Origin: Chthoniobacterales bacterium
GTDB lineage: Bacteria > Verrucomicrobiota > Verrucomicrobiia > Chthoniobacterales > JAATET01
Direction: 5' to 3'
DNA length: 55,955 nt
Assembly: GCA_036569045.1 (NCBI GenBank)
Contig: DATCRI010000019.1
Location: 1 to 55,955 of the forward strand
Of the stretch, positions 1 through 55,955 are shown in pieces (within the stretch, counting starts at the first letter, position 1; each line of letters opens with the position of its first letter). A program made the position numbers and the translations under genes. The notes below the pieces were generated by a model. It was not told where the DNA came from and made no database searches. It saw only the letters and a program-made list of their open reading frames with translations.

Positions 1-1
1 G

Positions 2-1132
2 GGCACGCTGGACGAAATCTTGCGAAGCGAGGAATCGCTCACCGCCCAGTATTTGAGCGGTCGCCTGGGGATTCGCGTGCCGAAGGTGCGCGTGGCGCCG
101 CGGAAGAAGCGCGAGCTCGCCGGCGAGATCGGCGACGGCTGGCTGACCGTGCGCGGCGCTCGCGAGAACAATCTCAAGGGGGTGACCGCCGCCTTCCCGG
201 CGGGTTGCTTCACGTGCGTGACCGGCGTCTCCGGCAGCGGAAAATCGACGCTGGTGAACGACATCCTGCGCGCCGCGCTGGCTCGTGACCTGAACGGCGC
301 GAAGGAAAAGCCCGGGGCGCACGACGAGATCGTCGGCACCGAGCAATTCGACAAGGTCGTCGTGATCGACCAGAGCCCGGTCGGGCGCACGCCGCGATCG
401 AATCCCGCCACGTATTCCGGTGCGCTGGGGCCGATTCGCGAACTCTTCGCGCAACTCCCGGCAGCCCGTGTGCGCGGCTACAACTCCAGCCGGTTCTCGT
501 TCAACATGAAGGGCGGCCGTTGCGAGCACTGCCAGGGCGACGGCTTCATCAAGATCGAGATGCATTTCCTCGCGGACGTTTACGTCGAGTGCGAGGTCTG
601 CCGCGGTCGCCGTTACAATCGCGAGACGCTCGAGCTGACCTACAAGGGCAAGAACATTGCCGACGTTCTCGACATGACGGTCGACGAGGCGGCGCGGTTC
701 TTCCGGAACATTCCGTCGCTCTCCGACAAGCTCGACACGATGCTGCAGGTCGGCCTCGGCTATCTGCGGCTCGGCCAGTCGGCGACCACGCTCTCCGGCG
801 GCGAGGCCCAGCGCCTGAAGCTCGCGAGCGAGCTGGCGAGGCGGGCGACCGGACGCACGATCTACATCCTCGACGAACCCACCACGGGCCTGCATTTCGC
901 CGATATCCACAAGCTGCTCGAGGTGCTGATGAAGCTGCGCGATGCGCGCAATACGCTCATCGTGATCGAGCACAATCTCGAGGTCATCAAGACCGCGGAC
1001 TGGGTGATCGATCTTGGCCCGGAGGGTGGCGATGGCGGCGGGCAGATCCTTGTCGAGGGGACGCCGGAGACGGTCGCGGCTTGCGGGCAGAGTCACACCG
1101 GGCGATACCTCAGCACCGTGTTGAACCGATGA
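2..1132 (+). CDS. uvrA: UvrABC excinuclease subunit A, C-terminal part (5' end outside window)
   Basis: UvrA is the damage-sensing ABC ATPase of nucleotide excision repair. The visible 376 residues carry the second ATPase unit: Walker [10 protein letters not shown], a CxxC-x(n)-CxxC zinc module (CEHC and CEVC), the ABC signature [16 protein letters not shown] and Walker [15 protein letters not shown]. The frame is open to the first base of the window, and the first residues ([20 protein letters not shown]) match internal UvrA sequence, so the TTG at position 20 is not a true start. The stop codon overlaps the start of the next gene in an ATGA arrangement, which implies translational coupling. 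The zinc module and signature leave little doubt about the assignment. Confidence 0.97.
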
Positions 1133-3537
1133 ACTGGCGTTGTTTGATCCTGCTTCTGGCGCTGCCTTCCGCGAAGGCCGGGGAGGTCGAGGACGCCATT
1201 GCCCGGGGCCGGGCGGCCCGGGCGGACGGCGTGCCCGAGGCGGCAATCTACGATCTCAAGAATGCCGCCGGTAACGCGGCCGGTCCCGCATCGCCGCAGG
1301 TCGTCGTGGAGCTGATGCGTTGTCTCATCGCGGCAGGCCGCGAGGACGAGGCGGTGCAGTGGGCGCGGCGCACGGTGTTTCGAACCGATCCGGCGGTCAT
1401 TTTCTGGCGCGCGCAGGCGCTGGCTCAGCATGGTGATTACCGCGCTGCGCTTGCGGACTATCGCCGCGCGGCCGGGGCGGATGCCTCGCTACGAGTGGAG
1501 GCGGATCTGGGCAACGCCCGCATGCTGGAGGCGCTCGGCCGCACGGAGGACGCGCTCGCGGTCTACGCGAAGGTGCCGGCGGAGAGTGCGTGGAGCGTCG
1601 AAGCCCGGCTGGCGAGTGCGGCCATCCTCATCGACGAGACGCGATTCGACGAAGCGAAGCGGTTGCTCGAGGGGGCGGAATTTCCCGACCGCGCGGCGAA
1701 GGATCGGCAACGATATCTGCTGGCCCGCATCGCGCTCGAGAGCGGTGAAGTCGACGACGCTGACCGCCTCTACGAGGGATTCAAGCCGCGCGATCCCCGG
1801 CTGGCGGCGGGGTTGACGATCGGCGAAGCGGACGCGCTGCTGCGGCGGAGTCACGAGGACAAGGCGGAGGATCGCATCGAGACCTTCGTGCGTGAAAATC
1901 CAGGCAATCCGCTGATCGGCGACCTGCTCGCGAAACTCGACGAGGTGCGGAGCCGCGAGCGGGATCCTTCGAGTTCGACGCTCAAGCAGTGGGAGAACGA
2001 CAACGACAATCCGATTCTTTCCACCACCGCAACATTCTACCTCGCCCGCGGTGACGAGCGGCAGGGTCGTCTTGACCGGGCGATCCGGAATTACCGCGAG
2101 TTCATTCGGCAGAATCCCGGCCATCCCCTGCGCGTAGTCGCGACGGTGCGTCTGGCCCGCCTGCTCGTTGCCGGCGGACAGATCAATGATGCCGCCGCGG
2201 TGCTGGCGGCCGCGGAGGCGCCCACGGATCGCGCGGACGATGCCCGGCTGCGCTTCCTGCGCGGGGCCACGGAATTCCAAAACAGGGACTTTGCCGCGGC
2301 CACAAAGACCTTTGTCGACGCCGCCAATCGCGAACCGGCAATCGCGGAAAGTGCCCTGGCCAACGCCGCCCTGGCGGCAATCGACGCCGGCAACGATCCG
2401 CTGGCGGCGGAAATTCTGAACGCACTTCGCAAGGAAAGCCTGGGCATGGCGCGGCGAATCGAGCTCGCGCAGGCCTTCCAGAATGCGCGGGCCGAGCGGC
2501 CGGACGCGGGGGAGCAGCTTGCCTGGCTGGCGAGCCAGGGCGGCATGATCGGCGAGCGGGCGCGACTGGCGTCGGCGGAGTGGCGTTGGGAGCAAGGCGA
2601 TCGATCCGGCGCGCAGGCGGAGTTTCGGCGGATCAACAATTCCAAGGCCGCCGGCGTGGGCGACCAGAAGGATTATTTCGCGGTGTATCTGGCCGACGAC
2701 GGCTCCGCGAGGTGCGTGGATGCGGTGGTGCAGGCCGCTCAGGATTTTCTCACGCGTCACCCCGGGGCTTCCCGGGAGGCCGACGTGCGGATGAAGCTGG
2801 GCGAGGTGCTCATGCGGGCCGGCGATTATCGCGGCGCCCGGGTGCAATTCGAGGAGGCCTCGAAGCACACGAATGACTCCGCGAGGCGCCAGAGTGCGCT
2901 TTTTCTCGCAGCCCGAGCCGCGGCCGGCAGCATGTCGCCGGAGGAAATCGACGCGGCAATCTACACGTTGCTCGAGGCGGTCGCTTCGGACAAATCCAGT
3001 GACCTCGCGACCCAGGCCCGGTGGGAACAGGCGATGCTGCAAAGCGCGCGCGGGCGGTTCGAAGAGAGCGTGAAGCTGCTCGATAGTCTCATCGCGGCAA
3101 CGAAGGATCCGCGTCTGCAGTTCGCGGCGCGGTTGAAGAAGGGGGACGCGCTTCTCGAGTGGAGCCGGACGCAGCCCGCTCGCGCCGCGGAGGCGATCAA
3201 GGAATGGCGCGCCGTCGCCGCTTCGCCCGATGCCCTGCCCGCGGAACGGAACGAGGCGCTCACCCATGCCGCCAACGCCAGCGAGCAGATCGGCGACGGC
3301 GATGGCGCGATCTCGGCCTACTACGAGGTGCTCACCGCTCCGCGTGACCGGCAGGCCGAGTATTTCTGGTATTACAAGGCCGGTTTCGCGGCGGCCCAGC
3401 TCCTCCTCAAGCAAGGCCGCACGAAGGAAGCGGTCGCCATCTACGAGAAGATGGCCGCCGTTCCCGGGCCGCAGGCCGCCGAGGCGAAGGAGAAAGTAAA
3501 GCGCTTGCGGCTGGAGAACTTTATTTGGGAAGATTGA
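1129..3537 (+). CDS. Exported tetratricopeptide-repeat protein, 802 aa
   Basis: The start ATG overlaps the uvrA stop (ATGA). The first 18 residues ([18 protein letters not shown]) form a signal peptide, so the protein is probably periplasmic. The remainder is almost entirely alpha-helical repeats with TPR-like spacing, for example [58 protein letters not shown] and [15 protein letters not shown]. No catalytic motif is visible. TPR arrays of this size usually serve as protein-protein scaffolds, but no partner can be named. A reading frame on the opposite strand across the same region is a GC-rich shadow: the signal peptide and repeat pattern exist only on the plus strand. The link to uvrA may be only positional. 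Confidence 0.85.
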
Positions 3538-3548
3538 TCTTCCATCCC

Positions 3549-4631
3549 ATGGCTATCACCGATCACGTCAAGCTCTTCATTCCCGGCCCCATCGAGGTCT
3601 CGGAGAAAACCTTTCGCGCGTTCTGCACCCCGATGATCGGGCACCGCAGCGGCGACTTCAAAAAACTCTACGGCGGAATCCAGCCGCAGCTGCAGACGCT
3701 CTTCGGCACCACGCAGCCGGTCTTTCTCTCGACGTCCTCTGCCTGGGGCGTGATGGAAGGCGCGCTTCGCAACCTCGTCGCGAAGAAGGTGCTCAACTGC
3801 ATGAACGGCGCCTTCTCGGACAAATGGTTCGACGTCAGCAAGCGTTGCGGCAAGGCCGCCGAGGCGTTGCAGGTCGAGTGGGGACAGCCGATCACGCCCG
3901 AGGCGGTGGACGCTGCGCTCGCGACCGGCGAGTTCGACGCGATCACGCTCATTCACAACGAGACCTCGACCGGCCTGCGCAATCCGCTTCCGGAGATCGC
4001 GGCGGTCGTTCGCAAATATCCCGAGGTGATGTTCATCGTGGATACCGTTTCGTCGTTCTCGACGGAGCCCATTCCGATGGACGAACTCGGCATCGATGTG
4101 CTGCTCACCGGCAGCCAGAAAGCCCTCGCGCTCCCGCCCGGCCTCGCGCTGTTCAGCGTCTCGGAGAAGGCTTTCGAGCGCGCGGCCACGATGAAGGATC
4201 GCGGCTACTACTTCGACTTCATCGAATTTCGGAAGAACCAGCAGGATGACATGACCCCGAGCACGCCGGTGATTTCGCACATCTACGCGCTGCGCTCGAA
4301 GCTCGAAGACATCTTCACCGAGGGCGTCGAGGCCCGCCACGCCCGCCATCGGAAACTCAACGGCATCGTCCACGAGTGGGTGAAGGCGCGCGGGTTCGAA
4401 TTCTTCGCGCCGGAAGGCTACCGCTCCCTCTCGCTGACCTGCGTGAAGAACAACCGCGAGGTCGACACCGCCGAGTGGATCAAGCGGCTGCGCGAGAAAT
4501 ACCACTGCGTGATCGACGGCGGCTACGGCAAGATCAAGGGCAAGTCTTTCCGCATTTCGAACATGGGCGACGAGACCGAGGAGACGATCACCGAACTCCT
4601 CGGCTGGCTCGACGACACGCTGCCGGCGTAA
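3549..4631 (+). CDS. Class V pyridoxal-phosphate aminotransferase (serine/alanine-glyoxylate type)
   Basis: The 360-aa protein belongs to aminotransferase class V, near the alanine:glyoxylate / serine-pyruvate group. Evidence is the N-terminal FIPGPIEVSEKTFRAF and MIGHRSGDFKKLY segments, the PLP-binding aspartate in VDTVSSFSTEPIPM, and the PLP lysine in LLTGSQKALALPPGLAL. Enzymes of this group interconvert small amino acids and 2-oxoacids such as glyoxylate and pyruvate in the cytosol. The exact substrate cannot be read from the sequence. I place the start at the ATG at 3549; a TTG at 3525 would overlap the upstream gene and add residues absent from the family. A further ATG-free upstream extension is not needed. 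Confidence 0.88.
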   Translation: MAITDHVKLFIPGPIEVSEKTFRAFCTPMIGHRSGDFKKLYGGIQPQLQTLFGTTQPVFLSTSSAWGVMEGALRNLVAKKVLNCMNGAFSDKWFDVSKRCGKAAEALQVEWGQPITPEAVDAALATGEFDAITLIHNETSTGLRNPLPEIAAVVRKYPEVMFIVDTVSSFSTEPIPMDELGIDVLLTGSQKALALPPGLALFSVSEKAFERAATMKDRGYYFDFIEFRKNQQDDMTPSTPVISHIYALRSKLEDIFTEGVEARHARHRKLNGIVHEWVKARGFEFFAPEGYRSLSLTCVKNNREVDTAEWIKRLREKYHCVIDGGYGKIKGKSFRISNMGDETEETITELLGWLDDTLPA

Positions 4632-4643
4632 CGCTGGCGGCCC

Positions 4644-5048
4644 TCAGGACCCCACCACGGGCGGTGGGGTCGGCGTCATTGTCGGCGTGGGCGTCGGAGT
4701 TTCGAGAGGTGTGGGCGACGGCGTGGATGGCGCCGTGGCCTCGTGAATGCGCTCCTTCATGTCACTGGCGGCGTCCTTGATCGCGTCGCCGGCTTTTTGG
4801 AGCGTTGGCTGTGCCTTTTGCGCGGCTTCGCGCGTGGCGGCCGCGGCGCTGGCGGCCGCGTCTTTGGTCGCTTCCAGAGCAGCGGCGGCGGCTTCCTTTG
4901 CCTCGCGAGCGGCCCGCTGACCGGCCGTTTCTTCCGTTGGCGTCGGAGCGGGAGTGGGCGTCGGAGTTGCGTCGGCGACGGGCTTGGGGCCATCGCACGC
5001 GGCGAGGGCCACGGCAAACGCGCAGAGGGTGGGGATGAGTGTCTTCAT
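4644..5048 (-). CDS. Small alanine-rich lipoprotein
   Basis: A 134-aa protein starting MKTLIPTLCAFAVALAACDG, with a lipobox LAAC, so it should be a lipid-anchored envelope protein. Pro/Thr-rich linkers (TPTPTPAPTPTEE near the N-terminus, TPTPTPTMTPTPPP at the end) flank a roughly 60-residue helix rich in Ala, Lys and Glu (EAKEAAAAALEATKDAAASAAAATREAAQKA). This resembles small outer-membrane coiled-coil lipoproteins, though no family can be named. A longer frame reaches 5114 but would overlap the phosphomutase stop and lose the lipobox position, so I chose the start at 5048. No catalytic residues are seen. Confidence 0.75.
   Translation of the reverse strand: MKTLIPTLCAFAVALAACDGPKPVADATPTPTPAPTPTEETAGQRAAREAKEAAAAALEATKDAAASAAAATREAAQKAQPTLQKAGDAIKDAASDMKERIHEATAPSTPSPTPLETPTPTPTMTPTPPPVVGS
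4649..4672. terminator. Candidate bidirectional hairpin between convergent genes
   Basis: A perfect 9-bp stem (GACCCCACC / GGTGGGGTC) with a 6-nt loop sits at the 3' ends of the convergent aminotransferase and lipoprotein genes. There is no T-run on either side, so intrinsic termination is uncertain. It also encodes the last residues of the lipoprotein. Confidence 0.35.
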
Positions 5049-5088
5049 ACCGAAGGAGGTTCGCTTCCCGGTCGGGGAGTGCGCGGAT

Positions 5089-6954
5089 TTAATTTGCGAG
5101 GCGGGCGTCGACATCGGCCTTCAGGGCCGCCCACGCGGCGGTGAGCTTGTCGGCAGCGATCGTTTTCGATCCCGCGACATCGGCCGTCGGCGCCTCGGCC
5201 GCGAAAAGGTAGAACTTGATCTTCGGCTCGGTGCCGGAAGGACGCACCGCCACCCGCACGCCATTCGCGATCTCGAAAATCGTCATGGCTTCCTTCGGCA
5301 GGGCGTCTCCTTCGCTGTCGATCAATCCGCCGAGCGAAAAATCGCGGACTTCCGTGACCGCCGCTCCGGCAATTTCCGTGGGCGGATTTTCGCGGTAGGA
5401 GGTCGCGAGTTTTTGAATCTTCGCCGCGCCATCGGCGCCGTCCATCACGAGCGATTCGCTGCGCTCGAGGTGCACGCCAAATTCCGCGAAGAGGGTGTCG
5501 AGCAGCTCGGGCAGCGTGACTCCCGTCGTGCGGGCGTAGGCGGCGACCTCGGTGAGCATCACGGCGGCGGCGTTGGCATCCTTGTCGCGAACGAAATCCG
5601 CGCCGCTGTAGCCGTAACTTTCCTCGCCGCCGAAGACGAAGGTCGTGTCGCCGGTCTTCTCGTATTTCGCGAGCTTCTCGCCGATGTATTTGAAGCCGGT
5701 GAGCGTCTCGACGCAGCGCAGGCCGAACTTCTTCGCCACGGCCTTCTGGAGGTCCGTCGTCACGAACGTCTTCACGATCACGCCGCTCGCGGCGGTGGCC
5801 GGAGTGAGTCGGCCGGACTCGAAGAACTTCATCGCGCGATACCAGGCCATGAGCGAGCCAAGCTGATTGCCCGTGAGCAGGTGCAGCCGGCCGTCGGGAC
5901 CGCGCGCGGCGACGCCGAGGCGGTCGGCATCGGGGTCCGTCGCGAGCACGAGGTCAGCGCCTTCGGCGTCGGCCTGCTCCATCGCGAGGGTAAGGGCCTC
6001 GGAGTTCTCGGGATTCGGTGATTTGACGGTCGGGAAACGGCCGTCGGGAACGTCCTGCGAAGCGACGGTGGAGACTTCGCAGCCGATCTTGCGCAGGACG
6101 GGAACCGTGGACACGCCGCCCACGCCGTGCAGCGGCGTGAAGACGATTCGCAGTTTCGCGTCGCGGACGATCTGCGGGTCGAGGAGCAGCGTCTCGAGCT
6201 GGGTGATGTAGGCGGCATCGACCTCCGCGCCGAGCGCACGCAGGGTGCCGGGCTCGGCGGCGGGTTCGTAGCGCTCGCCGGCGACGGCGTTCACCCGGGC
6301 GATGATCCCGCTCGCGTGCGGCTCGACGATCTGGCCGCCGTCGGCAAAGTAGACCTTGTAGCCATTGTATTCCGGCGGGTTGTGGCTCGCGGTGAGGTTG
6401 ATGCCCGCCGCCGCGCCGGTTACGCGCACGGCGAACGAGAGTTCGGGCGTCGAACGAGCTCCCTCGAACAGCCGGGCGTCCACGCCAAGGTCGCTGATGA
6501 CTTTCGCCACGAATTCCGCGAACTCGCGCGAAAAATGGCGGGTGTCGTGCGCGATGCAAATGCCCGGGGGCGTCGAGCGTCCGGTCTCGGCCTGCCAGGC
6601 GAGCACGTAGGCGACGAGACCCTGCGTGGCGCGGCTGAGATTGTAGAAGTTCATCGCGTTCGTGCCGACGCAGGGGTGCTCTGGGCGATCGTTCGGGCCG
6701 CCGGCGCCCTGTTCGGCCCGGGTGACGACGGCGCCGATGGATTTCCCGCGCAGACCGCCGGTGCCGAAGGCGAGAGTGCGGAAGAAGCGGTTGTCGAGTT
6801 CGCTCCAGTTCCCGGCGGCGACGAGCTCCTCGATGGCAGCGACGGCCACGGGTGGGGGATCCTGCGCGAGAAAGGCGGAAAGGTTGTCGGCGGAGGCTTC
6901 GAGAAGGAGGCCGTGCGCGGCGGCTTCGCGGATACGGTGGGAAATATCGCTCAC
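5089..6954 (-). CDS. Phosphoglucomutase/phosphomannomutase family alpha-D-phosphohexomutase
   Basis: A 621-aa cytosolic enzyme interconverting hexose 1- and 6-phosphates. It has the active-site phosphoserine motif TASHNPPEYNGYKVYF (Ser about residue 190), the metal loop DPDADRLGVA, the sugar-binding GGEESYGYSG and the C-terminal phosphate-binding RPSGTEPKIKFY. Four domains in the usual order are present. The length and the N-terminal LAFGTGGLRG segment match the longer PGM2-like subgroup, which acts on glucose 1-phosphate and related pentose or hexose phosphates. It would feed glycogen, nucleotide-sugar and exopolysaccharide synthesis. The gene stands alone, convergent with nothing and divergent from the small zinc-ribbon gene to its right. 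Confidence 0.93.
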   Translation of the reverse strand: MSDISHRIREAAAHGLLLEASADNLSAFLAQDPPPVAVAAIEELVAAGNWSELDNRFFRTLAFGTGGLRGKSIGAVVTRAEQGAGGPNDRPEHPCVGTNAMNFYNLSRATQGLVAYVLAWQAETGRSTPPGICIAHDTRHFSREFAEFVAKVISDLGVDARLFEGARSTPELSFAVRVTGAAAGINLTASHNPPEYNGYKVYFADGGQIVEPHASGIIARVNAVAGERYEPAAEPGTLRALGAEVDAAYITQLETLLLDPQIVRDAKLRIVFTPLHGVGGVSTVPVLRKIGCEVSTVASQDVPDGRFPTVKSPNPENSEALTLAMEQADAEGADLVLATDPDADRLGVAARGPDGRLHLLTGNQLGSLMAWYRAMKFFESGRLTPATAASGVIVKTFVTTDLQKAVAKKFGLRCVETLTGFKYIGEKLAKYEKTGDTTFVFGGEESYGYSGADFVRDKDANAAAVMLTEVAAYARTTGVTLPELLDTLFAEFGVHLERSESLVMDGADGAAKIQKLATSYRENPPTEIAGAAVTEVRDFSLGGLIDSEGDALPKEAMTIFEIANGVRVAVRPSGTEPKIKFYLFAAEAPTADVAGSKTIAADKLTAAWAALKADVDARLAN

Positions 6955-7055
6955 GGCGCGAGACGCTACAAATCCGTGAGGGGTGGCTCAAGTCCGCACT
7001 CGAACCGAAATGGTTTTCGCTTTTGGGCCGAAATTCCGCCGCCTATGGAGGAGGC

Positions 7056-7280
7056 ATGCCGCTCAAGCGCTGCCCGAAGTGTGGAAAATATCTGACGCAG
7101 GAATCTCGCGACGCCTGCACGTGTGCGGACCGTCCGCCGTCCGGACCCGGGATGGACGGCGCGCGATTCGTGAAGACGCTGCTCGTCATTGCCGGGCTGC
7201 TCGCGCTGCTATCGATCGGCGTTTACCACGGCATTGCCTGCCTCCGCGAGCTTCACGGCCTCTCCGGGCTCTCCCATTGA
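7056..7280 (+). CDS. Small zinc-ribbon single-span membrane protein, 74 aa
   Basis: Starts MPLKRCPKCGKYLTQESRDACTC. A four-cysteine cluster (CPKC and CTC plus spacing) suggests a short zinc ribbon, followed by a hydrophobic segment of about 20 residues (FVKTLLVIAGLLALLSIGVY) and a short tail. A clear Shine-Dalgarno GGAGGAG lies 5-11 bases before the ATG, which settles the start. Zinc-ribbon plus single-span proteins of this kind are common and poorly characterised; the function is unknown. It is tucked between the phosphomutase (divergent) and lysA (convergent). Confidence 0.7.
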   Translation: MPLKRCPKCGKYLTQESRDACTCADRPPSGPGMDGARFVKTLLVIAGLLALLSIGVYHGIACLRELHGLSGLSH

Positions 7281-7300
7281 GGCCGCGCGCACGGTGAGCC

Positions 7301-8590
7301 CTATTCGGGAATCGTCTCGCCGCGGATGAGGTCGTCGTAGTTCTGGCGTTCGCGGATCACGTTCCACTTCGTGCCATCGACGAGAACCTCGGGAAGCAGC
7401 GGGCGGCTGTTGTAGGTCGAGGACATCACGAAGCCATACGCGCCGGCGCTCAGCAGGGCGATGCGATCACCGCTCGCGAGCGGCGCAATGGCGCGGTCCT
7501 GCGCGAAGAAGTCACCGCTCTCGCAGACCGGGCCGACGACGTCCATCACGACGGGTTCGCCAGCGGCTTTCCGGAGCGGATGAATTTCATGGTGACCCTC
7601 GTAAAGCGCCGGGCGGATGAGGTCGTTCATCGCGGCGTCGACGATGGTGAAAATCTTCGTCGGCGTCTTCTTCACGTAGAGGACGCTCGAGAGCAGCGCG
7701 CCGGCATTGCCCACGAGAAAGCGGCCCGGCTCCAGCAGGATCTTCAGGCCCAGCGGGCGCAGAAGCGGGACGACGGCCTCGGCGTAGGCCTCCGGCGTGA
7801 TGCGACGGGGATGATCCTTCGCGGTCCACCAGGCCGGGTCGCCGCTTTCGAGCGCGGGATCGTAGACGATGCCGATGCCGCCGCCGATGCTGAAGAACTC
7901 GATCGCGTAGCGCGCCTTGAGGGTCTCGACGAGCGGGATGAGCTTGCCGACAGCCTCGGCGAACGGCGCCGGGTCGAGGATCTGCGAACCGATGTGCGTC
8001 TGCACGCCGCGGATGCGCAGGTGCTTGCGAGTCGCGGCCTCGGCGTAGACGGCCTCGGCGCGGTCGAGGCCAATGCCGAACTTATTCTTACTCTTGCCGG
8101 TGGAGATGTATTTGTGCGTGCCGGCGTCGACGTCGGGATTCACGCGGATGGCGATCGGCGCGATCACGCCCAGGCCCGCGGCGACCTCGTCGATAAAGGC
8201 CAGCTCGGCCTCGCTTTCGACGTTGAAGCAATGGACGCCCTCGCGCAGTGCCTGCTCGATCTCGGGCCGGGTCTTTCCGACGCCGGCGAATGTGCAATGC
8301 GCCGCGTCGCCGCCGGCACGCTGCACGCGGAACAGCTCGCCGCCGGAGACGATGTCGAAGCCGGCGCCCTCGGCCACGAGGAGATTCAGGATGGCGATGT
8401 TCGAGTTGGCCTTCACCGCGAAGCAGATCTGGTGATCGAGTTCGGCGAGCGCGCGATCGAGGCGCTGGAAGTTCGTGCGAATCGTCTCGGCGGAATAGAC
8501 GTAGGCGGGCGTGCCGACGGCGTCGGCGATGGAGGTGAGCGGGACGCCCTCGCAGGTGAGGGCGTCTTCAACGTAACGGAAGGAATGCAT
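7301..8590 (-). CDS. lysA: Diaminopimelate decarboxylase
   Basis: Converts meso-diaminopimelate to L-lysine, the last step of lysine synthesis, using PLP. The 429-aa protein has the alanine-racemase-like barrel with the PLP lysine motif CFAVKANSN (about residue 50), HIGSQI, the glycine-rich phosphate loop SIGGGIG, EPGRFLVGNAG and the C-terminal catalytic CESGDFFA and YGFVMSSTYNSRPLLPEV. The start MHSFRYVEDAL at 8590 agrees with the family; an upstream extension to 8698 is open but lacks similarity. It is divergent from the PEP-CTERM gene with about 80 bp between the two starts. Confidence 0.95.
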   Translation of the reverse strand: MHSFRYVEDALTCEGVPLTSIADAVGTPAYVYSAETIRTNFQRLDRALAELDHQICFAVKANSNIAILNLLVAEGAGFDIVSGGELFRVQRAGGDAAHCTFAGVGKTRPEIEQALREGVHCFNVESEAELAFIDEVAAGLGVIAPIAIRVNPDVDAGTHKYISTGKSKNKFGIGLDRAEAVYAEAATRKHLRIRGVQTHIGSQILDPAPFAEAVGKLIPLVETLKARYAIEFFSIGGGIGIVYDPALESGDPAWWTAKDHPRRITPEAYAEAVVPLLRPLGLKILLEPGRFLVGNAGALLSSVLYVKKTPTKIFTIVDAAMNDLIRPALYEGHHEIHPLRKAAGEPVVMDVVGPVCESGDFFAQDRAIAPLASGDRIALLSAGAYGFVMSSTYNSRPLLPEVLVDGTKWNVIRERQNYDDLIRGETIPE

Positions 8591-8669
8591 GGTCGAGAAA
8601 TTGATCGCGGATGAGTGTTCCCCGGCGAATGGGAGGAAACTCCTGCCCGGAAAGCGCTTGGGAAACTTG

Positions 8670-10160
8670 ATGAAACCGCGAACCGCGCCCATCTTCAAGG
8701 CCGTGGAAGGCTTTTGCCCGATTTCCCTCCGGTCGGCTTTCGTGGCGGGAGTCCTCGCCCTGGGCTTCGTCGCGCCTCTGCACGCCGATTATCTCGACGA
8801 GATCGGCTATCGCGATCTCGTGGCCGAGCTGCAGGCAGCGGGCAAGACGGTGCCCGACGGAACGGGAGTCACCGTGTCGCAGGTCGAGGCGAGCCTCGGA
8901 ACGGACACTTCGGTTACGCCGAATACCTACGCCTACCTGGCGGACCAGTCCCTGTTCACGGGAGTGACGATTACAAACGCGAGTGGTTCCTCCTATCCTG
9001 CGGCAATCTCCAGTCATGCGAATGAAGTCGGCTTCCACCTGTTCGGAGACGCGAGCATGGGCTCTGGAATCACCGCCGTGACCGCGTATCTCGCTGACCA
9101 TTGGGTTGGAAGCGGGAGTCTGAATTTCACAACGACCGGATTCTCGCCGCTGGCACCGCTCACGGAGGGACGCGACGTGGCAAATTTTAGCTGGGTGGGC
9201 ACGACCGGATCAGCGGCGAACGATCAACTCATTTTGAATCGTCTCGATTACCAGATTCAGCGAGACGACTACGTGGCCGTCGTCGCGGTGAATAATGGGT
9301 CGGTCGCTCAGAACCTCCTTGCGAGTGCCTACAATGTCATCAGCGTGGGTGTGACGAGTGGCAATCATGCGTCCGGCTCGAGTTCGGAGGTGAATTCTGC
9401 CGTCACCTATCCGCAACTCGTCGTGCCGGAGAGTGCGACGAGCTACGCGACCCCGGTCGTCAGCTCCGCGGCGGCGTTGCTCGTCCAGACGGCGCGCGGC
9501 TCTTCGACGACTTCGGCAAACGGCACGAAGTCTGAGGTGGTCAAGGCGATCCTGCTCGCAGGGGCGACCAAGAGTGAGTTCACCACCTGGAGCCGAAGCG
9601 ATACGTCACCGCTGGACGCAACGTTCGGGGCCGGTGAATTGAACGTGCAGAACAGTTCTCACATCCTCACGGCGGGCGAGCAGACGGCGAACGCAGTGGT
9701 CGCAACTACCGGCTGGGATTTCAACTCGATCGCGCTCAACGCCACCGTCAGCTATACCTTCGACCTCGCGGCGACGGGAGACCTGAGCGTCGCGCTCACG
9801 TGGAATGCGATCTACTCGGAGGTGAACTTCAACGCCCTGTCGCTGTCGCTCGCGGATTTGAATCTGTCTCTCTACGAGATCGGGACGGGCGGTGCGCTCA
9901 CCCTCGTGCAGCAGAGTCTTTCCTCGGGAAATATCGAGGCGCTTTGGGTGACCGATCTCGCCGCCGGTGATTACGTGCTGAAAGTGACCTACGCGAGCAA
10001 TGCCAGCGGCTTTGGCTCGACCGCGGAATACGCGGTGGCCTGGCAGACGACCTACACCGGGTTCGTGGCCGTGCCGGAGCCCGCCTTCACCGCGCTGATC
10101 GTCGCCGGCGGGCTCGTGATGGTCGTCACGCTGCGCCGCCGGGTGGCGCGATCCCTTTAG
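8670..10160 (+). CDS. Subtilase-like exported protein with PEP-CTERM anchor
   Basis: A 496-aa protein with an N-terminal signal (RSAFVAGVLALGFVAPLHA) and a C-terminal VPEPAFTAL, hydrophobic stretch and RRR cluster typical of PEP-CTERM sorting, so it is predicted to be exported and processed by an exosortase. The middle resembles an S8 subtilase: GTGVTVSQVEAS aligns with the catalytic Asp region, SSHANEVG with the His region, and ATSYATPVVSSAAALLV with the catalytic Ser region. His and Ser are kept, but the usual Asp position appears to be Glu, so activity is uncertain. A beta-rich C-terminal domain (about residues 350-460) resembles pre-peptidase or sorting domains. The stop overlaps that of opcA by 4 bp (convergent). 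Confidence 0.8.
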   Translation: MKPRTAPIFKAVEGFCPISLRSAFVAGVLALGFVAPLHADYLDEIGYRDLVAELQAAGKTVPDGTGVTVSQVEASLGTDTSVTPNTYAYLADQSLFTGVTITNASGSSYPAAISSHANEVGFHLFGDASMGSGITAVTAYLADHWVGSGSLNFTTTGFSPLAPLTEGRDVANFSWVGTTGSAANDQLILNRLDYQIQRDDYVAVVAVNNGSVAQNLLASAYNVISVGVTSGNHASGSSSEVNSAVTYPQLVVPESATSYATPVVSSAAALLVQTARGSSTTSANGTKSEVVKAILLAGATKSEFTTWSRSDTSPLDATFGAGELNVQNSSHILTAGEQTANAVVATTGWDFNSIALNATVSYTFDLAATGDLSVALTWNAIYSEVNFNALSLSLADLNLSLYEIGTGGALTLVQQSLSSGNIEALWVTDLAAGDYVLKVTYASNASGFGSTAEYAVAWQTTYTGFVAVPEPAFTALIVAGGLVMVVTLRRRVARSL

Positions 10161-11227
10161 GAATTCGCGATCAGCGGGGTGATGACCTCGAGGGACTTCA
10201 GGTAGAGCGGGTGCTTGCCGCCGCGGCTGAGTTCCATCAGCAGGGTCTCGGCAATGCGGTCGCGTCCCGCCGGAAGGAGCTGGCTCGAGGGCTCGAAGCT
10301 GCCGCCTTTCATCGAGGCGTGGAAGAATTCCTCGCCGGCCGCGCGCTCGAGCTGGAACTCGGCGTCGCCGGCGGTGAGGCGGCAGGTGGAAATGCAGGCG
10401 CCGGCTTTTTCGGTGAGTTCGAAGGGAATCTCGCGATGGTCCGGCGTGCGGAAGGAATGGCGGCCCAGCACGGTCTCGAGCTTCCAGCCGAGCTGGTGCG
10501 CGAGCCAGCCGAGCAGGAGCAGGGCAGAGACACGAGCGTGGGCGGCATGGATGATTTCCACGCGGTCGATCTTCTGGAGATACGGCAGCGCGCAGGCGTT
10601 GTCGAAGAAGTGGGCAAGGCCGGAACGCAGGCTCAGCAGACGCGTCCAGTTCAGGTCGCACAGAATGGTGCGTTGCTCGCCGAGGGCGGCGATTCTCCGG
10701 ACGAGCGCGAATTGCGCGGCGGGATCGTCCCAGGAGTTGCTGTCGAAGATGAGGCGGTCGATCCAGCTCCAGAGGCGGGAGTCGAGGGGCTCGTGGAAGT
10801 TCGCCTGCCACCAGAAGCAGAGGGGCAGGTCACTATCGAGGTGCGAAAAGACGACGTTCGAGAGCGCGGAGGGCGAGTTGCCGTCGAGCTGGAAGGTGAT
10901 CTGCTCGGAGCAAATCTCGCGCTTGTCGGCGGCATGGCAATGGGCGTTGATCCAGGCCTGGGCCGAGCGGCTGGCGGCGGCGCGGTTCGCATAGACGAGA
11001 ATCGCGCGGCAGGCGTGCTGGCTGGCGATCTGGCCGATCATCTCGGTGATCGGTTCGACCGACTCCGCGGCCTCGGTGTAGATGGCGAGGTTGATGAGCG
11101 ACGCGCGCGTCTTGTCGCCGATGTTTTCCCAGAGGCGGCCGAGTTCCTTCTCGATGCGGCCGATCTCGACGGGCAGGCCGGGAGAAAAGGCGGGATCGAG
11201 CGTGGCGGAGGAGGATTCTGTGCTCAT
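10157..11227 (-). CDS. opcA: Glucose-6-phosphate dehydrogenase assembly/activator protein OpcA
   Basis: A 356-aa protein recognised by the family core CRAILVYANRAAASRSAQAWINAHC, ICSEQITFQL, LPLCFWWQANFHEP and IDRLIFDSNSWDDP, all characteristic of OpcA. In cyanobacteria and actinobacteria OpcA assembles or allosterically activates the glucose-6-phosphate dehydrogenase Zwf. Here it follows zwf by 9 bp in the same direction, as in those phyla, which supports the call. It probably tunes flux into the oxidative pentose phosphate pathway. Its stop codon overlaps that of the convergent PEP-CTERM gene. Confidence 0.92.
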   Translation of the reverse strand: MSTESSSATLDPAFSPGLPVEIGRIEKELGRLWENIGDKTRASLINLAIYTEAAESVEPITEMIGQIASQHACRAILVYANRAAASRSAQAWINAHCHAADKREICSEQITFQLDGNSPSALSNVVFSHLDSDLPLCFWWQANFHEPLDSRLWSWIDRLIFDSNSWDDPAAQFALVRRIAALGEQRTILCDLNWTRLLSLRSGLAHFFDNACALPYLQKIDRVEIIHAAHARVSALLLLGWLAHQLGWKLETVLGRHSFRTPDHREIPFELTEKAGACISTCRLTAGDAEFQLERAAGEEFFHASMKGGSFEPSSQLLPAGRDRIAETLLMELSRGGKHPLYLKSLEVITPLIANS

Positions 11228-11236
11228 GGCAGAGTT

Positions 11237-12772
11237 TTACAGCCGTCTCCAGGTCGCGCCGGAGCGTTGCACGAGTCCGTCGGCCTCATCGGGGCCCCAG
11301 GTGCCGGCGGCGTAGGTCGCCAGCGGACCGCCTTCGCCGCTGTCCCAGGCGGCCTTGATCGCGTCGACGAATTTCCAGGCCTCCTCGACTTCGTCACGAC
11401 GGGCGAAGAGCGTGGCGTCGCCGGCCATGGCATCGAGCAGCAGGCGCTCGTAGGCCTCGGGCGTGGCCTTGCCGAAGGACGTTCCGTAGTGGAAGTCCAT
11501 CTTCACGGGCTCGATGCGCAGGCTGGAGCCGGGGAGCTTCGACGACATGCGGAGCGAAACGCCTTCGTCGGGCTGAATGCGGATGACGAGGACGTTGTCG
11601 TCGATCGTCTGGCCGGTCTGGCGGAAGAGAACTGGCGGCACGCTCTTGAAATGGAGGGCGATTTCGGTCGCGCCTTTCGGGAGGCGCTTGCCGACGCGGA
11701 TGAAGAAGGGAACCCCGGCCCAGCGCCAGTTGTCGACGTTCGCCTCGAGGGCGACGTAGGTCTCCGTCTGCGAGTCGGCGGGCATGTTTTCCTCCTGGAG
11801 GTAGCCGACGACGTCCTCGCCGTTCACGGCGCCGGCGGTGTATTGCGCGCGCACGGTGTATCTGGCGACCTCGCTGCCGGAAATGCGGCGCAGCGAACGG
11901 AGAACCTTCACCTTTTCATCGCGAATGGCGTCCGCGCTGAGATCCGTGGGCGGTTCCATCGCCGTGAGGGTGAGGAGCTGGAGCAGGTGGTTCTGCACCA
12001 TGTCGCGCATGGCGCCAGATTTGTCATAGTAACCGGCCCGGCCGCCGACGCCGAGCGGCTCGCTCGCCGTGATCTGGACGTGGTGAACGTAGCGGGCGTT
12101 CCAGAGTTGCTCGAAGATGGCGTTCGCAAAACGCATCACCATGATGTTCTGCGCGGTTTCCTTCCCGAGGTAATGGTCGATGCGATAGGTGTCGCGCTCG
12201 TGGAAGGAGCCGTCGACCATGTCGTTGAGGAAGACGGCGGTCTCGAGGTCGGTGCCAAAGGGCTTTTCCACGATCACGCGGGCCCAGCTTCCTTCGGCCG
12301 CCTTGTTGAGGCCGCTCTTGCGCAGGTTCTCGAGGATGATCGGGAACTGGTCCGGGCCGGCGGAGAGATAAAAGAGGCGGTTGCCCCGGGTGCCACGCTG
12401 GGCGTCGAGTTCGTCGAGGCGCCGGGCGAGGGATTCGTAGCCGGCAAGGTCGTCGAAGGCGCTGCGGTGATAGAAGAGCCCGCTGGCGAAGTTCGCCCAC
12501 AGCTCGTCGTTGATCTTCTGGCGCGAAAATTTGCGAGCGGCCGTCTCGAGCTCGGTGCGGAAGACTTCGTCGGTTTTGTCGCGGCGGGCGAATCCGACAA
12601 CCGAGATGGACGGCGGGAGATTGCCATCGGCGGCGAGGTTGTAGAGAGCGGGAACCAGCTTGCGGTGGGTGAGATCGCCGGTGGCGCCGAAAATGACGAG
12701 CGAGCAGGGCTCGGGAACCGAACGGCTGAGGAGTCCTTCGCGAAGTGGGTTGATGACGCTGTCTTTCGGCAT
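11237..12772 (-). CDS. zwf: Glucose-6-phosphate 1-dehydrogenase
   Basis: Oxidises glucose 6-phosphate to 6-phosphogluconolactone with NADP, the entry step of the oxidative pentose phosphate pathway. The 511-aa protein has the Rossmann motif VIFGATGDLTHRKLVPALYNL, the active-site YRIDHYLGKETAQNI and the dimer-domain segments FFIRVGKRLPKGATEIALHF and QPDEGVSLRMSSKLPG. The start at 12772 (MPKDSVINPLREGLLS) gives the normal family length; a frame 18 codons longer is open but not conserved. It is co-transcribed with opcA. Confidence 0.96.
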   Translation of the reverse strand: MPKDSVINPLREGLLSRSVPEPCSLVIFGATGDLTHRKLVPALYNLAADGNLPPSISVVGFARRDKTDEVFRTELETAARKFSRQKINDELWANFASGLFYHRSAFDDLAGYESLARRLDELDAQRGTRGNRLFYLSAGPDQFPIILENLRKSGLNKAAEGSWARVIVEKPFGTDLETAVFLNDMVDGSFHERDTYRIDHYLGKETAQNIMVMRFANAIFEQLWNARYVHHVQITASEPLGVGGRAGYYDKSGAMRDMVQNHLLQLLTLTAMEPPTDLSADAIRDEKVKVLRSLRRISGSEVARYTVRAQYTAGAVNGEDVVGYLQEENMPADSQTETYVALEANVDNWRWAGVPFFIRVGKRLPKGATEIALHFKSVPPVLFRQTGQTIDDNVLVIRIQPDEGVSLRMSSKLPGSSLRIEPVKMDFHYGTSFGKATPEAYERLLLDAMAGDATLFARRDEVEEAWKFVDAIKAAWDSGEGGPLATYAAGTWGPDEADGLVQRSGATWRRL

Positions 12773-12845
12773 GGGTTGGGAAATGGACTCGTCTTGTAAC
12801 CCGCTGGCGGGACGATGACAAGCCACCCATCCGCGGCATGACGCG

Positions 12846-12872
12846 GTCTCGATGAAATCCCTTCATCGAGAC
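12846..12872. terminator. Perfect 11-bp inverted repeat between GH26 gene and zwf
   Basis: GTCTCGATGAA and TTCATCGAGAC form an 11-bp stem with a 5-nt loop. It lies 48 bp downstream of the GH26 stop and 74 bp upstream of zwf, all on the minus strand. No T-run follows, so it may be a terminator of the GH26 transcript, an RNA-stabilising hairpin or an operator for zwf. Confidence 0.45.
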
Positions 12873-12919
12873 GATCTGCGGAGTGGCGACCGGAGCGAAA
12901 CGCGTGCTCCCGGAGGCGG

Positions 12920-14593
12920 CTACTTGCCGTATTTCTTCTTCAGCGCCTTGAGTTGCGCTTTCAATTTCTTGAGCTTTTTGGCCTTTGCCACGGGGTCCTT
13001 GATCTTCTTGGCCTTCTTGATGGCGGCGTTGATCTTTTTCAGCTTGGCGGCGTATTCGGCGTCCTTGGGGTCCACCGCGGCGACCACGGCACCGACCTTC
13101 ACGCGCGGCGTGCCGGTATCGATATTCGGCCACTCTTCACCCGGCGGCAGCAGGAAAGCCTGCCAGTAATAGGTGCCGCCGACCGTGAAGGCGCTGAGGG
13201 CGCTGGCCGAGACGGTGATCTTTTTGTTCTGGGTGCCGGCGGCGACGAAGGTGGGTGTCGCGCGCGGGGTGCCGCCCACGAATGTGACGGTGCCGTCGGT
13301 GGCGACCTGGACGATGTTCACGATGAGGTCCGCGTCGGTGGGTGAGCTCACGGTCAGCGGAACGCTGAAGGTGCCCGTCGCGGGAATGGAGGCGGGCACC
13401 GACGCGAGGCTGATGAAGGGATTCACGGCCGTGAACTCCGTGATGCCGGCGATCCACGTCTTCGCCGCGCGCTGGGCCTGGATATAGGAGGTGAATCCGG
13501 AGGAGATCGCCGCGTCGTCCGTGAGGCGCCAGTCGACGATCTTCTGCGTCGTGTCTTCAATTTTGTTGTAATTGAACCACACGATCATCTTCAGCATCGG
13601 GAACTTGAACGAGATGTCGAGAGCCTCCTGGATGTCGCCGCTGGTGTTGAAGAGCTGCTTCCACCAGGCCTGCTTGATGGCGAAATTCGTGCCCGAGCCG
13701 CCGATCGAGGGATCCAGGCTGAAAAGTGCCGAGGTCTCCGGAACGACCATCGGCTTCTTGTGCGTGGAAGCGCTGCCGCTGTAGACCTCGTAGAAATCCG
13801 GGACCTGGCTGTAGCCGGCGACGAGGTTCGAGAATTCCTGATCGTCCGGCACGCGGTTCTCGATCTGGCCGCCAGAGTTGTAGCCCCAGTGATAGACCGA
13901 CATGCCGACCCAGTCGACGTAGGCGTCGCCGGGGTAGTAGGGCGAATACGGGTCGTCCGCGGAGGTGAACTGCCCGTCGTTGTTCGTGTCGAGTTCGGGG
14001 AAGGTGAGCGTGGTCGAGCCGAAGGGGTAGCCAAGGCCGTTGGTCGGCGACCAGACCATGGCGGTGTGCTTCGTGACCGCGTGAACGGCATCGGCCACCA
14101 TCCTGAAGGCCGCGATGTAGGCGGTCGGCTTCTGGCCCCAGACATACCAGGAGCCATTCATCTCGTGGCCGAAGCGGACCATTAGCTTGGCGCCTTGGCC
14201 CTCGTAAAGGGCGCAGCGGGCGGCGAATTCGTCGCAGGCCGCCTGGGTGACGGTGTTGAGGCCGCCATCGGGCTCCAGAGTGATGAGGGTGACGGCGCCG
14301 ATCAGGCTGTTCCGGGCGACAAGGTCATCGAGATCCGTCTCGTCGCCACCGTTGAGGGGAAATTTGCAAAAGATTCCGTAGGTGGCGGGCGCGAGTCCGA
14401 GGGCCGATTTCCAGTTTACGGTGAGAAGGTCCGGGGTCTGGGCGCTGACGCCGAAATAGCATCCCGTCTCTGGCTCGAGGGGCGCCAGGGCTGCCGCCGG
14501 AGGCACCACGGTGAGCAATCCCAGACAGGCGAGCGCCCAAAGCTTTCCGATCAAATGTTTCCCGTTTTCCCGTCCCGAACCCGTATTCGTCAT
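12920..14593 (-). CDS. Secreted GH26-type glycoside hydrolase with lysine-rich C-terminal tail
   Basis: A 557-aa exported protein (signal segment about residues 17-36, ending PPAAALA). The TIM barrel carries the GH26 acid/base motif RFGHEMNGSWYVWG (Glu about 144) and a likely nucleophile in MVVPETSAL (Glu about 286). GH26 enzymes are mainly beta-mannanases, with some beta-1,3-xylanases and lichenases. A calcium-type loop DTNNDGQFTSADD lies in the barrel near residue 202. After the barrel comes a beta-sandwich domain (about 390-505), then about 45 residues of repeated Lys/Ala helix (KLKKINAAIKKAKKIKD, KAKKLKKLKAQLKALKKKYGK). The tail is unusual and could bind acidic polymers or the cell surface. 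The neighbouring exopolysaccharide genes make a role in polymer trimming possible. Confidence 0.85.
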   Translation of the reverse strand: MTNTGSGRENGKHLIGKLWALACLGLLTVVPPAAALAPLEPETGCYFGVSAQTPDLLTVNWKSALGLAPATYGIFCKFPLNGGDETDLDDLVARNSLIGAVTLITLEPDGGLNTVTQAACDEFAARCALYEGQGAKLMVRFGHEMNGSWYVWGQKPTAYIAAFRMVADAVHAVTKHTAMVWSPTNGLGYPFGSTTLTFPELDTNNDGQFTSADDPYSPYYPGDAYVDWVGMSVYHWGYNSGGQIENRVPDDQEFSNLVAGYSQVPDFYEVYSGSASTHKKPMVVPETSALFSLDPSIGGSGTNFAIKQAWWKQLFNTSGDIQEALDISFKFPMLKMIVWFNYNKIEDTTQKIVDWRLTDDAAISSGFTSYIQAQRAAKTWIAGITEFTAVNPFISLASVPASIPATGTFSVPLTVSSPTDADLIVNIVQVATDGTVTFVGGTPRATPTFVAAGTQNKKITVSASALSAFTVGGTYYWQAFLLPPGEEWPNIDTGTPRVKVGAVVAAVDPKDAEYAAKLKKINAAIKKAKKIKDPVAKAKKLKKLKAQLKALKKKYGK

Positions 14594-14679
14594 TAAGCGA
14601 TGAAGTTGGGGCCACTGGGGTGGACTTTTCGCAAACCGCCGTCAAGTGAAATACCGGCTTGCGGCGGGCGGTGGCAGTA

Positions 14680-15723
14680 ATGGACGTTGCATCCGGACAA
14701 GGGTTCCGTTATGCGTCCCCGCCCAAGGGGAAAAGAATAGTGACCGACGCCAACGCGGAAGAACCAGCACCATCGAGCGGATTTTCTTCCTCGCCAGAGG
14801 ACGAGAGCCGCGACATTCGGGAGAGACTCGAGACGATCCTGGCCGAGGTGGCCTCCCCGGGCGCCGGTGGCGGCCACGATCCCGTGATGACCCTGCTGGC
14901 GCACTCGGTCGAGACGCCGGCCACTCGTGAACGGCGCGAGCAGGTGCGCTGGAGCTTTTCGCTGGGGTTTCCGCTCGTGGGGTGGCTCGGAGACATGAAG
15001 ACGAGCTTCCAATACCGGCCGCTGAATGTTTCGGCGGGCGGCATGCAGTTGGAGGTGCAATTGCCTCCCGAACGCAGCCTCGACGTGGGCGAACACGTCG
15101 ACCTCTGCCTGCCGTTTCACGTCGACAGCGAGATTCTGAACCACTGCGACCTGCGCTGGGTCGTGCCGCGGGGGGAGAAATTCATTTGCGGGGCCAAGCT
15201 CAGCCACCGCGCCAATGGCGACTACGGCGTGATGTTCGATTTTTCGTCCGGGATATCGGTCGCGGGTCATTCTTCGGGAAAACCCTATGAGAAGCTCACC
15301 GAACTTTTCCGGTGGGTGCTCGAAGACGCGATCTTCGTGAAGCGGGCGATGATTCTCTATCTCGGCCACCTTGCGCCTCTGCTGGCCCGGCTCTCGAACG
15401 TCGATCGGGTGGCGCTGACGTTGTTCAAGCGCATGAGCCTCGACCGCACCGAGCAGCGCATTCGCGAGAACATCGCGACGCTCGAGGAGCTGATGCAGGG
15501 GTTCGGCGAGCTGCACGAAGACGAGGCTCTCGGCGAATTTCTACGCCGGTTTCGCCACGCCATCCGCCCGGAGATCAACGAGTTCTCGCTGCGGCGCCTG
15601 CTGCGCACGCCGGAGAGCGAAGTCTACCTGCGGTCGATCCGGCTCTCGGACCACAAACTGGCGACGCATTACAATTCGCTCGTCCTGCTGGCCGAGGAGT
15701 TCACGCGACCGCCGGGAAGCTAG
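14680..15723 (+). CDS. PilZ-domain protein, candidate c-di-GMP receptor
   Basis: Near residue 85 the sequence has the two PilZ signatures: an arginine cluster RERREQVRW followed about 25-30 residues later by NVSAGGMQLEV, matching RxxxR and (D/N)xSxxG, the residues that wrap around c-di-GMP. The domain continues to a DLRWVVPRGEKFICGAKLS strand. An acidic, low-complexity N-terminus precedes it, and a C-terminal region of about 150 residues is helical (EQRIRENIATLEELMQGFGELH) with no known family seen. A TTG start at 14659 would add 7 residues; I prefer the ATG. The gene converges on and overlaps the GT2 gene by 4 bp, which suggests it may control that synthase. Confidence 0.8.
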   Translation: MDVASGQGFRYASPPKGKRIVTDANAEEPAPSSGFSSSPEDESRDIRERLETILAEVASPGAGGGHDPVMTLLAHSVETPATRERREQVRWSFSLGFPLVGWLGDMKTSFQYRPLNVSAGGMQLEVQLPPERSLDVGEHVDLCLPFHVDSEILNHCDLRWVVPRGEKFICGAKLSHRANGDYGVMFDFSSGISVAGHSSGKPYEKLTELFRWVLEDAIFVKRAMILYLGHLAPLLARLSNVDRVALTLFKRMSLDRTEQRIRENIATLEELMQGFGELHEDEALGEFLRRFRHAIRPEINEFSLRRLLRTPESEVYLRSIRLSDHKLATHYNSLVLLAEEFTRPPGS

Positions 15724-17402
15724 GGCGTGGCCGTTCGGGTCGTCCTGATCCGGCGCTCGCGGCGAAACAGGCCGACTTTTTCGGTCGGACGATTGAAGTA
15801 GAGGATCGTCCCGATCATCGCGGCATTGTAGGCGCACCAGATGATGTTGCCGAAGACGGCCGCGGGTGAAAGCGTGCCGTAAATGACGTGGTTGAGGCCC
15901 CAGGCCACCGTCACGATCAGAATGCAGAACACGGTGAGCTGCGGCCACAGTCGATAAAGGGGGAGCGAGGTCGCGCCTTCCTTGGACGTCACGCGGAACT
16001 TGCCGCGAATGCCGAGCAGCCCGCAGGCGGAGGCCATCATGTAGATCGGGAAGCTGATGACGTTCATGGTCATTCCGCTGAAGACGTCGGCCGTGCTGTA
16101 GCCCCGGTAGCGCAGTGACCCAATGAAGGCCCAGAACGTGAAGGCGAGGTAGGGGATGAACAGCGCGAAGAAGATCTCCGGCCGGGCGAGACTGCGCGGG
16201 AACCCGAAGAAGACGTAGAGCGCGGGAAACGACCAGATGATGAGCCAGACCCAGCCGACGCAGTAGAACGAGACGGAGGCAAAATACTCCAGCCAGCGAC
16301 GCGGCGAGAACGCGAAGGGGTTCTTCAGGAACTCTTTGATCACCATGCGCAGCAAGCCCACGGTGCCGGAGGCCCACCGGAATTGCTGCTTGAAGAACGA
16401 GCCGAGATCCTGCGGCCCCATGCCGAACGCGCATACCCGGTTGACGTAGGTGGACCGCCAGCCGCGGAGGTGCAGTTTGACGGATGTTGCGAAATCTTCC
16501 GTCACGGAGGATTCGTCCATGCCCCCGACGTCTTCGAGGGCGGCTACGCGGAACATTACGTTCGTGCCGCAGCACGGCATGGTATCCAGCATGCCCTTGC
16601 CCTCGCAGATGTATTCGTAAAACACGGCCTGTTGGGCGGCAGCGCCGTTGGCGACGCGGTTCGTCGTGATGTTCGAGTAGAACTGCGGGGTCTGGACGAA
16701 CGCAAGCCGGTCGTCCGCTTCGAGCTGGGCCACCAGCGGATCGGCAAAATCCGCCAGCGGATTCATGTCCGCATCGAAGATGGCGAGATACTTGGCGTCG
16801 CGGAGTTCGTTGACGTTTTGATTTGGCGCGACTTCGAACCCGGGCTCGTCCCGGCCGGCGAGGAAGCTCAGGAAATCGTTGATCATTCCGGCCTTGGCGC
16901 CGCGCCACTTGTGCCGAAAGACGTTGATTCCGATCTGGCGGGCGAGGGCATCGACATCGGACCGATAGCGGGCGAGCGCGGGATTTGTCGCGACGTCGTC
17001 GTAAGGGGTGTCGTCGAGGAGGAAAAGCCGCCGGTTGGGGTAGGTGAGGTTCCGGAAGCAGATCATGTTCGCTTCGAGCACGGACAGCGGTTCGCGATAG
17101 GAGCAGATGGCGAAAGCCACGGGGGGAAAGGTGATCAGCGGGGCGGGAGTCGCCACGATGCGATCGGGATCGATCGCGTGGGCATTGACGTGGGCGACAT
17201 TCGAGAAATACGCCACCGCGTGAAGGAACATGAAAATCTCGCAGGCGATGAGCAGCGCCATGGCGATGGTCTCGGGAATGTTCAGCTCGCTGATCGAGAT
17301 GAGAATCGCGTGCCCGATGATGTAAAGCACGGCCAGGACGAGCGCGGCGATCGTCACGAAGATGATCGTCCGCGCGGGCAGGGTCGACGATTTAGAAGGC
17401 AT
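15720..17402 (-). CDS. Membrane glycosyltransferase family 2, cellulose-synthase-like
   Basis: A 560-aa processive GT2. Two N-terminal membrane spans (TIIFVTIAALVLAVLYIIGH and the IAMALLIACEIFMFLHAV region) precede a cytosolic domain with the D,D,D,Q(Q/R)xRW set: LLDDTPYDD, FDADMNPL, SVTEDFATSVKLHLRGW and QQFRWASGTVG. Four or more spans follow. This is the layout of cellulose, PNAG and related beta-glycan synthases. The C-terminus has no PilZ domain, so a separate PilZ protein could supply regulation. It is the last gene of a four-gene operon, overlapping the TPR-barrel gene by 11 bp. The polymer made cannot be told from sequence. Confidence 0.9.
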   Translation of the reverse strand: MPSKSSTLPARTIIFVTIAALVLAVLYIIGHAILISISELNIPETIAMALLIACEIFMFLHAVAYFSNVAHVNAHAIDPDRIVATPAPLITFPPVAFAICSYREPLSVLEANMICFRNLTYPNRRLFLLDDTPYDDVATNPALARYRSDVDALARQIGINVFRHKWRGAKAGMINDFLSFLAGRDEPGFEVAPNQNVNELRDAKYLAIFDADMNPLADFADPLVAQLEADDRLAFVQTPQFYSNITTNRVANGAAAQQAVFYEYICEGKGMLDTMPCCGTNVMFRVAALEDVGGMDESSVTEDFATSVKLHLRGWRSTYVNRVCAFGMGPQDLGSFFKQQFRWASGTVGLLRMVIKEFLKNPFAFSPRRWLEYFASVSFYCVGWVWLIIWSFPALYVFFGFPRSLARPEIFFALFIPYLAFTFWAFIGSLRYRGYSTADVFSGMTMNVISFPIYMMASACGLLGIRGKFRVTSKEGATSLPLYRLWPQLTVFCILIVTVAWGLNHVIYGTLSPAAVFGNIIWCAYNAAMIGTILYFNRPTEKVGLFRRERRIRTTRTATP

Positions 17403-19395
17403 AGGCGACGGAGACGGAGGCGGTGGCGCCGTTCCATTGCTGGGAACGCTCGATCCAGCCGCCGAGGTCGACGAGGAGGTTGCGGACGATTTCGCAGCGC
17501 AGGGCGGCGTCGAAGGCGATGGCGGGATTGCCGTCCGTGTCGAGACTGCCCTTCACGCCGGCGCGGTAACTGAGTTCGTTCTGATCGGCGGCGCCGGCTG
17601 GCCGCAACGATTGCTCCCAGTTCATGCCGAGGGAGCCGCGAAAGTAGTTTTGGGGCGTCCAGTAGGGATGGATCACGTTCGTTTCTTCGCTGTCGGTGAA
17701 CTCGGACACGCTCTCGTGCTGCGTGGTGAGATACTGCCCGCGCAGTTCCGCGACGAGCTTGCCGGGCGCCTGGAGGAGGACGAAGCCCGCGCCTCCGTCG
17801 GCGCCGAACTGGAGATTTCCGTCCGAGTAGCCGCGGAGCTGGGCGCCGCCGGAGAGCTCGAGGAAGGAGAGCGGCTGGCTCTCGAAGGACAGCCGGCCGG
17901 TGTCGGTCTGCGTGCCCTGCGTGAAGTTATAGCGATTCGTGAGGGCGTCCTCGTGCTGGTAGCTGGCGGAGATGCCGAGAGCCTTCGAGGGATTGAAGGC
18001 CAGGAGCGCTCCGCCGGTGTGGGTGTCGCGAACGGTGGGCGTGAAGTAATTCTTGAAGGTGTAGTTCAGGTTCACCCGCCAGGAAGCGGCGATCCGGTAG
18101 TCGACTGTCGCCGTTGCGCCGGTCGCGTAGTAGGGCGAGGCGACGCCTTCGGGCTGCTCGATCCAGGTGCGCGAGCCAAGCGTCATCCGGAGATGATCGT
18201 TGAAGCGGAAATCGCCCTCCGTGGTGAAGATATTCCGCGAGATGTCGGCCATGCGGCCGGGGGAATCCTCGTTGATGAAGAGGTAGCTCGTGCGGACCCG
18301 GTTGCGCAGCTCGTCGGTGATCTGGCGTTCCGCGTTTTTCGCAAACACGGCGTGGGAATCGGACTCCGCCAGGTCGCGGTAGGCTGCGCGCGCGGCGTCC
18401 AGCTCGCCCGCCCCGCGGAGGGCCGCGGCCCGGCCGTAGGCGGCGGAGATATTGTCCGGTTCGAGGGTTTGCAGCTCGGTGTAGTCGCGCACGGCCACCG
18501 CGTAACGTCCCTCGCGCAGGGACGCCATGGCGCTGGCTTCCAGGGCGGTCGCGGTGCGGACGTTCTGGGGAATCGATGCGCAATCGATCACGGGCTGGAG
18601 CAGTGCATTCACGGTGCCGGTTTCGTGGCAGATTTCCGCGACGCGGGCGGCCTGCCGGCGAAGGGCGACGTCCCGCGGATTCGCCATCACCGCGCGGCGG
18701 TAAAAGCCGAGCGCCTTTCGGGGCTGATCCTGGGCGAAGAGGACTTCTGCCAGTCGTTTGAGGAGCTGGGGATTGTGGGGATCGCTCCGGAGGGCGGAAC
18801 GGAGAGCGGCCTCCGCATCGGCGGGGGATTTACATTCGAGGGCGAGCTCGGCAGAGGCGACCACGAGATCCGTTCGCATCGGTTGGCGAATGGCGAGCCG
18901 GGCCAGAGTCTTCCCGGCGCGCGCCTGCGCCTGACCGGCGCTGGCGGCCTCGAGGTAGATGGCGACAAGCTCCGGCTGGTGGGTAGCGCCTCCCAGTCGA
19001 GTCTCGAGGAAGTCCATGGCGTCCTCGTGGCGACCGAGCTTCTGGAGGGTGCCGGCATACCAGACGATTTCCTCGGGACTGAGGGGGCGCCTTTCCTGGA
19101 GCAGGGCGAAATCGCGGGCGACGATGTCGAGCTGGCCGAGCTCGGATGCCGTGTTGCGATGTTCTTCAAGAAGCGTGATCGAGTCCGGCGACTTCACGCG
19201 AAGCTGGGTGTAGAGGGCGAGAGCCTCCGCGCGGTGGGCGGGCACGGCGGCCATGTTGCGCGTGAGGGTGAGGGTGGCCTCCTCGTCCGAAATGGGTTCG
19301 TCGGATTCCGGGTCGTTCGCAGCCGGGGAGAGCGTGGCGAACGCGAGGAGGAAGGCGAGAAGCGGGAGGAGCCGGATGCTCGGGCCGCAGGTCAT
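17392..19395 (-). CDS. TPR plus outer-membrane beta-barrel protein, likely polysaccharide exporter
   Basis: A 667-aa protein with signal peptide (IRLLPLLAFLLAFATLSPAAN). Residues about 40-340 are TPR-like helices (LAEVLFAQDQPRKALGFYRRAVMANPRD, GRYAVAVRDYTELQTLEPDNISAAYGRAAAL). From about 350 to the end there are alternating amphipathic strands (FRFNDHLRMTLGSRTW, WRVNLNYTFKNYFTPTV, FLELSGGAQLRGYSDG) ending in YAF, the usual aromatic C-terminal signature of outer-membrane barrels. TPR plus barrel is the architecture of BcsC, PgaA and AlgK/AlgE-type exporters. It overlaps the genes on both sides (4 and 11 bp), indicating stoichiometric expression with the synthase. Confidence 0.85.
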   Translation of the reverse strand: MTCGPSIRLLPLLAFLLAFATLSPAANDPESDEPISDEEATLTLTRNMAAVPAHRAEALALYTQLRVKSPDSITLLEEHRNTASELGQLDIVARDFALLQERRPLSPEEIVWYAGTLQKLGRHEDAMDFLETRLGGATHQPELVAIYLEAASAGQAQARAGKTLARLAIRQPMRTDLVVASAELALECKSPADAEAALRSALRSDPHNPQLLKRLAEVLFAQDQPRKALGFYRRAVMANPRDVALRRQAARVAEICHETGTVNALLQPVIDCASIPQNVRTATALEASAMASLREGRYAVAVRDYTELQTLEPDNISAAYGRAAALRGAGELDAARAAYRDLAESDSHAVFAKNAERQITDELRNRVRTSYLFINEDSPGRMADISRNIFTTEGDFRFNDHLRMTLGSRTWIEQPEGVASPYYATGATATVDYRIAASWRVNLNYTFKNYFTPTVRDTHTGGALLAFNPSKALGISASYQHEDALTNRYNFTQGTQTDTGRLSFESQPLSFLELSGGAQLRGYSDGNLQFGADGGAGFVLLQAPGKLVAELRGQYLTTQHESVSEFTDSEETNVIHPYWTPQNYFRGSLGMNWEQSLRPAGAADQNELSYRAGVKGSLDTDGNPAIAFDAALRCEIVRNLLVDLGGWIERSQQWNGATASVSVAYAF

Positions 19396-20024
19396 GGCGT
19401 CGGAGCCTTCGACGGCAGCGTCAGCTTCCACTGCGTGATGGCCTCGTCGTAGCGGGCCGCCCAGCCGAGCACCCGCGCGTATTGACGGCGGAGCTGAATG
19501 TCGTCCGGCGAGGCCTCGACGAGGCTGGCGTAGAGCTTGAGGGATTCCTCGTAATTCTTGGCCCAGCTCAGGGTTTTCGCGAGCTGGAGCTGCAGGCCGG
19601 CATCGTTGGGTTGTTTGGCGAGCAGGCTGCGGAGAATGCGGATCGCCTTCTCGAAATTTTTCTTCTGGGCTTCCAGGTTTGCGACGATCAGGAGGCCGCG
19701 GCGGTCGAGCTTCGTTTCGTCGAGGCCGTCGATGGTCTTGAACGCCTTGTCGGTCTCGCCGACGGCGCCATAGAGTTCCGCCAGTTCCAGGCGGAGATCC
19801 GTCCGCTGGGGCATTTTCTCGATGAGCTCCCGATATTCCGCGATGGCCTCGGCAAAGCGCTTGTCGTAGCGGAGCAGGCGGGTGAGTTCGATGCGAGCCT
19901 CGTCCTCGCCGATGGGAACGTTCGACGGATCGGCGTCTGGCGCGGCGAGGGCGGGGGAGGGCTGCGCAAATCCCGAAACGGCGGCGAGCAGGAAGATGCC
20001 GAAAAAGAGTGGGGCGAACTTCAT
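19392..20024 (-). CDS. Periplasmic TPR protein of the exopolysaccharide operon
   Basis: A 210-aa protein with a cleavable signal (MKFAPLFFGIFLLAAVSGFAQ). About four TPR-like units follow, for example FAEAIAEYRELIEKMPQRTDLRLELAELYGAVG and YEESLKLYASLVEASPDDIQLRRQYARVLGWAARYDEAI, cited in part. It overlaps its neighbours by 4 bp each. A periplasmic scaffold linking synthase and barrel is the obvious role, but this is inferred only from position and TPR content. Confidence 0.78.
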   Translation of the reverse strand: MKFAPLFFGIFLLAAVSGFAQPSPALAAPDADPSNVPIGEDEARIELTRLLRYDKRFAEAIAEYRELIEKMPQRTDLRLELAELYGAVGETDKAFKTIDGLDETKLDRRGLLIVANLEAQKKNFEKAIRILRSLLAKQPNDAGLQLQLAKTLSWAKNYEESLKLYASLVEASPDDIQLRRQYARVLGWAARYDEAITQWKLTLPSKAPTP

Positions 20025-20728
20025 CGAGCGGCGGCGAGTTTCGGGTGCTCCAGCGCCGCGCGGGCGTCACCGAGGGCTGCCCAGGCGAGGGCGTGGGTGA
20101 GGCGGATTCGCAACTCGAGATCGTCGGGGGTGAGCTCGCGAGCCTGTCGATAGTAGACGATCGCCTCGTTGAAATTTTTCTGCCAGGCGGCGAGGTCGCC
20201 CAGTTTTGCAAGCATTTCAGCGGAAGGGGTTTCCTTCGAGGTCAGCTCCAGGAGAGTCTTGCTCGCCTCGGCGTATTGGCCATCGACGATCTGCATGCTC
20301 GCGTGCATGCGGAGACCCTCGGCGGTGAGGGCGGTGCCCAGCGCCGAGGTGCGGACGAAGACCCGCCGGACGTCGTCGAGTCGCTGCTGGCTAAAATACA
20401 GGCCGGCAAGGGCTTCTGCGCCCACGGGATCGAAGGGATTGGCGTCCGCGGCGGCGCGGAAGAGCGTCTCTGCTGCGTCCGTTCGGCCTTTCTTGGCAAA
20501 AATCCAGCCGTAGTGCACGCAGGCGGTCGGGCGATACTTGATGCGCTCGGCGACCCCCGCGATGTGGTCGGCGACCTGTTTGTCGTGACCGATAAGGAGG
20601 TTCCATTTGACCTCGGTAATAGCGACATCGATCGGATGAGCCCAGCGGAAGACGAAGCAGGTGCCGACAGCCAAGACGGCGGCTCCAATCAGAAACCAGC
20701 GTTCCTGCGAAAATCCTCGATTCCCCAT
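20021..20728 (-). CDS. Membrane-anchored TPR protein, first gene of the exopolysaccharide operon
   Basis: A 235-aa protein with one N-terminal membrane segment (WFLIGAAVLAVGTCFVF) that is probably not cleaved, followed by TPR-like helices (GRTDAAETLFRAAADANPFDPVGAEALAGLY and FNEAIVYYRQARELTPDDLELRIRL, cited in part). It leads the four-gene unit and overlaps the next gene by 4 bp. An inner-membrane anchored scaffold is likely; no enzyme motif is present. Confidence 0.75.
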   Translation of the reverse strand: MGNRGFSQERWFLIGAAVLAVGTCFVFRWAHPIDVAITEVKWNLLIGHDKQVADHIAGVAERIKYRPTACVHYGWIFAKKGRTDAAETLFRAAADANPFDPVGAEALAGLYFSQQRLDDVRRVFVRTSALGTALTAEGLRMHASMQIVDGQYAEASKTLLELTSKETPSAEMLAKLGDLAAWQKNFNEAIVYYRQARELTPDDLELRIRLTHALAWAALGDARAALEHPKLAAAR

Positions 20729-20828
20729 GCGACGGCACTGCCTCTATCGGGAGGGGTTCGGCCCCGCAAGGATTTTCTCTGATGGGCAGGGATCGTCACA
20801 GAGACGCGAGACGGGCCTCGGGAAAGCG

Positions 20829-20865
20829 AAAGGGCCCGGCCCAAATGGATTGAACCGAGCCCTTT
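20829..20865 (-). terminator. Intrinsic terminator after glutaredoxin-like gene
   Basis: AAAGGGC-CCGG pairs with CCG-AGCCCTTT around a loop of about 14 nt, 24 bp past the stop of the monothiol glutaredoxin gene, and is followed on the minus strand by a T-rich tract (TTTCGCTTTC). It separates that gene from the exopolysaccharide operon downstream. Confidence 0.7.
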
Positions 20866-20888
20866 GGCTAAAGAATTTGGAAACGAAG

Positions 20889-21236
20889 TTACAGCTTCAA
20901 GCGCACGGCATCGGCGGCCATGGCGGCGTGCTGTTCGTCGGTGCAGGCGGAGTTCAGCGGAACGTCGGTGGTCCTGGCGCTTTCGCCGACGAGACCTTCC
21001 TGGAGCATCCAGCCCTCGAGTTCCTCGCCGCTGATGTCGGCAAGCATCGTGCCGTTGACTTCGACGCAGGGCGAGAGGGGCTGGCCACTCTTCTGTTCCA
21101 TCTCCCAGCGGAAAGCGGGATTCTTGATGATGTCCTTCTCCGTGTAGGGGAGGTCGTATTTGGCGAGGACGGCGCGAACGCCGTTGCTCCAGCCGCAGGA
21201 GGTCTTCAGGTAGGCGGTGATTTCGGGTTTGGCCAT
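20889..21236 (-). CDS. Glutaredoxin-like protein with CxxS active site
   Basis: A 115-aa cytosolic thioredoxin-fold protein. The N-terminal strand and loop ITAYLKTSCGWSNGVRAVL carries CGWS, a monothiol-type active site, and the later SGQPLSPCVEVNGTMLADISGEELEGWM includes the cis-proline region (SPCVEVNG) and the GSH-site helix. The family reduces or relays glutathione mixed disulfides, or carries Fe-S clusters when CGFS. Here CGWS is not the canonical CGFS, so the role is open. The start at 21236 gives the family length; a much longer upstream frame runs antisense through rpsA and is not real. Confidence 0.82.
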   Translation of the reverse strand: MAKPEITAYLKTSCGWSNGVRAVLAKYDLPYTEKDIIKNPAFRWEMEQKSGQPLSPCVEVNGTMLADISGEELEGWMLQEGLVGESARTTDVPLNSACTDEQHAAMAADAVRLKL

Positions 21237-21283
21237 AGTTTGGTTCGGGAAGCTAGCACAACACGCTTGCTGGGCAAATCCGG

Positions 21284-21320
21284 AAACGAAAAAGCGCCCG
21301 AGGAATCCCCCGGGCGCTTT
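21284..21320 (-). terminator. Intrinsic terminator of rpsA
   Basis: AAAGCGCCCG and CGGGCGCTTT form a 10-bp stem with a loop of about 10 nt, beginning 22 bp after the rpsA stop on the minus strand. It is followed by TTTTTCGTTTCC, a convincing U-tract. Confidence 0.88.
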
Positions 21321-21342
21321 CCGTAATTGTTGCGGAAAAGAC

Positions 21343-23034
21343 TTATTTCTTCTTCTTGCCTTCGCCGGGACGGTATTCGTCCTGCGCGATCTGGAAGGCG
21401 GCGGCGAGGCCGACCATGTCTTCGCCGGGGCGAATGTTGTCGAACACTTCGCTCTCCTTCTTGAGGTCTTCCATCGAGTAGTTCGCGGCCTTGATCGAGA
21501 GACCGATGCGGCGCTCGGCCTTGTCGATCTTGATGACGCGGGCTTCGACCTCCTGGCCGACCTTGAGGGCGTCCTTGACCTTCTCGACGTGATCTTCGCT
21601 GATCTGCGAGATGTGGACGAGGCCGTCGATCTCGCCTTCGAGCTGAACGAACGCGCCGAAGTTGGCGAGCTTGGAGACGGTGCCCTTGACGAGGTCGCCG
21701 ATCTTGTATTGCTGCTCGATGTCCTTCCACGGATCGTTCTCGAGCTGCTTGAGGCCGAGGCTGATGCGCTGGTTGCTCTTGTCGATGTCGATGACGACCG
21801 CCTCGATCTCATCGCCCTTCTTGAGGACTTCGCTCGGGTGGTTGATCTTGCGGGTCCAGCTGATGTCGGAGACGTGGACCATGCCGTCGATGCCCTCTTC
21901 GAGTTCAACGAACGCGCCGTAGGCGGTCATGTTGCGGACCTTGCCCTTGACCTGCTTGCCGATGATGTAGCGCTGCTCGATCTCGTCCCAAGGATTGGAC
22001 TCGAGCTGGCGAACACCGAGGGAAATCTTCTGCTCCTCCTTGTTGACGCCGAGGACGACGGCTTCGATTTCCTGGCCGAGCGTGAGGACGTCGGACGGGC
22101 GGGCGATGCGCTTCGTCCAGCTGAGCTCGGAAACGTGGATGAGACCTTCGACACCGCGCTCGATTTCGACGAACGCGCCGTAGGGCATGAGGTTCGTGAC
22201 CTTGCCCTTGACGGTCTGGCCGACGGGGAAGCGCTCTTCGATCTTGTCCCACGGGTTGTCCTGCATCTGCTTGAGGCCGAGGGAGACGCGCTCCTTCTCC
22301 TTGTTGATGTCGAGGATGACGACGTCGAGGTGGTCGCCGATCTTGACCATCTCGGAGGGATGGTTGAGGCGGGCCCACGACATGTCGGTGATGTGGAGGA
22401 GGCCGTCGATGCCGTCGAGGTCGATGAAAGCGCCGAAGTCGGTGATGTTCTTGACCGCGCCGGAGACCTTGTCGCCGATCTTCACGCCGTCGAGGAAGGC
22501 GGCGCGCTTGGCGCTGCGCTCGGCCTCGATGATCTCGCGGCGGCTGAGGACGACGTTCTTACGGTCGTCGTTGATCTTGACGATCTTGAAATCGTAGGTG
22601 TTGCCGACGAACTGCTGGAGATCGCGCGGCGGGATGATGTCGATCTGCGAAGCGGGGAGGAAGGACTCGACGCCCACGTTGACCATGAGGCCACCCTTGA
22701 CGACGGATTTGACCTTGCCCTTGATGAGGCCGCCTTCCTTGAAGACGTTGACGATCTTTTCCCAGTTCTGGCGCTGGGCAGCCTTTTCCTTCGAGAGGAC
22801 GACCATGCCCTCGTCGTTTTCGAGGCGGACGAGCAGGACTTCGACTTCGTCGCCGACTTCGACTTCCTCGGGATCTTCGAATTCGTCGGCGCGGACGACG
22901 CCTTCGGACTTGTAGCCGATGTCGATGAGGAATTCGCGGGAGCGGATTTCGAGGACGTGGCCTTTGACGATGCTACCTTCGCGGTAATTTTTGGTGGAGG
23001 CGGCGAGAAGCGCTGCCAGATCAATATCTGCCAT
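21343..23034 (-). CDS. rpsA: 30S ribosomal protein S1
   Basis: A 563-aa protein with six S1 OB-fold repeats: two degenerate N-terminal ribosome-binding ones (REGSIVKGHVLEIRSREFLI, EGGLIKGKVKSVVKGGLMV) and four RNA-binding ones with the GAFV(D/E) pattern (VSGAVKNITDFGAFIDLDG, VKGKVTNLMPYGAFVEIE, VKGKVRNMTAYGAFVELE, VKGTVSKLANFGAFVQLE). S1 recruits mRNA to the small ribosomal subunit. The start MADIDLAALLA at 23034 is the family start; a 37-residue open extension upstream is not conserved. A strong terminator follows. Confidence 0.97.
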   Translation of the reverse strand: MADIDLAALLAASTKNYREGSIVKGHVLEIRSREFLIDIGYKSEGVVRADEFEDPEEVEVGDEVEVLLVRLENDEGMVVLSKEKAAQRQNWEKIVNVFKEGGLIKGKVKSVVKGGLMVNVGVESFLPASQIDIIPPRDLQQFVGNTYDFKIVKINDDRKNVVLSRREIIEAERSAKRAAFLDGVKIGDKVSGAVKNITDFGAFIDLDGIDGLLHITDMSWARLNHPSEMVKIGDHLDVVILDINKEKERVSLGLKQMQDNPWDKIEERFPVGQTVKGKVTNLMPYGAFVEIERGVEGLIHVSELSWTKRIARPSDVLTLGQEIEAVVLGVNKEEQKISLGVRQLESNPWDEIEQRYIIGKQVKGKVRNMTAYGAFVELEEGIDGMVHVSDISWTRKINHPSEVLKKGDEIEAVVIDIDKSNQRISLGLKQLENDPWKDIEQQYKIGDLVKGTVSKLANFGAFVQLEGEIDGLVHISQISEDHVEKVKDALKVGQEVEARVIKIDKAERRIGLSIKAANYSMEDLKKESEVFDNIRPGEDMVGLAAAFQIAQDEYRPGEGKKKK

Positions 23035-23219
23035 AAAAGACAATTGGGTTGAGGTTAATGGTTCAAAACCGCGACGACCTTTGAGGAAAACCACCCGGCG
23101 CTCGGCGGGGCGGAGGTTGCGGAAAGAGGGTGGAAGGATATCCAAGAAGCCTGCGGTGGCAATGAAAATCTCCTGCGAGAAAGTTCCTAAGAAACCGTCG
23201 GCTGGTGCGTTGTCCCGGT

Positions 23220-24665
23220 ATGCCCCACGCTGCTCTCTCCCGACTGGCCGCTTCGCTTCTGACGCTCCCGCTTCTCGCCACGGCGAATCCGGCCCTCACC
23301 ATCTATAACCAGAACTTCGCCGTCGTGCGCGACGAGGTGCCGCTCGACCTCCATTCCGGGGTTAACGACGTGCGGTTCGCGGACATGACCGCCACCGCCG
23401 AGACGGACTCGGTGATTCTTCGCGATCCGGCCGGCAAGGTGAAGCTGCAGGTGCTCGAGCAGAGCTACCGCAACGACGCCGTCTCGGAGGCGCTTCTCTT
23501 GTCTCTGTATGAAGGGAAGTCGCTCGACTTCGTGGTGCGGGAGGCGATGAAGCCCGATCGCACCGTCACGGGAAAGGTGATCCGCAGTGGCTACGGCGCC
23601 GGCGGACAGAATGCGATCCAGCCGATCATTGAGGTCGACGGGAAGCTCCAGTTCTCGCTGCCGGGGCGACCGATCTTTCCGGCGCTGGGCGATGACACGG
23701 TGCTGAACCCGACCCTGTCGTGGAAGCTGAATGCCAGCGCGGACGCCAAATTTGCCGCGGAGATCGCCTACATCACGGGCGGACTTTCCTGGCATGCGGA
23801 CTACAATCTTGTGGCCGCCGAGAAGAGCGATCTCGTCGACCTCGTCGGCTGGGTGACCTTCGACAACCAGAGCGGAAAGACGTTTCGGGGGGCGAAGGTG
23901 AAACTGATGGCCGGGGATGTGAACAAGATTCAGCAGGTTCGGACGGAGATGGTGCCGAGGTCACTGGCCGCGGGTATGGCCATGGATAAGGCTGAGCAGG
24001 CACCTGTCACCGAGAAGGCTTTCTCCGAGTTTCACCTCTACACGATCAGCCGGCCGGTGACGCTGCGCGATCACGAGACGAAGCAGGTGGAATTCGTGCG
24101 GGCGACCGGCGTGAACGCCCCACGGATCTTTGTCTACGACGGAGCCACGCCGAATTACGGAATCTTCAATTTCTTCCGCGGCGCCGGCGAATACGGCATC
24201 CCCACGAACAAGAAGGTGTGGGTGTTGCGTGAATTCAAGAACTCCGAAGCGAACAGGCTCGGCCTGCCGCTGCCGAAGGGACGGATGCGCTTTTACGAAC
24301 AGGACGAGGATCATCAGATGGAGTTCATCGGCGAGAACGAGATCGATCACACGCCAAAGGACGAGACGATCCGCGCCTATGTCGGGAACAGTTTCGACCT
24401 CGTTGGCGAGCGCCGACGCACCGATTACGCCGTCAATGAAGCCAGCGACTGGCTCGATGAATCCTTCGAGATCACCCTGCGGAATCACAAGAAGGAGCCG
24501 GTCGAGATCCGCGTGGTCGAGCATCTTTGCCGCTTCGACAACTGGAAGGTCACCGACAAGAGCGACGACTACCGGAAGCTGGACTCCCACACGATCGAGT
24601 TCCGCGTGACGCTCGAGCCCGACGAGGAGCGCAAGGTCACCTATTCCGTGCACTACACCTGGTAG
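23220..24665 (+). CDS. Exported DUF4139-domain protein
   Basis: A 481-aa protein with a signal peptide (AASLLTLPLLATANPALTIYNQ). The LTIYNQNFAVVRDEVPLDL start, GLSWHADYNLVAAEK, GWVTFDNQSGKTFRGAKVKLMAGDVN and the closing VTLEPDEERKVTYSVHYTW are typical of DUF4139 proteins. The family is conserved in many Gram-negatives and has no established biochemical role; a beta-rich envelope protein is likely. It is divergent from rpsA and convergent with the cupin gene 6 bp downstream. Confidence 0.85.
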   Translation: MPHAALSRLAASLLTLPLLATANPALTIYNQNFAVVRDEVPLDLHSGVNDVRFADMTATAETDSVILRDPAGKVKLQVLEQSYRNDAVSEALLLSLYEGKSLDFVVREAMKPDRTVTGKVIRSGYGAGGQNAIQPIIEVDGKLQFSLPGRPIFPALGDDTVLNPTLSWKLNASADAKFAAEIAYITGGLSWHADYNLVAAEKSDLVDLVGWVTFDNQSGKTFRGAKVKLMAGDVNKIQQVRTEMVPRSLAAGMAMDKAEQAPVTEKAFSEFHLYTISRPVTLRDHETKQVEFVRATGVNAPRIFVYDGATPNYGIFNFFRGAGEYGIPTNKKVWVLREFKNSEANRLGLPLPKGRMRFYEQDEDHQMEFIGENEIDHTPKDETIRAYVGNSFDLVGERRRTDYAVNEASDWLDESFEITLRNHKKEPVEIRVVEHLCRFDNWKVTDKSDDYRKLDSHTIEFRVTLEPDEERKVTYSVHYTW

Positions 24666-24671
24666 CGCGGC

Positions 24672-25025
24672 TTATTCGAAATACGTGTCGTCGTGCGCGT
24701 AGGGCGGTGCGCAGCAGCACAGGAAAACCAGGTCGCTGGTGGCGGTGATCTGGTGCCAGGCTCCGGCCGGGATGAGAATCGCGTCGCCCGGGCCGACTCC
24801 GCGCGTTTCTCCGTCGAGTTCCATCGTTCCATGGCCCTCGAGCAGGAAGTAAAATTCCTCGGCGAGCCTGTGGTAGTGGCGGTCCGTTGCCGTGCCGGCC
24901 GGAACGCGGGCCTCGGCCAGGCTCTGGTTTTGCACCGGGGCGTTCGTGCGATCGAGGATGCTGCGAATCGTCGAGCCGTCCTTCGTCGTGAAGGGTTTTT
25001 GGCTGGATAGGTTCAGGGCGATCAT
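24672..25025 (-). CDS. Cupin-domain protein
   Basis: A 117-aa single-domain cupin. Motif 1 is RHYHRLAEEFYFLLEGHG (His, His, Glu metal ligands) and motif 2 is GPGDAILIPAGAWHQI (third His). Such small cupins bind a metal ion and act as dioxygenases, isomerases or sensors of small molecules. The substrate is unknown. Its start lies 14 bp from the divergent SDR start, so the two may share a promoter region. Confidence 0.88.
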   Translation of the reverse strand: MIALNLSSQKPFTTKDGSTIRSILDRTNAPVQNQSLAEARVPAGTATDRHYHRLAEEFYFLLEGHGTMELDGETRGVGPGDAILIPAGAWHQITATSDLVFLCCCAPPYAHDDTYFE

Positions 25026-25039
25026 GAAGATTGCGTGAT

Positions 25040-25852
25040 ATGAAGTTTTTCGAGGGATGCACAGCGTTGATCACCGGCGCGTCGTCCGGTCTCGGCGCAG
25101 AGTTCGCCCGCCAGCTCGCCCCCGTCGCCCAATCCCTCGTGCTCGTCGCCCGCCGCAACGACCGCCTCGAGGCGCTCCGCGCGGAATTCTCCGCCAGCCA
25201 TCCGGATCTGGCGGTTTTCATCTACGCCGCCGACCTCGCGGACGAGAATGCGCGGGCAGCCTTCGCCGACTGGCTCCGCGAACAGGACATTCGCGTCGAT
25301 TTTCTCGTGAACAATGCCGGCCTTGGCGATCACGGACCCTTCGAAAGCAGCGAGTGGATCCGCGTGCGCGCCATGCTCGACGTCAATATCGCCGCTCTCA
25401 CGCATCTCACGCACCTCCTGCTGCCCGCGTTGCGCGGCTCCGGCCGGGCCGCCATTCTGAACGTCAGTTCCGTGGCGAGCTTCTTCCCGCTGCCGAACAT
25501 GGCGGTCTATGCCGCGACCAAGGCCTACGTCACGAGCTTCTCCGAGGCGCTGCGGATGGAATTGCGCGACACCGGGGTGTCCGTCACGGCGCTTTGCCCC
25601 GGCCCGGTGAAGACGGAGTTCTTCGACATTGCCACCCGCCCGGGTGACGAAGAGAACGCCGCGCATTTTAAAACCATGCCCGCCTTCGTCGTGACGACGG
25701 AGGAAGCCGTGCGCACCGGGCTGACGGCCGTGGTGCGCGACCGCGCGCGAGTCGTGCCCGGGCCGCTCCTCGCGATCGCGGTGGCGGCCGCCGCCCTCGT
25801 GCCATTCTTCATCGTTCGGCAGATCATCCAGGCTGGCCGGGCCCGAATTTAG
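25040..25852 (+). CDS. Short-chain dehydrogenase/reductase
   Basis: A 270-aa NAD(P)-dependent oxidoreductase with the classical SDR set: ITGASSGLGAEFARQLA (cofactor loop, residues 11-18), VNNAGLGDHG (about 90), catalytic Ser 143/144 in LNVSSVASF, and Tyr157/Lys161 in YAATKAYV. A hydrophobic C-terminal segment (LLAIAVAAAALVPFFIV) may attach it to the membrane, as in several SDRs acting on lipids. I use the ATG at 25040; a TTG nine bases upstream is possible. The polyprenyl synthase gene follows by 38 bp and may be co-transcribed. Confidence 0.9.
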   Translation: MKFFEGCTALITGASSGLGAEFARQLAPVAQSLVLVARRNDRLEALRAEFSASHPDLAVFIYAADLADENARAAFADWLREQDIRVDFLVNNAGLGDHGPFESSEWIRVRAMLDVNIAALTHLTHLLLPALRGSGRAAILNVSSVASFFPLPNMAVYAATKAYVTSFSEALRMELRDTGVSVTALCPGPVKTEFFDIATRPGDEENAAHFKTMPAFVVTTEEAVRTGLTAVVRDRARVVPGPLLAIAVAAAALVPFFIVRQIIQAGRARI

Positions 25853-25890
25853 CAACCGATGGGCATCCTCGAACCTACGATCACGTTCCG

Positions 25891-26916
25891 GTGAAAGACT
25901 TCACAAAGCTCCGCTCCCTGGCCGCCGGTGTCGAAACCGCGGTGACCTTCAAACAGACCTTCGACCTGATCAATCCGCACCTCTACAGCGTGGAGGAGCG
26001 CATTCGCCAGCAGGCGAGGGCGTTCGATCCTGCGGTTGAGGGCTACATCGCCTACGCCATCAATTCCGGCGGCAAACGTCTCCGTCCCGCGCTCGCGCTG
26101 CTTGCGGGTGGCGCTACGGGCAAGATCACTTCGGGCCATGTCGACGTCGCGGTGATTCTCGAGCTCATCCACGTCGCCACGCTCGTTCACGACGACATCA
26201 TGGACGGCGCCGAGACGCGCCGTGAGCAGCCGACCGTGAACGCCAAGTGGGGGAACTCGCTCAGCGTCCTGCTCGGCGACTGCCTGTTCGCCCACGCACT
26301 CCGGCTTTCCACGAATTTCTCGAACAACGAGATCTGCCGCATCGTTTCCGAGGCCTCGGCCGAGGTCTGCTCCGGCGAGATCATCCAGACGCAGCGGCGC
26401 TTCGATCTCAACCTCTCGCTGGCCGATTATTTCAAGATCATCGAGATGAAGACGGCGGCGCTCTTTGCCGCGGCCTGCGAGCTGGGCGCGTTCATCAGCG
26501 AGGCCAGCCCCGAGATCATCAGTTCGCTCAAGACTTTCGGCTCGCGGCTCGGCACCGCGTATCAGGTCTACGACGACATCCTCGACATCGCCGGTGACGA
26601 GGATGCCGTGGGCAAGACGCTCGGCACCGATTTCCAGAAGGGCAAACTCACTCTGCCGGTGCTCCTGCTGCTCCAGAACAACGACGACTCGCTCCGCGAG
26701 CGCGCCCGCGAGCTGCTCCTGCACGAGAATCTCTCCGGTCGGGACGAGCTGACGGGCCTGCTGAAATCCAGCGGCGCGATGCGCTCGGCGATCGATACCG
26801 CGAAACGCATGGTCTCCGAAGCACGCACCGCGCTCGATCCCGTGCCGGCCAACAAATACCGCAACGGCCTCGTCGCGATCACGACGCACCTCGAGAACCT
26901 CCTCGCGCAGTTCTGA
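25891..26916 (+). CDS. Trans-polyprenyl diphosphate synthase (octaprenyl/solanesyl type)
   Basis: A 341-aa enzyme that extends isoprenoid chains by successive condensation of isopentenyl diphosphate. The first aspartate-rich motif is HDDIMDGAETRR (Asp 101-105) and the second is YDDILDIAGDE (about 228-232). GGKRLRPALALLAG, and KTAALFAAACELGA in the product-length region, also fit. The products are side chains for quinones. The start is GTG at 25891; a tiny ATG-led frame just upstream ends by overlapping this GTG and is probably incidental. The DDxxD and small side chains before it suggest long-chain product, but the length is not certain. Confidence 0.92.
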   Translation: MKDFTKLRSLAAGVETAVTFKQTFDLINPHLYSVEERIRQQARAFDPAVEGYIAYAINSGGKRLRPALALLAGGATGKITSGHVDVAVILELIHVATLVHDDIMDGAETRREQPTVNAKWGNSLSVLLGDCLFAHALRLSTNFSNNEICRIVSEASAEVCSGEIIQTQRRFDLNLSLADYFKIIEMKTAALFAAACELGAFISEASPEIISSLKTFGSRLGTAYQVYDDILDIAGDEDAVGKTLGTDFQKGKLTLPVLLLLQNNDDSLRERARELLLHENLSGRDELTGLLKSSGAMRSAIDTAKRMVSEARTALDPVPANKYRNGLVAITTHLENLLAQF

Positions 26917-26928
26917 GGGCGCGTTGAA

Positions 26929-27924
26929 ATGACGGGCCGGTTGACCACCGTGAGTGCGCGAATTTTCGCCATCCCGCTGGTCGCCGCCCTTGCGATTTCG
27001 TCAGCCTGGGGAGCACCGTGGCTCTACCAGCTCCAGAATCCGAGCCCGCGCGCCATTCGCGCCTCGGGATTTCGCGCCGCCGTGGTGGATTATTCGCGGG
27101 ATGGTAGCGATGCCGGCCGCCTGCCGCCGGGTCAGGTGAAGGCGCTGGGCCGGGCAGGGATCCGCACGCTGGCCTATCTCTCGATTGGCGAGGCGGAGAA
27201 CTACCGCTTCTACTGGCGGGCGGATTGGGTGGCTCGTCGGAATTCGAACGCATTCACCGCCGCTGCTCCGTCCTGGCTCGGGCACACGAACCCCGACTGG
27301 GTGGGCAATTACAAGGTGCGCTACTGGGATCCCGCATGGCGCGAGACGGTTCTGCGGCCCTATCTCGATCGGATTGCGAGGCAGGGATTCACCGGGGTGT
27401 ATCTCGACATCATCGATGCCTACGAATACTGGGCGGCTTCCGCGAGTTACGGTGGCGGTGGGGAAGTCTGGCAGCCGGGAGATCCGCGGGGAGACCGGGC
27501 GGAGGCGGCTCGACGGATGATCGATCTCGTGGTCTGGATCGCAGAATACCTGCGATTCGCCACCGGACATCGGATGCTCGTCTTCCCCCAGAATGCGGAG
27601 GACATTCTCCGCTACGACACCGGCGGGAAGTATCGGCGCGCCATTTCCGGGATCGGCGTGGAAGATCTGTTTTACAACGAAACGGCGCGACAGCCGGCCG
27701 ATGAAACCCGCTACCGGCTGCGATATCTTCGAAAGCTGTGCACGACCGGCCGAAAGGTGCTTTGTGTCGACTACGTGGACACTGGCGATCGCGAGGATCC
27801 GGCAAACGTGGCGCGAATCGCGGACTTCGTGGCCCGGTGTCGAGCAGAGGGCTTCGATTTCTACGTCGCGCGGAAAGATCGCGAACTCGATCGGATCAAC
27901 CGCGTGCCTGGCGTGCAGCCGTAA
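26929..27924 (+). CDS. Exported GH114/TM1410-like TIM-barrel protein
   Basis: A 331-aa secreted protein (signal SARIFAIPLVAALAISSAWG). It matches the family once misannotated as cysteinyl-tRNA-synthetase-like (MJ1477/TM1410), now placed with GH114 endo-alpha-1,4-polygalactosaminidases: WLYQLQNPSP, VVDYSRDGS, LAYLSIGEAENYRFYW, NYKVRYWDPAWRETVLRPYLDRI (cited in part) and GVYLDIIDAYEYW, which contains the conserved acidic residues. Some family members degrade galactosaminogalactan-like matrix. It starts 12 bp after the prenyl synthase stop. Substrate is inferred from the family and is uncertain. Confidence 0.82.
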   Translation: MTGRLTTVSARIFAIPLVAALAISSAWGAPWLYQLQNPSPRAIRASGFRAAVVDYSRDGSDAGRLPPGQVKALGRAGIRTLAYLSIGEAENYRFYWRADWVARRNSNAFTAAAPSWLGHTNPDWVGNYKVRYWDPAWRETVLRPYLDRIARQGFTGVYLDIIDAYEYWAASASYGGGGEVWQPGDPRGDRAEAARRMIDLVVWIAEYLRFATGHRMLVFPQNAEDILRYDTGGKYRRAISGIGVEDLFYNETARQPADETRYRLRYLRKLCTTGRKVLCVDYVDTGDREDPANVARIADFVARCRAEGFDFYVARKDRELDRINRVPGVQP

Positions 27925-27937
27925 CGCCGGGAAAAAT

Positions 27938-28168
27938 CTACTCGATGATTTCCAGGCCCACCCGGATGCCTTTTTTTCGGGCGGACGCCTGGAGCAGCTC
28001 GCGGAGCGCCTGAATGGTGTGACCGCCCTTGCCGATGACCTTCGGTAGATCGGTTTTGCGCATGGCGAGATGGAAGACGGACTTGTCTCCGTCTTCCGTG
28101 CGCGTGATCAGCAACTCATCGGGGTATTCGATGAGCTTCCCGACGACGTAGCGAAGAAACTCTTCCAC
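27938..28168 (-). CDS. khpA: KH-domain RNA-binding protein KhpA
   Basis: A 76-aa protein whose GTG start gives the family N-terminus MEEFLRYVVGKLIEYPDEL. A single KH domain follows with GKGG-type loop PKVIGKGGHTIQALRELL. KhpA, usually paired with KhpB, binds RNA and affects cell division and translation in Gram-positives. Position directly after rpsP (22 bp) in an ffh-rpsP-khpA order is the classical arrangement. rimM and trmD, which usually follow, are absent here because the convergent GH114 gene ends 13 bp away. Confidence 0.9.
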   Translation of the reverse strand: MEEFLRYVVGKLIEYPDELLITRTEDGDKSVFHLAMRKTDLPKVIGKGGHTIQALRELLQASARKKGIRVGLEIIE

Positions 28169-28190
28169 GGGTCGGGAGAGGCGGCCGGAA

Positions 28191-28451
28191 TCAGGCCGCG
28201 GCGGCTTCGGCCTTCTTGCGGGCCTTGTTGATGATGCTGCCGACGGTCTGCGAAGGGCGGGCGCCGACGCCGACCCAGTAGTTCGCGCGGTCGAGCTCGA
28301 GGGCGAAGTTCTCGCCTTCCTTCTTCGGATCGTAGGAGCCGATGATTTCGATGAAACGTCCGTCGCGCGGCTTGCGCTGGTCGGCCACCACGATCTTGTA
28401 GAAGGGGTGGTTCTTGGCGCCTTCGCGCTTGAGTCGGATTGCAACTGCCAT
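28191..28451 (-). CDS. rpsP: 30S ribosomal protein S16
   Basis: An 86-aa protein with the S16 pattern MAVAIRLKREGAKNHPFYKIVVADQ (part), RDGRFIEIIGSYDPK and GARPSQTV. S16 is a primary-binding assembly protein of the small subunit. It sits between ffh (57 bp upstream) and khpA. Confidence 0.97.
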   Translation of the reverse strand: MAVAIRLKREGAKNHPFYKIVVADQRKPRDGRFIEIIGSYDPKKEGENFALELDRANYWVGVGARPSQTVGSIINKARKKAEAAAA

Positions 28452-28507
28452 GGTCGTATCTGGTTAAGAGTTTTCTCGGTCTTGGAAATTTTCGGCCGCG
28501 GGCGGCG

Positions 28508-29839
<1,332 letters not shown>

Positions 29840-29851
29840 GAATCGACAACG

Positions 29852-31483
29852 CTAGAGGCTAAATGCCAAAGAGCAAGCCCCGGGGGACGAGAGGTTACTT
29901 GCCGAGGGTGAGGGAGAGGTGCGTTGCCAAGGCGTTCGGGAAACTTTTACCGTGTCGTCGAGTTCTCGCATGGTTCGATAGGCCTTTCGCGCGGTTTCGA
30001 AGTTTCCGCTGCGTTCGGCAATCAGAGCATAGGCGAGGATGTTGTCGCGGCGCGTGTGCGTGTCGAAGCCGTTGATGAGAGATTCCCTCGGAGGGAGCGC
30101 GGTGCCTTGAAATGCGGCGGCTGCGACCTTGTATTGCGGGTGAGTCTCCGCGAAGGCCTGCACCTGCTTCGCCAGAGCGTCAGCCCCGGTGAAATTCCTC
30201 TCCCGAATCGCGGCGAGCCACTGCATCTCCATGCCGAATGGGCGATTTCCAATGAGTTGCTGGTAGCGCGCGCCGTAAGCATCCACGGCGTCCCAGTCGG
30301 AGAGGGTTGCGTAGATGAAAGCGTATTCCCAGGCCTCCTGCGCGTTCGCGGTGGCGGCCCGCTCGATTGGCCAATCCTTGAAATAGATGCTGCGCGCCTT
30401 GGCTTGCTGCCCGTGGCGCGTGAGCAGCCCGATCATGTGAGCGATTCGGTAATTGGTAAGCCTGCGCAGGTTCGGCTCGCCGTATTTAAGCGCGGGGGCG
30501 ATCTTTGCGCGGCTTTCGAGTGCGACGGCAAGGAATGCGCGGCTTTCTAGGTCATCGATCCCCTGAAGGGTTCCGAAAATCTGGTTCAGGTCGTCGTCGG
30601 TGGCCTCTTCGGGAAGCTTTTGCTCCACGAGGAGGGTGCTCTTGAGGTATTGGGAGTCGGGGTGGCGGTCGAAGACCGGTCCGAGCCGTTCGACGAGTTC
30701 GAATTTCTTCGGAGTGCTCGTGATGAAATTTGTCTGATACACGATCTGCCGGTCGGTGAGGGCCGCATCTGCGGGCATGTTTTTGTCGACGAACTTTCGG
30801 CCGGCGGACAGGTTGTGGACGTAGGCCTCCGCCATTCCTGCCTTCAGGAGCGCATCGATCGCCTTGGGATCTTTTTGAAAGATCGCGAAGTAAGTTTCGC
30901 GGGCGGCGGCATAATCCTGCTGGAGGTAGAGAAAATCGGCTTCTGCGAGGGATTTGTCGTCGGGAAGGGGCTCCAGCGCCTCGCTCTTAAGTTTGAGCGG
31001 ACCAGCGATTACGCGGGAGATATCCTCTTGTAGCTTGTCTGGAGCTTCGGTGGCGCCAGCGGCCCGAATGACTCCGCGCGGATCGATCAGATACCAGCGG
31101 GGAAAGGATGACGCGTTGAAAGGGCGCGGCACGGATTGCGGGATCAGGCCTCGCAGACCGGCAAAGCGCACCTGGCTGTAAAGATCGATATCGGAGAGTG
31201 TGGGATCGCTGTTGAGCTCGAGGAAAACAAAAGGCTGCCCTTCGAGTCTGCGTTGGATTCCGGAGAAAACGGCGGCGGTGCATTCGGAGGGCCGGCACCA
31301 CGACGCGCCGAACTGGAGAAGCAGCCATTTTGACCGGAAATCGCGAATCCGTTTCGATCCTTCCGTGGTCTGGAAAGAGAAATCCGTCGCGTTTCGCCCG
31401 ACGACGATCGGATCAGAGGTTGCAGCTTCCGCGATAGGTAGCAGGGCGAGAATGAACAGGACAAAAATCCGGGGGCGCAGCAT
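29852..31483 (-). CDS. Exported thioredoxin-fold/TPR protein
   Basis: A 543-aa protein with signal peptide (IFVLFILALLPIAEAATSD). Residues about 30-165 have a thioredoxin/TlpA-like fold (RNATDFSFQTTEGSKRIRDF, LLLQFGASWCRPSECTAAV, SFPRWYLIDPRGVIRAAG). The usual CxxC is replaced by WCRPSEC, so the redox pair is altered. The rest consists of TPR-like helices (YAAARETYFAIFQKDPKAIDALLKAG in part). The last about 25 residues (VSRTPWQRTSPSPSASN...) are low-complexity, while a neighbouring frame would end with NALATHLSLTLGK; a 1-base frameshift near 29,935 is possible. Function unknown. Confidence 0.75.
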   Translation of the reverse strand: MLRPRIFVLFILALLPIAEAATSDPIVVGRNATDFSFQTTEGSKRIRDFRSKWLLLQFGASWCRPSECTAAVFSGIQRRLEGQPFVFLELNSDPTLSDIDLYSQVRFAGLRGLIPQSVPRPFNASSFPRWYLIDPRGVIRAAGATEAPDKLQEDISRVIAGPLKLKSEALEPLPDDKSLAEADFLYLQQDYAAARETYFAIFQKDPKAIDALLKAGMAEAYVHNLSAGRKFVDKNMPADAALTDRQIVYQTNFITSTPKKFELVERLGPVFDRHPDSQYLKSTLLVEQKLPEEATDDDLNQIFGTLQGIDDLESRAFLAVALESRAKIAPALKYGEPNLRRLTNYRIAHMIGLLTRHGQQAKARSIYFKDWPIERAATANAQEAWEYAFIYATLSDWDAVDAYGARYQQLIGNRPFGMEMQWLAAIRERNFTGADALAKQVQAFAETHPQYKVAAAAFQGTALPPRESLINGFDTHTRRDNILAYALIAERSGNFETARKAYRTMRELDDTVKVSRTPWQRTSPSPSASNLSSPGACSLAFSL

Positions 31484-31530
31484 GGCGCTTTTCTAGCCCG
31501 GATTTCCAAATATCCAAGTAGGATGAAAGT

Positions 31531-31731
31531 CTATCCTCCGGCGACGACGCGGAGGAGCTCGATGCGGTCGCCCTCGGCCAGCAAGGTGGCGGGCCATTCG
31601 GAGCGGTGGAGCGCGGTGCCGTTGTGCTCGATGAGGAGCGTCGGCGCAGGCAGCTCCAGCTCGGCGACCATCTCGGCGACGGTGCCGCTCCGGGCCAGTT
31701 CGCGGGGTTCGCCGTTGACGTGGACAACCAT
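31531..31731 (-). CDS. thiS: Sulfur carrier protein ThiS
   Basis: A 66-aa ubiquitin-like protein beginning MVVHVNGEPRELARSGTVAEMV and ending VVAGG, the C-terminal Gly-Gly that is thiocarboxylated in thiamine (thiazole) synthesis. Its start codon overlaps the stop of the upstream 162-aa gene (TGATG), so the two are translationally coupled. thiG, thiF and other thiamine genes are not nearby. A MoaD-like sulfur carrier is the alternative, but the short length fits ThiS. Confidence 0.85.
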   Translation of the reverse strand: MVVHVNGEPRELARSGTVAEMVAELELPAPTLLIEHNGTALHRSEWPATLLAEGDRIELLRVVAGG

Positions 31732-32219
31732 CAGTAGCCCTGCGAGCGGGCGAGGCGCTGGAGTTCCACCTGAAAGGCGAGCACGTCGCGCTCCGCGGGC
31801 CGGTAGCCGATCGTGTCCGGGTTCAGGCCGAGGCGGCCGGTCTGGTCGAGATACCATTCGGCGTTCTCGCCGTCGGAGAACGTCACCTTGCCGCTGATCA
31901 TTGTGCCGGGCTTCATGATCTGGTCGATCGTCACGCTGACCTTGCCTCCGGGAAGCGGCGGCGGGGCGAGGTCGTCGTCCGGGAATGGAGGCTCCTCCGG
32001 GGAAGGGGGCGCGGCTTCCGCGGCGACGGGTTCGGCGGGCTTCGGCTCGGGCTCCGGATCCCTGATCTGGATTTTCAGGTCGTCCACGAGCAGTCGGGTG
32101 TCGAGATAGGTGAGCGAAACCTGAAATTCCTCACGCAGGCGTTTTTGCACGTCGGAGAGCGTCGCGCCGGCCTCCAGCCAGGCGGCGACGGCAGATTTTT
32201 GGTCGTCGGAAAGATTCAT
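31731..32219 (-). CDS. Uncharacterised protein coupled to thiS, 162 aa
   Basis: Starts MNLSDDQKSAVAAWLEAGATLSDVQ, a helical segment; a central Pro/Glu/Ala-rich linker (PEPEPKPAEPVAAEAAPPSPEEPP) follows; then a beta-rich domain VSVTIDQIMKPGTMISGKVTFSDGENAEWYLDQTGRLGL. No signal peptide is seen, so it is likely cytosolic. The domain order (helical head, flexible linker, small beta domain) recurs in Verrucomicrobia-type hypothetical proteins, but I cannot name a family. Overlap with thiS suggests a link to sulfur transfer only by position. Confidence 0.7.
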   Translation of the reverse strand: MNLSDDQKSAVAAWLEAGATLSDVQKRLREEFQVSLTYLDTRLLVDDLKIQIRDPEPEPKPAEPVAAEAAPPSPEEPPFPDDDLAPPPLPGGKVSVTIDQIMKPGTMISGKVTFSDGENAEWYLDQTGRLGLNPDTIGYRPAERDVLAFQVELQRLARSQGY

Positions 32220-32338
32220 GGTCGCGGGTGGTGAGGGTTCGAGCGTCGCATCATGCCCGGCTCCCGCGAGTCGCACAACTCCCGGTTCGTTCCGGGCGGT
32301 AGAGGAAATTCGGATTGCAGTTCGCCGGGTGCCGCGTC

Positions 32339-33010
32339 ATGGATTCCCCTCGTATGTTCGTCCGTGGATTCCTGTGCGGCCTGCTGGTGCTCGGTCCCTG
32401 CCTGGCGCGCGCCGATCTGCTCGGGGACCTTTCGGCGTCGGACCGGGCGAAGGTGAAGGCCGGCGAGCAGGTGATGACGAGCGAGACGCTGGATGGCTAT
32501 CCATGGCCGCGCGTGCGGGTTTACCAAAAGGTGAACGCGACGCCGCGCGAGGTGGTCGCCGTCTTTTTCGACTACAACAACGCCTGCCACTACATCCCGA
32601 ACTGCCTGACGTCGCGCATTTCGAAGGAGCTTTCGCCGCGCAGCTTCGAGGTCGATTACGTGATCGATGTGCCGATCCTGCCGGATGAGGCCTACACGGT
32701 GCGCAACGAGCTGAAGGAAGATGGCGATGACAAACTGTGCGTCGATTGGACCGTGCTGCGGGCGACGAGCATCGTCGAGAGCCGCGGAAACCTTGCCGTC
32801 GAGCCTTTTGGCGATGGATCGGTGATTCGCTACACGAATCTCGTGAAGCCTTCGTCGAAGGCCGCGTTTTTGCTCAAGGGGATGGCGATGAGCCAGATGA
32901 AGGATACCGTGCAGGCGATCGTCTCGCAGGTGCAGAAGCAGAAGGGAAATCCCTCCGCGCTCCGGGCGGATGTATCCCGCCTCGATTCCGCGCTGCGTGG
33001 AGCGAATTGA
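32339..33010 (+). CDS. Exported START/SRPBCC-fold protein
   Basis: A 223-aa protein with signal peptide (MFVRGFLCGLLVLGPCLARAD). The mature part looks like a START or polyketide-cyclase helix-grip fold: VRVYQKVNATPREVVAVFFDYNNACHYIP (part), SFEVDYVIDVPILPDEAYTV and the C-terminal long helix AAFLLKGMAMSQMKDTVQAIVSQVQ. Such domains bind lipids or hydrophobic ligands. Exported members may act in the periplasm. Starts at 32339 or 32354 are both possible; the second gives a tidier signal peptide. Confidence 0.72.
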   Translation: MDSPRMFVRGFLCGLLVLGPCLARADLLGDLSASDRAKVKAGEQVMTSETLDGYPWPRVRVYQKVNATPREVVAVFFDYNNACHYIPNCLTSRISKELSPRSFEVDYVIDVPILPDEAYTVRNELKEDGDDKLCVDWTVLRATSIVESRGNLAVEPFGDGSVIRYTNLVKPSSKAAFLLKGMAMSQMKDTVQAIVSQVQKQKGNPSALRADVSRLDSALRGAN

Positions 33011-33028
33011 GCGAAGCCGCAGCGAAAC

Positions 33029-33283
33029 TCACTCCGCCCGGGCGGCTGCGTGGTAGCCGCGCTGGATGAGCGTGTCGTGGATGTCGGCTGGCGCGGCAAG
33101 GTGAGGATCGTAGGTCACGATCACGCGCGCTTCGTCGAGGTGAGCTTCCACGCCGATCACCCCACGGGCGTCTCTCAAGAGGGCCTCGATACGATGGGCG
33201 TGCTGGGTGGGGCGCTGGCCCTCGACGGCGATGGCAAATGTCCGGGTCTCGACGGCGGCGGGGCGGGATCTGGCGGCATTCAT
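33029..33283 (-). CDS. Heavy-metal-associated (HMA)-like domain without the metal-binding cysteines
   Basis: An 84-aa protein whose fold pattern matches HMA domains (FAIAVEG, ALLRDARGVIGVEAHLDEARVIVTYDPHLAAPADI in part, IQRGYHA). In metal carriers the loop reads GMTCxxC; here it reads GQRPTQHAHR with no cysteine, so copper or zinc binding by the usual site is not possible. It converges on the START-like gene. A degenerate carrier or a domain with a new ligand are alternatives. Confidence 0.65.
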   Translation of the reverse strand: MNAARSRPAAVETRTFAIAVEGQRPTQHAHRIEALLRDARGVIGVEAHLDEARVIVTYDPHLAAPADIHDTLIQRGYHAAARAE

Positions 33284-33691
33284 GGGTGAGGATTTACCTA
33301 CGAAGACATCGCGCGCCGACCCGGCCATGCGCGGGAAATTTCTTCAGGCCGCGGAGGGCTGGGGCGGGGAGAGAATCTCGGCCCGCGTGCGAGGCGGGGA
33401 CTCGGGATGCCGTTCGCGCAGCCATTGGAGCAGGCGTGCTCGCGAGACAGCGCGCTTCGACAACGCATTCACGGCAATCCGTGACCTGCAGGCCGCACAC
33501 CGCCCCATCCCAGAGCGGATGCGGGAGGATTCCCAGGATGACGGTGACTCGGAGGGATCGTCTGGGAAGATTGGGCAGCCTCATTTTGGGCAGATTTCTG
33601 TCACGATTCGCGGCGCATTGCGTGGGTGCGTGCGGGCAAGTCAACGAGGATATCCGGTGGACGGTCCCCCGATTCCCCGCGAACTTCCGAC
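33284..33691. other. Intergenic region without a supported gene
   Basis: About 400 bp of GC-rich sequence between the divergent HMA-like and CHAD genes. Several long frames are open on both strands but none has family-like sequence or a convincing start. I see no tRNA, terminator or strong repeat. It presumably holds the promoters of the two genes. Confidence 0.5.
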
Positions 33692-34525
33692 ATGGCCTTT
33701 CACCTGAAAAGCGGGGAGGACGTCGGGCAGGGATTCGAGCGGATTCTTCGAGAGCAGTTTGCCCGGATGGAGCGGGATGCCGGGGCTGCGGATGCGGTGC
33801 ACGCCGTGCGCAAGCGCTGCAAACGGGTGCGGGCGACGTTGCGTCTGCTAAGGGAGCAGAATCCCGAATTCTGCAGGGCCGAAAGTCGGGTCGCTCGCGA
33901 TCTGGGCCGCAGTCTGGCGAGGCTTCGGGATGCGGAGGTTCTCCAAAAGACGTTCGAGAAACTTGCGACGGATTGGCGAGGCGAGGAATCGCTGGCGCGG
34001 TTGCGAGGCGAGTTACCGACGGCTGGCGCGGACGACGTGGATGCCGCGCTTCGTCGGGTGAAAGCGATCTCCCGCGCCGCGCGGGGGCGGCTGGCGGCGG
34101 CGCATCCGGGCCGGGGCGTGACATTTGGCGCGGTCGAGTCTGCGCTGCAAGGTTCCTATCGCCGGGGCCGGGCGGCCATGGAGCGTTGCCGCGTCGCAGG
34201 CCCGGAGGAGGCTTTTCACGAGTGGCGGAAGCGGGTGAAGGACCTTGGTTATCATGCCCAGATCGTTCGAAGAATCTGGCCTCCGGTGCTGAGAGGCTGG
34301 CAGGCGGAGCTCGAGGGACTGGGAGAAATCCTTGGCGATGATCACGACCTCGCCGGCCTGCAAGACGTGACTGCGGACCGGGGCTATGACTCGAGGGAAT
34401 GGCGGGAGCGTCTCGACGAACGCATGCGCGAACTTCGCACCGAGGCGCTCAAGCGTGGCCGGTGCCTTTTCGGCGAAAAGCCGGGATCGTTCCGGCGGCG
34501 CCTTCGTCGTTACCGGGAGCGGTAG
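33692..34525 (+). CDS. CHAD-domain protein
   Basis: A 277-aa helical protein rich in conserved His and Arg. AVHAVRKRCKRVRATLRLLRE and FHEWRKRVKDLGYHAQIVRRIWP are the two repeat-related signature helices of CHAD domains, and LGEILGDDHDLAGLQDV is the third conserved block. CHAD proteins bind inorganic polyphosphate through basic surfaces and often localise to polyphosphate granules. No CYTH domain is fused here. I start at ATG 33692 (MAFHLKSGEDV), which is the usual N-terminus of the domain. Confidence 0.9.
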   Translation: MAFHLKSGEDVGQGFERILREQFARMERDAGAADAVHAVRKRCKRVRATLRLLREQNPEFCRAESRVARDLGRSLARLRDAEVLQKTFEKLATDWRGEESLARLRGELPTAGADDVDAALRRVKAISRAARGRLAAAHPGRGVTFGAVESALQGSYRRGRAAMERCRVAGPEEAFHEWRKRVKDLGYHAQIVRRIWPPVLRGWQAELEGLGEILGDDHDLAGLQDVTADRGYDSREWRERLDERMRELRTEALKRGRCLFGEKPGSFRRRLRRYRER

Positions 34526-34553
34526 GAAACCGCGCCCGGCAACGCGGCGCTGA

Positions 34554-35036
34554 TCATCCGCAAGCCTTCTCGGCGGCTTTGGCGAGGTCTTCGGGCGGCA
34601 CGTCGCGGATGTGCGTGGCCAGCGACCAGCTGTGGCCGTAGGGATCCTCGACCTGGCCGTAGCGATCGCCCCAGAACATGTCGGCGAGCGGCATTTTCAC
34701 GGTCGCTCCGGCGGCCACGGCGCGTTCGAAGGCGGTGTCGACGTCCTCGACCTGGAGGTGAATCGTGACGGAACTGCCGCCGCGGGCCTTCGGGCCGAGC
34801 GCGCCGTATTCGGGCATTTCGTCGAAGAGGAAGATCATCGAGTCGCCGATGCGGATGGCGCCGTGCATGAGTTTCCCATTCGGCATGGGGACCTGGCAGA
34901 TTTCCTCGGCGCCAAACGCCCTCTCGTAGAATGCGATGGCCTCCGCGGCGCCGGCGCAGCAGAGGTGCGGGGTGACGGTGTGCATGCCGTCGGGCACGGC
35001 CTTCACTTCAGGGGTGGGGATGGTTTGAGCGTTCAT
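34554..35036 (-). CDS. VOC-superfamily protein, PhnB/glyoxalase-like
   Basis: A 160-aa protein with two beta-alpha-beta-beta-beta modules: TVTPHLCCAGAAEAIAFYERAFGAEE, HGAIRIGDSMIFLFDEMPEYG, VTIHLQVEDVDTAFERAVAAGATV (part) and the closing FWGDRYGQVEDPYGHSWSLATH. The pattern matches PhnB-type VOC proteins, many of which are metal-dependent and act in resistance or detoxification. Substrate unknown. It stands alone between the CHAD gene (convergent) and the Gly/Tyr-rich lipoprotein. Confidence 0.88.
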   Translation of the reverse strand: MNAQTIPTPEVKAVPDGMHTVTPHLCCAGAAEAIAFYERAFGAEEICQVPMPNGKLMHGAIRIGDSMIFLFDEMPEYGALGPKARGGSSVTIHLQVEDVDTAFERAVAAGATVKMPLADMFWGDRYGQVEDPYGHSWSLATHIRDVPPEDLAKAAEKACG

Positions 35037-35133
35037 GATGATTTTGATGTGGTGAGGTGTTCAAGGGATCGACGAACAGGATCCTCTCGCTCGGACAAAA
35101 ATTTGCGTGGTTTCCCCAAACCCCCGCCGCAAT

Positions 35134-35637
35134 CTAGCGGCGGTGCCAGGATCCGGATCGGCCGCGGGATCCGCTCCACGAGCCGGATCCTCCGCCCCAG
35201 TTCGCGGACCCGCCGCGGAAGCCCTCGGCGCTGCCCGAGCCATTATCCCAGTTCACCGTGCTGCCGCGCCGGCCGGTTGCGCTGCCGGAGCCATTGTGCC
35301 AGCTGGCGGAGCCGCCGTGGCTCGTGTTGTAATAGCCGCCATTCGACCAGGGTGTGCGGTAGGCCGCGCCGTGGCCTCCGTAGGAATTCCGGTAAACGCC
35401 GCCGCGATACGCGTTGCGGTAGTAGGTGCTGCTGTAATAGGCCGAACTCGTGCGGTAGTAGGTGCCGCCGTAGTAGCCGGGGCCGCCCCAGGCGACGACG
35501 GCCACGGGCGCGGGTGCGTAGCCTCCATAGACGACCGGGGCGGGGCCCGGAACGCCGGGTTCGACGTAGGCGGTGCAGCCAACCTGGAGAAGGGCGAGAG
35601 TGGTGCCGAGGAGAGCGAGGGCAAAAGGCGATTTCAT
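35134..35637 (-). CDS. Gly/Ser/Tyr-rich lipoprotein
   Basis: A 167-aa protein with lipobox LQVGC after ALALLGTTLALLQVGC. The mature region is low-complexity: a Tyr/Gly/Ala stretch (YRTSSAYYSSTYYRNAYRGG) and a C-terminal Gly/Ser/Trp/Asn repeat (GSASWHNGSGSATG, STVNWDNGSGSAEG, SANWGGGSGSWSG) with an approximate 15-residue period. It is likely an outer-membrane or surface lipoprotein. No function can be assigned. It follows the DUF2092 gene by 21 bp and may be in the same transcript. Confidence 0.75.
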   Translation of the reverse strand: MKSPFALALLGTTLALLQVGCTAYVEPGVPGPAPVVYGGYAPAPVAVVAWGGPGYYGGTYYRTSSAYYSSTYYRNAYRGGVYRNSYGGHGAAYRTPWSNGGYYNTSHGGSASWHNGSGSATGRRGSTVNWDNGSGSAEGFRGGSANWGGGSGSWSGSRGRSGSWHRR

Positions 35638-35658
35638 GGAAAGGAAGCGGGTGAGGGG

Positions 35659-36417
35659 CTAACGATCGGCGGCTTTCAGCACGGAAGTGAAGGGGATTTC
35701 TTTCGCGTCGGCGGGCTTCTTGAACACAAAGGCACTGTCGCCGAGGAACCACGGATGCAGGTTCCATCGCGAGAATTCCACGACGGTGCGAGGGAAGCCT
35801 TCCCGATCGGTAAAGGTCACCGCAAGGCGGAGCGGCAGCGCGCGGGAGCTGGCTTCGAGCCAGATCTCCCAGTTCACGCCTGGCGAGCGAAACGCGAGGT
35901 GCTCGGCGGGCGAGCCGTTCACCGTGGAAGGGCCGACGACGACGGCGCTGATGAGGTCGCGGGTGAGCACGGCGTAGGGATTGCTGAAAAGAAGCGGGGC
36001 GGAAGCGAAGCGGATGCCGGTCTCGGCCTGCAGGCCGGCGAGCATTTCGTCGATCGTCGCCGGGGCTTTCGACGAGGAATACAAATCCGGGCCCGGGGCG
36101 AAGGCGGAAACCGTATCGCCGTCGTAGTAGAAATCGAAGTGCGGGGCGTCGCCGCCGAGGTGGGCGCTGAGTTTGTTCGGGCGCCGGAGGGCGATCTCGC
36201 CGGTGGAGAAGAGCGTGATGAACTGGCCGCTCTCCGTGGGAATCTCGAGGATGTTCTTCGAGCGGTAGGTGAAGGCCGGCGCTTTCGCGAGCGTGGCGCT
36301 CATGCGCTCGAGGGGTGCGAGGGCGTTCGGATCGACGGCGGATTTGTCCGCGGCGCGGAGGCCGGAGACGAGCACGGTGGAGAGGGAAAACGCGAGAAGG
36401 ACGAGCGGTCGTTTCAT
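35659..36417 (-). CDS. Exported DUF2092-family protein
   Basis: A 252-aa protein with a signal peptide (MKRPLVLLAFSLSTVLVSGLRA). The body matches the DUF2092/LolA-like pattern: LERMSATLAKAPAFTYRSKN, GEIALRRPNKLSAHLGGD, YYDGDTVSAFAPG and INWEIWLEASSRALPLRLAVTF-like segments. LolA/LolB-fold proteins bind lipids or lipoproteins in the periplasm, so a chaperone-like role is plausible but unproven. The lipoprotein gene immediately downstream would be a natural partner. Confidence 0.78.
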   Translation of the reverse strand: MKRPLVLLAFSLSTVLVSGLRAADKSAVDPNALAPLERMSATLAKAPAFTYRSKNILEIPTESGQFITLFSTGEIALRRPNKLSAHLGGDAPHFDFYYDGDTVSAFAPGPDLYSSSKAPATIDEMLAGLQAETGIRFASAPLLFSNPYAVLTRDLISAVVVGPSTVNGSPAEHLAFRSPGVNWEIWLEASSRALPLRLAVTFTDREGFPRTVVEFSRWNLHPWFLGDSAFVFKKPADAKEIPFTSVLKAADR

Positions 36418-36514
36418 GGGATGGATGGCGGCGAGGATGCCAGAGGAGGGAGGGGAATCGGGCGGTGGGTGCCTGTTGAAAATTCTAGCGAAAAAATCGG
36501 GAACGGAAAGAGAA

Positions 36515-37564
36515 TCATCCGAAGCAGCGCTGCAAATGGGGATCGGTGGAGAGGGCGCGCTCGATCTCGGGCAGGCAGTCGCGGGTAGAAAGGATCGTGA
36601 CGAAGTCGTCCTTGATCGTGGGAGCTTCTCGCGCGGCGGCCAGCCATTCCGCGCGCGAGAAGGGATCCGCGGCCACGGCGTCCCAGAACCCGCTGGCGGT
36701 GAGGAGTTGGGCGATGGCTTCGGTGTGCTGGCCCTGGAGCAGGCTGATGAGATACGTGGCGACGCCGACCTGCAGGCCATGCAGGCGCGGGCGGGCGGAG
36801 AGGTGATCGAGCGCGTGGGAGACGAGGTGCTCGCTGCCGCTGGCCGGCCGGGACGAGCCGCAGATCGACATGGCGATGCCATTCAGGAGCAGGGCGCTGC
36901 CGAGGAGCTTCACGCCCTCGAGGTCGCGCACCGGGCGGGCCATGAATTGATGGACGCTGGCGTCGGAGAGCAGCGCGGCGAAGTCGTCGACCGGGGTGCC
37001 GGCGGTGTGGAACGCGATTTTCCAGTCGATGACGGCCGTGAATTTCGAGACGAGGTCGCCGACGCCGGAGTGCCAGAGGATCTCCGGCGCGCCGAGGCAG
37101 ACGGCGGTGTCGAGGACGACGCCCATCGGCACGGCTGCGGGCAGCGAGCGGCGTCGCCCGCCCATGGTGAGGCTGGATTGAGGGCTGCAAAAGCCGTCGT
37201 TCGAGAGCGACGTGGGCACCGCGACGTAGGGGAGACGCGCGAGAAAGGCGACGTATTTTGCCATGTCGAGCGCCTTGCCGCCGCCGAAGCCGATGATGGC
37301 GTCGACGTGGGCCGGCATTTCCCGGAACGACGCGCTCGCGCGTTCGAAGCTGGCGTCGGTGACGGTCGAGGTCTCCACGATCTCGATGCCGCTGGCGGTG
37401 AGCGCTGCCTCGAGTCGGGCGGGAAGCTCGGGAAGCAGGCCGTCGCTCGAAAACACCCGCACGCGGCGAAAGGCATGGCGGTCCGCGTAAATGCCGATGC
37501 GGTCGAGTGCGCCGGGTTTCACGCGCACGAGGCTCGGAATGGCGGTCTGCTTCGGGATCAGCAT
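36515..37564 (-). CDS. sn-Glycerol-1-phosphate dehydrogenase-like protein (AraM/EgsA type)
   Basis: A 349-aa member of the iron-containing/dehydroquinate-synthase-like dehydrogenases, close to glycerol-1-phosphate dehydrogenase: IIGFGGGKALDMAKYVA (NAD loop), VPTSLSNDGFCSPQSSL (metal Asp region), LVSKFTAVIDWKIA, and SGSEHLVSHALDHL plus PRLHGLQVGVATY (metal histidines). Such enzymes reduce dihydroxyacetone phosphate to sn-glycerol 1-phosphate, the archaeal lipid stereoisomer; the bacterial AraM makes it for prenylglycerol lipids. The gene overlaps the preceding HAD phosphatase gene by 7 bp. The physiological product here is unknown. Confidence 0.87.
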   Translation of the reverse strand: MLIPKQTAIPSLVRVKPGALDRIGIYADRHAFRRVRVFSSDGLLPELPARLEAALTASGIEIVETSTVTDASFERASASFREMPAHVDAIIGFGGGKALDMAKYVAFLARLPYVAVPTSLSNDGFCSPQSSLTMGGRRRSLPAAVPMGVVLDTAVCLGAPEILWHSGVGDLVSKFTAVIDWKIAFHTAGTPVDDFAALLSDASVHQFMARPVRDLEGVKLLGSALLLNGIAMSICGSSRPASGSEHLVSHALDHLSARPRLHGLQVGVATYLISLLQGQHTEAIAQLLTASGFWDAVAADPFSRAEWLAAAREAPTIKDDFVTILSTRDCLPEIERALSTDPHLQRCFG

Positions 37565-38208
37565 GGTAAAAGGTGCGGGACGATCTGCGACCAGCGCTCG
37601 AACGGGTGGAACGCCTCGCCGCGCTCGCGCAAGGCGTCGGCGAGCCATCCGCGAGCAAAGCGATGGGCGGGGGCGACGAGGAGCGCCGGTTCGAGGTCGG
37701 GCCGGCCGTCCCCGGCGAAGGCGACCTCGGCGGTGTGCTCGAGGGCGTCCCGGACGATGGCGAGTTTGTTCACGCCGGTCGTGGGGCTGAAGAACGGAGA
37801 GCGCTCGGGGAGTGCCATGCGCAGGCCCTGCTCGGGGGAAAATTCGCCCGGATTCGCATGGACAACGAGCTTCGCCGCCGTCTCGCCGAGGAGGTAGCGG
37901 ATATACCAGTCGCACCCGGCGGAGGCGACGATGAGCTCCCAGCCCGCGTCCTGAAGGGCCTGCGCCGATCGCGCGAAGTCGGGATCGAATTCCATCGAGT
38001 CCGCGAGCGAGAGGAGGTCGGCCTCGGTGGTGCGGATATCGCAAAAAATTTCGGCAAGCGCGTCGAAATGCGTGATCTCGCCGGCGACGTATTTTTCCCA
38101 CGGATCGTTTTCGGGAGGCCGGGGCCAGCGCCGGCGCACCTGGTCGAAAAAGTCGCGTCGCGTGATGGTGCCATCGAAGTCCGAAACCAAAACCTTTCGC
38201 GCGCCCAT
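37558..38208 (-). CDS. HAD-superfamily phosphatase (MtnX/SerB-like)
   Basis: A 216-aa phosphatase. Motif I is LVSDFDGTITRRDF (Asp nucleophile and acid/base Asp), motif II lies in LIVASAGCDWYIRYLL, and motif III/IV in VNKLAIVRDAL...VAFAGDGRPDLEPALL. The cap looks helical, as in MtnX and phosphoserine phosphatase. It overlaps the start of the glycerol-1-phosphate dehydrogenase gene, suggesting the two act in sequence, for instance dephosphorylating glycerol 1-phosphate or a derivative. That pairing is inference. Confidence 0.83.
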   Translation of the reverse strand: MGARKVLVSDFDGTITRRDFFDQVRRRWPRPPENDPWEKYVAGEITHFDALAEIFCDIRTTEADLLSLADSMEFDPDFARSAQALQDAGWELIVASAGCDWYIRYLLGETAAKLVVHANPGEFSPEQGLRMALPERSPFFSPTTGVNKLAIVRDALEHTAEVAFAGDGRPDLEPALLVAPAHRFARGWLADALRERGEAFHPFERWSQIVPHLLPC

Positions 38209-38335
38209 GGAGCGAACCTTAGAACGATTTCAGAAATTCGGGAGCCTCAAAACGCCACCAAAAAACGCGAAGAGATTCGCCCGCCACGCCGCCCGGCGCC
38301 ATGGTCGCAACCGACTTTCTCGGGATCGATTCCGG

Positions 38336-38890
38336 CTAGGGGCCGTCGGGGTGGGAAAGCCAGTCGCGAATCGTGCGCTTCAGCGTGAACTTCTTTTGTT
38401 TGATTCCAAGTAGCGAAGGGTCCGAAATCGTCCCGTCGAAGCGATAGTGAATCCGATATCTCCCGTAGGTGACGCCGTTGATCGTCGTCGAGGGGGACGG
38501 GCCGATGTGGGTGACCAAAACGCCGCTGATCGTCTTGCCTTCCGGCGATCTCGCGTGAATTTTCACCGTGTAAGTGGAGGGGATGACGTATTTGGAATCG
38601 ACCAGAGGAACGTCCTCTTTGTCTTTCAGAATTTCCAACCTTCTGCCTGAAGGTTTTCCGACAAAGCTCTCGTAGATTGCCGGGGTCGACGTGTTCTCGT
38701 TGAACAAGCGTGTCGTGCTGACGTTGACGTGCTTGTTCGTCGTTCGAATGTTGAGCGAGAACCCCTCGGAGAACTCATCGTAGAAGTCGAAACTCGCCGT
38801 TCGGGGGGCGTAGAACTCCTGATAATAGGTCTTGGCATAAGATACAGGCGCCAAGAGCGCGAGCAAGAGAAGTGACCAGCGAAAAAGCAC
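38336..38890 (-). CDS. Hypothetical exported protein, 184 aa
   Basis: Signal peptide SLLLLALLAPVSYAKTYY, then a beta-rich protein with no family I recognise: YQEFYAPRTASFDFYDEFSEGF, STYTVKIHARSPEGKTISGVLVTHIG and GRYRIHYRFDGTISDPSLLG. No cysteine pairs or catalytic triads stand out. It is probably periplasmic. The gene is isolated, 128 bp from the HAD gene and 111 bp from the aldehyde dehydrogenase stop. Confidence 0.65.
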   Translation of the reverse strand: MLFRWSLLLLALLAPVSYAKTYYQEFYAPRTASFDFYDEFSEGFSLNIRTTNKHVNVSTTRLFNENTSTPAIYESFVGKPSGRRLEILKDKEDVPLVDSKYVIPSTYTVKIHARSPEGKTISGVLVTHIGPSPSTTINGVTYGRYRIHYRFDGTISDPSLLGIKQKKFTLKRTIRDWLSHPDGP

Positions 38891-38932
38891 GAGAAAATAC
38901 TAAGGTGGATTTCTCATGCTGTCCATCATCCC

Positions 38933-38957
38933 CGGGAGTAAACACGGCACTCCCGGC
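38933..38957. terminator. Hairpin after the aldehyde dehydrogenase gene
   Basis: CCGGGAGT and ACTCCCGG form an 8-bp stem with a 9-nt loop, 44 bp beyond the end of the aldehyde dehydrogenase gene. There is no U-tract, so it is a weak or Rho-assisted candidate. Confidence 0.4.
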
Positions 38958-39000
38958 GATTCTCCGAGGATGATTTCCGGGTTCGAGGTCGATAAGGAAG

Positions 39001-40530
39001 TTACTTGAGGGACACGTATGGCAGCAGGCCGTGGAGGCCGCCTTCGCGGCCGTAGCCGCTTTCCTTGGTGCCGCCGAAGGGGCTGGTCGGGTCGAACTTG
39101 TTGTAGGTGTTTGCCCACACGACGCCGGCCCGCAGCTTCGCGGCCATCTTGAAAATCTTGCTGCCCTTGTCGGTCCAGACGCCGGCGCTCAGGCCGAAGG
39201 GCGTGTTGTTCGCGCGTTCGAGGGCCTCGGCCGGGGTGCGGAATGTCATGATGCTGAGCACGGGGCCGAAGATTTCCTCGCGGGCAATGCGGTGCGCGGC
39301 GGTGACGCCGGTGAAGAAGCTCGGCGGATAGAAATACCCGGCCTTGGGCAACCGGCACTTTGGCTGGACGAGGTCCGCGCCTTCGCTCACGCCGCTGGCG
39401 ACGAGTTCCTTGATCTTCTCGAGCTGCGGCCTGGAATTGATCGCGCCGATGTCGGTGTTCTTGTCGAGCGGATCGCCGACGCGGAGCGTGCCGATGCGGT
39501 CGCGCAGGCGGCGGACGACTTCCTCGTAGACGCTTTCCTGCACGAGCAGGCGCGAGCCGGCGCAGCAGACGTGGCCCTGGTTGAAATAGATGCCGGCGAC
39601 GATGCCTTCCACGGCCTGTTCGATCGGGGCGTCGTCAAACACGATGTTCGCCGCCTTGCCGCCGAGCTCTAGCGTGAGCTTCTTCTTCGAGCCGGCGAGG
39701 GCCGCGGCGATCTTCTTGCCGACCTCGGTGCTTCCGGTGAAGGCGACCTTGTCGATGCCGGGATGATTCACGAGCGCGGCGCCGGTTTCGCCCGCGCCGG
39801 TGACGATGTTCACGACGCCGGGAGGCAGCTCGGCTTCCTGGAAAATGCGGGCGAGGTGCAGCGCGGTGAGCGGCGTGGTCTCGGCGGGCTTCAACACGCA
39901 GGTGTTGCCGGTGGCGAGGGCGGGCGCGAGTTTCCACGCGGCCATGAGCAACGGGAAATTCCAGGGGATGACCTGGCCGGCGACGCCGAGCGGGGCGGCC
40001 TTCCGGCCGGGGAAGGCGTAGGCGAGTTTGTCGGCCCAACCGGCGTAGTAGAAGAAATGCGCGGCGACGAGCGGCAGGTCGATGTCGCGGCTTTCCTTGA
40101 TCGTCTTGCCGCCGTCCATCGTCTCGAGCACGGCGAGTTCGCGCGAATGCTCCTGGATGAGGCGCGCGATGCGGTAGAGGTATTTTCCGCGTTCGGCGGC
40201 GGGCATTTTTCCCCAGACGGTTTCCTGCGCCTTGCGCGCGGCTTTCACGGCGCGGTCGATATCGGCGGCCGTGGCGGCGGTGACCTGCGCAAGCTCCTTT
40301 TCCGTCGAGGGATTGATGGTCGCGAAAGTCTTGCCGGGCTTCGTGAAGGCGCCGTCGATGAAGAGACCGTAGGCGGCGTCGACCTCGAGGGTGGGCGGGG
40401 CGGATTCCGGGGCGGGAGCATAGGCCAGGCCTTCGCCGAGACGCAGGCGGCGCTCGTCGCGTGGGACGACTTCGAGCGTGTGCGCGGTGGGGCTGGGGTG
40501 GAGGGCGACGGCCTTGGAATGGGACTTCAT
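39001..40530 (-). CDS. NAD(P)-dependent aldehyde dehydrogenase
   Basis: A 509-aa member of the classical aldehyde dehydrogenase family, oxidising an aldehyde to the acid. The general base Glu is in LTLELGGKAANIVF (about 288), the nucleophilic Cys in NQGHVCCAGSRL (about 322), with IPWNFPLLMAAWKLAPALA and FTGSTEVGKKI for cofactor binding. The start overlaps the deoC stop (ATGA), so it is co-translated with deoC. Acetaldehyde released from deoxyribose 5-phosphate is a likely substrate. It carries an N-terminal extension of about 45 residues beyond the common start region. Confidence 0.92.
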   Translation of the reverse strand: MKSHSKAVALHPSPTAHTLEVVPRDERRLRLGEGLAYAPAPESAPPTLEVDAAYGLFIDGAFTKPGKTFATINPSTEKELAQVTAATAADIDRAVKAARKAQETVWGKMPAAERGKYLYRIARLIQEHSRELAVLETMDGGKTIKESRDIDLPLVAAHFFYYAGWADKLAYAFPGRKAAPLGVAGQVIPWNFPLLMAAWKLAPALATGNTCVLKPAETTPLTALHLARIFQEAELPPGVVNIVTGAGETGAALVNHPGIDKVAFTGSTEVGKKIAAALAGSKKKLTLELGGKAANIVFDDAPIEQAVEGIVAGIYFNQGHVCCAGSRLLVQESVYEEVVRRLRDRIGTLRVGDPLDKNTDIGAINSRPQLEKIKELVASGVSEGADLVQPKCRLPKAGYFYPPSFFTGVTAAHRIAREEIFGPVLSIMTFRTPAEALERANNTPFGLSAGVWTDKGSKIFKMAAKLRAGVVWANTYNKFDPTSPFGGTKESGYGREGGLHGLLPYVSLK

Positions 40531-41423
40531 GGCAGGGAAAAATACTCGGCGCTCTGGTAGCGGCCGTCGACGAGGCGGGCGATCTGCATGAGCACGTCGT
40601 TGGCGAGCGTGCTGGCGCCGAAGCGGAAAAGGTCGGGCGTCATCCAGTCGGCGCCGAGGATTTCGTTGACCATCACGAGGTAGGCGAGGGCTTCCTTCGC
40701 GGTCTTGATGCCTCCCGCGGGCTTCATGCCGATGCGAACGCCGGTCGCGTAGAAATGATCGCGAATCGTCTCCAGCATGATGAGCGTGACGGGCATCGTC
40801 GCGTTGACGGCCGCCTTGCCGGTGGAGGTCTTGATGAAATCGCCGCCGGCGCGGATCGCGATCTCGCTGGCGAGGCGGACGTTGTCGTAGGTCTCGAGCT
40901 CACCGGTCTCGAGGATGACCTTCAGATGCGCGGCACCGCACGCGGCCTTCACGGCAGCGATCTCGTCGAAGACCTGGCGGTATTCGCCGCGGAGGAATGC
41001 GCCGCGATCGATCACCATGTCGATCTCGTCGGCGCCATCCTCGACGGCCATGCGCACGTCATCGAGCTTCACCGCGAGCGGCATGAGGCCGCTGGGAAAG
41101 GCCGTCGCGACGGACGCGACCTTGACCGTGGAGCCTTTTGTGAAGCGCTTCGCGGCGCGAACGAGATTCGGATACACGCAGACGGCCGCGCAGCTCGGCA
41201 CGGCATGGCGGTCTTCCGCGGGGGCGATGGCCTTGCGGCAGAGGTGAGCCACCTTGCCCGGGGTGTCCTTCCCTTCGAGGGTGGTGAGATCCATCATCGA
41301 GAGGGCGAGTTTGAGGCCCTCGAGCTTGGCGGAGGCCTTGATGCTGCGCCTGGCAAAAGTGGCGGCGCGTTCGTCGGCCATCACCTGGTCGATGCTGCGA
41401 CGGGCAAAGGAAAGGGACGACAT
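40527..41423 (-). CDS. deoC: Deoxyribose-phosphate aldolase
   Basis: A 298-aa aldolase splitting 2-deoxyribose 5-phosphate to acetaldehyde and glyceraldehyde 3-phosphate. The Schiff-base lysine is in GGDFIKTSTGKAAVNAT, and DEIDMVIDRGAFLRGEY, LKVILETGEL and GMKPAGGIKTAKEAL are family blocks. It is longer than the E. coli enzyme because of an N-terminal helical segment, as in many other bacteria. It is the third gene of an operon with a glutaredoxin and a membrane protein upstream and the aldehyde dehydrogenase downstream. Together the last two would channel acetaldehyde to acetate. Confidence 0.94.
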   Translation of the reverse strand: MSSLSFARRSIDQVMADERAATFARRSIKASAKLEGLKLALSMMDLTTLEGKDTPGKVAHLCRKAIAPAEDRHAVPSCAAVCVYPNLVRAAKRFTKGSTVKVASVATAFPSGLMPLAVKLDDVRMAVEDGADEIDMVIDRGAFLRGEYRQVFDEIAAVKAACGAAHLKVILETGELETYDNVRLASEIAIRAGGDFIKTSTGKAAVNATMPVTLIMLETIRDHFYATGVRIGMKPAGGIKTAKEALAYLVMVNEILGADWMTPDLFRFGASTLANDVLMQIARLVDGRYQSAEYFSLP

Positions 41424-41446
41424 GAGGGAAAAACGAGGGACGGAAT

Positions 41447-42268
41447 TTACGAAAGACGCACGAGATCGCGGAGGAATTGGAGCCAAAGGAAGAGCAATCC
41501 CCGCGCCGAGTAACGAATCAAATTGTCGCCATCGTGCTTCAGCACGCCCGAAGAGAGGTTGTGCGCGATCTGGCGGCGCATGTCGGCTTCCATTTTTTCG
41601 CCGAGCGACGCGGGGTCCTGCTCGACGATCGCGTCCACCGCGACGTGCTCGCGGTCGAGAAACAGGCGGTGGTCGGCAAGCATTTCGTGGAACGTCGCCT
41701 CGGCGTCGGCGCGATTCAACCGGAGGTCGGGATCGAGCTGGAGACCGTAGGAGAAAGGATAGTTCCAGGTGAGGTAGGTGGCACCGCTGCGCGCGCGCGA
41801 GGTGATCGCGAGGTAGAAGAAGGCGATCTCGCCTTGCTCGACGAGGCAGATCGACGCCTCGGTGCCGCTCTTCGGCTGATAAAACACGCGATAGAATTGC
41901 TGGTGGTCGTCGTGCTCCCAACCGAGGTCATCCACGCGGTCGAAGTCGGCGGATTCGATTTCCGAGGACAGTTCCCGCAGGTTGGGAAAACGGTCGCCGT
42001 CCGGCGCGGGGAGCGAGCGCAGTTCCCGCTCGAGCGGCAGACGCAGACGGCGGGCGCGGGTGAGGATTTCCAGCCAGGGAAGCAGGAGCCACGTGGCCGC
42101 GAGCAGGAGGCCAATGAGGGCGCTCTCGAGGATCAGCCAACCGACGAGGAACGAGATTCCGAAAAGCAGGCCGAAGGTGCCGAGGCGGTGGAGGGCGGGG
42201 TGGCGGTAGGAACGCAGCCCGTAGAAAAATGCGGCCGTGGCGGCAATGATGAGAACGTTCGAAATCAT
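41447..42268 (-). CDS. Uncharacterised membrane protein, 273 aa
   Basis: Two to three hydrophobic segments occupy the N-terminal 70 residues (ISNVLIIAATAAFFYGL, LLFGISFLVGWLILESALIG in part, LLAATWLLLPWLEIL), followed by a soluble domain of about 200 residues (PDGDRFPNLRELSSEIE, FYRVFYQPKSGTEASICLVEQ, ATFHEMLADHRLFLDREHV). No family is recognised. Its start overlaps the stop of the glutaredoxin gene by 4 bp and deoC follows by 23 bp. Location in this operon gives no clear function. Confidence 0.75.
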   Translation of the reverse strand: MISNVLIIAATAAFFYGLRSYRHPALHRLGTFGLLFGISFLVGWLILESALIGLLLAATWLLLPWLEILTRARRLRLPLERELRSLPAPDGDRFPNLRELSSEIESADFDRVDDLGWEHDDHQQFYRVFYQPKSGTEASICLVEQGEIAFFYLAITSRARSGATYLTWNYPFSYGLQLDPDLRLNRADAEATFHEMLADHRLFLDREHVAVDAIVEQDPASLGEKMEADMRRQIAHNLSSGVLKHDGDNLIRYSARGLLFLWLQFLRDLVRLS

Positions 42269-42510
42269 CCGGGATGAATGTCGTGGGCCGCGAGGAATCT
42301 CTCGAGCTGGCGCACGTCGAAATCGGGCAGCACGGCGCCGTCCGCCAGCTCCAGGGTCGGGGTTTTGCTCTGTCCCGAAATCGCAATCATCCGGTCGTAG
42401 GTCGCCCGGTCGGCCAGGACGTCAAGCTGGTCGAACCGGTAGCCCCGGATCTTGAGCCAGTCGACGGCGTCGATACACCATGGACACCAGGTCTTGACGT
42501 AGAGCTTCAT
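42265..42510 (-). CDS. Glutaredoxin
   Basis: An 81-aa classical dithiol glutaredoxin: MKLYVKTWCPWCIDAVDWL (CPWC active site), QSKTPTLELADG with the cis-Pro, and the DFDVRQLERFL C-terminal helix. It reduces disulfides with glutathione. An open extension to 42540 lacks similarity and is not used. First gene of the operon; the tRNA gene starts 69 bp further right on the other strand. Confidence 0.9.
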   Translation of the reverse strand: MKLYVKTWCPWCIDAVDWLKIRGYRFDQLDVLADRATYDRMIAISGQSKTPTLELADGAVLPDFDVRQLERFLAAHDIHPG

Positions 42511-42578
42511 CGCTGGCACCTTTACCGGACTCTTTTCCAACTTGCGAGTTCGCGGTTCGCCGCTTTCGTAGTGAAAAC

Positions 42579-42653
42579 GGCGCCTTCGTCTAGGGGTTAG
42601 GACACGGCCCTCTCAAGGCCGGTGCACGGGTTCGATTCCCGTAGGCGCTGCCA
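42579..42653 (+). tRNA. tRNA-Glu (anticodon CUC)
   Basis: A full cloverleaf can be folded: acceptor GGCGCCT with AGGCGCT, D-arm TCTAGGGGTTAGGA, anticodon stem CGGCC/GGCCG with loop CTCTCAA (anticodon CTC, decoding GAG), T-arm CGGGTTCGATTCCCG, discriminator G and an encoded CCA. G-T pairing at position 1-72 is slightly non-canonical. It marks the boundary between GC-rich chromosome and the AT-richer accessory segment, as expected for an integration site. Confidence 0.96.
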
Positions 42654-42750
42654 CTTTAAGTTCTTGATGTTCAAGGATTTGTCTCAGTGGAAATTTTTCA
42701 GAGATAAAGCCGTCCAACCCTCTGAAAAAGGGGCTTCTCTGTAAAATTTT

Positions 42751-42806
42751 TTGGCAGCATTTGGCAGCAGATTTGCGGAAAAATGGCTTGGCAGCGAGTA
42801 GGCAGC
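42751..42806 (+). repeat. Four TTGGCAGC/TAGGCAGC direct repeats near the tRNA end
   Basis: Copies at 42751, 42761, 42788 (TTGGCAGC) and 42799 (TAGGCAGC) are clustered about 100 bp past the tRNA. Short direct repeats of this sort flanking a tRNA junction can be arm-type binding sites of a tyrosine integrase. The rest of 42654-43057 holds an imperfect stem-loop (42700-42740) and no supported gene. Confidence 0.5.
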
Positions 42807-43057
42807 AGGGAACTCGGTGATGTTTTTCTTTCGTAGCGATCCAAATTTTTCTCGCTTCGTCTTGATCTTTTTCCGGCCAGCTCTCTGTCGAATTGTGCGG
42901 AGGAGCCGTCAGCGGAAATTTTTTCGGTCGATTCCGGCGCGAGATACTTCCAAAGAAATCTGGCGCGGAGAGAATCGAGAGAAAAAGCAGCGGCTAGGAT
43001 GATAAGGTATCGCACGCCGAAGAGACGAGCAGCTTTCAAGCCGCGATCTAGAGTCGC

Positions 43058-43207
43058 ATGGGAACATTTTCGCGGCTATATGACTTCATGACCTCAGGTC
43101 TCAAATGCTGGGAGATCATTGTCGAAAAGCTCTCCGCGGCTGGTTGGTCGATCGGTTGCGTTCGATTCGAGCAACGCGCCTTCGATGGCCGGAAGGTTAC
43201 CGAGTGA
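43058..43207 (+). CDS. Small protein, 49 aa, resembling a truncated family member
   Basis: Reads MGTFSRLYDFMTSGLKCWEI with IVEKLSAAGWSIGCVRFEQR next. The central WEII-x(3)-LS-x-AGWS-x-G segment matches a widespread family of small (about 60-75 aa) uncharacterised proteins whose usual C-terminal part (a basic, DG-rich beta segment) is missing here. The protein ends AFDGRKVTE. It is either a short variant or a remnant. A second ATG at 43088 is an alternative start. Confidence 0.5.
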   Translation: MGTFSRLYDFMTSGLKCWEIIVEKLSAAGWSIGCVRFEQRAFDGRKVTE

Positions 43208-43268
43208 ATTCGATCTGATTGGTCGGAACAATCTCCGACCATGACATTCCCTTACACCTGTGAGCGTT

Positions 43269-43748
43269 CTAGTTTTCTGAGCTGTTTGGTTTTTGAAAAG
43301 TGTAATAGGCCCTCATCGTGAGTTGTGCCGCCTCATTATAGAGCTTTTCGAAGGCTTCTCGGTCCTTCTTTTGTATTTGTTCCAGCATGTTACCGAGTAA
43401 ATCGGCGATCGGGCGTGGTCCCTCGAATGCACCTAGGCCTTCGCGAAAAAGCTTTGATTTGATAAAATCATCTTTGGAGTAGGGGTGGCCAAAGCGACTA
43501 ACCGGAGTAGATTCATCTCCGGATCCAAGTAACCAAGCGTCAGAGACTCCCAGCGATAGCTGGATCCATTGCGCGAGCTTCGGGGAGAGGGCAAGTCGAT
43601 GACTTTCAATGGAGTGAATCGTTGGGAGGGATTTGTGAAGGTGCTTGGCGAACTCTTTCTGAGTCATTCCAAGTACTTCCCTTACGACCGCGAGGCGGTG
43701 TTTATTTTTCTTCGGTTTCAAAATTGTATACAGATTGTATGTTGACAT
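43269..43748 (-). CDS. XRE-family helix-turn-helix regulator, 159 aa
   Basis: An N-terminal helix-turn-helix domain (about residues 17-75: HRLAVVREVLGMTQKEFAKH, LHKSLPTIHSIESHRLALSP, KLAQWIQLSLGVSDAWLL) of the Cro/C1 type, then a short acidic and helical C-terminal region (IADLLGNMLEQIQKKDREAFEK). It is divergent from the winged-helix gene at 43828 with 79 bp between starts. Four matching half-sites lie over its own start codon and the shared promoter region, which strongly suggests auto-repression. An element-maintenance switch is plausible. Confidence 0.82.
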   Translation of the reverse strand: MSTYNLYTILKPKKNKHRLAVVREVLGMTQKEFAKHLHKSLPTIHSIESHRLALSPKLAQWIQLSLGVSDAWLLGSGDESTPVSRFGHPYSKDDFIKSKLFREGLGAFEGPRPIADLLGNMLEQIQKKDREAFEKLYNEAAQLTMRAYYTFQKPNSSEN

Positions 43749-43798
43749 GATCGGCGAATGAGCTTACATGGGCTTCCTGACATACAACTGTCATACAA
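43724..43798. promoter_or_regulatory. Four TTGTATRN half-sites in the divergent promoter region
   Basis: Two plus-strand copies, TTGTATAC (43724) and TTGTATGT (43735), and two minus-strand copies, read on plus as ACATACAA (43780) and TCATACAA (43791), are each offset by 11 bp, one helical turn. The pairs face each other across about 37 bp. The left pair lies within codons 3-9 of the XRE gene. A TTGACA at 43742 could be a -35 element for the rightward gene. This arrangement fits cooperative repressor binding. Confidence 0.65.
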
Positions 43799-43827
43799 CA
43801 CCTATTGACCAAACACGCAACAACTGA

Positions 43828-44610
43828 ATGAGCACAAAGAAACAAATCTTGAAGGGAAAAACTATCGGCCAAGCACGCTTGCTTGGGTCCACGGATAAGA
43901 ACCAACCCATCCAAAACCCGACTACCAACGACGTGCCCGCGCCCACCACCAGTGGGGCGTTAAAAGAGAGTATCCTCGCCGCCCTCAAGGCAGCCGGGTC
44001 TTCCGGACTGACCTGCTCCGAACTCGCCGCTAAACTTGGTGTCGAGCTTAAAATCGTCGCCATATGGTTCTCGACAACCGGAGTGAAAATGCCCGAGATC
44101 AAAAAAATTGCGGCGGGACACTTTGCGTTCCTTCCTCCCCCATACATCTACGATGGCGAAGATCGTCGCCCCGATGTTGATTACGCTCTCGGTGTCGCCA
44201 TGAAAGCTGCTGAGGCAAAAGGCTGGGGTAAGCACGAATATGATTTCATTAAATACGCGAACATCGTGGAATTCGCTATCGACGACATTACGGCAAGTTC
44301 GCCCTACGGGATCAAGCCTCCCACTGTTGAGGTAGTGGAACCTATGCTTGACCTAATTGATTGGGACAACGACCTGACGCCGTATCCCGTCGTATGGCAC
44401 ATCTGGCAAGATGCAGTTGATGAGGCGAAAGGGCAACCCACTCGCGAGCAGGTTGTGGAGTCAAAGAAAAGGATGCTTATTGAGGCCTTGAAGCAGGACT
44501 TGCAGAAATTACCGATTGATCGCCTTTCTCAACTGTATGTCTCAGCCAATGACCATTACCGAGTGATTCGTATGAACCGAACGCCTCATTCCACCCAGTT
44601 TAGCTCTTAA
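43828..44610 (+). CDS. Winged-helix domain protein of unknown function, 260 aa
   Basis: A polar, Thr/Pro-rich N-terminus (about 45 residues) leads to a winged-helix-like domain: ESILAALKAAGSSGLTCSEL, AAKLGVELKIVAIWFSTTGV, KMPEIKKIAAGHFAFLPP. The remaining about 150 residues are helical (EAKGWGKHEYDFIKYANIVE, DAVDEAKGQPTREQVVESKK) without a recognised fold. The segment FSTTG-x-K is similar to FATTG-x-K in the protein at 55120-55695, so both may share one domain. Divergent from the XRE gene. Confidence 0.7.
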   Translation: MSTKKQILKGKTIGQARLLGSTDKNQPIQNPTTNDVPAPTTSGALKESILAALKAAGSSGLTCSELAAKLGVELKIVAIWFSTTGVKMPEIKKIAAGHFAFLPPPYIYDGEDRRPDVDYALGVAMKAAEAKGWGKHEYDFIKYANIVEFAIDDITASSPYGIKPPTVEVVEPMLDLIDWDNDLTPYPVVWHIWQDAVDEAKGQPTREQVVESKKRMLIEALKQDLQKLPIDRLSQLYVSANDHYRVIRMNRTPHSTQFSS

Positions 44611-44707
44611 TCCTTACCAATTCACCTACCGCAGGAACTCAACCAACCCGCGAGACCTTAACAAGTTTGGCGGGCTTGCTGAGAATCGCTAGTATTATCA
44701 ACAGTCT

Positions 44708-45874
44708 ATGTCAATTCTGACGCACGATGGCATGCCAACGATGACTATGTCTGAGGCGATGGCATTTCTTACAAGTGATGGCAGGGAGCTGGCTAAGCCT
44801 GTTCCAGAAGTGGTTGCGGCGCCGCCATCAGAACCCATAATGGAGATTAGTTCGGAAAATCCAAATTCAATTAAAAAGTGGCATTCGTTTTCTCGGAAAC
44901 TAGCAGTTGACGTCAACGACAAAGCGCCGGATATCACCGCAGCCATTATTCTTCATCGTCTGCTTCTGTGGAAACGGCACGGTCGAAAAAGGTGGAATGC
45001 TGCCCTTAAAAATGGCGTGAGCTGCTACCGCAGTCTCGCTGAGCTTGAATCGGATTTACCGTACCTGTCCCGGTCAGGAATAGATAATGGGCTTAAACGC
45101 CTAGCCCAACACTTTGGTGATGATATCGATGTTCATCGTGAAGGTCGTCAGAAACTTACTTTCACGATCAGCGATAAAATCGAAAAGAAATACATGAGTG
45201 CAAGCCTGGGGTTCTTCGTCGAAGGCGACGCGTTGGAGCACGGCATTCTTGCCGCAATGGTCTTGAACATTCTGAGGCAAGATCGACTTGAGTATGAAGT
45301 TCGTCACGGGCAGGGTTCAGGTTGGGAGCTGGCGTTTAGGCTTAGTTCCAGTTCGTTGAGTAAAGTTCGATTGGTTCAGGAAGGAACGAAGCAGGTTGAG
45401 CATCCGCCTGTCATTCCTGCTAGCTCTCGAAGCATCTCACGTGCTCTCAGCTCTCTGGTAGCGGCAGGTGTAATCTGTCAAGCGGACAAGGCGGGGTACT
45501 ATGCCGAAGCGCATCCCATTGGCGAGAGTGATATAGCCCACGGTTTTTCTGAGGAGTTGGCCTCGGCACATGTTGAAAAGATCGCAGAATGCTTTCTGCG
45601 CTTCAAACAGCGTCAGGTGAGAAATTATGCAATTACGCCGGCTGACCTTAAAGCGTTCAGGAAATGCCTGCCTCAGCTTCGCATGTTAGGGGTCGAAGCC
45701 GAATGGTACATGTTTTATGCCATTGATGGACAGTCGCCAAAGAAGTTCAATTCAGCGTACTTGTATCAGGACACTACTGTCGCGCGAGTGTACCAAGGAC
45801 TGGCCCGAAATGGGCACCGCTTTCCAACGCGACAAGAGTTGTCACCCAATATGACAAAAGTGGACATAGAGTGA
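44708..45874 (+). CDS. Putative replication initiator protein, 388 aa
   Basis: No single family can be named with certainty. The protein contains two regions with winged-helix character (about 110-185: YRSLAELESDLPYLSRSGID, LKRLAQHFGDDIDVHREGRQ; and about 210-270: SSLSKVRLVQE, SRSISRALSSLVAAGVICQAD) and a helical C-terminus. Its last codons run directly into four 20-bp repeats with an AT-rich flank, as in iteron-controlled plasmids, where the initiator gene lies beside its own iterons. The role is therefore inferred mainly from the DNA structure. A transcription regulator is the alternative. Confidence 0.5.
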   Translation: MSILTHDGMPTMTMSEAMAFLTSDGRELAKPVPEVVAAPPSEPIMEISSENPNSIKKWHSFSRKLAVDVNDKAPDITAAIILHRLLLWKRHGRKRWNAALKNGVSCYRSLAELESDLPYLSRSGIDNGLKRLAQHFGDDIDVHREGRQKLTFTISDKIEKKYMSASLGFFVEGDALEHGILAAMVLNILRQDRLEYEVRHGQGSGWELAFRLSSSSLSKVRLVQEGTKQVEHPPVIPASSRSISRALSSLVAAGVICQADKAGYYAEAHPIGESDIAHGFSEELASAHVEKIAECFLRFKQRQVRNYAITPADLKAFRKCLPQLRMLGVEAEWYMFYAIDGQSPKKFNSAYLYQDTTVARVYQGLARNGHRFPTRQELSPNMTKVDIE

Positions 45875-45930
45875 CAAAATTAGATGCACTGTGACAAAAG
45901 CGGACGCGGAACAGACAAAAGTGGATGATT
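45851..45930 (+). repeat. Four iteron-like repeats with core GACAAAA
   Basis: The core GACAAAA occurs at 45853, 45873, 45893 and 45914, giving a 20, 20 and 21 bp period, about two helical turns. Three copies extend to TGACAAAAnnnGGA or near variants. The first copy encodes the last residues of the initiator gene. The spacing and the adjacent AT-rich tract (TTTTTAAATAATTATTAAAG, 45945-45964) are typical of an iteron origin. Confidence 0.7.
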
Positions 45931-45995
45931 TACTCTAGGTAAATGTTTTTAAATAATTATTAAAGGTTTCTGATAAAGGGCTTTCAAATATATAG

Positions 45996-46016
45996 ATACG
46001 CGACTTCGTCGCGTAT
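45996..46016. repeat. Perfect 9-bp hairpin next to the iteron region
   Basis: ATACGCGAC and GTCGCGTAT are perfectly complementary around a TTC triloop. The right arm overlaps the first of two direct CGTATGAACT repeats. It could be a replication or regulatory structure; no U-run follows, so termination is less likely. Confidence 0.6.
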
Positions 46017-46204
46017 GAACTACGTATGAACTTAAACTGTTAATCTTATCATTGTCGCACATCTGATCAGATTCGCTGGTGAGATGTACGATGGAGTTCT
46101 CACTTGGTTCCAGCGGCTCGGCGCCATACCTGAGTCTTCTTGTAACGTCGCGATGATTTCGGTGAGCGTTGTGCCTCCGATCTTGGTGCTTGGTGGGTAG
46201 CTTC

Positions 46205-46393
46205 GTGAACAGCAAAGTGCCAGCTAAGAGAGGTGAAATCAAAAAAGGAGTACGTGGGAGAGACGAGGCAATTCTGCAGGCGATTGAAGCGGCTAAAGCT
46301 GCTGGATACATTCAAGAGGAAACACAGGATGGAAGAACGCGCAAATACGCTTTCGTTTCGTGGCCTAAAGATGACCGGAACTTGTCCACTTAG
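46205..46393 (+). pseudogene. C-terminal fragment of a helical, DNA-associated type protein
   Basis: A frame reads GRDEAILQAIEAAKAAGYIQ, EETQDGRTRKYAF and ends SWPKDDRNLST. It looks like the end of a larger protein because the first about 15 residues are not coherent and no ribosome binding site precedes the GTG. The sense of the sequence (alternating helix, basic strand) fits the end of a winged-helix protein. No intact upstream part is present in the window. Called a remnant with low confidence. Confidence 0.35.
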
Positions 46394-46486
46394 ACTGTGG
46401 AGAAATAGCGGAGAAATTCATTCCCAATTCGTTCCGTCACCAGGAATGGATGGTTATTTTCAACCTACGAGGCATCCCAAAAAATT

Positions 46487-46527
46487 CGTTCCCACGTTCC
46501 CCGTTCTTTAGAACGGGAACGGGAACG
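46487..46527. repeat. CGTTCC-rich hairpin
   Basis: Three CGTTCC-type units on the left (CGTTCCCACGTTCCCCGTTC) face three complementary GGAACG units on the right (GAACGGGAACGGGAACG) around a TTTA loop, with small bulges. CGTTCC also recurs singly nearby at about 46430 and at 49524. It may be a repeat-derived structure rather than a terminator. Confidence 0.5.
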
Positions 46528-46564
46528 TATTTGGAGCCTTCATCCAAAAAAGGAATGAAATAAA

Positions 46565-46888
46565 TTAAAAATCGATGAGGAGTATTTTTAGAGCTAATTT
46601 CTGAGAGACGTTCTTGATCTCTTCTCTATGTTCCGCTTCGCGGCTGCCAGTTGTTGCGTTCCAGATTTCTCTACTTGTCCGACGACTACAAACTAGTGTG
46701 GCATTGTAATGTTCGTCCGGATGCCCGGAGGGAGATGTGATAATGGAGAACTTCAGAAGATTCTCTATCTCAACAAAACCGTGATCCTCGGTGATGAAGG
46801 ATTGAAGGATACTAGTTGAGTGTTTTAAATATGTAATTGAACTGTATCTGTTGATTTTTTTGTTTAAAAAAGGTGTTGAGAGGTTCCT
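46565..46888 (-). pseudogene. Coding remnant without a start codon
   Basis: On the minus strand about 107 codons are open with no ATG, GTG or TTG. The translation is protein-like: SILQSFITEDHGFVEIENLL, KFSIITSPSGHPDEHYNATL, VCSRRTSREIWNATTGSREA, then EHREEIKNVSQKLALKILLIDF. The N-terminal part becomes AT-rich and incoherent. It is probably the 3' end of a disrupted gene. I do not recognise the family. Confidence 0.45.
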
Positions 46889-46898
46889 TCAATCCTTC
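46796..46898. repeat. 13-bp inverted repeat pair
   Basis: GAAGGATTGAAGG (46796-46808) and its exact complement CCTTCAATCCTTC (46886-46898) enclose 77 bp of very AT-rich DNA. It may be a scar of a small insertion or a regulatory structure; no ORF lies between them. Confidence 0.5.
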
Positions 46899-46950
46899 TC
46901 AGAAATATATCTGCGGTAAGCGAATGGAGGAACTGGACGGGTATGGATGG

Positions 46951-47009
46951 ACTGGCACCGACGGGTTAAGTGATTGGTGGAGATGGTAAAAACTGGCACC
47001 GGCGGGTGA
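46951..47009 (+). repeat. Two direct repeats ACTGGCACCGRCGGGT
   Basis: ACTGGCACCGACGGGT (46951) and ACTGGCACCGGCGGGT (46992) differ at one base and are 41 bp apart. A shortened third version, ACTGGACGGGT, lies at 46932. They are just upstream of the first cassette; function unknown. Confidence 0.5.
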
Positions 47010-47221
47010 TGGCTCAAGATTCCAAATACAAAAGTGGGGTTTCAGCTTGAGTGTTTTGATCAATTCTGGTGATTATTATCTCTGTATCGCTGTTTTATCC
47101 CTCCAAAACAGTCCTTCTACGCGAGCAAGGGCGGCAGCATGCTCGATGTAGAGCCGGTGTGATATTTCAGCCTATTTTTCTATCGGCCCCATTCAATCCA
47201 ATATACTGTTCGGTCATTAAA

Positions 47222-47851
47222 ATGATAATCGAATCCATCTTCGCCTCGGCAGTTACGAGCGGAGCGCTCATTTGGCTTACGAAATCCTGGATTTCGGAAC
47301 GCTTAAAGCGATCCATTCAACACGAATACGATCAAAAGCTTGAATCTTACAAAGTCACGCTTAAAGCCGAATCTGATGTAACACTTGAAAAGCTCCGAGC
47401 CGATTTGCAGATAGCCGCCGCAAAACGGAATATCGAATACAGTAGAATTCATGAGAAGAGGTTGGACATTATCTCTGAATTAGCCGGAAAGATCGACGCC
47501 CTACATCAAGCTGCCGCAGCTTATGTTTCAATGTTTGAATGGAAAGATGGAGATTCTAAGGAAGATCGACGTAAGTTTTTCGCAGATAGACTCGGAGAAT
47601 TTAATCGTTTTTATAGACCTCGACGCCTTTTTATTCCTCCCGATTTAGCATCGAAGATTGAAAGTTTTAGTAGTGGCCTGTATAACATTTCAATCGAATT
47701 CATGATTCATGTGGAGCAGGCTCGTGAGCACGGCGGTCATGAGGATATCGATCGCTGGACCAAAGCTAGTGAATACACATCTCAAGAAGCGCCCAAGCTT
47801 ATCACAGAGCTTGAATGTGAGTTTCGCACCTTACTTGGAATCGCGGAATGA
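47222..47851 (+). CDS. Cassette 1: membrane-anchored coiled-coil protein, 209 aa
   Basis: The start at 47222 follows GTTCGGTCATTAAA, the same boundary pattern as at the other cassettes. An N-terminal membrane segment (IIESIFASAVTSGALIWLTK) precedes a long charged helix (QHEYDQKLESYKVTLKAESD, VTLEKLRADLQIAAAKRNIE) and a helical C-terminal domain. Proteins of this layout are frequent in integron cassettes and have no known activity; a membrane-tethered scaffold is possible. The stop is 1 bp before the attC-like site. A longer upstream frame to 47069 has no support. Confidence 0.75.
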   Translation: MIIESIFASAVTSGALIWLTKSWISERLKRSIQHEYDQKLESYKVTLKAESDVTLEKLRADLQIAAAKRNIEYSRIHEKRLDIISELAGKIDALHQAAAAYVSMFEWKDGDSKEDRRKFFADRLGEFNRFYRPRRLFIPPDLASKIESFSSGLYNISIEFMIHVEQAREHGGHEDIDRWTKASEYTSQEAPKLITELECEFRTLLGIAE

Positions 47852-47852
47852 G

Positions 47853-47977
47853 ACCGAACAAGGCGCTGCAGCTAACCCCTAGCCGCAACGCGTCAGCGAT
47901 TACGACCGTCCTTCCTTTCCATTCACGCGCCATCTGGGTTGCGCGCCCGTTCGGGGCAGCTGAGCTTGGCGTTCGGC
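47853..47977 (+). repeat. Integron attC site 1
   Basis: Outer boxes ACCGAAC (47853-47859) and GTTCGGC (47971-47977) pair 6 of 7 bases. Inside, GGCGCTGCAGCTAACCCC on the left pairs with GGGGCAGCTGAGCTTGGC on the right, leaving an unpaired G in one arm, the usual extrahelical base. Length 125 bp with a variable centre. These are the standard features of attC recombination sites. Confidence 0.85.
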
Positions 47978-47979
47978 CA

Positions 47980-48231
47980 TCAAGTAAATCGCTTTCCCCC
48001 AATGAACAGAATTCCAATGATACTCAGAACTGGCGTCAAGAGGCGCTCGGTAGTTTCCAGAATGTCTCGCGCCTCGGCCCCCTGCGATACTGCAGCGATT
48101 ACGCTCACTGTATATAAGAAGATGACAAGGACACACAGGATAAAGACAGACTTTGCAGCTACAACGCGTGCGGCGCGCTTCCGCCTGACACGTGGGGATT
48201 GGTTTTTCTGTTTACAATACCGGGCTTCCAT
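47980..48231 (-). CDS. Cassette 2: small membrane protein, 83 aa, reversed orientation
   Basis: Within the cassette between attC 1 and attC 2 the best frame is on the minus strand: basic N-terminus (QSPRVRRKRAARVVAAKS), a span VFILCVLVIFLYTVSVIAAV, and a second hydrophobic segment LLTPVLSIIGILFIGG. A plus-strand frame in the same DNA overlaps the attC and has no protein-like character. Most cassettes carry genes in the attC direction, so reversal is unusual and implies its own promoter. Confidence 0.55.
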   Translation of the reverse strand: MEARYCKQKNQSPRVRRKRAARVVAAKSVFILCVLVIFLYTVSVIAAVSQGAEARDILETTERLLTPVLSIIGILFIGGKRFT

Positions 48232-48357
48232 GGCTGAAAGCCATAATGCCTTTCTTACATTTTGTCAAGTTTTTTCTTCTTCGACAGAGTAAATTAGGCG
48301 AATTCTTCATGTTTGAACGACAGAATTTTTATTATTTTATTAAAATAAACAAAAAAA

Positions 48358-48484
48358 GCCGAACAAGGCGCTGCAGCTAACCCCTAGCCGCCACACGTCG
48401 CTTTCTCACGACCGCCCATCCTCTCTATTCACGCCTTCACAAGAGTTCAACCCGCGCTCGGGGTAGCTGAGCTTGACGTTGGGC
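48358..48484 (+). repeat. Integron attC site 2
   Basis: GCCGAAC (48358-48364) and GTTGGGC (48478-48484) bound a 127-bp site. The left arm GGCGCTGCAGCTAACCCC is identical to attC 1, and the right arm CGGGGTAGCTGAGCTTGAC is nearly so. The central part is diverged. This confirms the array character. Confidence 0.87.
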
Positions 48485-48497
48485 TATATAAAATTCT

Positions 48498-49310
48498 ATG
48501 CTCGAAACCTTCAAAAAGGTCTCAAACCCTCTGACTATCATTGCCATTTTTGCGGGCATCACAGAAATCAGCGGCACACTGATTCTTCCATTTGTAGCTG
48601 CCGCAAATCAAGCGACCTACATTTGGTTTCTTATCTTCTTTCCTACTTTATTGGTGATTTGCTTCTTTTTAACATTAAACCTCAATCACAAGGTTTTATA
48701 TTCTCCGTCCGACTTCAGAGAAGATGAGTCCTTTTTACGAGCATCGACGCCACGTGAGCAGTTTTTAAAAATTAAGAACGAAGTCCAAGCCATTCAGAGC
48801 GATAACAAAGCTATTGATGGTATATATTCGCTCCCATCAACCCCTGACGATACGAAAGAGTTTATCGATTTGTATTATCAGGCGGAGGATCTCGTTTTGC
48901 GTGAGTTACAAGCTGAATATGGACGCTATGTTAAGCGCAACGTGGCGCTGGATTATTATAAAACAACCGTTCAGTTTGATGCTGCGATTACATTAAAAAG
49001 AGCCTTGATCGCTGTAGAAATTAAGTTGGTGCAGCACCCGACATTGAACTACGCTCTTTTTGACCTGATAAGAAATAAGGCACAGACCGTTGATGATGCT
49101 GCAAAAATGAGCGGCGAATATTGGGGGGGCTCGGTTATGCTCGTTATTGTAGCCACTTTCTCAGGTGAGCCCCTTAAAGAATACACAGCAAAATTAGAAA
49201 AGGCCCTCAAAGAGCTGAATATCTATACGGACTTACGCATTTATCAGCTAGATGAGTTGCGATCTAAATATCCAAATGCAGCCCAACAAGACGCTGCAGC
49301 TAACCCGTAG
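48498..49310 (+). CDS. Cassette 3: two-span membrane protein with cytosolic domain, 270 aa
   Basis: Starts MLETFKKVSNPLTIIAIFAG 14 bp after the attC 2 boundary. Two spans (PLTIIAIFAGITEISGTLIL and TYIWFLIFFPTLLVICFFLT) are followed by NHKVLYSPSDFREDESF, a recognisable junction of a family in which this membrane module is attached to different C-terminal domains, some near defence genes. The C-terminal domain (about 90-260) is alpha/beta and unassigned. The final residues (NAAQQDAAANP) are encoded by the left half of attC 3, which shows the gene was closed by cassette formation. Confidence 0.72.
   Translation: MLETFKKVSNPLTIIAIFAGITEISGTLILPFVAAANQATYIWFLIFFPTLLVICFFLTLNLNHKVLYSPSDFREDESFLRASTPREQFLKIKNEVQAIQSDNKAIDGIYSLPSTPDDTKEFIDLYYQAEDLVLRELQAEYGRYVKRNVALDYYKTTVQFDAAITLKRALIAVEIKLVQHPTLNYALFDLIRNKAQTVDDAAKMSGEYWGGSVMLVIVATFSGEPLKEYTAKLEKALKELNIYTDLRIYQLDELRSKYPNAAQQDAAANP
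49281..49309 (+). repeat. Half attC site 3 (3' half missing)
   Basis: GCCCAAC (49281-49287) followed by ACGCTGCAGCTAACCC matches the left arms of attC 1 and 2, but no matching right arm (AGCTGAGCTT-GTTGGGC) is found within the next 170 bp. Only a short hairpin GCAGCTA/TAGCTGC is present. The site is truncated, so the array ends here by deletion or recombination. Confidence 0.7.
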
Positions 49311-49490
49311 CTGCTTCATTATTACGCCGATAGCGTTAAGAAAACCTATAACGCTGCGGACAAAGCTGGGATTCAGAGGTTTAATCAGCCTATCGAGAGT
49401 GAGAATGGATCGATAAATCCCGTTGATTTCAGGAAAGGATGCTTCCGTAAACGATGTTGCCAAGTCATAGCTAAAATAAACTCAGCATAA
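49311..49490 (+). pseudogene. Coding fragment joined to the broken attC
   Basis: The frame reads YYADSVKKTYNAADKAGIQR, then FNQPIESENGSINPVDFRKG and CFRKRCCQVIAKINSA before a stop. The upstream edge is the cassette 3 stop and the half attC. There is no start codon. It may be the end of a gene truncated by the rearrangement that removed the right half of attC 3. No family recognised. Confidence 0.35.
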
Positions 49491-49509
49491 AAGCTGAGTT
49501 TATTTTTTT
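49473..49509. terminator. Strong bidirectional terminator
   Basis: AATAAACTCAGC (49475-49486) pairs exactly with GCTGAGTTTATT (49493-49504) and is flanked by T-runs on the plus strand (TTTTTTT) and A-rich sequence on the other side. It insulates the cassette array from the following minus-strand block. Confidence 0.85.
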
Positions 49510-49647
49510 CCTGCCCGTCAAGCATCGTTCCCAATTCCTCGATGAGAGGAACGAGAAGGATGCTAACAGGCCAGGCAGGGAACGAGTCGAAGGGGAGTGA
49601 CGCCGACCAAAATGAACGAGCCGGCTGTGGACGTTCTCGTTCTCTAT

Positions 49648-50415
49648 TCAGTTCTTCCCGTGGAGGCGAAACCCGAACTTGGAATCGAACAACCCTTGAA
49701 GCGCAGTCGTGCGTTCAGGAAGAAGAGAAAGATTTCCTTTCAGGCCTTCAGTAAACGCATTGAACAAACTCCAGGCCGTACGCGGCGCGAAGTCAGAATG
49801 ACGCGGTTCCCGCCATTCCCGAAGCACCTCCGGGATGTGACGGTTGGTAATGGCTCCCACATCAGCGGCCCTGATCACGATATCGTGGGCCTTTGCATCG
49901 GTCACGCTGGTTGCGCCATAGGCGGCGATGCGTTGGTCCTGGGTATGCCACTGCTCCACGATCCTGCTCACTGCCGTGTGGGCAAGTGTGGGAAGATCGC
50001 GGAGAATGAACCTCGTGTGCCGACGTGCCAGTTTGACCTCGCCCGAGAAGCTCAAGTTGTCGCAGACGAACACTTGGACCCCAGCGACGATGCCGGCAGG
50101 GAAGGTCTTGTCGTGCGAGTTTCTCAAGCCCAGCACCCACGAGTAATCGTTGGCATTGTGGCCATGCCGGACTTCGAGAAGCCCGAAGTAGCGCTGACCA
50201 TCGGCGGTGAGGCTGTGGGCTTCGCCGAGCACTTCGATGTCGTTTGCCTTCAGGGTGCGCTCGATTTGCGCGAGCACCTTCGTGTGGGCAATTGGCATCC
50301 AGGTATGTGTCGGCTGAGGAGTTGGCACCGAGGCCAATTCCCGACGGCTGACGGCTGCAGCGCCGCAGTGCAGGATGAGGTTGCAGCGGCGAGGGGAGGA
50401 AGGGGCGATGTTCAT
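49648..50415 (-). CDS. DUF932-domain protein
   Basis: A 255-aa protein in the phage/plasmid-like DUF932 family: WMPIAHTKVLAQIERTLKAN, ADGQRYFGLLEVRHG, SWVLGLRNSHDKTFPAGIVA, GVQVFVCDNLSFSGEV and HTRFILRDLPTLAHTAV. The family is found on plasmids, phages and islands, usually near DNA-processing genes; function unknown. The start overlaps the stop of the 39-aa membrane peptide (ATGA). The last gene of the minus-strand block. Start at 50415 (MNIAPSSPRRC). Confidence 0.85.
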   Translation of the reverse strand: MNIAPSSPRRCNLILHCGAAAVSRRELASVPTPQPTHTWMPIAHTKVLAQIERTLKANDIEVLGEAHSLTADGQRYFGLLEVRHGHNANDYSWVLGLRNSHDKTFPAGIVAGVQVFVCDNLSFSGEVKLARRHTRFILRDLPTLAHTAVSRIVEQWHTQDQRIAAYGATSVTDAKAHDIVIRAADVGAITNRHIPEVLREWREPRHSDFAPRTAWSLFNAFTEGLKGNLSLLPERTTALQGLFDSKFGFRLHGKN

Positions 50416-50531
50416 GATTTCTTGTGATGAGTGGAGCCCAGGCAACGCCGGGCGATGTTGACGGCCACCAGGCTGATACTGGTTTGGATCAGCCAGATGA
50501 CGGAGGTGAGGACGAGTTTGGGGTTGGTCAT
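50412..50531 (-). CDS. Small membrane peptide, 39 aa
   Basis: Reads MTNPKLVLTSVIWLIQTSIS then LVAVNIARRCLGSTHHKKS: one hydrophobic span and a basic tail. It sits 32 bp after the WGR-ligase stop and overlaps the DUF932 start by 4 bp, which supports real translation. A membrane peptide in such a place may be a small toxin-like or regulatory partner, but this is speculation. Confidence 0.5.
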   Translation of the reverse strand: MTNPKLVLTSVIWLIQTSISLVAVNIARRCLGSTHHKKS

Positions 50532-50563
50532 GTGGTTTTGGTTTTTGGGTTGAGGACCTGACT

Positions 50564-51616
50564 TCAGGCCGCTTTTTTGTATTTGAGCTGAGAGACGAGG
50601 CACTCGGCTTGTTCGATGTCATCCCGGAGACCGAGATAAACGGGTTGGTAGAGGCTCCCGCTCTCGGGAATGGCGTAGAGGTAGCGCACTTCGGCCACCT
50701 GCCCGACTTCAGGCAGAGGATGGTTGGGTGGGATCGTCACGTTGCCAGCTGGCACCAACTTGGTATCATCCCAGAGAGAGATCGCCGCACTGCGCCTGGT
50801 ATTGATCGCCGAAACGATCACGGACGCCGTGGTCACGAACTTGAACTTCAGCTGATTTCCGCCCGAGGCCGGACGGCCAGCGGAGTAGGAGGCAAGTTCA
50901 CGCTTGAAGACGACGCCCTCGATGCCCTGTTCCCGGTAGCGATCGAACGCGAAGCGCTTTTCCTGCTCGCCCCAGAAGGTGCACACCTGCCGGATCGAGC
51001 CAACGGGTTCGTCGCCAAGCAACGTCATTAATGCGATGAGACGCTGCCGGTAGGGCTCATTTCGCAAATCTTCTTCGTCGCATTCAAGGAGGTCGAAAGC
51101 GCTGAACACGTCTCCGACCGCCTCGCCGTCGATGAGGAAGTCTCCCTCGAAGAGGAGTGCGTCGTCCGGGATGGACTCAGGGATGCCACACTCGATTCCT
51201 CGGCGATTGATCCCGGTGACGGACTGCCCCATCTTCCGAATGAGTAGTCGTCGTCCATCGATCTTGGGCTGAAGGACGAACGAGTCGTCTGTCAGTAGCT
51301 GAGGAAGCTCGACCTCCTCAACCGGGTTTAGCAGTTGAGGGAGGACGCCAGTAAACTCCTGGCTGCCTCCCGAGTAGGAAGTCGCGTCCGCGCCGGGAGT
51401 GTATCCCTTGGCGAGTTTCTCCCGAACGAGCCGGTCATGGATTTTCAGAGCCTGTTCGTATGAGACTGGATATTGAGTCTTGCTGCCGGTCGAGAGAGTC
51501 GCTCCCCGACGCCCATAGGCGAAGTTGACGACCCATCCGGTGGAGCGTTCTTCGAGCGCGATCTGATAGACCTTATCGGAAGCGCCCTCGCGGTAATACA
51601 GGGTGGTAGGGGACAT
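50564..51616 (-). CDS. WGR-domain/ATP-dependent DNA ligase fusion protein
   Basis: A 350-aa protein. Residues 1-75 form a WGR-type domain (LYYREGASDKVYQIALEERS, VNFAYGRRGATLSTGSKT). The rest is a nucleotidyltransferase of the ATP-dependent DNA ligase type: motif I LQPKIDGRRLL (adenylated Lys about 118), motif III region FLIDGEAVGDVFSAFDLLE, motif IV GIEGVVFKRE, motif V QLKFKF, and a C-terminal OB-like domain (about 265-345). WGR domains bind DNA breaks in PARPs, so the fusion suggests strand-break recognition followed by sealing. Activity is not proven; the compact ligase lacks the extra domains of LigD or NAD-dependent LigA. Confidence 0.85.
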   Translation of the reverse strand: MSPTTLYYREGASDKVYQIALEERSTGWVVNFAYGRRGATLSTGSKTQYPVSYEQALKIHDRLVREKLAKGYTPGADATSYSGGSQEFTGVLPQLLNPVEEVELPQLLTDDSFVLQPKIDGRRLLIRKMGQSVTGINRRGIECGIPESIPDDALLFEGDFLIDGEAVGDVFSAFDLLECDEEDLRNEPYRQRLIALMTLLGDEPVGSIRQVCTFWGEQEKRFAFDRYREQGIEGVVFKRELASYSAGRPASGGNQLKFKFVTTASVIVSAINTRRSAAISLWDDTKLVPAGNVTIPPNHPLPEVGQVAEVRYLYAIPESGSLYQPVYLGLRDDIEQAECLVSQLKYKKAA

Positions 51617-51623
51617 AAGTTGG

Positions 51624-51658
51624 AAAAAGAAAAAGGCCGCTTGGTGAGAGCGGCCTTC
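51624..51658 (-). terminator. Terminator or attenuator just upstream of the WGR-ligase start
   Basis: AAGGCCGCT (51634-51642) and AGCGGCCTT (51650-51658) form a 9-bp stem with a 7-nt loop; on the minus strand TTTTTCTTTTTCC follows and reaches to within about 8 bases of the ligase ATG. It ends the upstream transcript or attenuates read-through. No Shine-Dalgarno for the ligase gene is evident. Confidence 0.7.
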
Positions 51659-51682
51659 GTTGTTGGTGGATCCTTTGAACGG

Positions 51683-51763
51683 CTATTTGCCGCCCAAAGC
51701 TTTCTCGAGAATGCGAATCACGGCTCCGAGAACCCGGAGAGCGATCTGCCATTTGTTGGACAT
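51683..51763 (-). CDS. 26-aa peptide coupled to the 157-aa gene
   Basis: MSNKWQIALRVLGAVIRILE then KALGGK: an amphipathic, positively charged helix. Its ATG lies 1 base after the stop of the 157-aa gene, and a GGAG lies 10-13 bases upstream, so it could be translated by coupling. Peptides like this can be membrane-active toxins or regulators; no family match. The hairpin terminator follows 25 bp later. Confidence 0.45.
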   Translation of the reverse strand: MSNKWQIALRVLGAVIRILEKALGGK

Positions 51764-51764
51764 T

Positions 51765-52238
51765 TTAATGAACTCCGTTGGTGGGACGGACTGAGCGTCC
51801 ATTACGTTTCTGCTGGCCGCCTTGACCTTGATACACATCGATCAAGTCTCCGATGAAAGCAGAAGCTTCGAGAGTGCTCAGAGTTTTAACTGGCTTTCGG
51901 TGCCACTGGTGAGCGAGATTCTCGATTTCCTGTCTGTCGAGCTCATGGGTCTCCATGAGTTTCAAAATGAGACTTTTCTGCTTTGGAGAGCAGGCCCAGT
52001 GGTCTCCACCATTTTTCCGATGGGAAGGACCGTCGGAAGGTGGAATTTCTCCAATGTAGCCTGCATGCTGGATCTCCTGGTCGACGGCATCCTGAAGAAG
52101 CCGATAGAGCTTGGAGCTTTCTGCTTCGAGCTGGGTGAGGTCGTGGACTTCGGTACGGACCGTCACCGAATACTGGTGACTGCTGTATCCGGGTAGTCCT
52201 AGTTTCTTGCTGTAGTTGGTTTCGACAATGATGGCCAT
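51765..52238 (-). CDS. Uncharacterised protein, 157 aa, possible nucleic-acid-binding C-terminus
   Basis: Starts MAIIVETNYSKKLGLPGYSS; the first 60 residues are beta then helical (HQYSVTVRTEVHDLTQLEAE, SSKLYRLLQDAVDQEIQHAG), then a linker rich in Ser, Gly and Pro, then SPKQKSLILKLMETHELDRQ, EIENLAHQWHRKPVKTLSTL, EASAFIGDLID. The closing helical module resembles the short C-terminal modules found on some phage recombination proteins and other DNA-associated proteins, but the similarity is weak. The start at 52238 is preferred over an open extension to 52352 that crosses a terminator. Confidence 0.7.
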   Translation of the reverse strand: MAIIVETNYSKKLGLPGYSSHQYSVTVRTEVHDLTQLEAESSKLYRLLQDAVDQEIQHAGYIGEIPPSDGPSHRKNGGDHWACSPKQKSLILKLMETHELDRQEIENLAHQWHRKPVKTLSTLEASAFIGDLIDVYQGQGGQQKRNGRSVRPTNGVH

Positions 52239-52266
52239 GTGAGTGTCGTGGTTGGTTGAGGGCATG

Positions 52267-52300
52267 AAAAAAGCCAGTGGGTGATTCCACTGGCTTTTTT
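52267..52300. terminator. Strong bidirectional terminator
   Basis: AAAAAAGCCAGTGG (52267-52280) and CCACTGGCTTTTTT (52287-52300) make a 14-bp perfect stem with a 6-nt loop, with U-runs in both directions. It separates the PEP-CTERM gene from the 157-aa gene. Confidence 0.93.
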
Positions 52301-52341
52301 GTTTGCCTGATTTGCCTGAGACTCGGATTGGGACCTCCAAT

Positions 52342-53061
52342 CTAAGTATCATCTCTAAGGATTATACCTCGATCGGACCTCTTTTCCTGGGGAGGGGGGC
52401 TCCTTCGTGCCATGATCACAATGACGCACCCGATTCCTAGCAGTATGAGGCTGCCAGGTTCAGGAACGGCTGTCGTGACCGTCTGGATCGTGATGTTGTC
52501 GAAGGAAAGCGATCCCTTGCCTGTGAACCAGTTGTCGCCTGCAAACCACATCGATAGATTTCCGAGCTGCAAATTACGGCCGTTAAGCTGAGGATATAGG
52601 TTGGAATAGACCAATGTAAAAGAAACCCACCCTGCGTTCAGAGGAGGAATTTTTAGCGTCTGATATTGCAACCCCGTCGGATACGTTTCCAAAGTCAGGC
52701 CAATCGGCGCCCCAATCCCGATCTGCACAGATCCCGTGGTTTCTGCCGTATTCGCACGGACATATCCTTGAATGTAGAGACGGGTGTTGCTCGATTCCGT
52801 CGTAAGCGTGAATGGCTTCAAACTTGCATAGGTAGAATAATTGGTGGTTGTCGTGGTGGTCTTCACGTTGATCGTGAGACATCCGGGACTACCTCCATAG
52901 CCGGCGGAAGCATACGAGATCGTGGTGTACCAAGGTGCCACATCGCCGGAAGCGAACCAGCCATTGTAATTGGCGGGAGTGTCGAAGTTGTTGGAATAGA
53001 CGACCACACCATATGAAAATGGGGCGGTCATCAGGAAGAGAAGCGTGAGGATTGTTTTCAT
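52342..53061 (-). CDS. Exported PEP-CTERM protein
   Basis: A 239-aa protein with signal peptide (MKTILTLLFLMTAPFSYGVV) and C-terminal VPEPGSLILLGIGCVIVIMARR, the PEP-CTERM sorting motif. The mature part is a beta-sandwich type domain, low in charge and rich in Thr/Ser/Asn (VVYSNNFDTPANYNGWFA, CLTINVKTTTTTTNYSTYA, GSLSFDNITIQTVTTA), similar to carbohydrate-binding-like exported proteins. No catalytic motif. An AT-rich gap of about 100 bp separates it from the next gene to the right. Confidence 0.85.
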   Translation of the reverse strand: MKTILTLLFLMTAPFSYGVVVYSNNFDTPANYNGWFASGDVAPWYTTISYASAGYGGSPGCLTINVKTTTTTTNYSTYASLKPFTLTTESSNTRLYIQGYVRANTAETTGSVQIGIGAPIGLTLETYPTGLQYQTLKIPPLNAGWVSFTLVYSNLYPQLNGRNLQLGNLSMWFAGDNWFTGKGSLSFDNITIQTVTTAVPEPGSLILLGIGCVIVIMARRSPPPQEKRSDRGIILRDDT

Positions 53062-53158
53062 GATGGCAGGTTGATGGTTGAAAAGAAGCTTTTCACTTAG
53101 CAAAAGCTCGCTTGCCTATCATTATACCCGCGCTCTCCGCGTTTGATGCGAGGGGGGC

Positions 53159-53725
53159 TTAGGAGTATTTTCTGGTAAGTTCCTGTGCGTTTTTGGAATG
53201 GGTCATTTGAAGAATTCGGAAATGAGCCGCAACTTCGTTGTCGGCGGCATTGAGTTCTTCAACGGCCCGGGAATATTGAGCAAGCTGCTCCATCTCGACA
53301 TCACGTTGAACGCGTCCATTACCCATGAAGTACGAAACGAAGTTCGCGGTGAATCCGTTGTTCTGATGGTAGACCAGATGTGCGCGATAGACGGCGGCCT
53401 GACATCGGGTGGTAATAAGCAGCAAGTGGCAGTAGTGTTTCCATAAATCGGCAATCTCGATCATGAGTGGGTCCACCTGATGAGAATCCAAATTGAGCAA
53501 ACCGTTGAAGAACCACTGCAAGACGGAATCCGAATAGGTAATGACCTGCTCGATCTGCTGATATCGCTTTGCTTCCAAGAGCTTTGCGAAATTGAATTCT
53601 GCGAGATAGGGAGAAGTCCGTATTTCTTCGAACTTCGTCCGGTATTCTCCGAAGTTTGCGGCGTAGTTTTTAGTGGCCTCCTCCGAGACCGTTTCAATTG
53701 GGAAAATGCCCTGTGGCGCATCCAT
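53159..53725 (-). CDS. Uncharacterised protein, 188 aa
   Basis: Starts MDAPQGIFPIETVSEEATKN and is almost entirely helical (NYAANFGEYRTKFEEIRTSP, LEAKRYQQIEQVITYSDSVL, DVEMEQLAQYSRAVEELNAA). No signal peptide is present in this frame. It overlaps the end of the 59-aa membrane gene by 32 bp, so the two are probably co-translated, with the membrane peptide as anchor. A longer frame to 53851 is an out-of-frame read-through of the membrane gene and not used. No family match. Confidence 0.65.
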   Translation of the reverse strand: MDAPQGIFPIETVSEEATKNYAANFGEYRTKFEEIRTSPYLAEFNFAKLLEAKRYQQIEQVITYSDSVLQWFFNGLLNLDSHQVDPLMIEIADLWKHYCHLLLITTRCQAAVYRAHLVYHQNNGFTANFVSYFMGNGRVQRDVEMEQLAQYSRAVEELNAADNEVAAHFRILQMTHSKNAQELTRKYS

Positions 53726-53873
53726 AGAAGAGAATTCCAATGACGATGCCGGCGGCCAACACCTTTGCCAGCGGCAGGAAAAGAATGTAAAAGAGATGAG
53801 GAAGGCCGGTAGCGTGAGCCCCGATGCCCAGAAAAGCCATGATGGCTCCAAAGATTAGAATTCCTGTAATCAT
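53694..53873 (-). CDS. Small two-span membrane protein, 59 aa
   Basis: Reads MITGILIFGAIMAFLGIGAH, ATGLPHLFYILFLPLAKVLA, AGIVIGILFYGCATGHFPN: nearly all hydrophobic, with two probable spans. The start lies 4 bp downstream of the stop of the exported 267-aa gene and the 3' end overlaps the 188-aa gene by 32 bp. The three genes form one unit. Confidence 0.65.
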   Translation of the reverse strand: MITGILIFGAIMAFLGIGAHATGLPHLFYILFLPLAKVLAAGIVIGILFYGCATGHFPN

Positions 53874-53877
53874 AAGT

Positions 53878-54681
53878 TTACGCGCCTGAGTTCATCGAAT
53901 TGTTGATGCAATAGAGGATCAATTGTGCCAGCGGCACCGGCAGATAAAGGCGGACCGCCTCGAGAGTGCGGTTTTCGCCGTATCCCTTTCGACTGGGATA
54001 ATCGGGGTCGACCAAAACCGTATCGATCCGCAAAAGCTTGAAGGGATAGTTTGAAAGGGAGGATCCTGACCACCGCCTCCAATCCGGTCGATCGCTTAGA
54101 ATGTAGTAAAAGACCTGGTGGTCGATGAAGAGTTTCTTCATGGCTTTGTTCCGATAGCTGACGAAATTGTAAGTTCTCCAGCCTTGATCTCCTGTATATC
54201 GTGGTGGGAATTGTCCGGGCTTTGGCGCTTCTTGGACCAATTGAATGCACACCACCTGGTTCGCTTGATCCACAACGATGTTGATTTGATTGTAGCCGTC
54301 CGCGAACAATCCTTTGTAGGTGTAATAGAAAAATGACTCCTTCGGAAATCCCGGGCATCCGAGCATGTTCCGTGATGGGAGGTTACCAGTCAGTCCCAAG
54401 GTTTTGACGGCTTCCTTGATCGGCATCAGGTAAGTGACGCCTTTGTAGATTTCGATACTGCTGTCGGCGTCCAGATTGGCACCTGCGTTAACCAATGGAT
54501 CAAGTAAACGAACGAGATCGGTCATGGTCTCCGTTCCTCCCTGCAGCTTCGTGTTCCACTTGGGGCCGAGCTTGATACCAGGTGTTGCGGCTGATGGAGG
54601 CTGGGGAGGAGGAACTTGAGCAAATACGTTTTCGATACAGAGGAAAACGACTGACGCGGCAACGCACAAACTCCTGATCAT
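53878..54681 (-). CDS. Exported protein of unknown function, 267 aa
   Basis: Signal peptide SLCVAASVVFLCIENVFAQV, then a short Pro-rich linker and a mixed alpha/beta domain: YLMPIKEAVKTLGLTGNLPS, FPKESFFYYTYKGLFADGYN, QINIVVDQANQVVCIQLVQE and LLRIDTVLVDPDYPSRKGYG. No family that I recognise. It is the first gene of a three-gene unit and divergent from the small XRE gene, 55 bp apart. Confidence 0.7.
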   Translation of the reverse strand: MIRSLCVAASVVFLCIENVFAQVPPPQPPSAATPGIKLGPKWNTKLQGGTETMTDLVRLLDPLVNAGANLDADSSIEIYKGVTYLMPIKEAVKTLGLTGNLPSRNMLGCPGFPKESFFYYTYKGLFADGYNQINIVVDQANQVVCIQLVQEAPKPGQFPPRYTGDQGWRTYNFVSYRNKAMKKLFIDHQVFYYILSDRPDWRRWSGSSLSNYPFKLLRIDTVLVDPDYPSRKGYGENRTLEAVRLYLPVPLAQLILYCINNSMNSGA

Positions 54682-54689
54682 TTGTGTCG

Positions 54690-54744
54690 TTTTACGCCCT
54701 ATTGGGCCGTGTTCGCAAGAACGATTTTACGCCCTAATGGGGCG
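54690..54744. promoter_or_regulatory. Two copies of a TTTTACGCCC-type palindrome over the XRE start
   Basis: TTTTACGCCCTATTGGGCCG (54690) and TTTTACGCCCTAATGGGGCG (54725) are 35 bp apart. The second contains the perfect palindrome CGCCC-TAATG-GGGCG, and the ATG of the XRE gene lies in its centre. The first lies just upstream of the divergent exported-protein gene. This fits a repressor that controls both directions. Confidence 0.65.
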
Positions 54745-54973
54745 CGTGGCGGTTGCGCAGCAACAACAGAAACTGAGAGTCTTGGGAGCAAACATTCGTC
54801 GAGAACGTTTGTCCCATGGTTTGACTCAGGAGAAGCTCGCAGAGATGTCTGATCTGAACATCCGAACGCTTCAAAAAATCGAAGCTGGCAGACTGAATAT
54901 ATTGGTCACAACGTTAATTCGGCTGCGGGAAGGCATCGGCTGTAGATGGGCCGACTTGGTAGAGATCTTGTAG
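54737..54973 (+). CDS. Small XRE-family regulator, 78 aa
   Basis: A compact Cro/C1 helix-turn-helix protein: LGANIRRERLSHGLTQEKLA, EMSDLNIRTLQKIEAGRLNI, LVTTLIRLREGIGCRWADLV. It has only the DNA-binding domain, as in small antitoxin or phage-type repressors. The start codon lies within a palindromic operator, indicating self-repression. The divergent three-gene unit is the likely target. Confidence 0.83.
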   Translation: MGRVAVAQQQQKLRVLGANIRRERLSHGLTQEKLAEMSDLNIRTLQKIEAGRLNILVTTLIRLREGIGCRWADLVEIL

Positions 54974-55063
54974 AATCAGCTAAAAGGTAGGAACTGACAT
55001 CTTCTATGCTCTGGACACAGCGAAATTAATCTGTGGCTCTCCTTTCATTGCCTAACCAACCCA

Positions 55064-55099
55064 AAAAAGAACCCCGTCAGTTATGGCTGACGGGGTTTT
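55064..55099 (-). terminator. Intrinsic terminator of the winged-helix gene
   Basis: AACCCCGTCAG (55070-55080) and CTGACGGGGTT (55087-55097) form an 11-bp stem with a 6-nt loop. On the minus strand TTCTTTTTTGGG follows. It starts 22 bp after the stop of the gene at 55120. Confidence 0.88.
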
Positions 55100-55119
55100 C
55101 TGTGATATGTGAGAACTTC

Positions 55120-55695
55120 TCAGTGAGCGGCTGCAAATTCTGGCTGAACCGTTGCTACAAGTGGTACCGCGGATGCAGATGGAGCGACCTCCGTTACCGG
55201 CTCAATAGCTGGTTCTGCTGCAAGGGTGGGGGACTCGACTGTCGGTTCGGAAGCGATTACAGGGATGATGGGTTCATTGGTAGTGCCCAACGCCCAAACG
55301 CCGCGACCGACTTTCACAAATCCCTTCTTCTTTCCGGTCGTGGCGAAGAAAACATGCAGGCTGGCAGGCTTTGCTCCGGTAAGCTTGGCGATCTCGGGAA
55401 CCGACAATCCTTCCGGTTTGTCCTTCAAAGCTACAGCAACTCGCTCAGCCAATGAACCTGATTGCTTCTCAGGAGATGCTTGTGATGATTTTGCGGCGCG
55501 CGTTGTCTTGGAAGCTGTAGGTGCTTTGACTTTTGGCGCAGGAGAGGGGGCAGTTTTCTGCGATTGTGAATCGGCACTAGCCAAGCGGGTAATCGATGCG
55601 TCGATCGTAGCGATCTCTGCTAGAAGAGTTTCCTTTTTCTCAACGAGAGTGAGGAGTTCGCGGAGAATTTCGGGTGTCAGGTCGGAATAAGACAT
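55120..55695 (-). CDS. Winged-helix/coiled-coil DNA-binding-like protein, 191 aa
   Basis: N-terminal coiled-coil (SDLTPEILRELLTLVEKKET, LLAEIATIDASITRLASADS), a basic Lys/Pro/Ala/Ser-rich linker, a winged-helix-like core (LAERVAVALKDKPEGLSVPE, IAKLTGAKPASLHVFFATTG, KKKGFVKVGRGVWALG) and a Pro/Ala/Glu-rich tail. The core resembles that of the protein at 43828-44610 (TTG and K in the same place). The layout recalls nucleoid-associated proteins, but no family is assigned. The gene ends in a strong terminator. Confidence 0.7.
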   Translation of the reverse strand: MSYSDLTPEILRELLTLVEKKETLLAEIATIDASITRLASADSQSQKTAPSPAPKVKAPTASKTTRAAKSSQASPEKQSGSLAERVAVALKDKPEGLSVPEIAKLTGAKPASLHVFFATTGKKKGFVKVGRGVWALGTTNEPIIPVIASEPTVESPTLAAEPAIEPVTEVAPSASAVPLVATVQPEFAAAH

Positions 55696-55955
55696 TTGTT
55701 ATCTCTGTGGATGATTTGTTAGCGAGGTTCAAGTAAAATTGTCGCTGCTCAAAACTGATGCTCTTCCCTGTCGAGATCTAAAGTGGGTGTGGAAGTCGAA
55801 TGTACGATCGATTTATCTAAAAAATGAATCGTTTAACAGAGTGTAGCACCGTATCAGAATGGCAAAATACACAAAGTCGCATTATATTGGCGGTTTGGTA
55901 AATCAGCGACTTTTCGTAAAAGTTTTCTGAACTAATGAGAGGTTCAGTCGTTGAC
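55696..55955. other. AT-rich right edge with inverted repeats
   Basis: About 260 bp without a gene. AAAGTCGC (55873-55880) pairs with GCGACTTT (55906-55913) across 25 bp, and CTGAAC (55927) with GTTCAG (55942) across 9 bp. These may be operators of a gene beyond the window. Confidence 0.4.

What the first reader, a model, noticed from the sequence alone, without database searches (positions are those of the whole stretch)
44708..46032. Iteron replicon-like unit inside a tRNA-adjacent island
A putative initiator gene ends inside four GACAAAA repeats spaced 20, 20 and 21 bp. These are followed by an AT-rich tract, a perfect 9-bp hairpin and a tandem 10-bp repeat. The spacing is hard to get by chance and matches the layout of iteron plasmid origins. 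The initiator does not resemble any family I know, so this may be an undescribed replicon type that now lives in the chromosome or as an integrative element.
Basis: partly seen in the sequence, partly recalled or inferred. Interest (0 to 1): 0.65.

Follow-up and report, generated by a model that had tools for sequence, protein, structure and literature searches.

The report
Island replicon with initiator-embedded iteron origin
A mobile DNA island inserted at a tRNA gene of a Verrucomicrobiota bacterium carries its own probable replication start: an initiator gene whose last codons run into four evenly spaced copies of the site the protein should bind, and distant relatives in other islands keep such repeats inside the gene itself.

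Summary
In detail: a 388-aa ORF (44708-45874) ends inside GACAAAA repeats spaced 20, 20 and 21 bp. These are followed by the most AT-rich 75 bp of the window, a 9-bp hairpin and a tandem 10-bp repeat. None of 2000 shuffles gives such an array. The stop codon is the TGA of the second repeat. The protein has no Pfam or NCBIfam match, but its only PHROG matches, weak ones, are replication initiators, and divergent relatives match those families strongly. Six of eight related elements carry 3-5 iteron-like repeats (20-21 bp) inside the coding sequence, directly after two predicted winged helices. In one, a 20-bp step shifts the frame, so DNA rather than peptide is conserved. A 53-bp copy of the tRNA-Glu 3' end with a tyrosine integrase lies on another contig of the genome, probably the island's other end. 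A relative is a complete 47-kb island with exact 43-bp tRNA-Met repeats. Best reading: rep plus oriV of an integrative element, with phage O / RepA_N-like logic, in an undescribed initiator family; the window copy is a derived form with the origin at the 3' end of rep. Activity is untested.

The parts
42579..42653 (+). tRNA-Glu (CTC), integration target; att core 42603-42655
   Evidence: 53-bp 98% copy on contig C32:8395-8447 beside a tyrosine integrase
43269..43748 (-). XRE/HTH_3-like regulator, divergent to the rep operon
   Evidence: HTH_3 4e-4, below the curated cut-off
43723..43798 (.). operator-like repeats (ATTGTAT x2, CATACAA x2, inverted) between the regulator and the rep operon
   Evidence: all three exact TTGTATG copies of the window lie here
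43828..44610 (+). 260-aa ORF upstream of rep, weak HTH, possible operon partner
   Evidence: no family at cut-off
44708..45874 (+). putative replication initiator (Rep), 388 aa
44879..45511 (+). coding region of two tandem predicted winged-helix domains
   Evidence: alignments, model mean pLDDT 60, winged-helix matches
45831..45843 (.). degenerate copy/palindrome GACAAGAGTTGTC, possible fifth half-site
45852..45925 (+). four iterons (T)GACAAAA, three of them followed by G(T/C)GGA; spacing 20, 20, 21; the TGA of the second is the rep stop codon
45924..45999 (.). AT-rich tract, 23% GC, candidate duplex-unwinding element
45996..46016 (.). perfect 9-bp hairpin; terminator-like for the minus strand
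46012..46032 (+). two copies of CGTATGAACT, 11 bp apart
49648..50622 (-). DUF932 protein, island gene
   Evidence: 8.9e-10
50564..51616 (-). ATP-dependent DNA ligase with WGR domain, island gene also near Rep in L033 and L034
51765..52352 (-). 195-aa protein of the same accessory set (L033, L034, L038)
53878..54681 (-). 267-aa protein also next to rep in L033

Best explanation
The unit is the rep gene and replication origin (oriV) of an integrative element inserted at tRNA-Glu. Rep binds the iterons through one or both winged-helix domains (inferred). The bound array opens the adjacent AT-rich tract, and a helicase is recruited (inferred). The element would use this after excision by its tyrosine integrase, to replicate as a circle. 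Expression is probably held by the divergent XRE regulator acting on the repeats at 43723-43798 (inferred). Shown here: the sequence anatomy, homology of the initiator to phage-type initiators through divergent relatives, recurrence of iteron arrays at this gene in other elements, and the att copy with integrase. Not shown: DNA binding, excision, replication.
For: Array absent from 2000 shuffles, AT tract tied lowest of the window. PHROG matches only to replication initiators for the window protein; L038, L039, L035 match phrog_11233/6493 (replication initiation, DnaD-like loader) at 1e-20 to 1e-23, and the profile search and alignment join them to the window protein. Iteron arrays directly after the second winged helix in L005, L006, L033, L036/L037, L038, L039, none reached in 40 shuffles each; in L005 spacing 21/20/21 shifts the frame so that two copies read CEQTAK and two VSKLP. 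53-bp tRNA-Glu 3'-end copy on C32 with a 510-aa Phage_integrase-like gene 16 bp away. Relative L034 is a complete 47-kb island with exact 43-bp tRNA-Met repeats and integrase, AAA_25 helicase, Rep, ligase and DnaN-like genes. Patchy distribution: 4 of 213 genomes of the order, none in three other genomes of the genus.
Against: No direct functional evidence. The window Rep carries about 110 residues between the second winged helix and the array, and its C-terminal part is not detectably homologous to the relatives' C-terminal domain (hhalign probability 0.5%), so helicase recruitment is unsupported. No helicase gene or DnaA box was recognised in the window part of the island. C19 and C32 are separate contigs, and the same-genus genomes do not confirm that their flanks are neighbours. 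L034 has no clear array and L035 only an irregular one.
Confidence: 0.77

Rival explanations
1. The unit is the replication module of a decayed prophage: an O/DnaD-type phage initiator with its in-gene origin left in an island, no longer or only occasionally used.
For: Closest profiles are phage initiators; divergent XRE switch; one relative, L057, lies in a prophage-like contig with terminase- and portal-like genes and a DnaB helicase; phage SpT152 shows the same in-gene array.
Against: No phage structural gene was recognised in the 13 kb of island in the window or, by eye, in the complete G699 island, which carries defence-like and replication genes. Direct searches of phage and viral collections with the window protein found nothing.
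Confidence: 0.15
2. An inactive remnant of such a replicon: rep is a truncated or rearranged copy and the array only marks a former origin.
For: The ORF is 388 aa against 599-729 aa in most relatives, with its stop inside the array; unlike sister and outgroup, the array is at the 3' end; long branch of the window protein (1.48).
Against: ORF open and its winged-helix region aligned over its whole length with conserved residues; the repeats are nearly identical although three of four are not coding; AT tract intact.
Confidence: 0.2
3. The repeats are binding sites for transcriptional autoregulation or partition (centromere-like), not an origin.
For: Winged-helix proteins resemble MarR-type regulators; a palindromic half-site precedes the array.
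Against: The array is at the end of or inside the gene, not at its promoter, followed by an AT-rich tract; families matched are replication initiators; no exact iteron copy lies upstream of rep.
Confidence: 0.06

Closest known systems
Lambdoid phage O protein and ori-lambda
   Same: Initiator with 4 or more iterons of about 20 bp followed by an AT-rich tract, array lying inside the initiator gene as in the window's relatives (lambda: PMC7466680).
   Different: No Pfam match to the O family; two predicted winged helices; in the window the array is at the 3' end and no lambda P-like loader was recognised.
RepA_N plasmid initiators (pSK41)
   Same: Ori of four Rep boxes centrally within rep, ori-encoded residues acting as linker (PMC5703833); structures that I take from memory to be RepA_N N-terminal domains (4pql, 4pt7, 4pta, 5kbj) are among the best structural matches (Z 6.5-7.4).
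   Different: No profile match to RepA_N; the Z values are in the range of common winged-helix matches; antisense control was not looked for.
SGI1 (Salmonella genomic island 1) rep-oriV
   Same: Integrative island with an iteron oriV immediately downstream of rep, four repeats and AT-rich DNA, replicating after excision (PMC7433901).
   Different: SGI1 Rep has a RepA_C domain and 17-bp GC-rich repeats with a DnaA box; SGI1 inserts at trmE; no relation in sequence seen.
SPP1-like and Staphylococcus phage DnaD-like initiators
   Same: Homology to divergent relatives (L035 vs phages, E down to 2e-10; phrog_6493), in-gene array in SpT152, genes next to helicase loader and DnaB-like helicase.
   Different: Those phage proteins are about 250-280 aa; the window protein itself gives no direct hit to them.

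Membership tests
Iteron-type replicon (rep plus oriV) | 3 or more direct repeats about 20-22 bp apart next to the initiator gene | tested here: met
   4 copies, 20/20/21; 0 of 2000 shuffles
Iteron-type replicon (rep plus oriV) | adjacent AT-rich unwinding region | tested here: met
   23% GC, tied lowest 75 bp of the window
Iteron-type replicon (rep plus oriV) | initiator with winged-helix DNA-binding domains | tested here: inconclusive
   model of mean pLDDT 60 with two winged-helix patterns; matches to winged-helix chains Z 6-8
Iteron-type replicon (rep plus oriV) | initiator binds the repeats and supports replication | not testable with these tools
   needs bench work
Rep_3 / TrfA / RepA_C plasmid initiators | profile match of the initiator | tested here: not met
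   no Pfam or NCBIfam match
RepA_N initiators | RepA_N domain by sequence profile | tested here: not met
   no Pfam match for the window protein or six relatives
RepA_N initiators | RepA_N-like N-terminal winged-helix fold | tested here: inconclusive
   4pql 7.4, 4pt7 7.2, 5kbj 6.9, 4pta 6.5, tied with MarR-like chains
Lambda O-type initiators | origin iterons inside the initiator coding sequence | tested here: inconclusive
   met in 6 relatives; in the window only the first iteron is coding
Lambda O-type initiators | profile match to the O family or an O-like PHROG | tested here: inconclusive
   window: other initiator PHROGs only, E 0.0016 at best; L034 phrog_678 1.2e-9
tRNA-targeted integrative element | direct repeat of the tRNA 3' end with an integrase next to it | tested here: met
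   53 bp, 98%, integrase beside it, but on a second contig
Self-transmissible ICE | type IV coupling protein | tested here: not met
   no PF02534 match in the genome assembly

The most novel reading that the evidence does not exclude
An undescribed replicon family of Verrucomicrobiota integrative islands, whose initiators have two winged helices and carry their own origin inside the reading frame, and in which one lineage (the window) has moved the origin to the end of the gene so that an iteron supplies the stop codon.
Probability: 0.5. Interest if true: 0.6.

Novelty: new variant of a known kind. Interest (0 to 1): 0.47.

Why it matters
Mobile elements and plasmids of Verrucomicrobiota are little described (general knowledge). 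A recognisable initiator with a predictable origin would give a handle for finding their replicating elements and for building vectors for them. The family also shows the origin's position shifting relative to the initiator gene (inside it, or at its stop codon), which bears on how initiator-origin pairs co-evolve.

Tried and rejected
Chance repeats: rejected by shuffles. Unrelated protein: rejected by initiator-only matches. Close relatives of the window protein in plasmids, phages and viral contigs: none. Peptide repeat rather than DNA repeat: rejected for L005 by the frame shift. Homology of the C-terminal part to the relatives' C-terminal domain: not established. Conjugative element: no coupling protein found. 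Full-length structure model: too poor (pLDDT 43), so only the winged-helix part was searched; Foldseek itself gave no match at E 0.001. Confirming that C32's flank adjoins tRNA-Glu in same-genus genomes: failed, the gene order differs. Searches of viral contigs with divergent relatives found nothing. My search for GACAAAANNNGGA used a wrong spacing and says nothing.

Full report
Observation. The 388-aa ORF 44708-45874 and the repeats are present as described. GACAAAA begins at 45853, 45873, 45893 and 45914. In a test for chains of an exact 7-mer spaced 18-24 bp, this is the only four-copy chain in the 56-kb window. None of 2000 dinucleotide shuffles of the surrounding 2 kb exceeded two copies, and 60 shuffles of the whole window never exceeded three. 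The first copy is coding; the second supplies the TGA stop codon (sequence). The 75 bp that follow are 23% GC, tied for the lowest in the window. The hairpin (45996-46016) folds with z -3.0. It looks like a terminator for minus-strand transcripts, so it may only insulate the origin.

Protein. Neither Pfam (at its cut-offs) nor NCBIfam knows it. PHROGs gives three weak matches, all 'replication initiation protein' (E 0.0016, 0.0099, 0.1). No close relative is found in plasmids, phages or viral contigs. In genomes it is rare: 4 of 213 of the order, itself included, and not in three other genomes of the genus. Two of the relatives are labelled uncultured Spartobacteria, so the host is in Verrucomicrobiota (inference). 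A profile of the first four members finds more in the class, and those divergent members match phage initiator families strongly: L039 phrog_11233 1e-23, L035 phrog_6493 (DnaD-like loader) 2e-22, L034 O-like phrog_678 1e-9. L035 also hits phage initiators directly (E down to 2e-10). The window protein is thus tied to phage-type initiators through intermediates, not directly.

Structure. A shallow alignment (three sequences) gives a modest model of residues 58-268 (mean pLDDT 60) in which a helix, helix, recognition helix and two-strand order is seen twice. VIA-align lists winged-helix chains, among them 4pql, 4pt7, 4pta and 5kbj, titled as initiator or Rep-DNA structures (RepA_N proteins by my own knowledge), at Z 6.5-7.4, tied with MarR-like proteins. 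Foldseek alone gave nothing significant. This supports winged helices, not a particular family.

Arrays in relatives. In L005, L006, L033, L036/L037, L038 and L039 an array of 3-5 copies, 20-21 bp apart, sits in the reading frame directly after the second winged helix; in each case 0 of 40 shuffles reach it. Some share a CAAAA core with the window (L038 GACAAAACCGGA; window GACAAAAGTGGA). In L005 the steps are 21, 20 and 21 bp, so the frame moves at the second step and the same DNA repeat is read as CEQTAK twice and VSKLP twice: the DNA is what is kept. L035 has an irregular array after its stop codon, and L034 none that is clear. On the tree the window protein lies inside a group whose sister and outgroup members have in-gene arrays, so its 3'-end position is probably the derived state (inference from nine sequences). 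A Staphylococcus phage initiator gene, in SpT152, also holds four repeats 22/22/23 bp apart.

Island. GC falls from about 0.64 to 0.43-0.50 beyond tRNA-Glu. The genome holds one 53-bp, 98% copy of the tRNA 3' end, on contig C32, and a 510-aa integrase gene begins 16 bp from it (Phage_integrase 5e-5, slightly under the curated cut-off). The sequence on the integrase side is also lower in GC than that beyond the copy. I take C19 and C32 as the two ends of one island; the contigs are not joined and same-genus gene order does not help. The best parallel is L034, in a single-contig genome: integrase beside tRNA-Met, an exact 43-bp copy 47 kb away, and between them an AAA_25 helicase, Rep, WGR ligase and DnaN-like protein. 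The window island shares the ligase, a 195-aa protein and a 267-aa protein with L033, and the first two with L034. No coupling protein was found in the genome, so self-conjugation is unlikely.

Control. An XRE-like gene (43269-43748, minus) faces the P0002-rep operon, and four copies of a TTGTAT site in two inverted pairs lie between them. This looks like a phage- or SaPI-like switch (inference).

Comparison. In lambdoid phages the origin (iterons plus AT tract) lies in the middle of O (PMC7466680). In pSK41 (RepA_N) four Rep boxes lie within rep and the encoded part is a linker (PMC5703833). SGI1 is an integrative island whose iteron oriV lies just downstream of rep and works after excision (PMC7433901). 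The window unit works like these by layout. It is not a member of RepA_N, Rep_3 or RepA_C by profile.

Limits. Nothing here shows binding, excision or replication. The C-terminal part of the window protein is unassigned, and no helicase or DnaA box was seen in the visible part of the island.

Noticed in passing
L036:1-1500 and L037:7500-9115 (G396 C70, C71): Two contigs of one genome continue the same rep gene that ends at the border of a third (C44), with 434- and 440-aa versions: probably two related elements in one genome, or an assembly fork at a repeated element.
   Followed up: partly
L058 (G368:C76, 7349 bp): Small contig with a TrwC-type relaxase, a ParA-like gene and a related 302-aa winged-helix Rep: probably a mobilizable plasmid or its fragment.
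   Followed up: partly
L034, L049, L050 (G699, 1762.5-1809.6 kb): Complete 47-kb tRNA-Met island whose second half holds 1312-, 949- and 1700-aa genes that look like a defence (DISARM-like) cluster; not scanned against PADLOC.
   Followed up: no
L033:2-643 and L049:578-2107: Island-borne DnaN-like sliding clamp genes near Rep, ligase and PD-(D/E)XK nuclease: a portable replication/repair set.
   Followed up: partly
45831-45843: Palindrome GACAAGAGTTGTC just before the array, made of iteron half-sites; in some iteron plasmids such half-site palindromes serve autoregulation (own knowledge).
   Followed up: no
43828-44610 and 55120-55695: Two island proteins share a similar small HTH region (SGLTCSELAAKLG / EGLSVPEIAKLTG), noted by eye only.
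   Followed up: no
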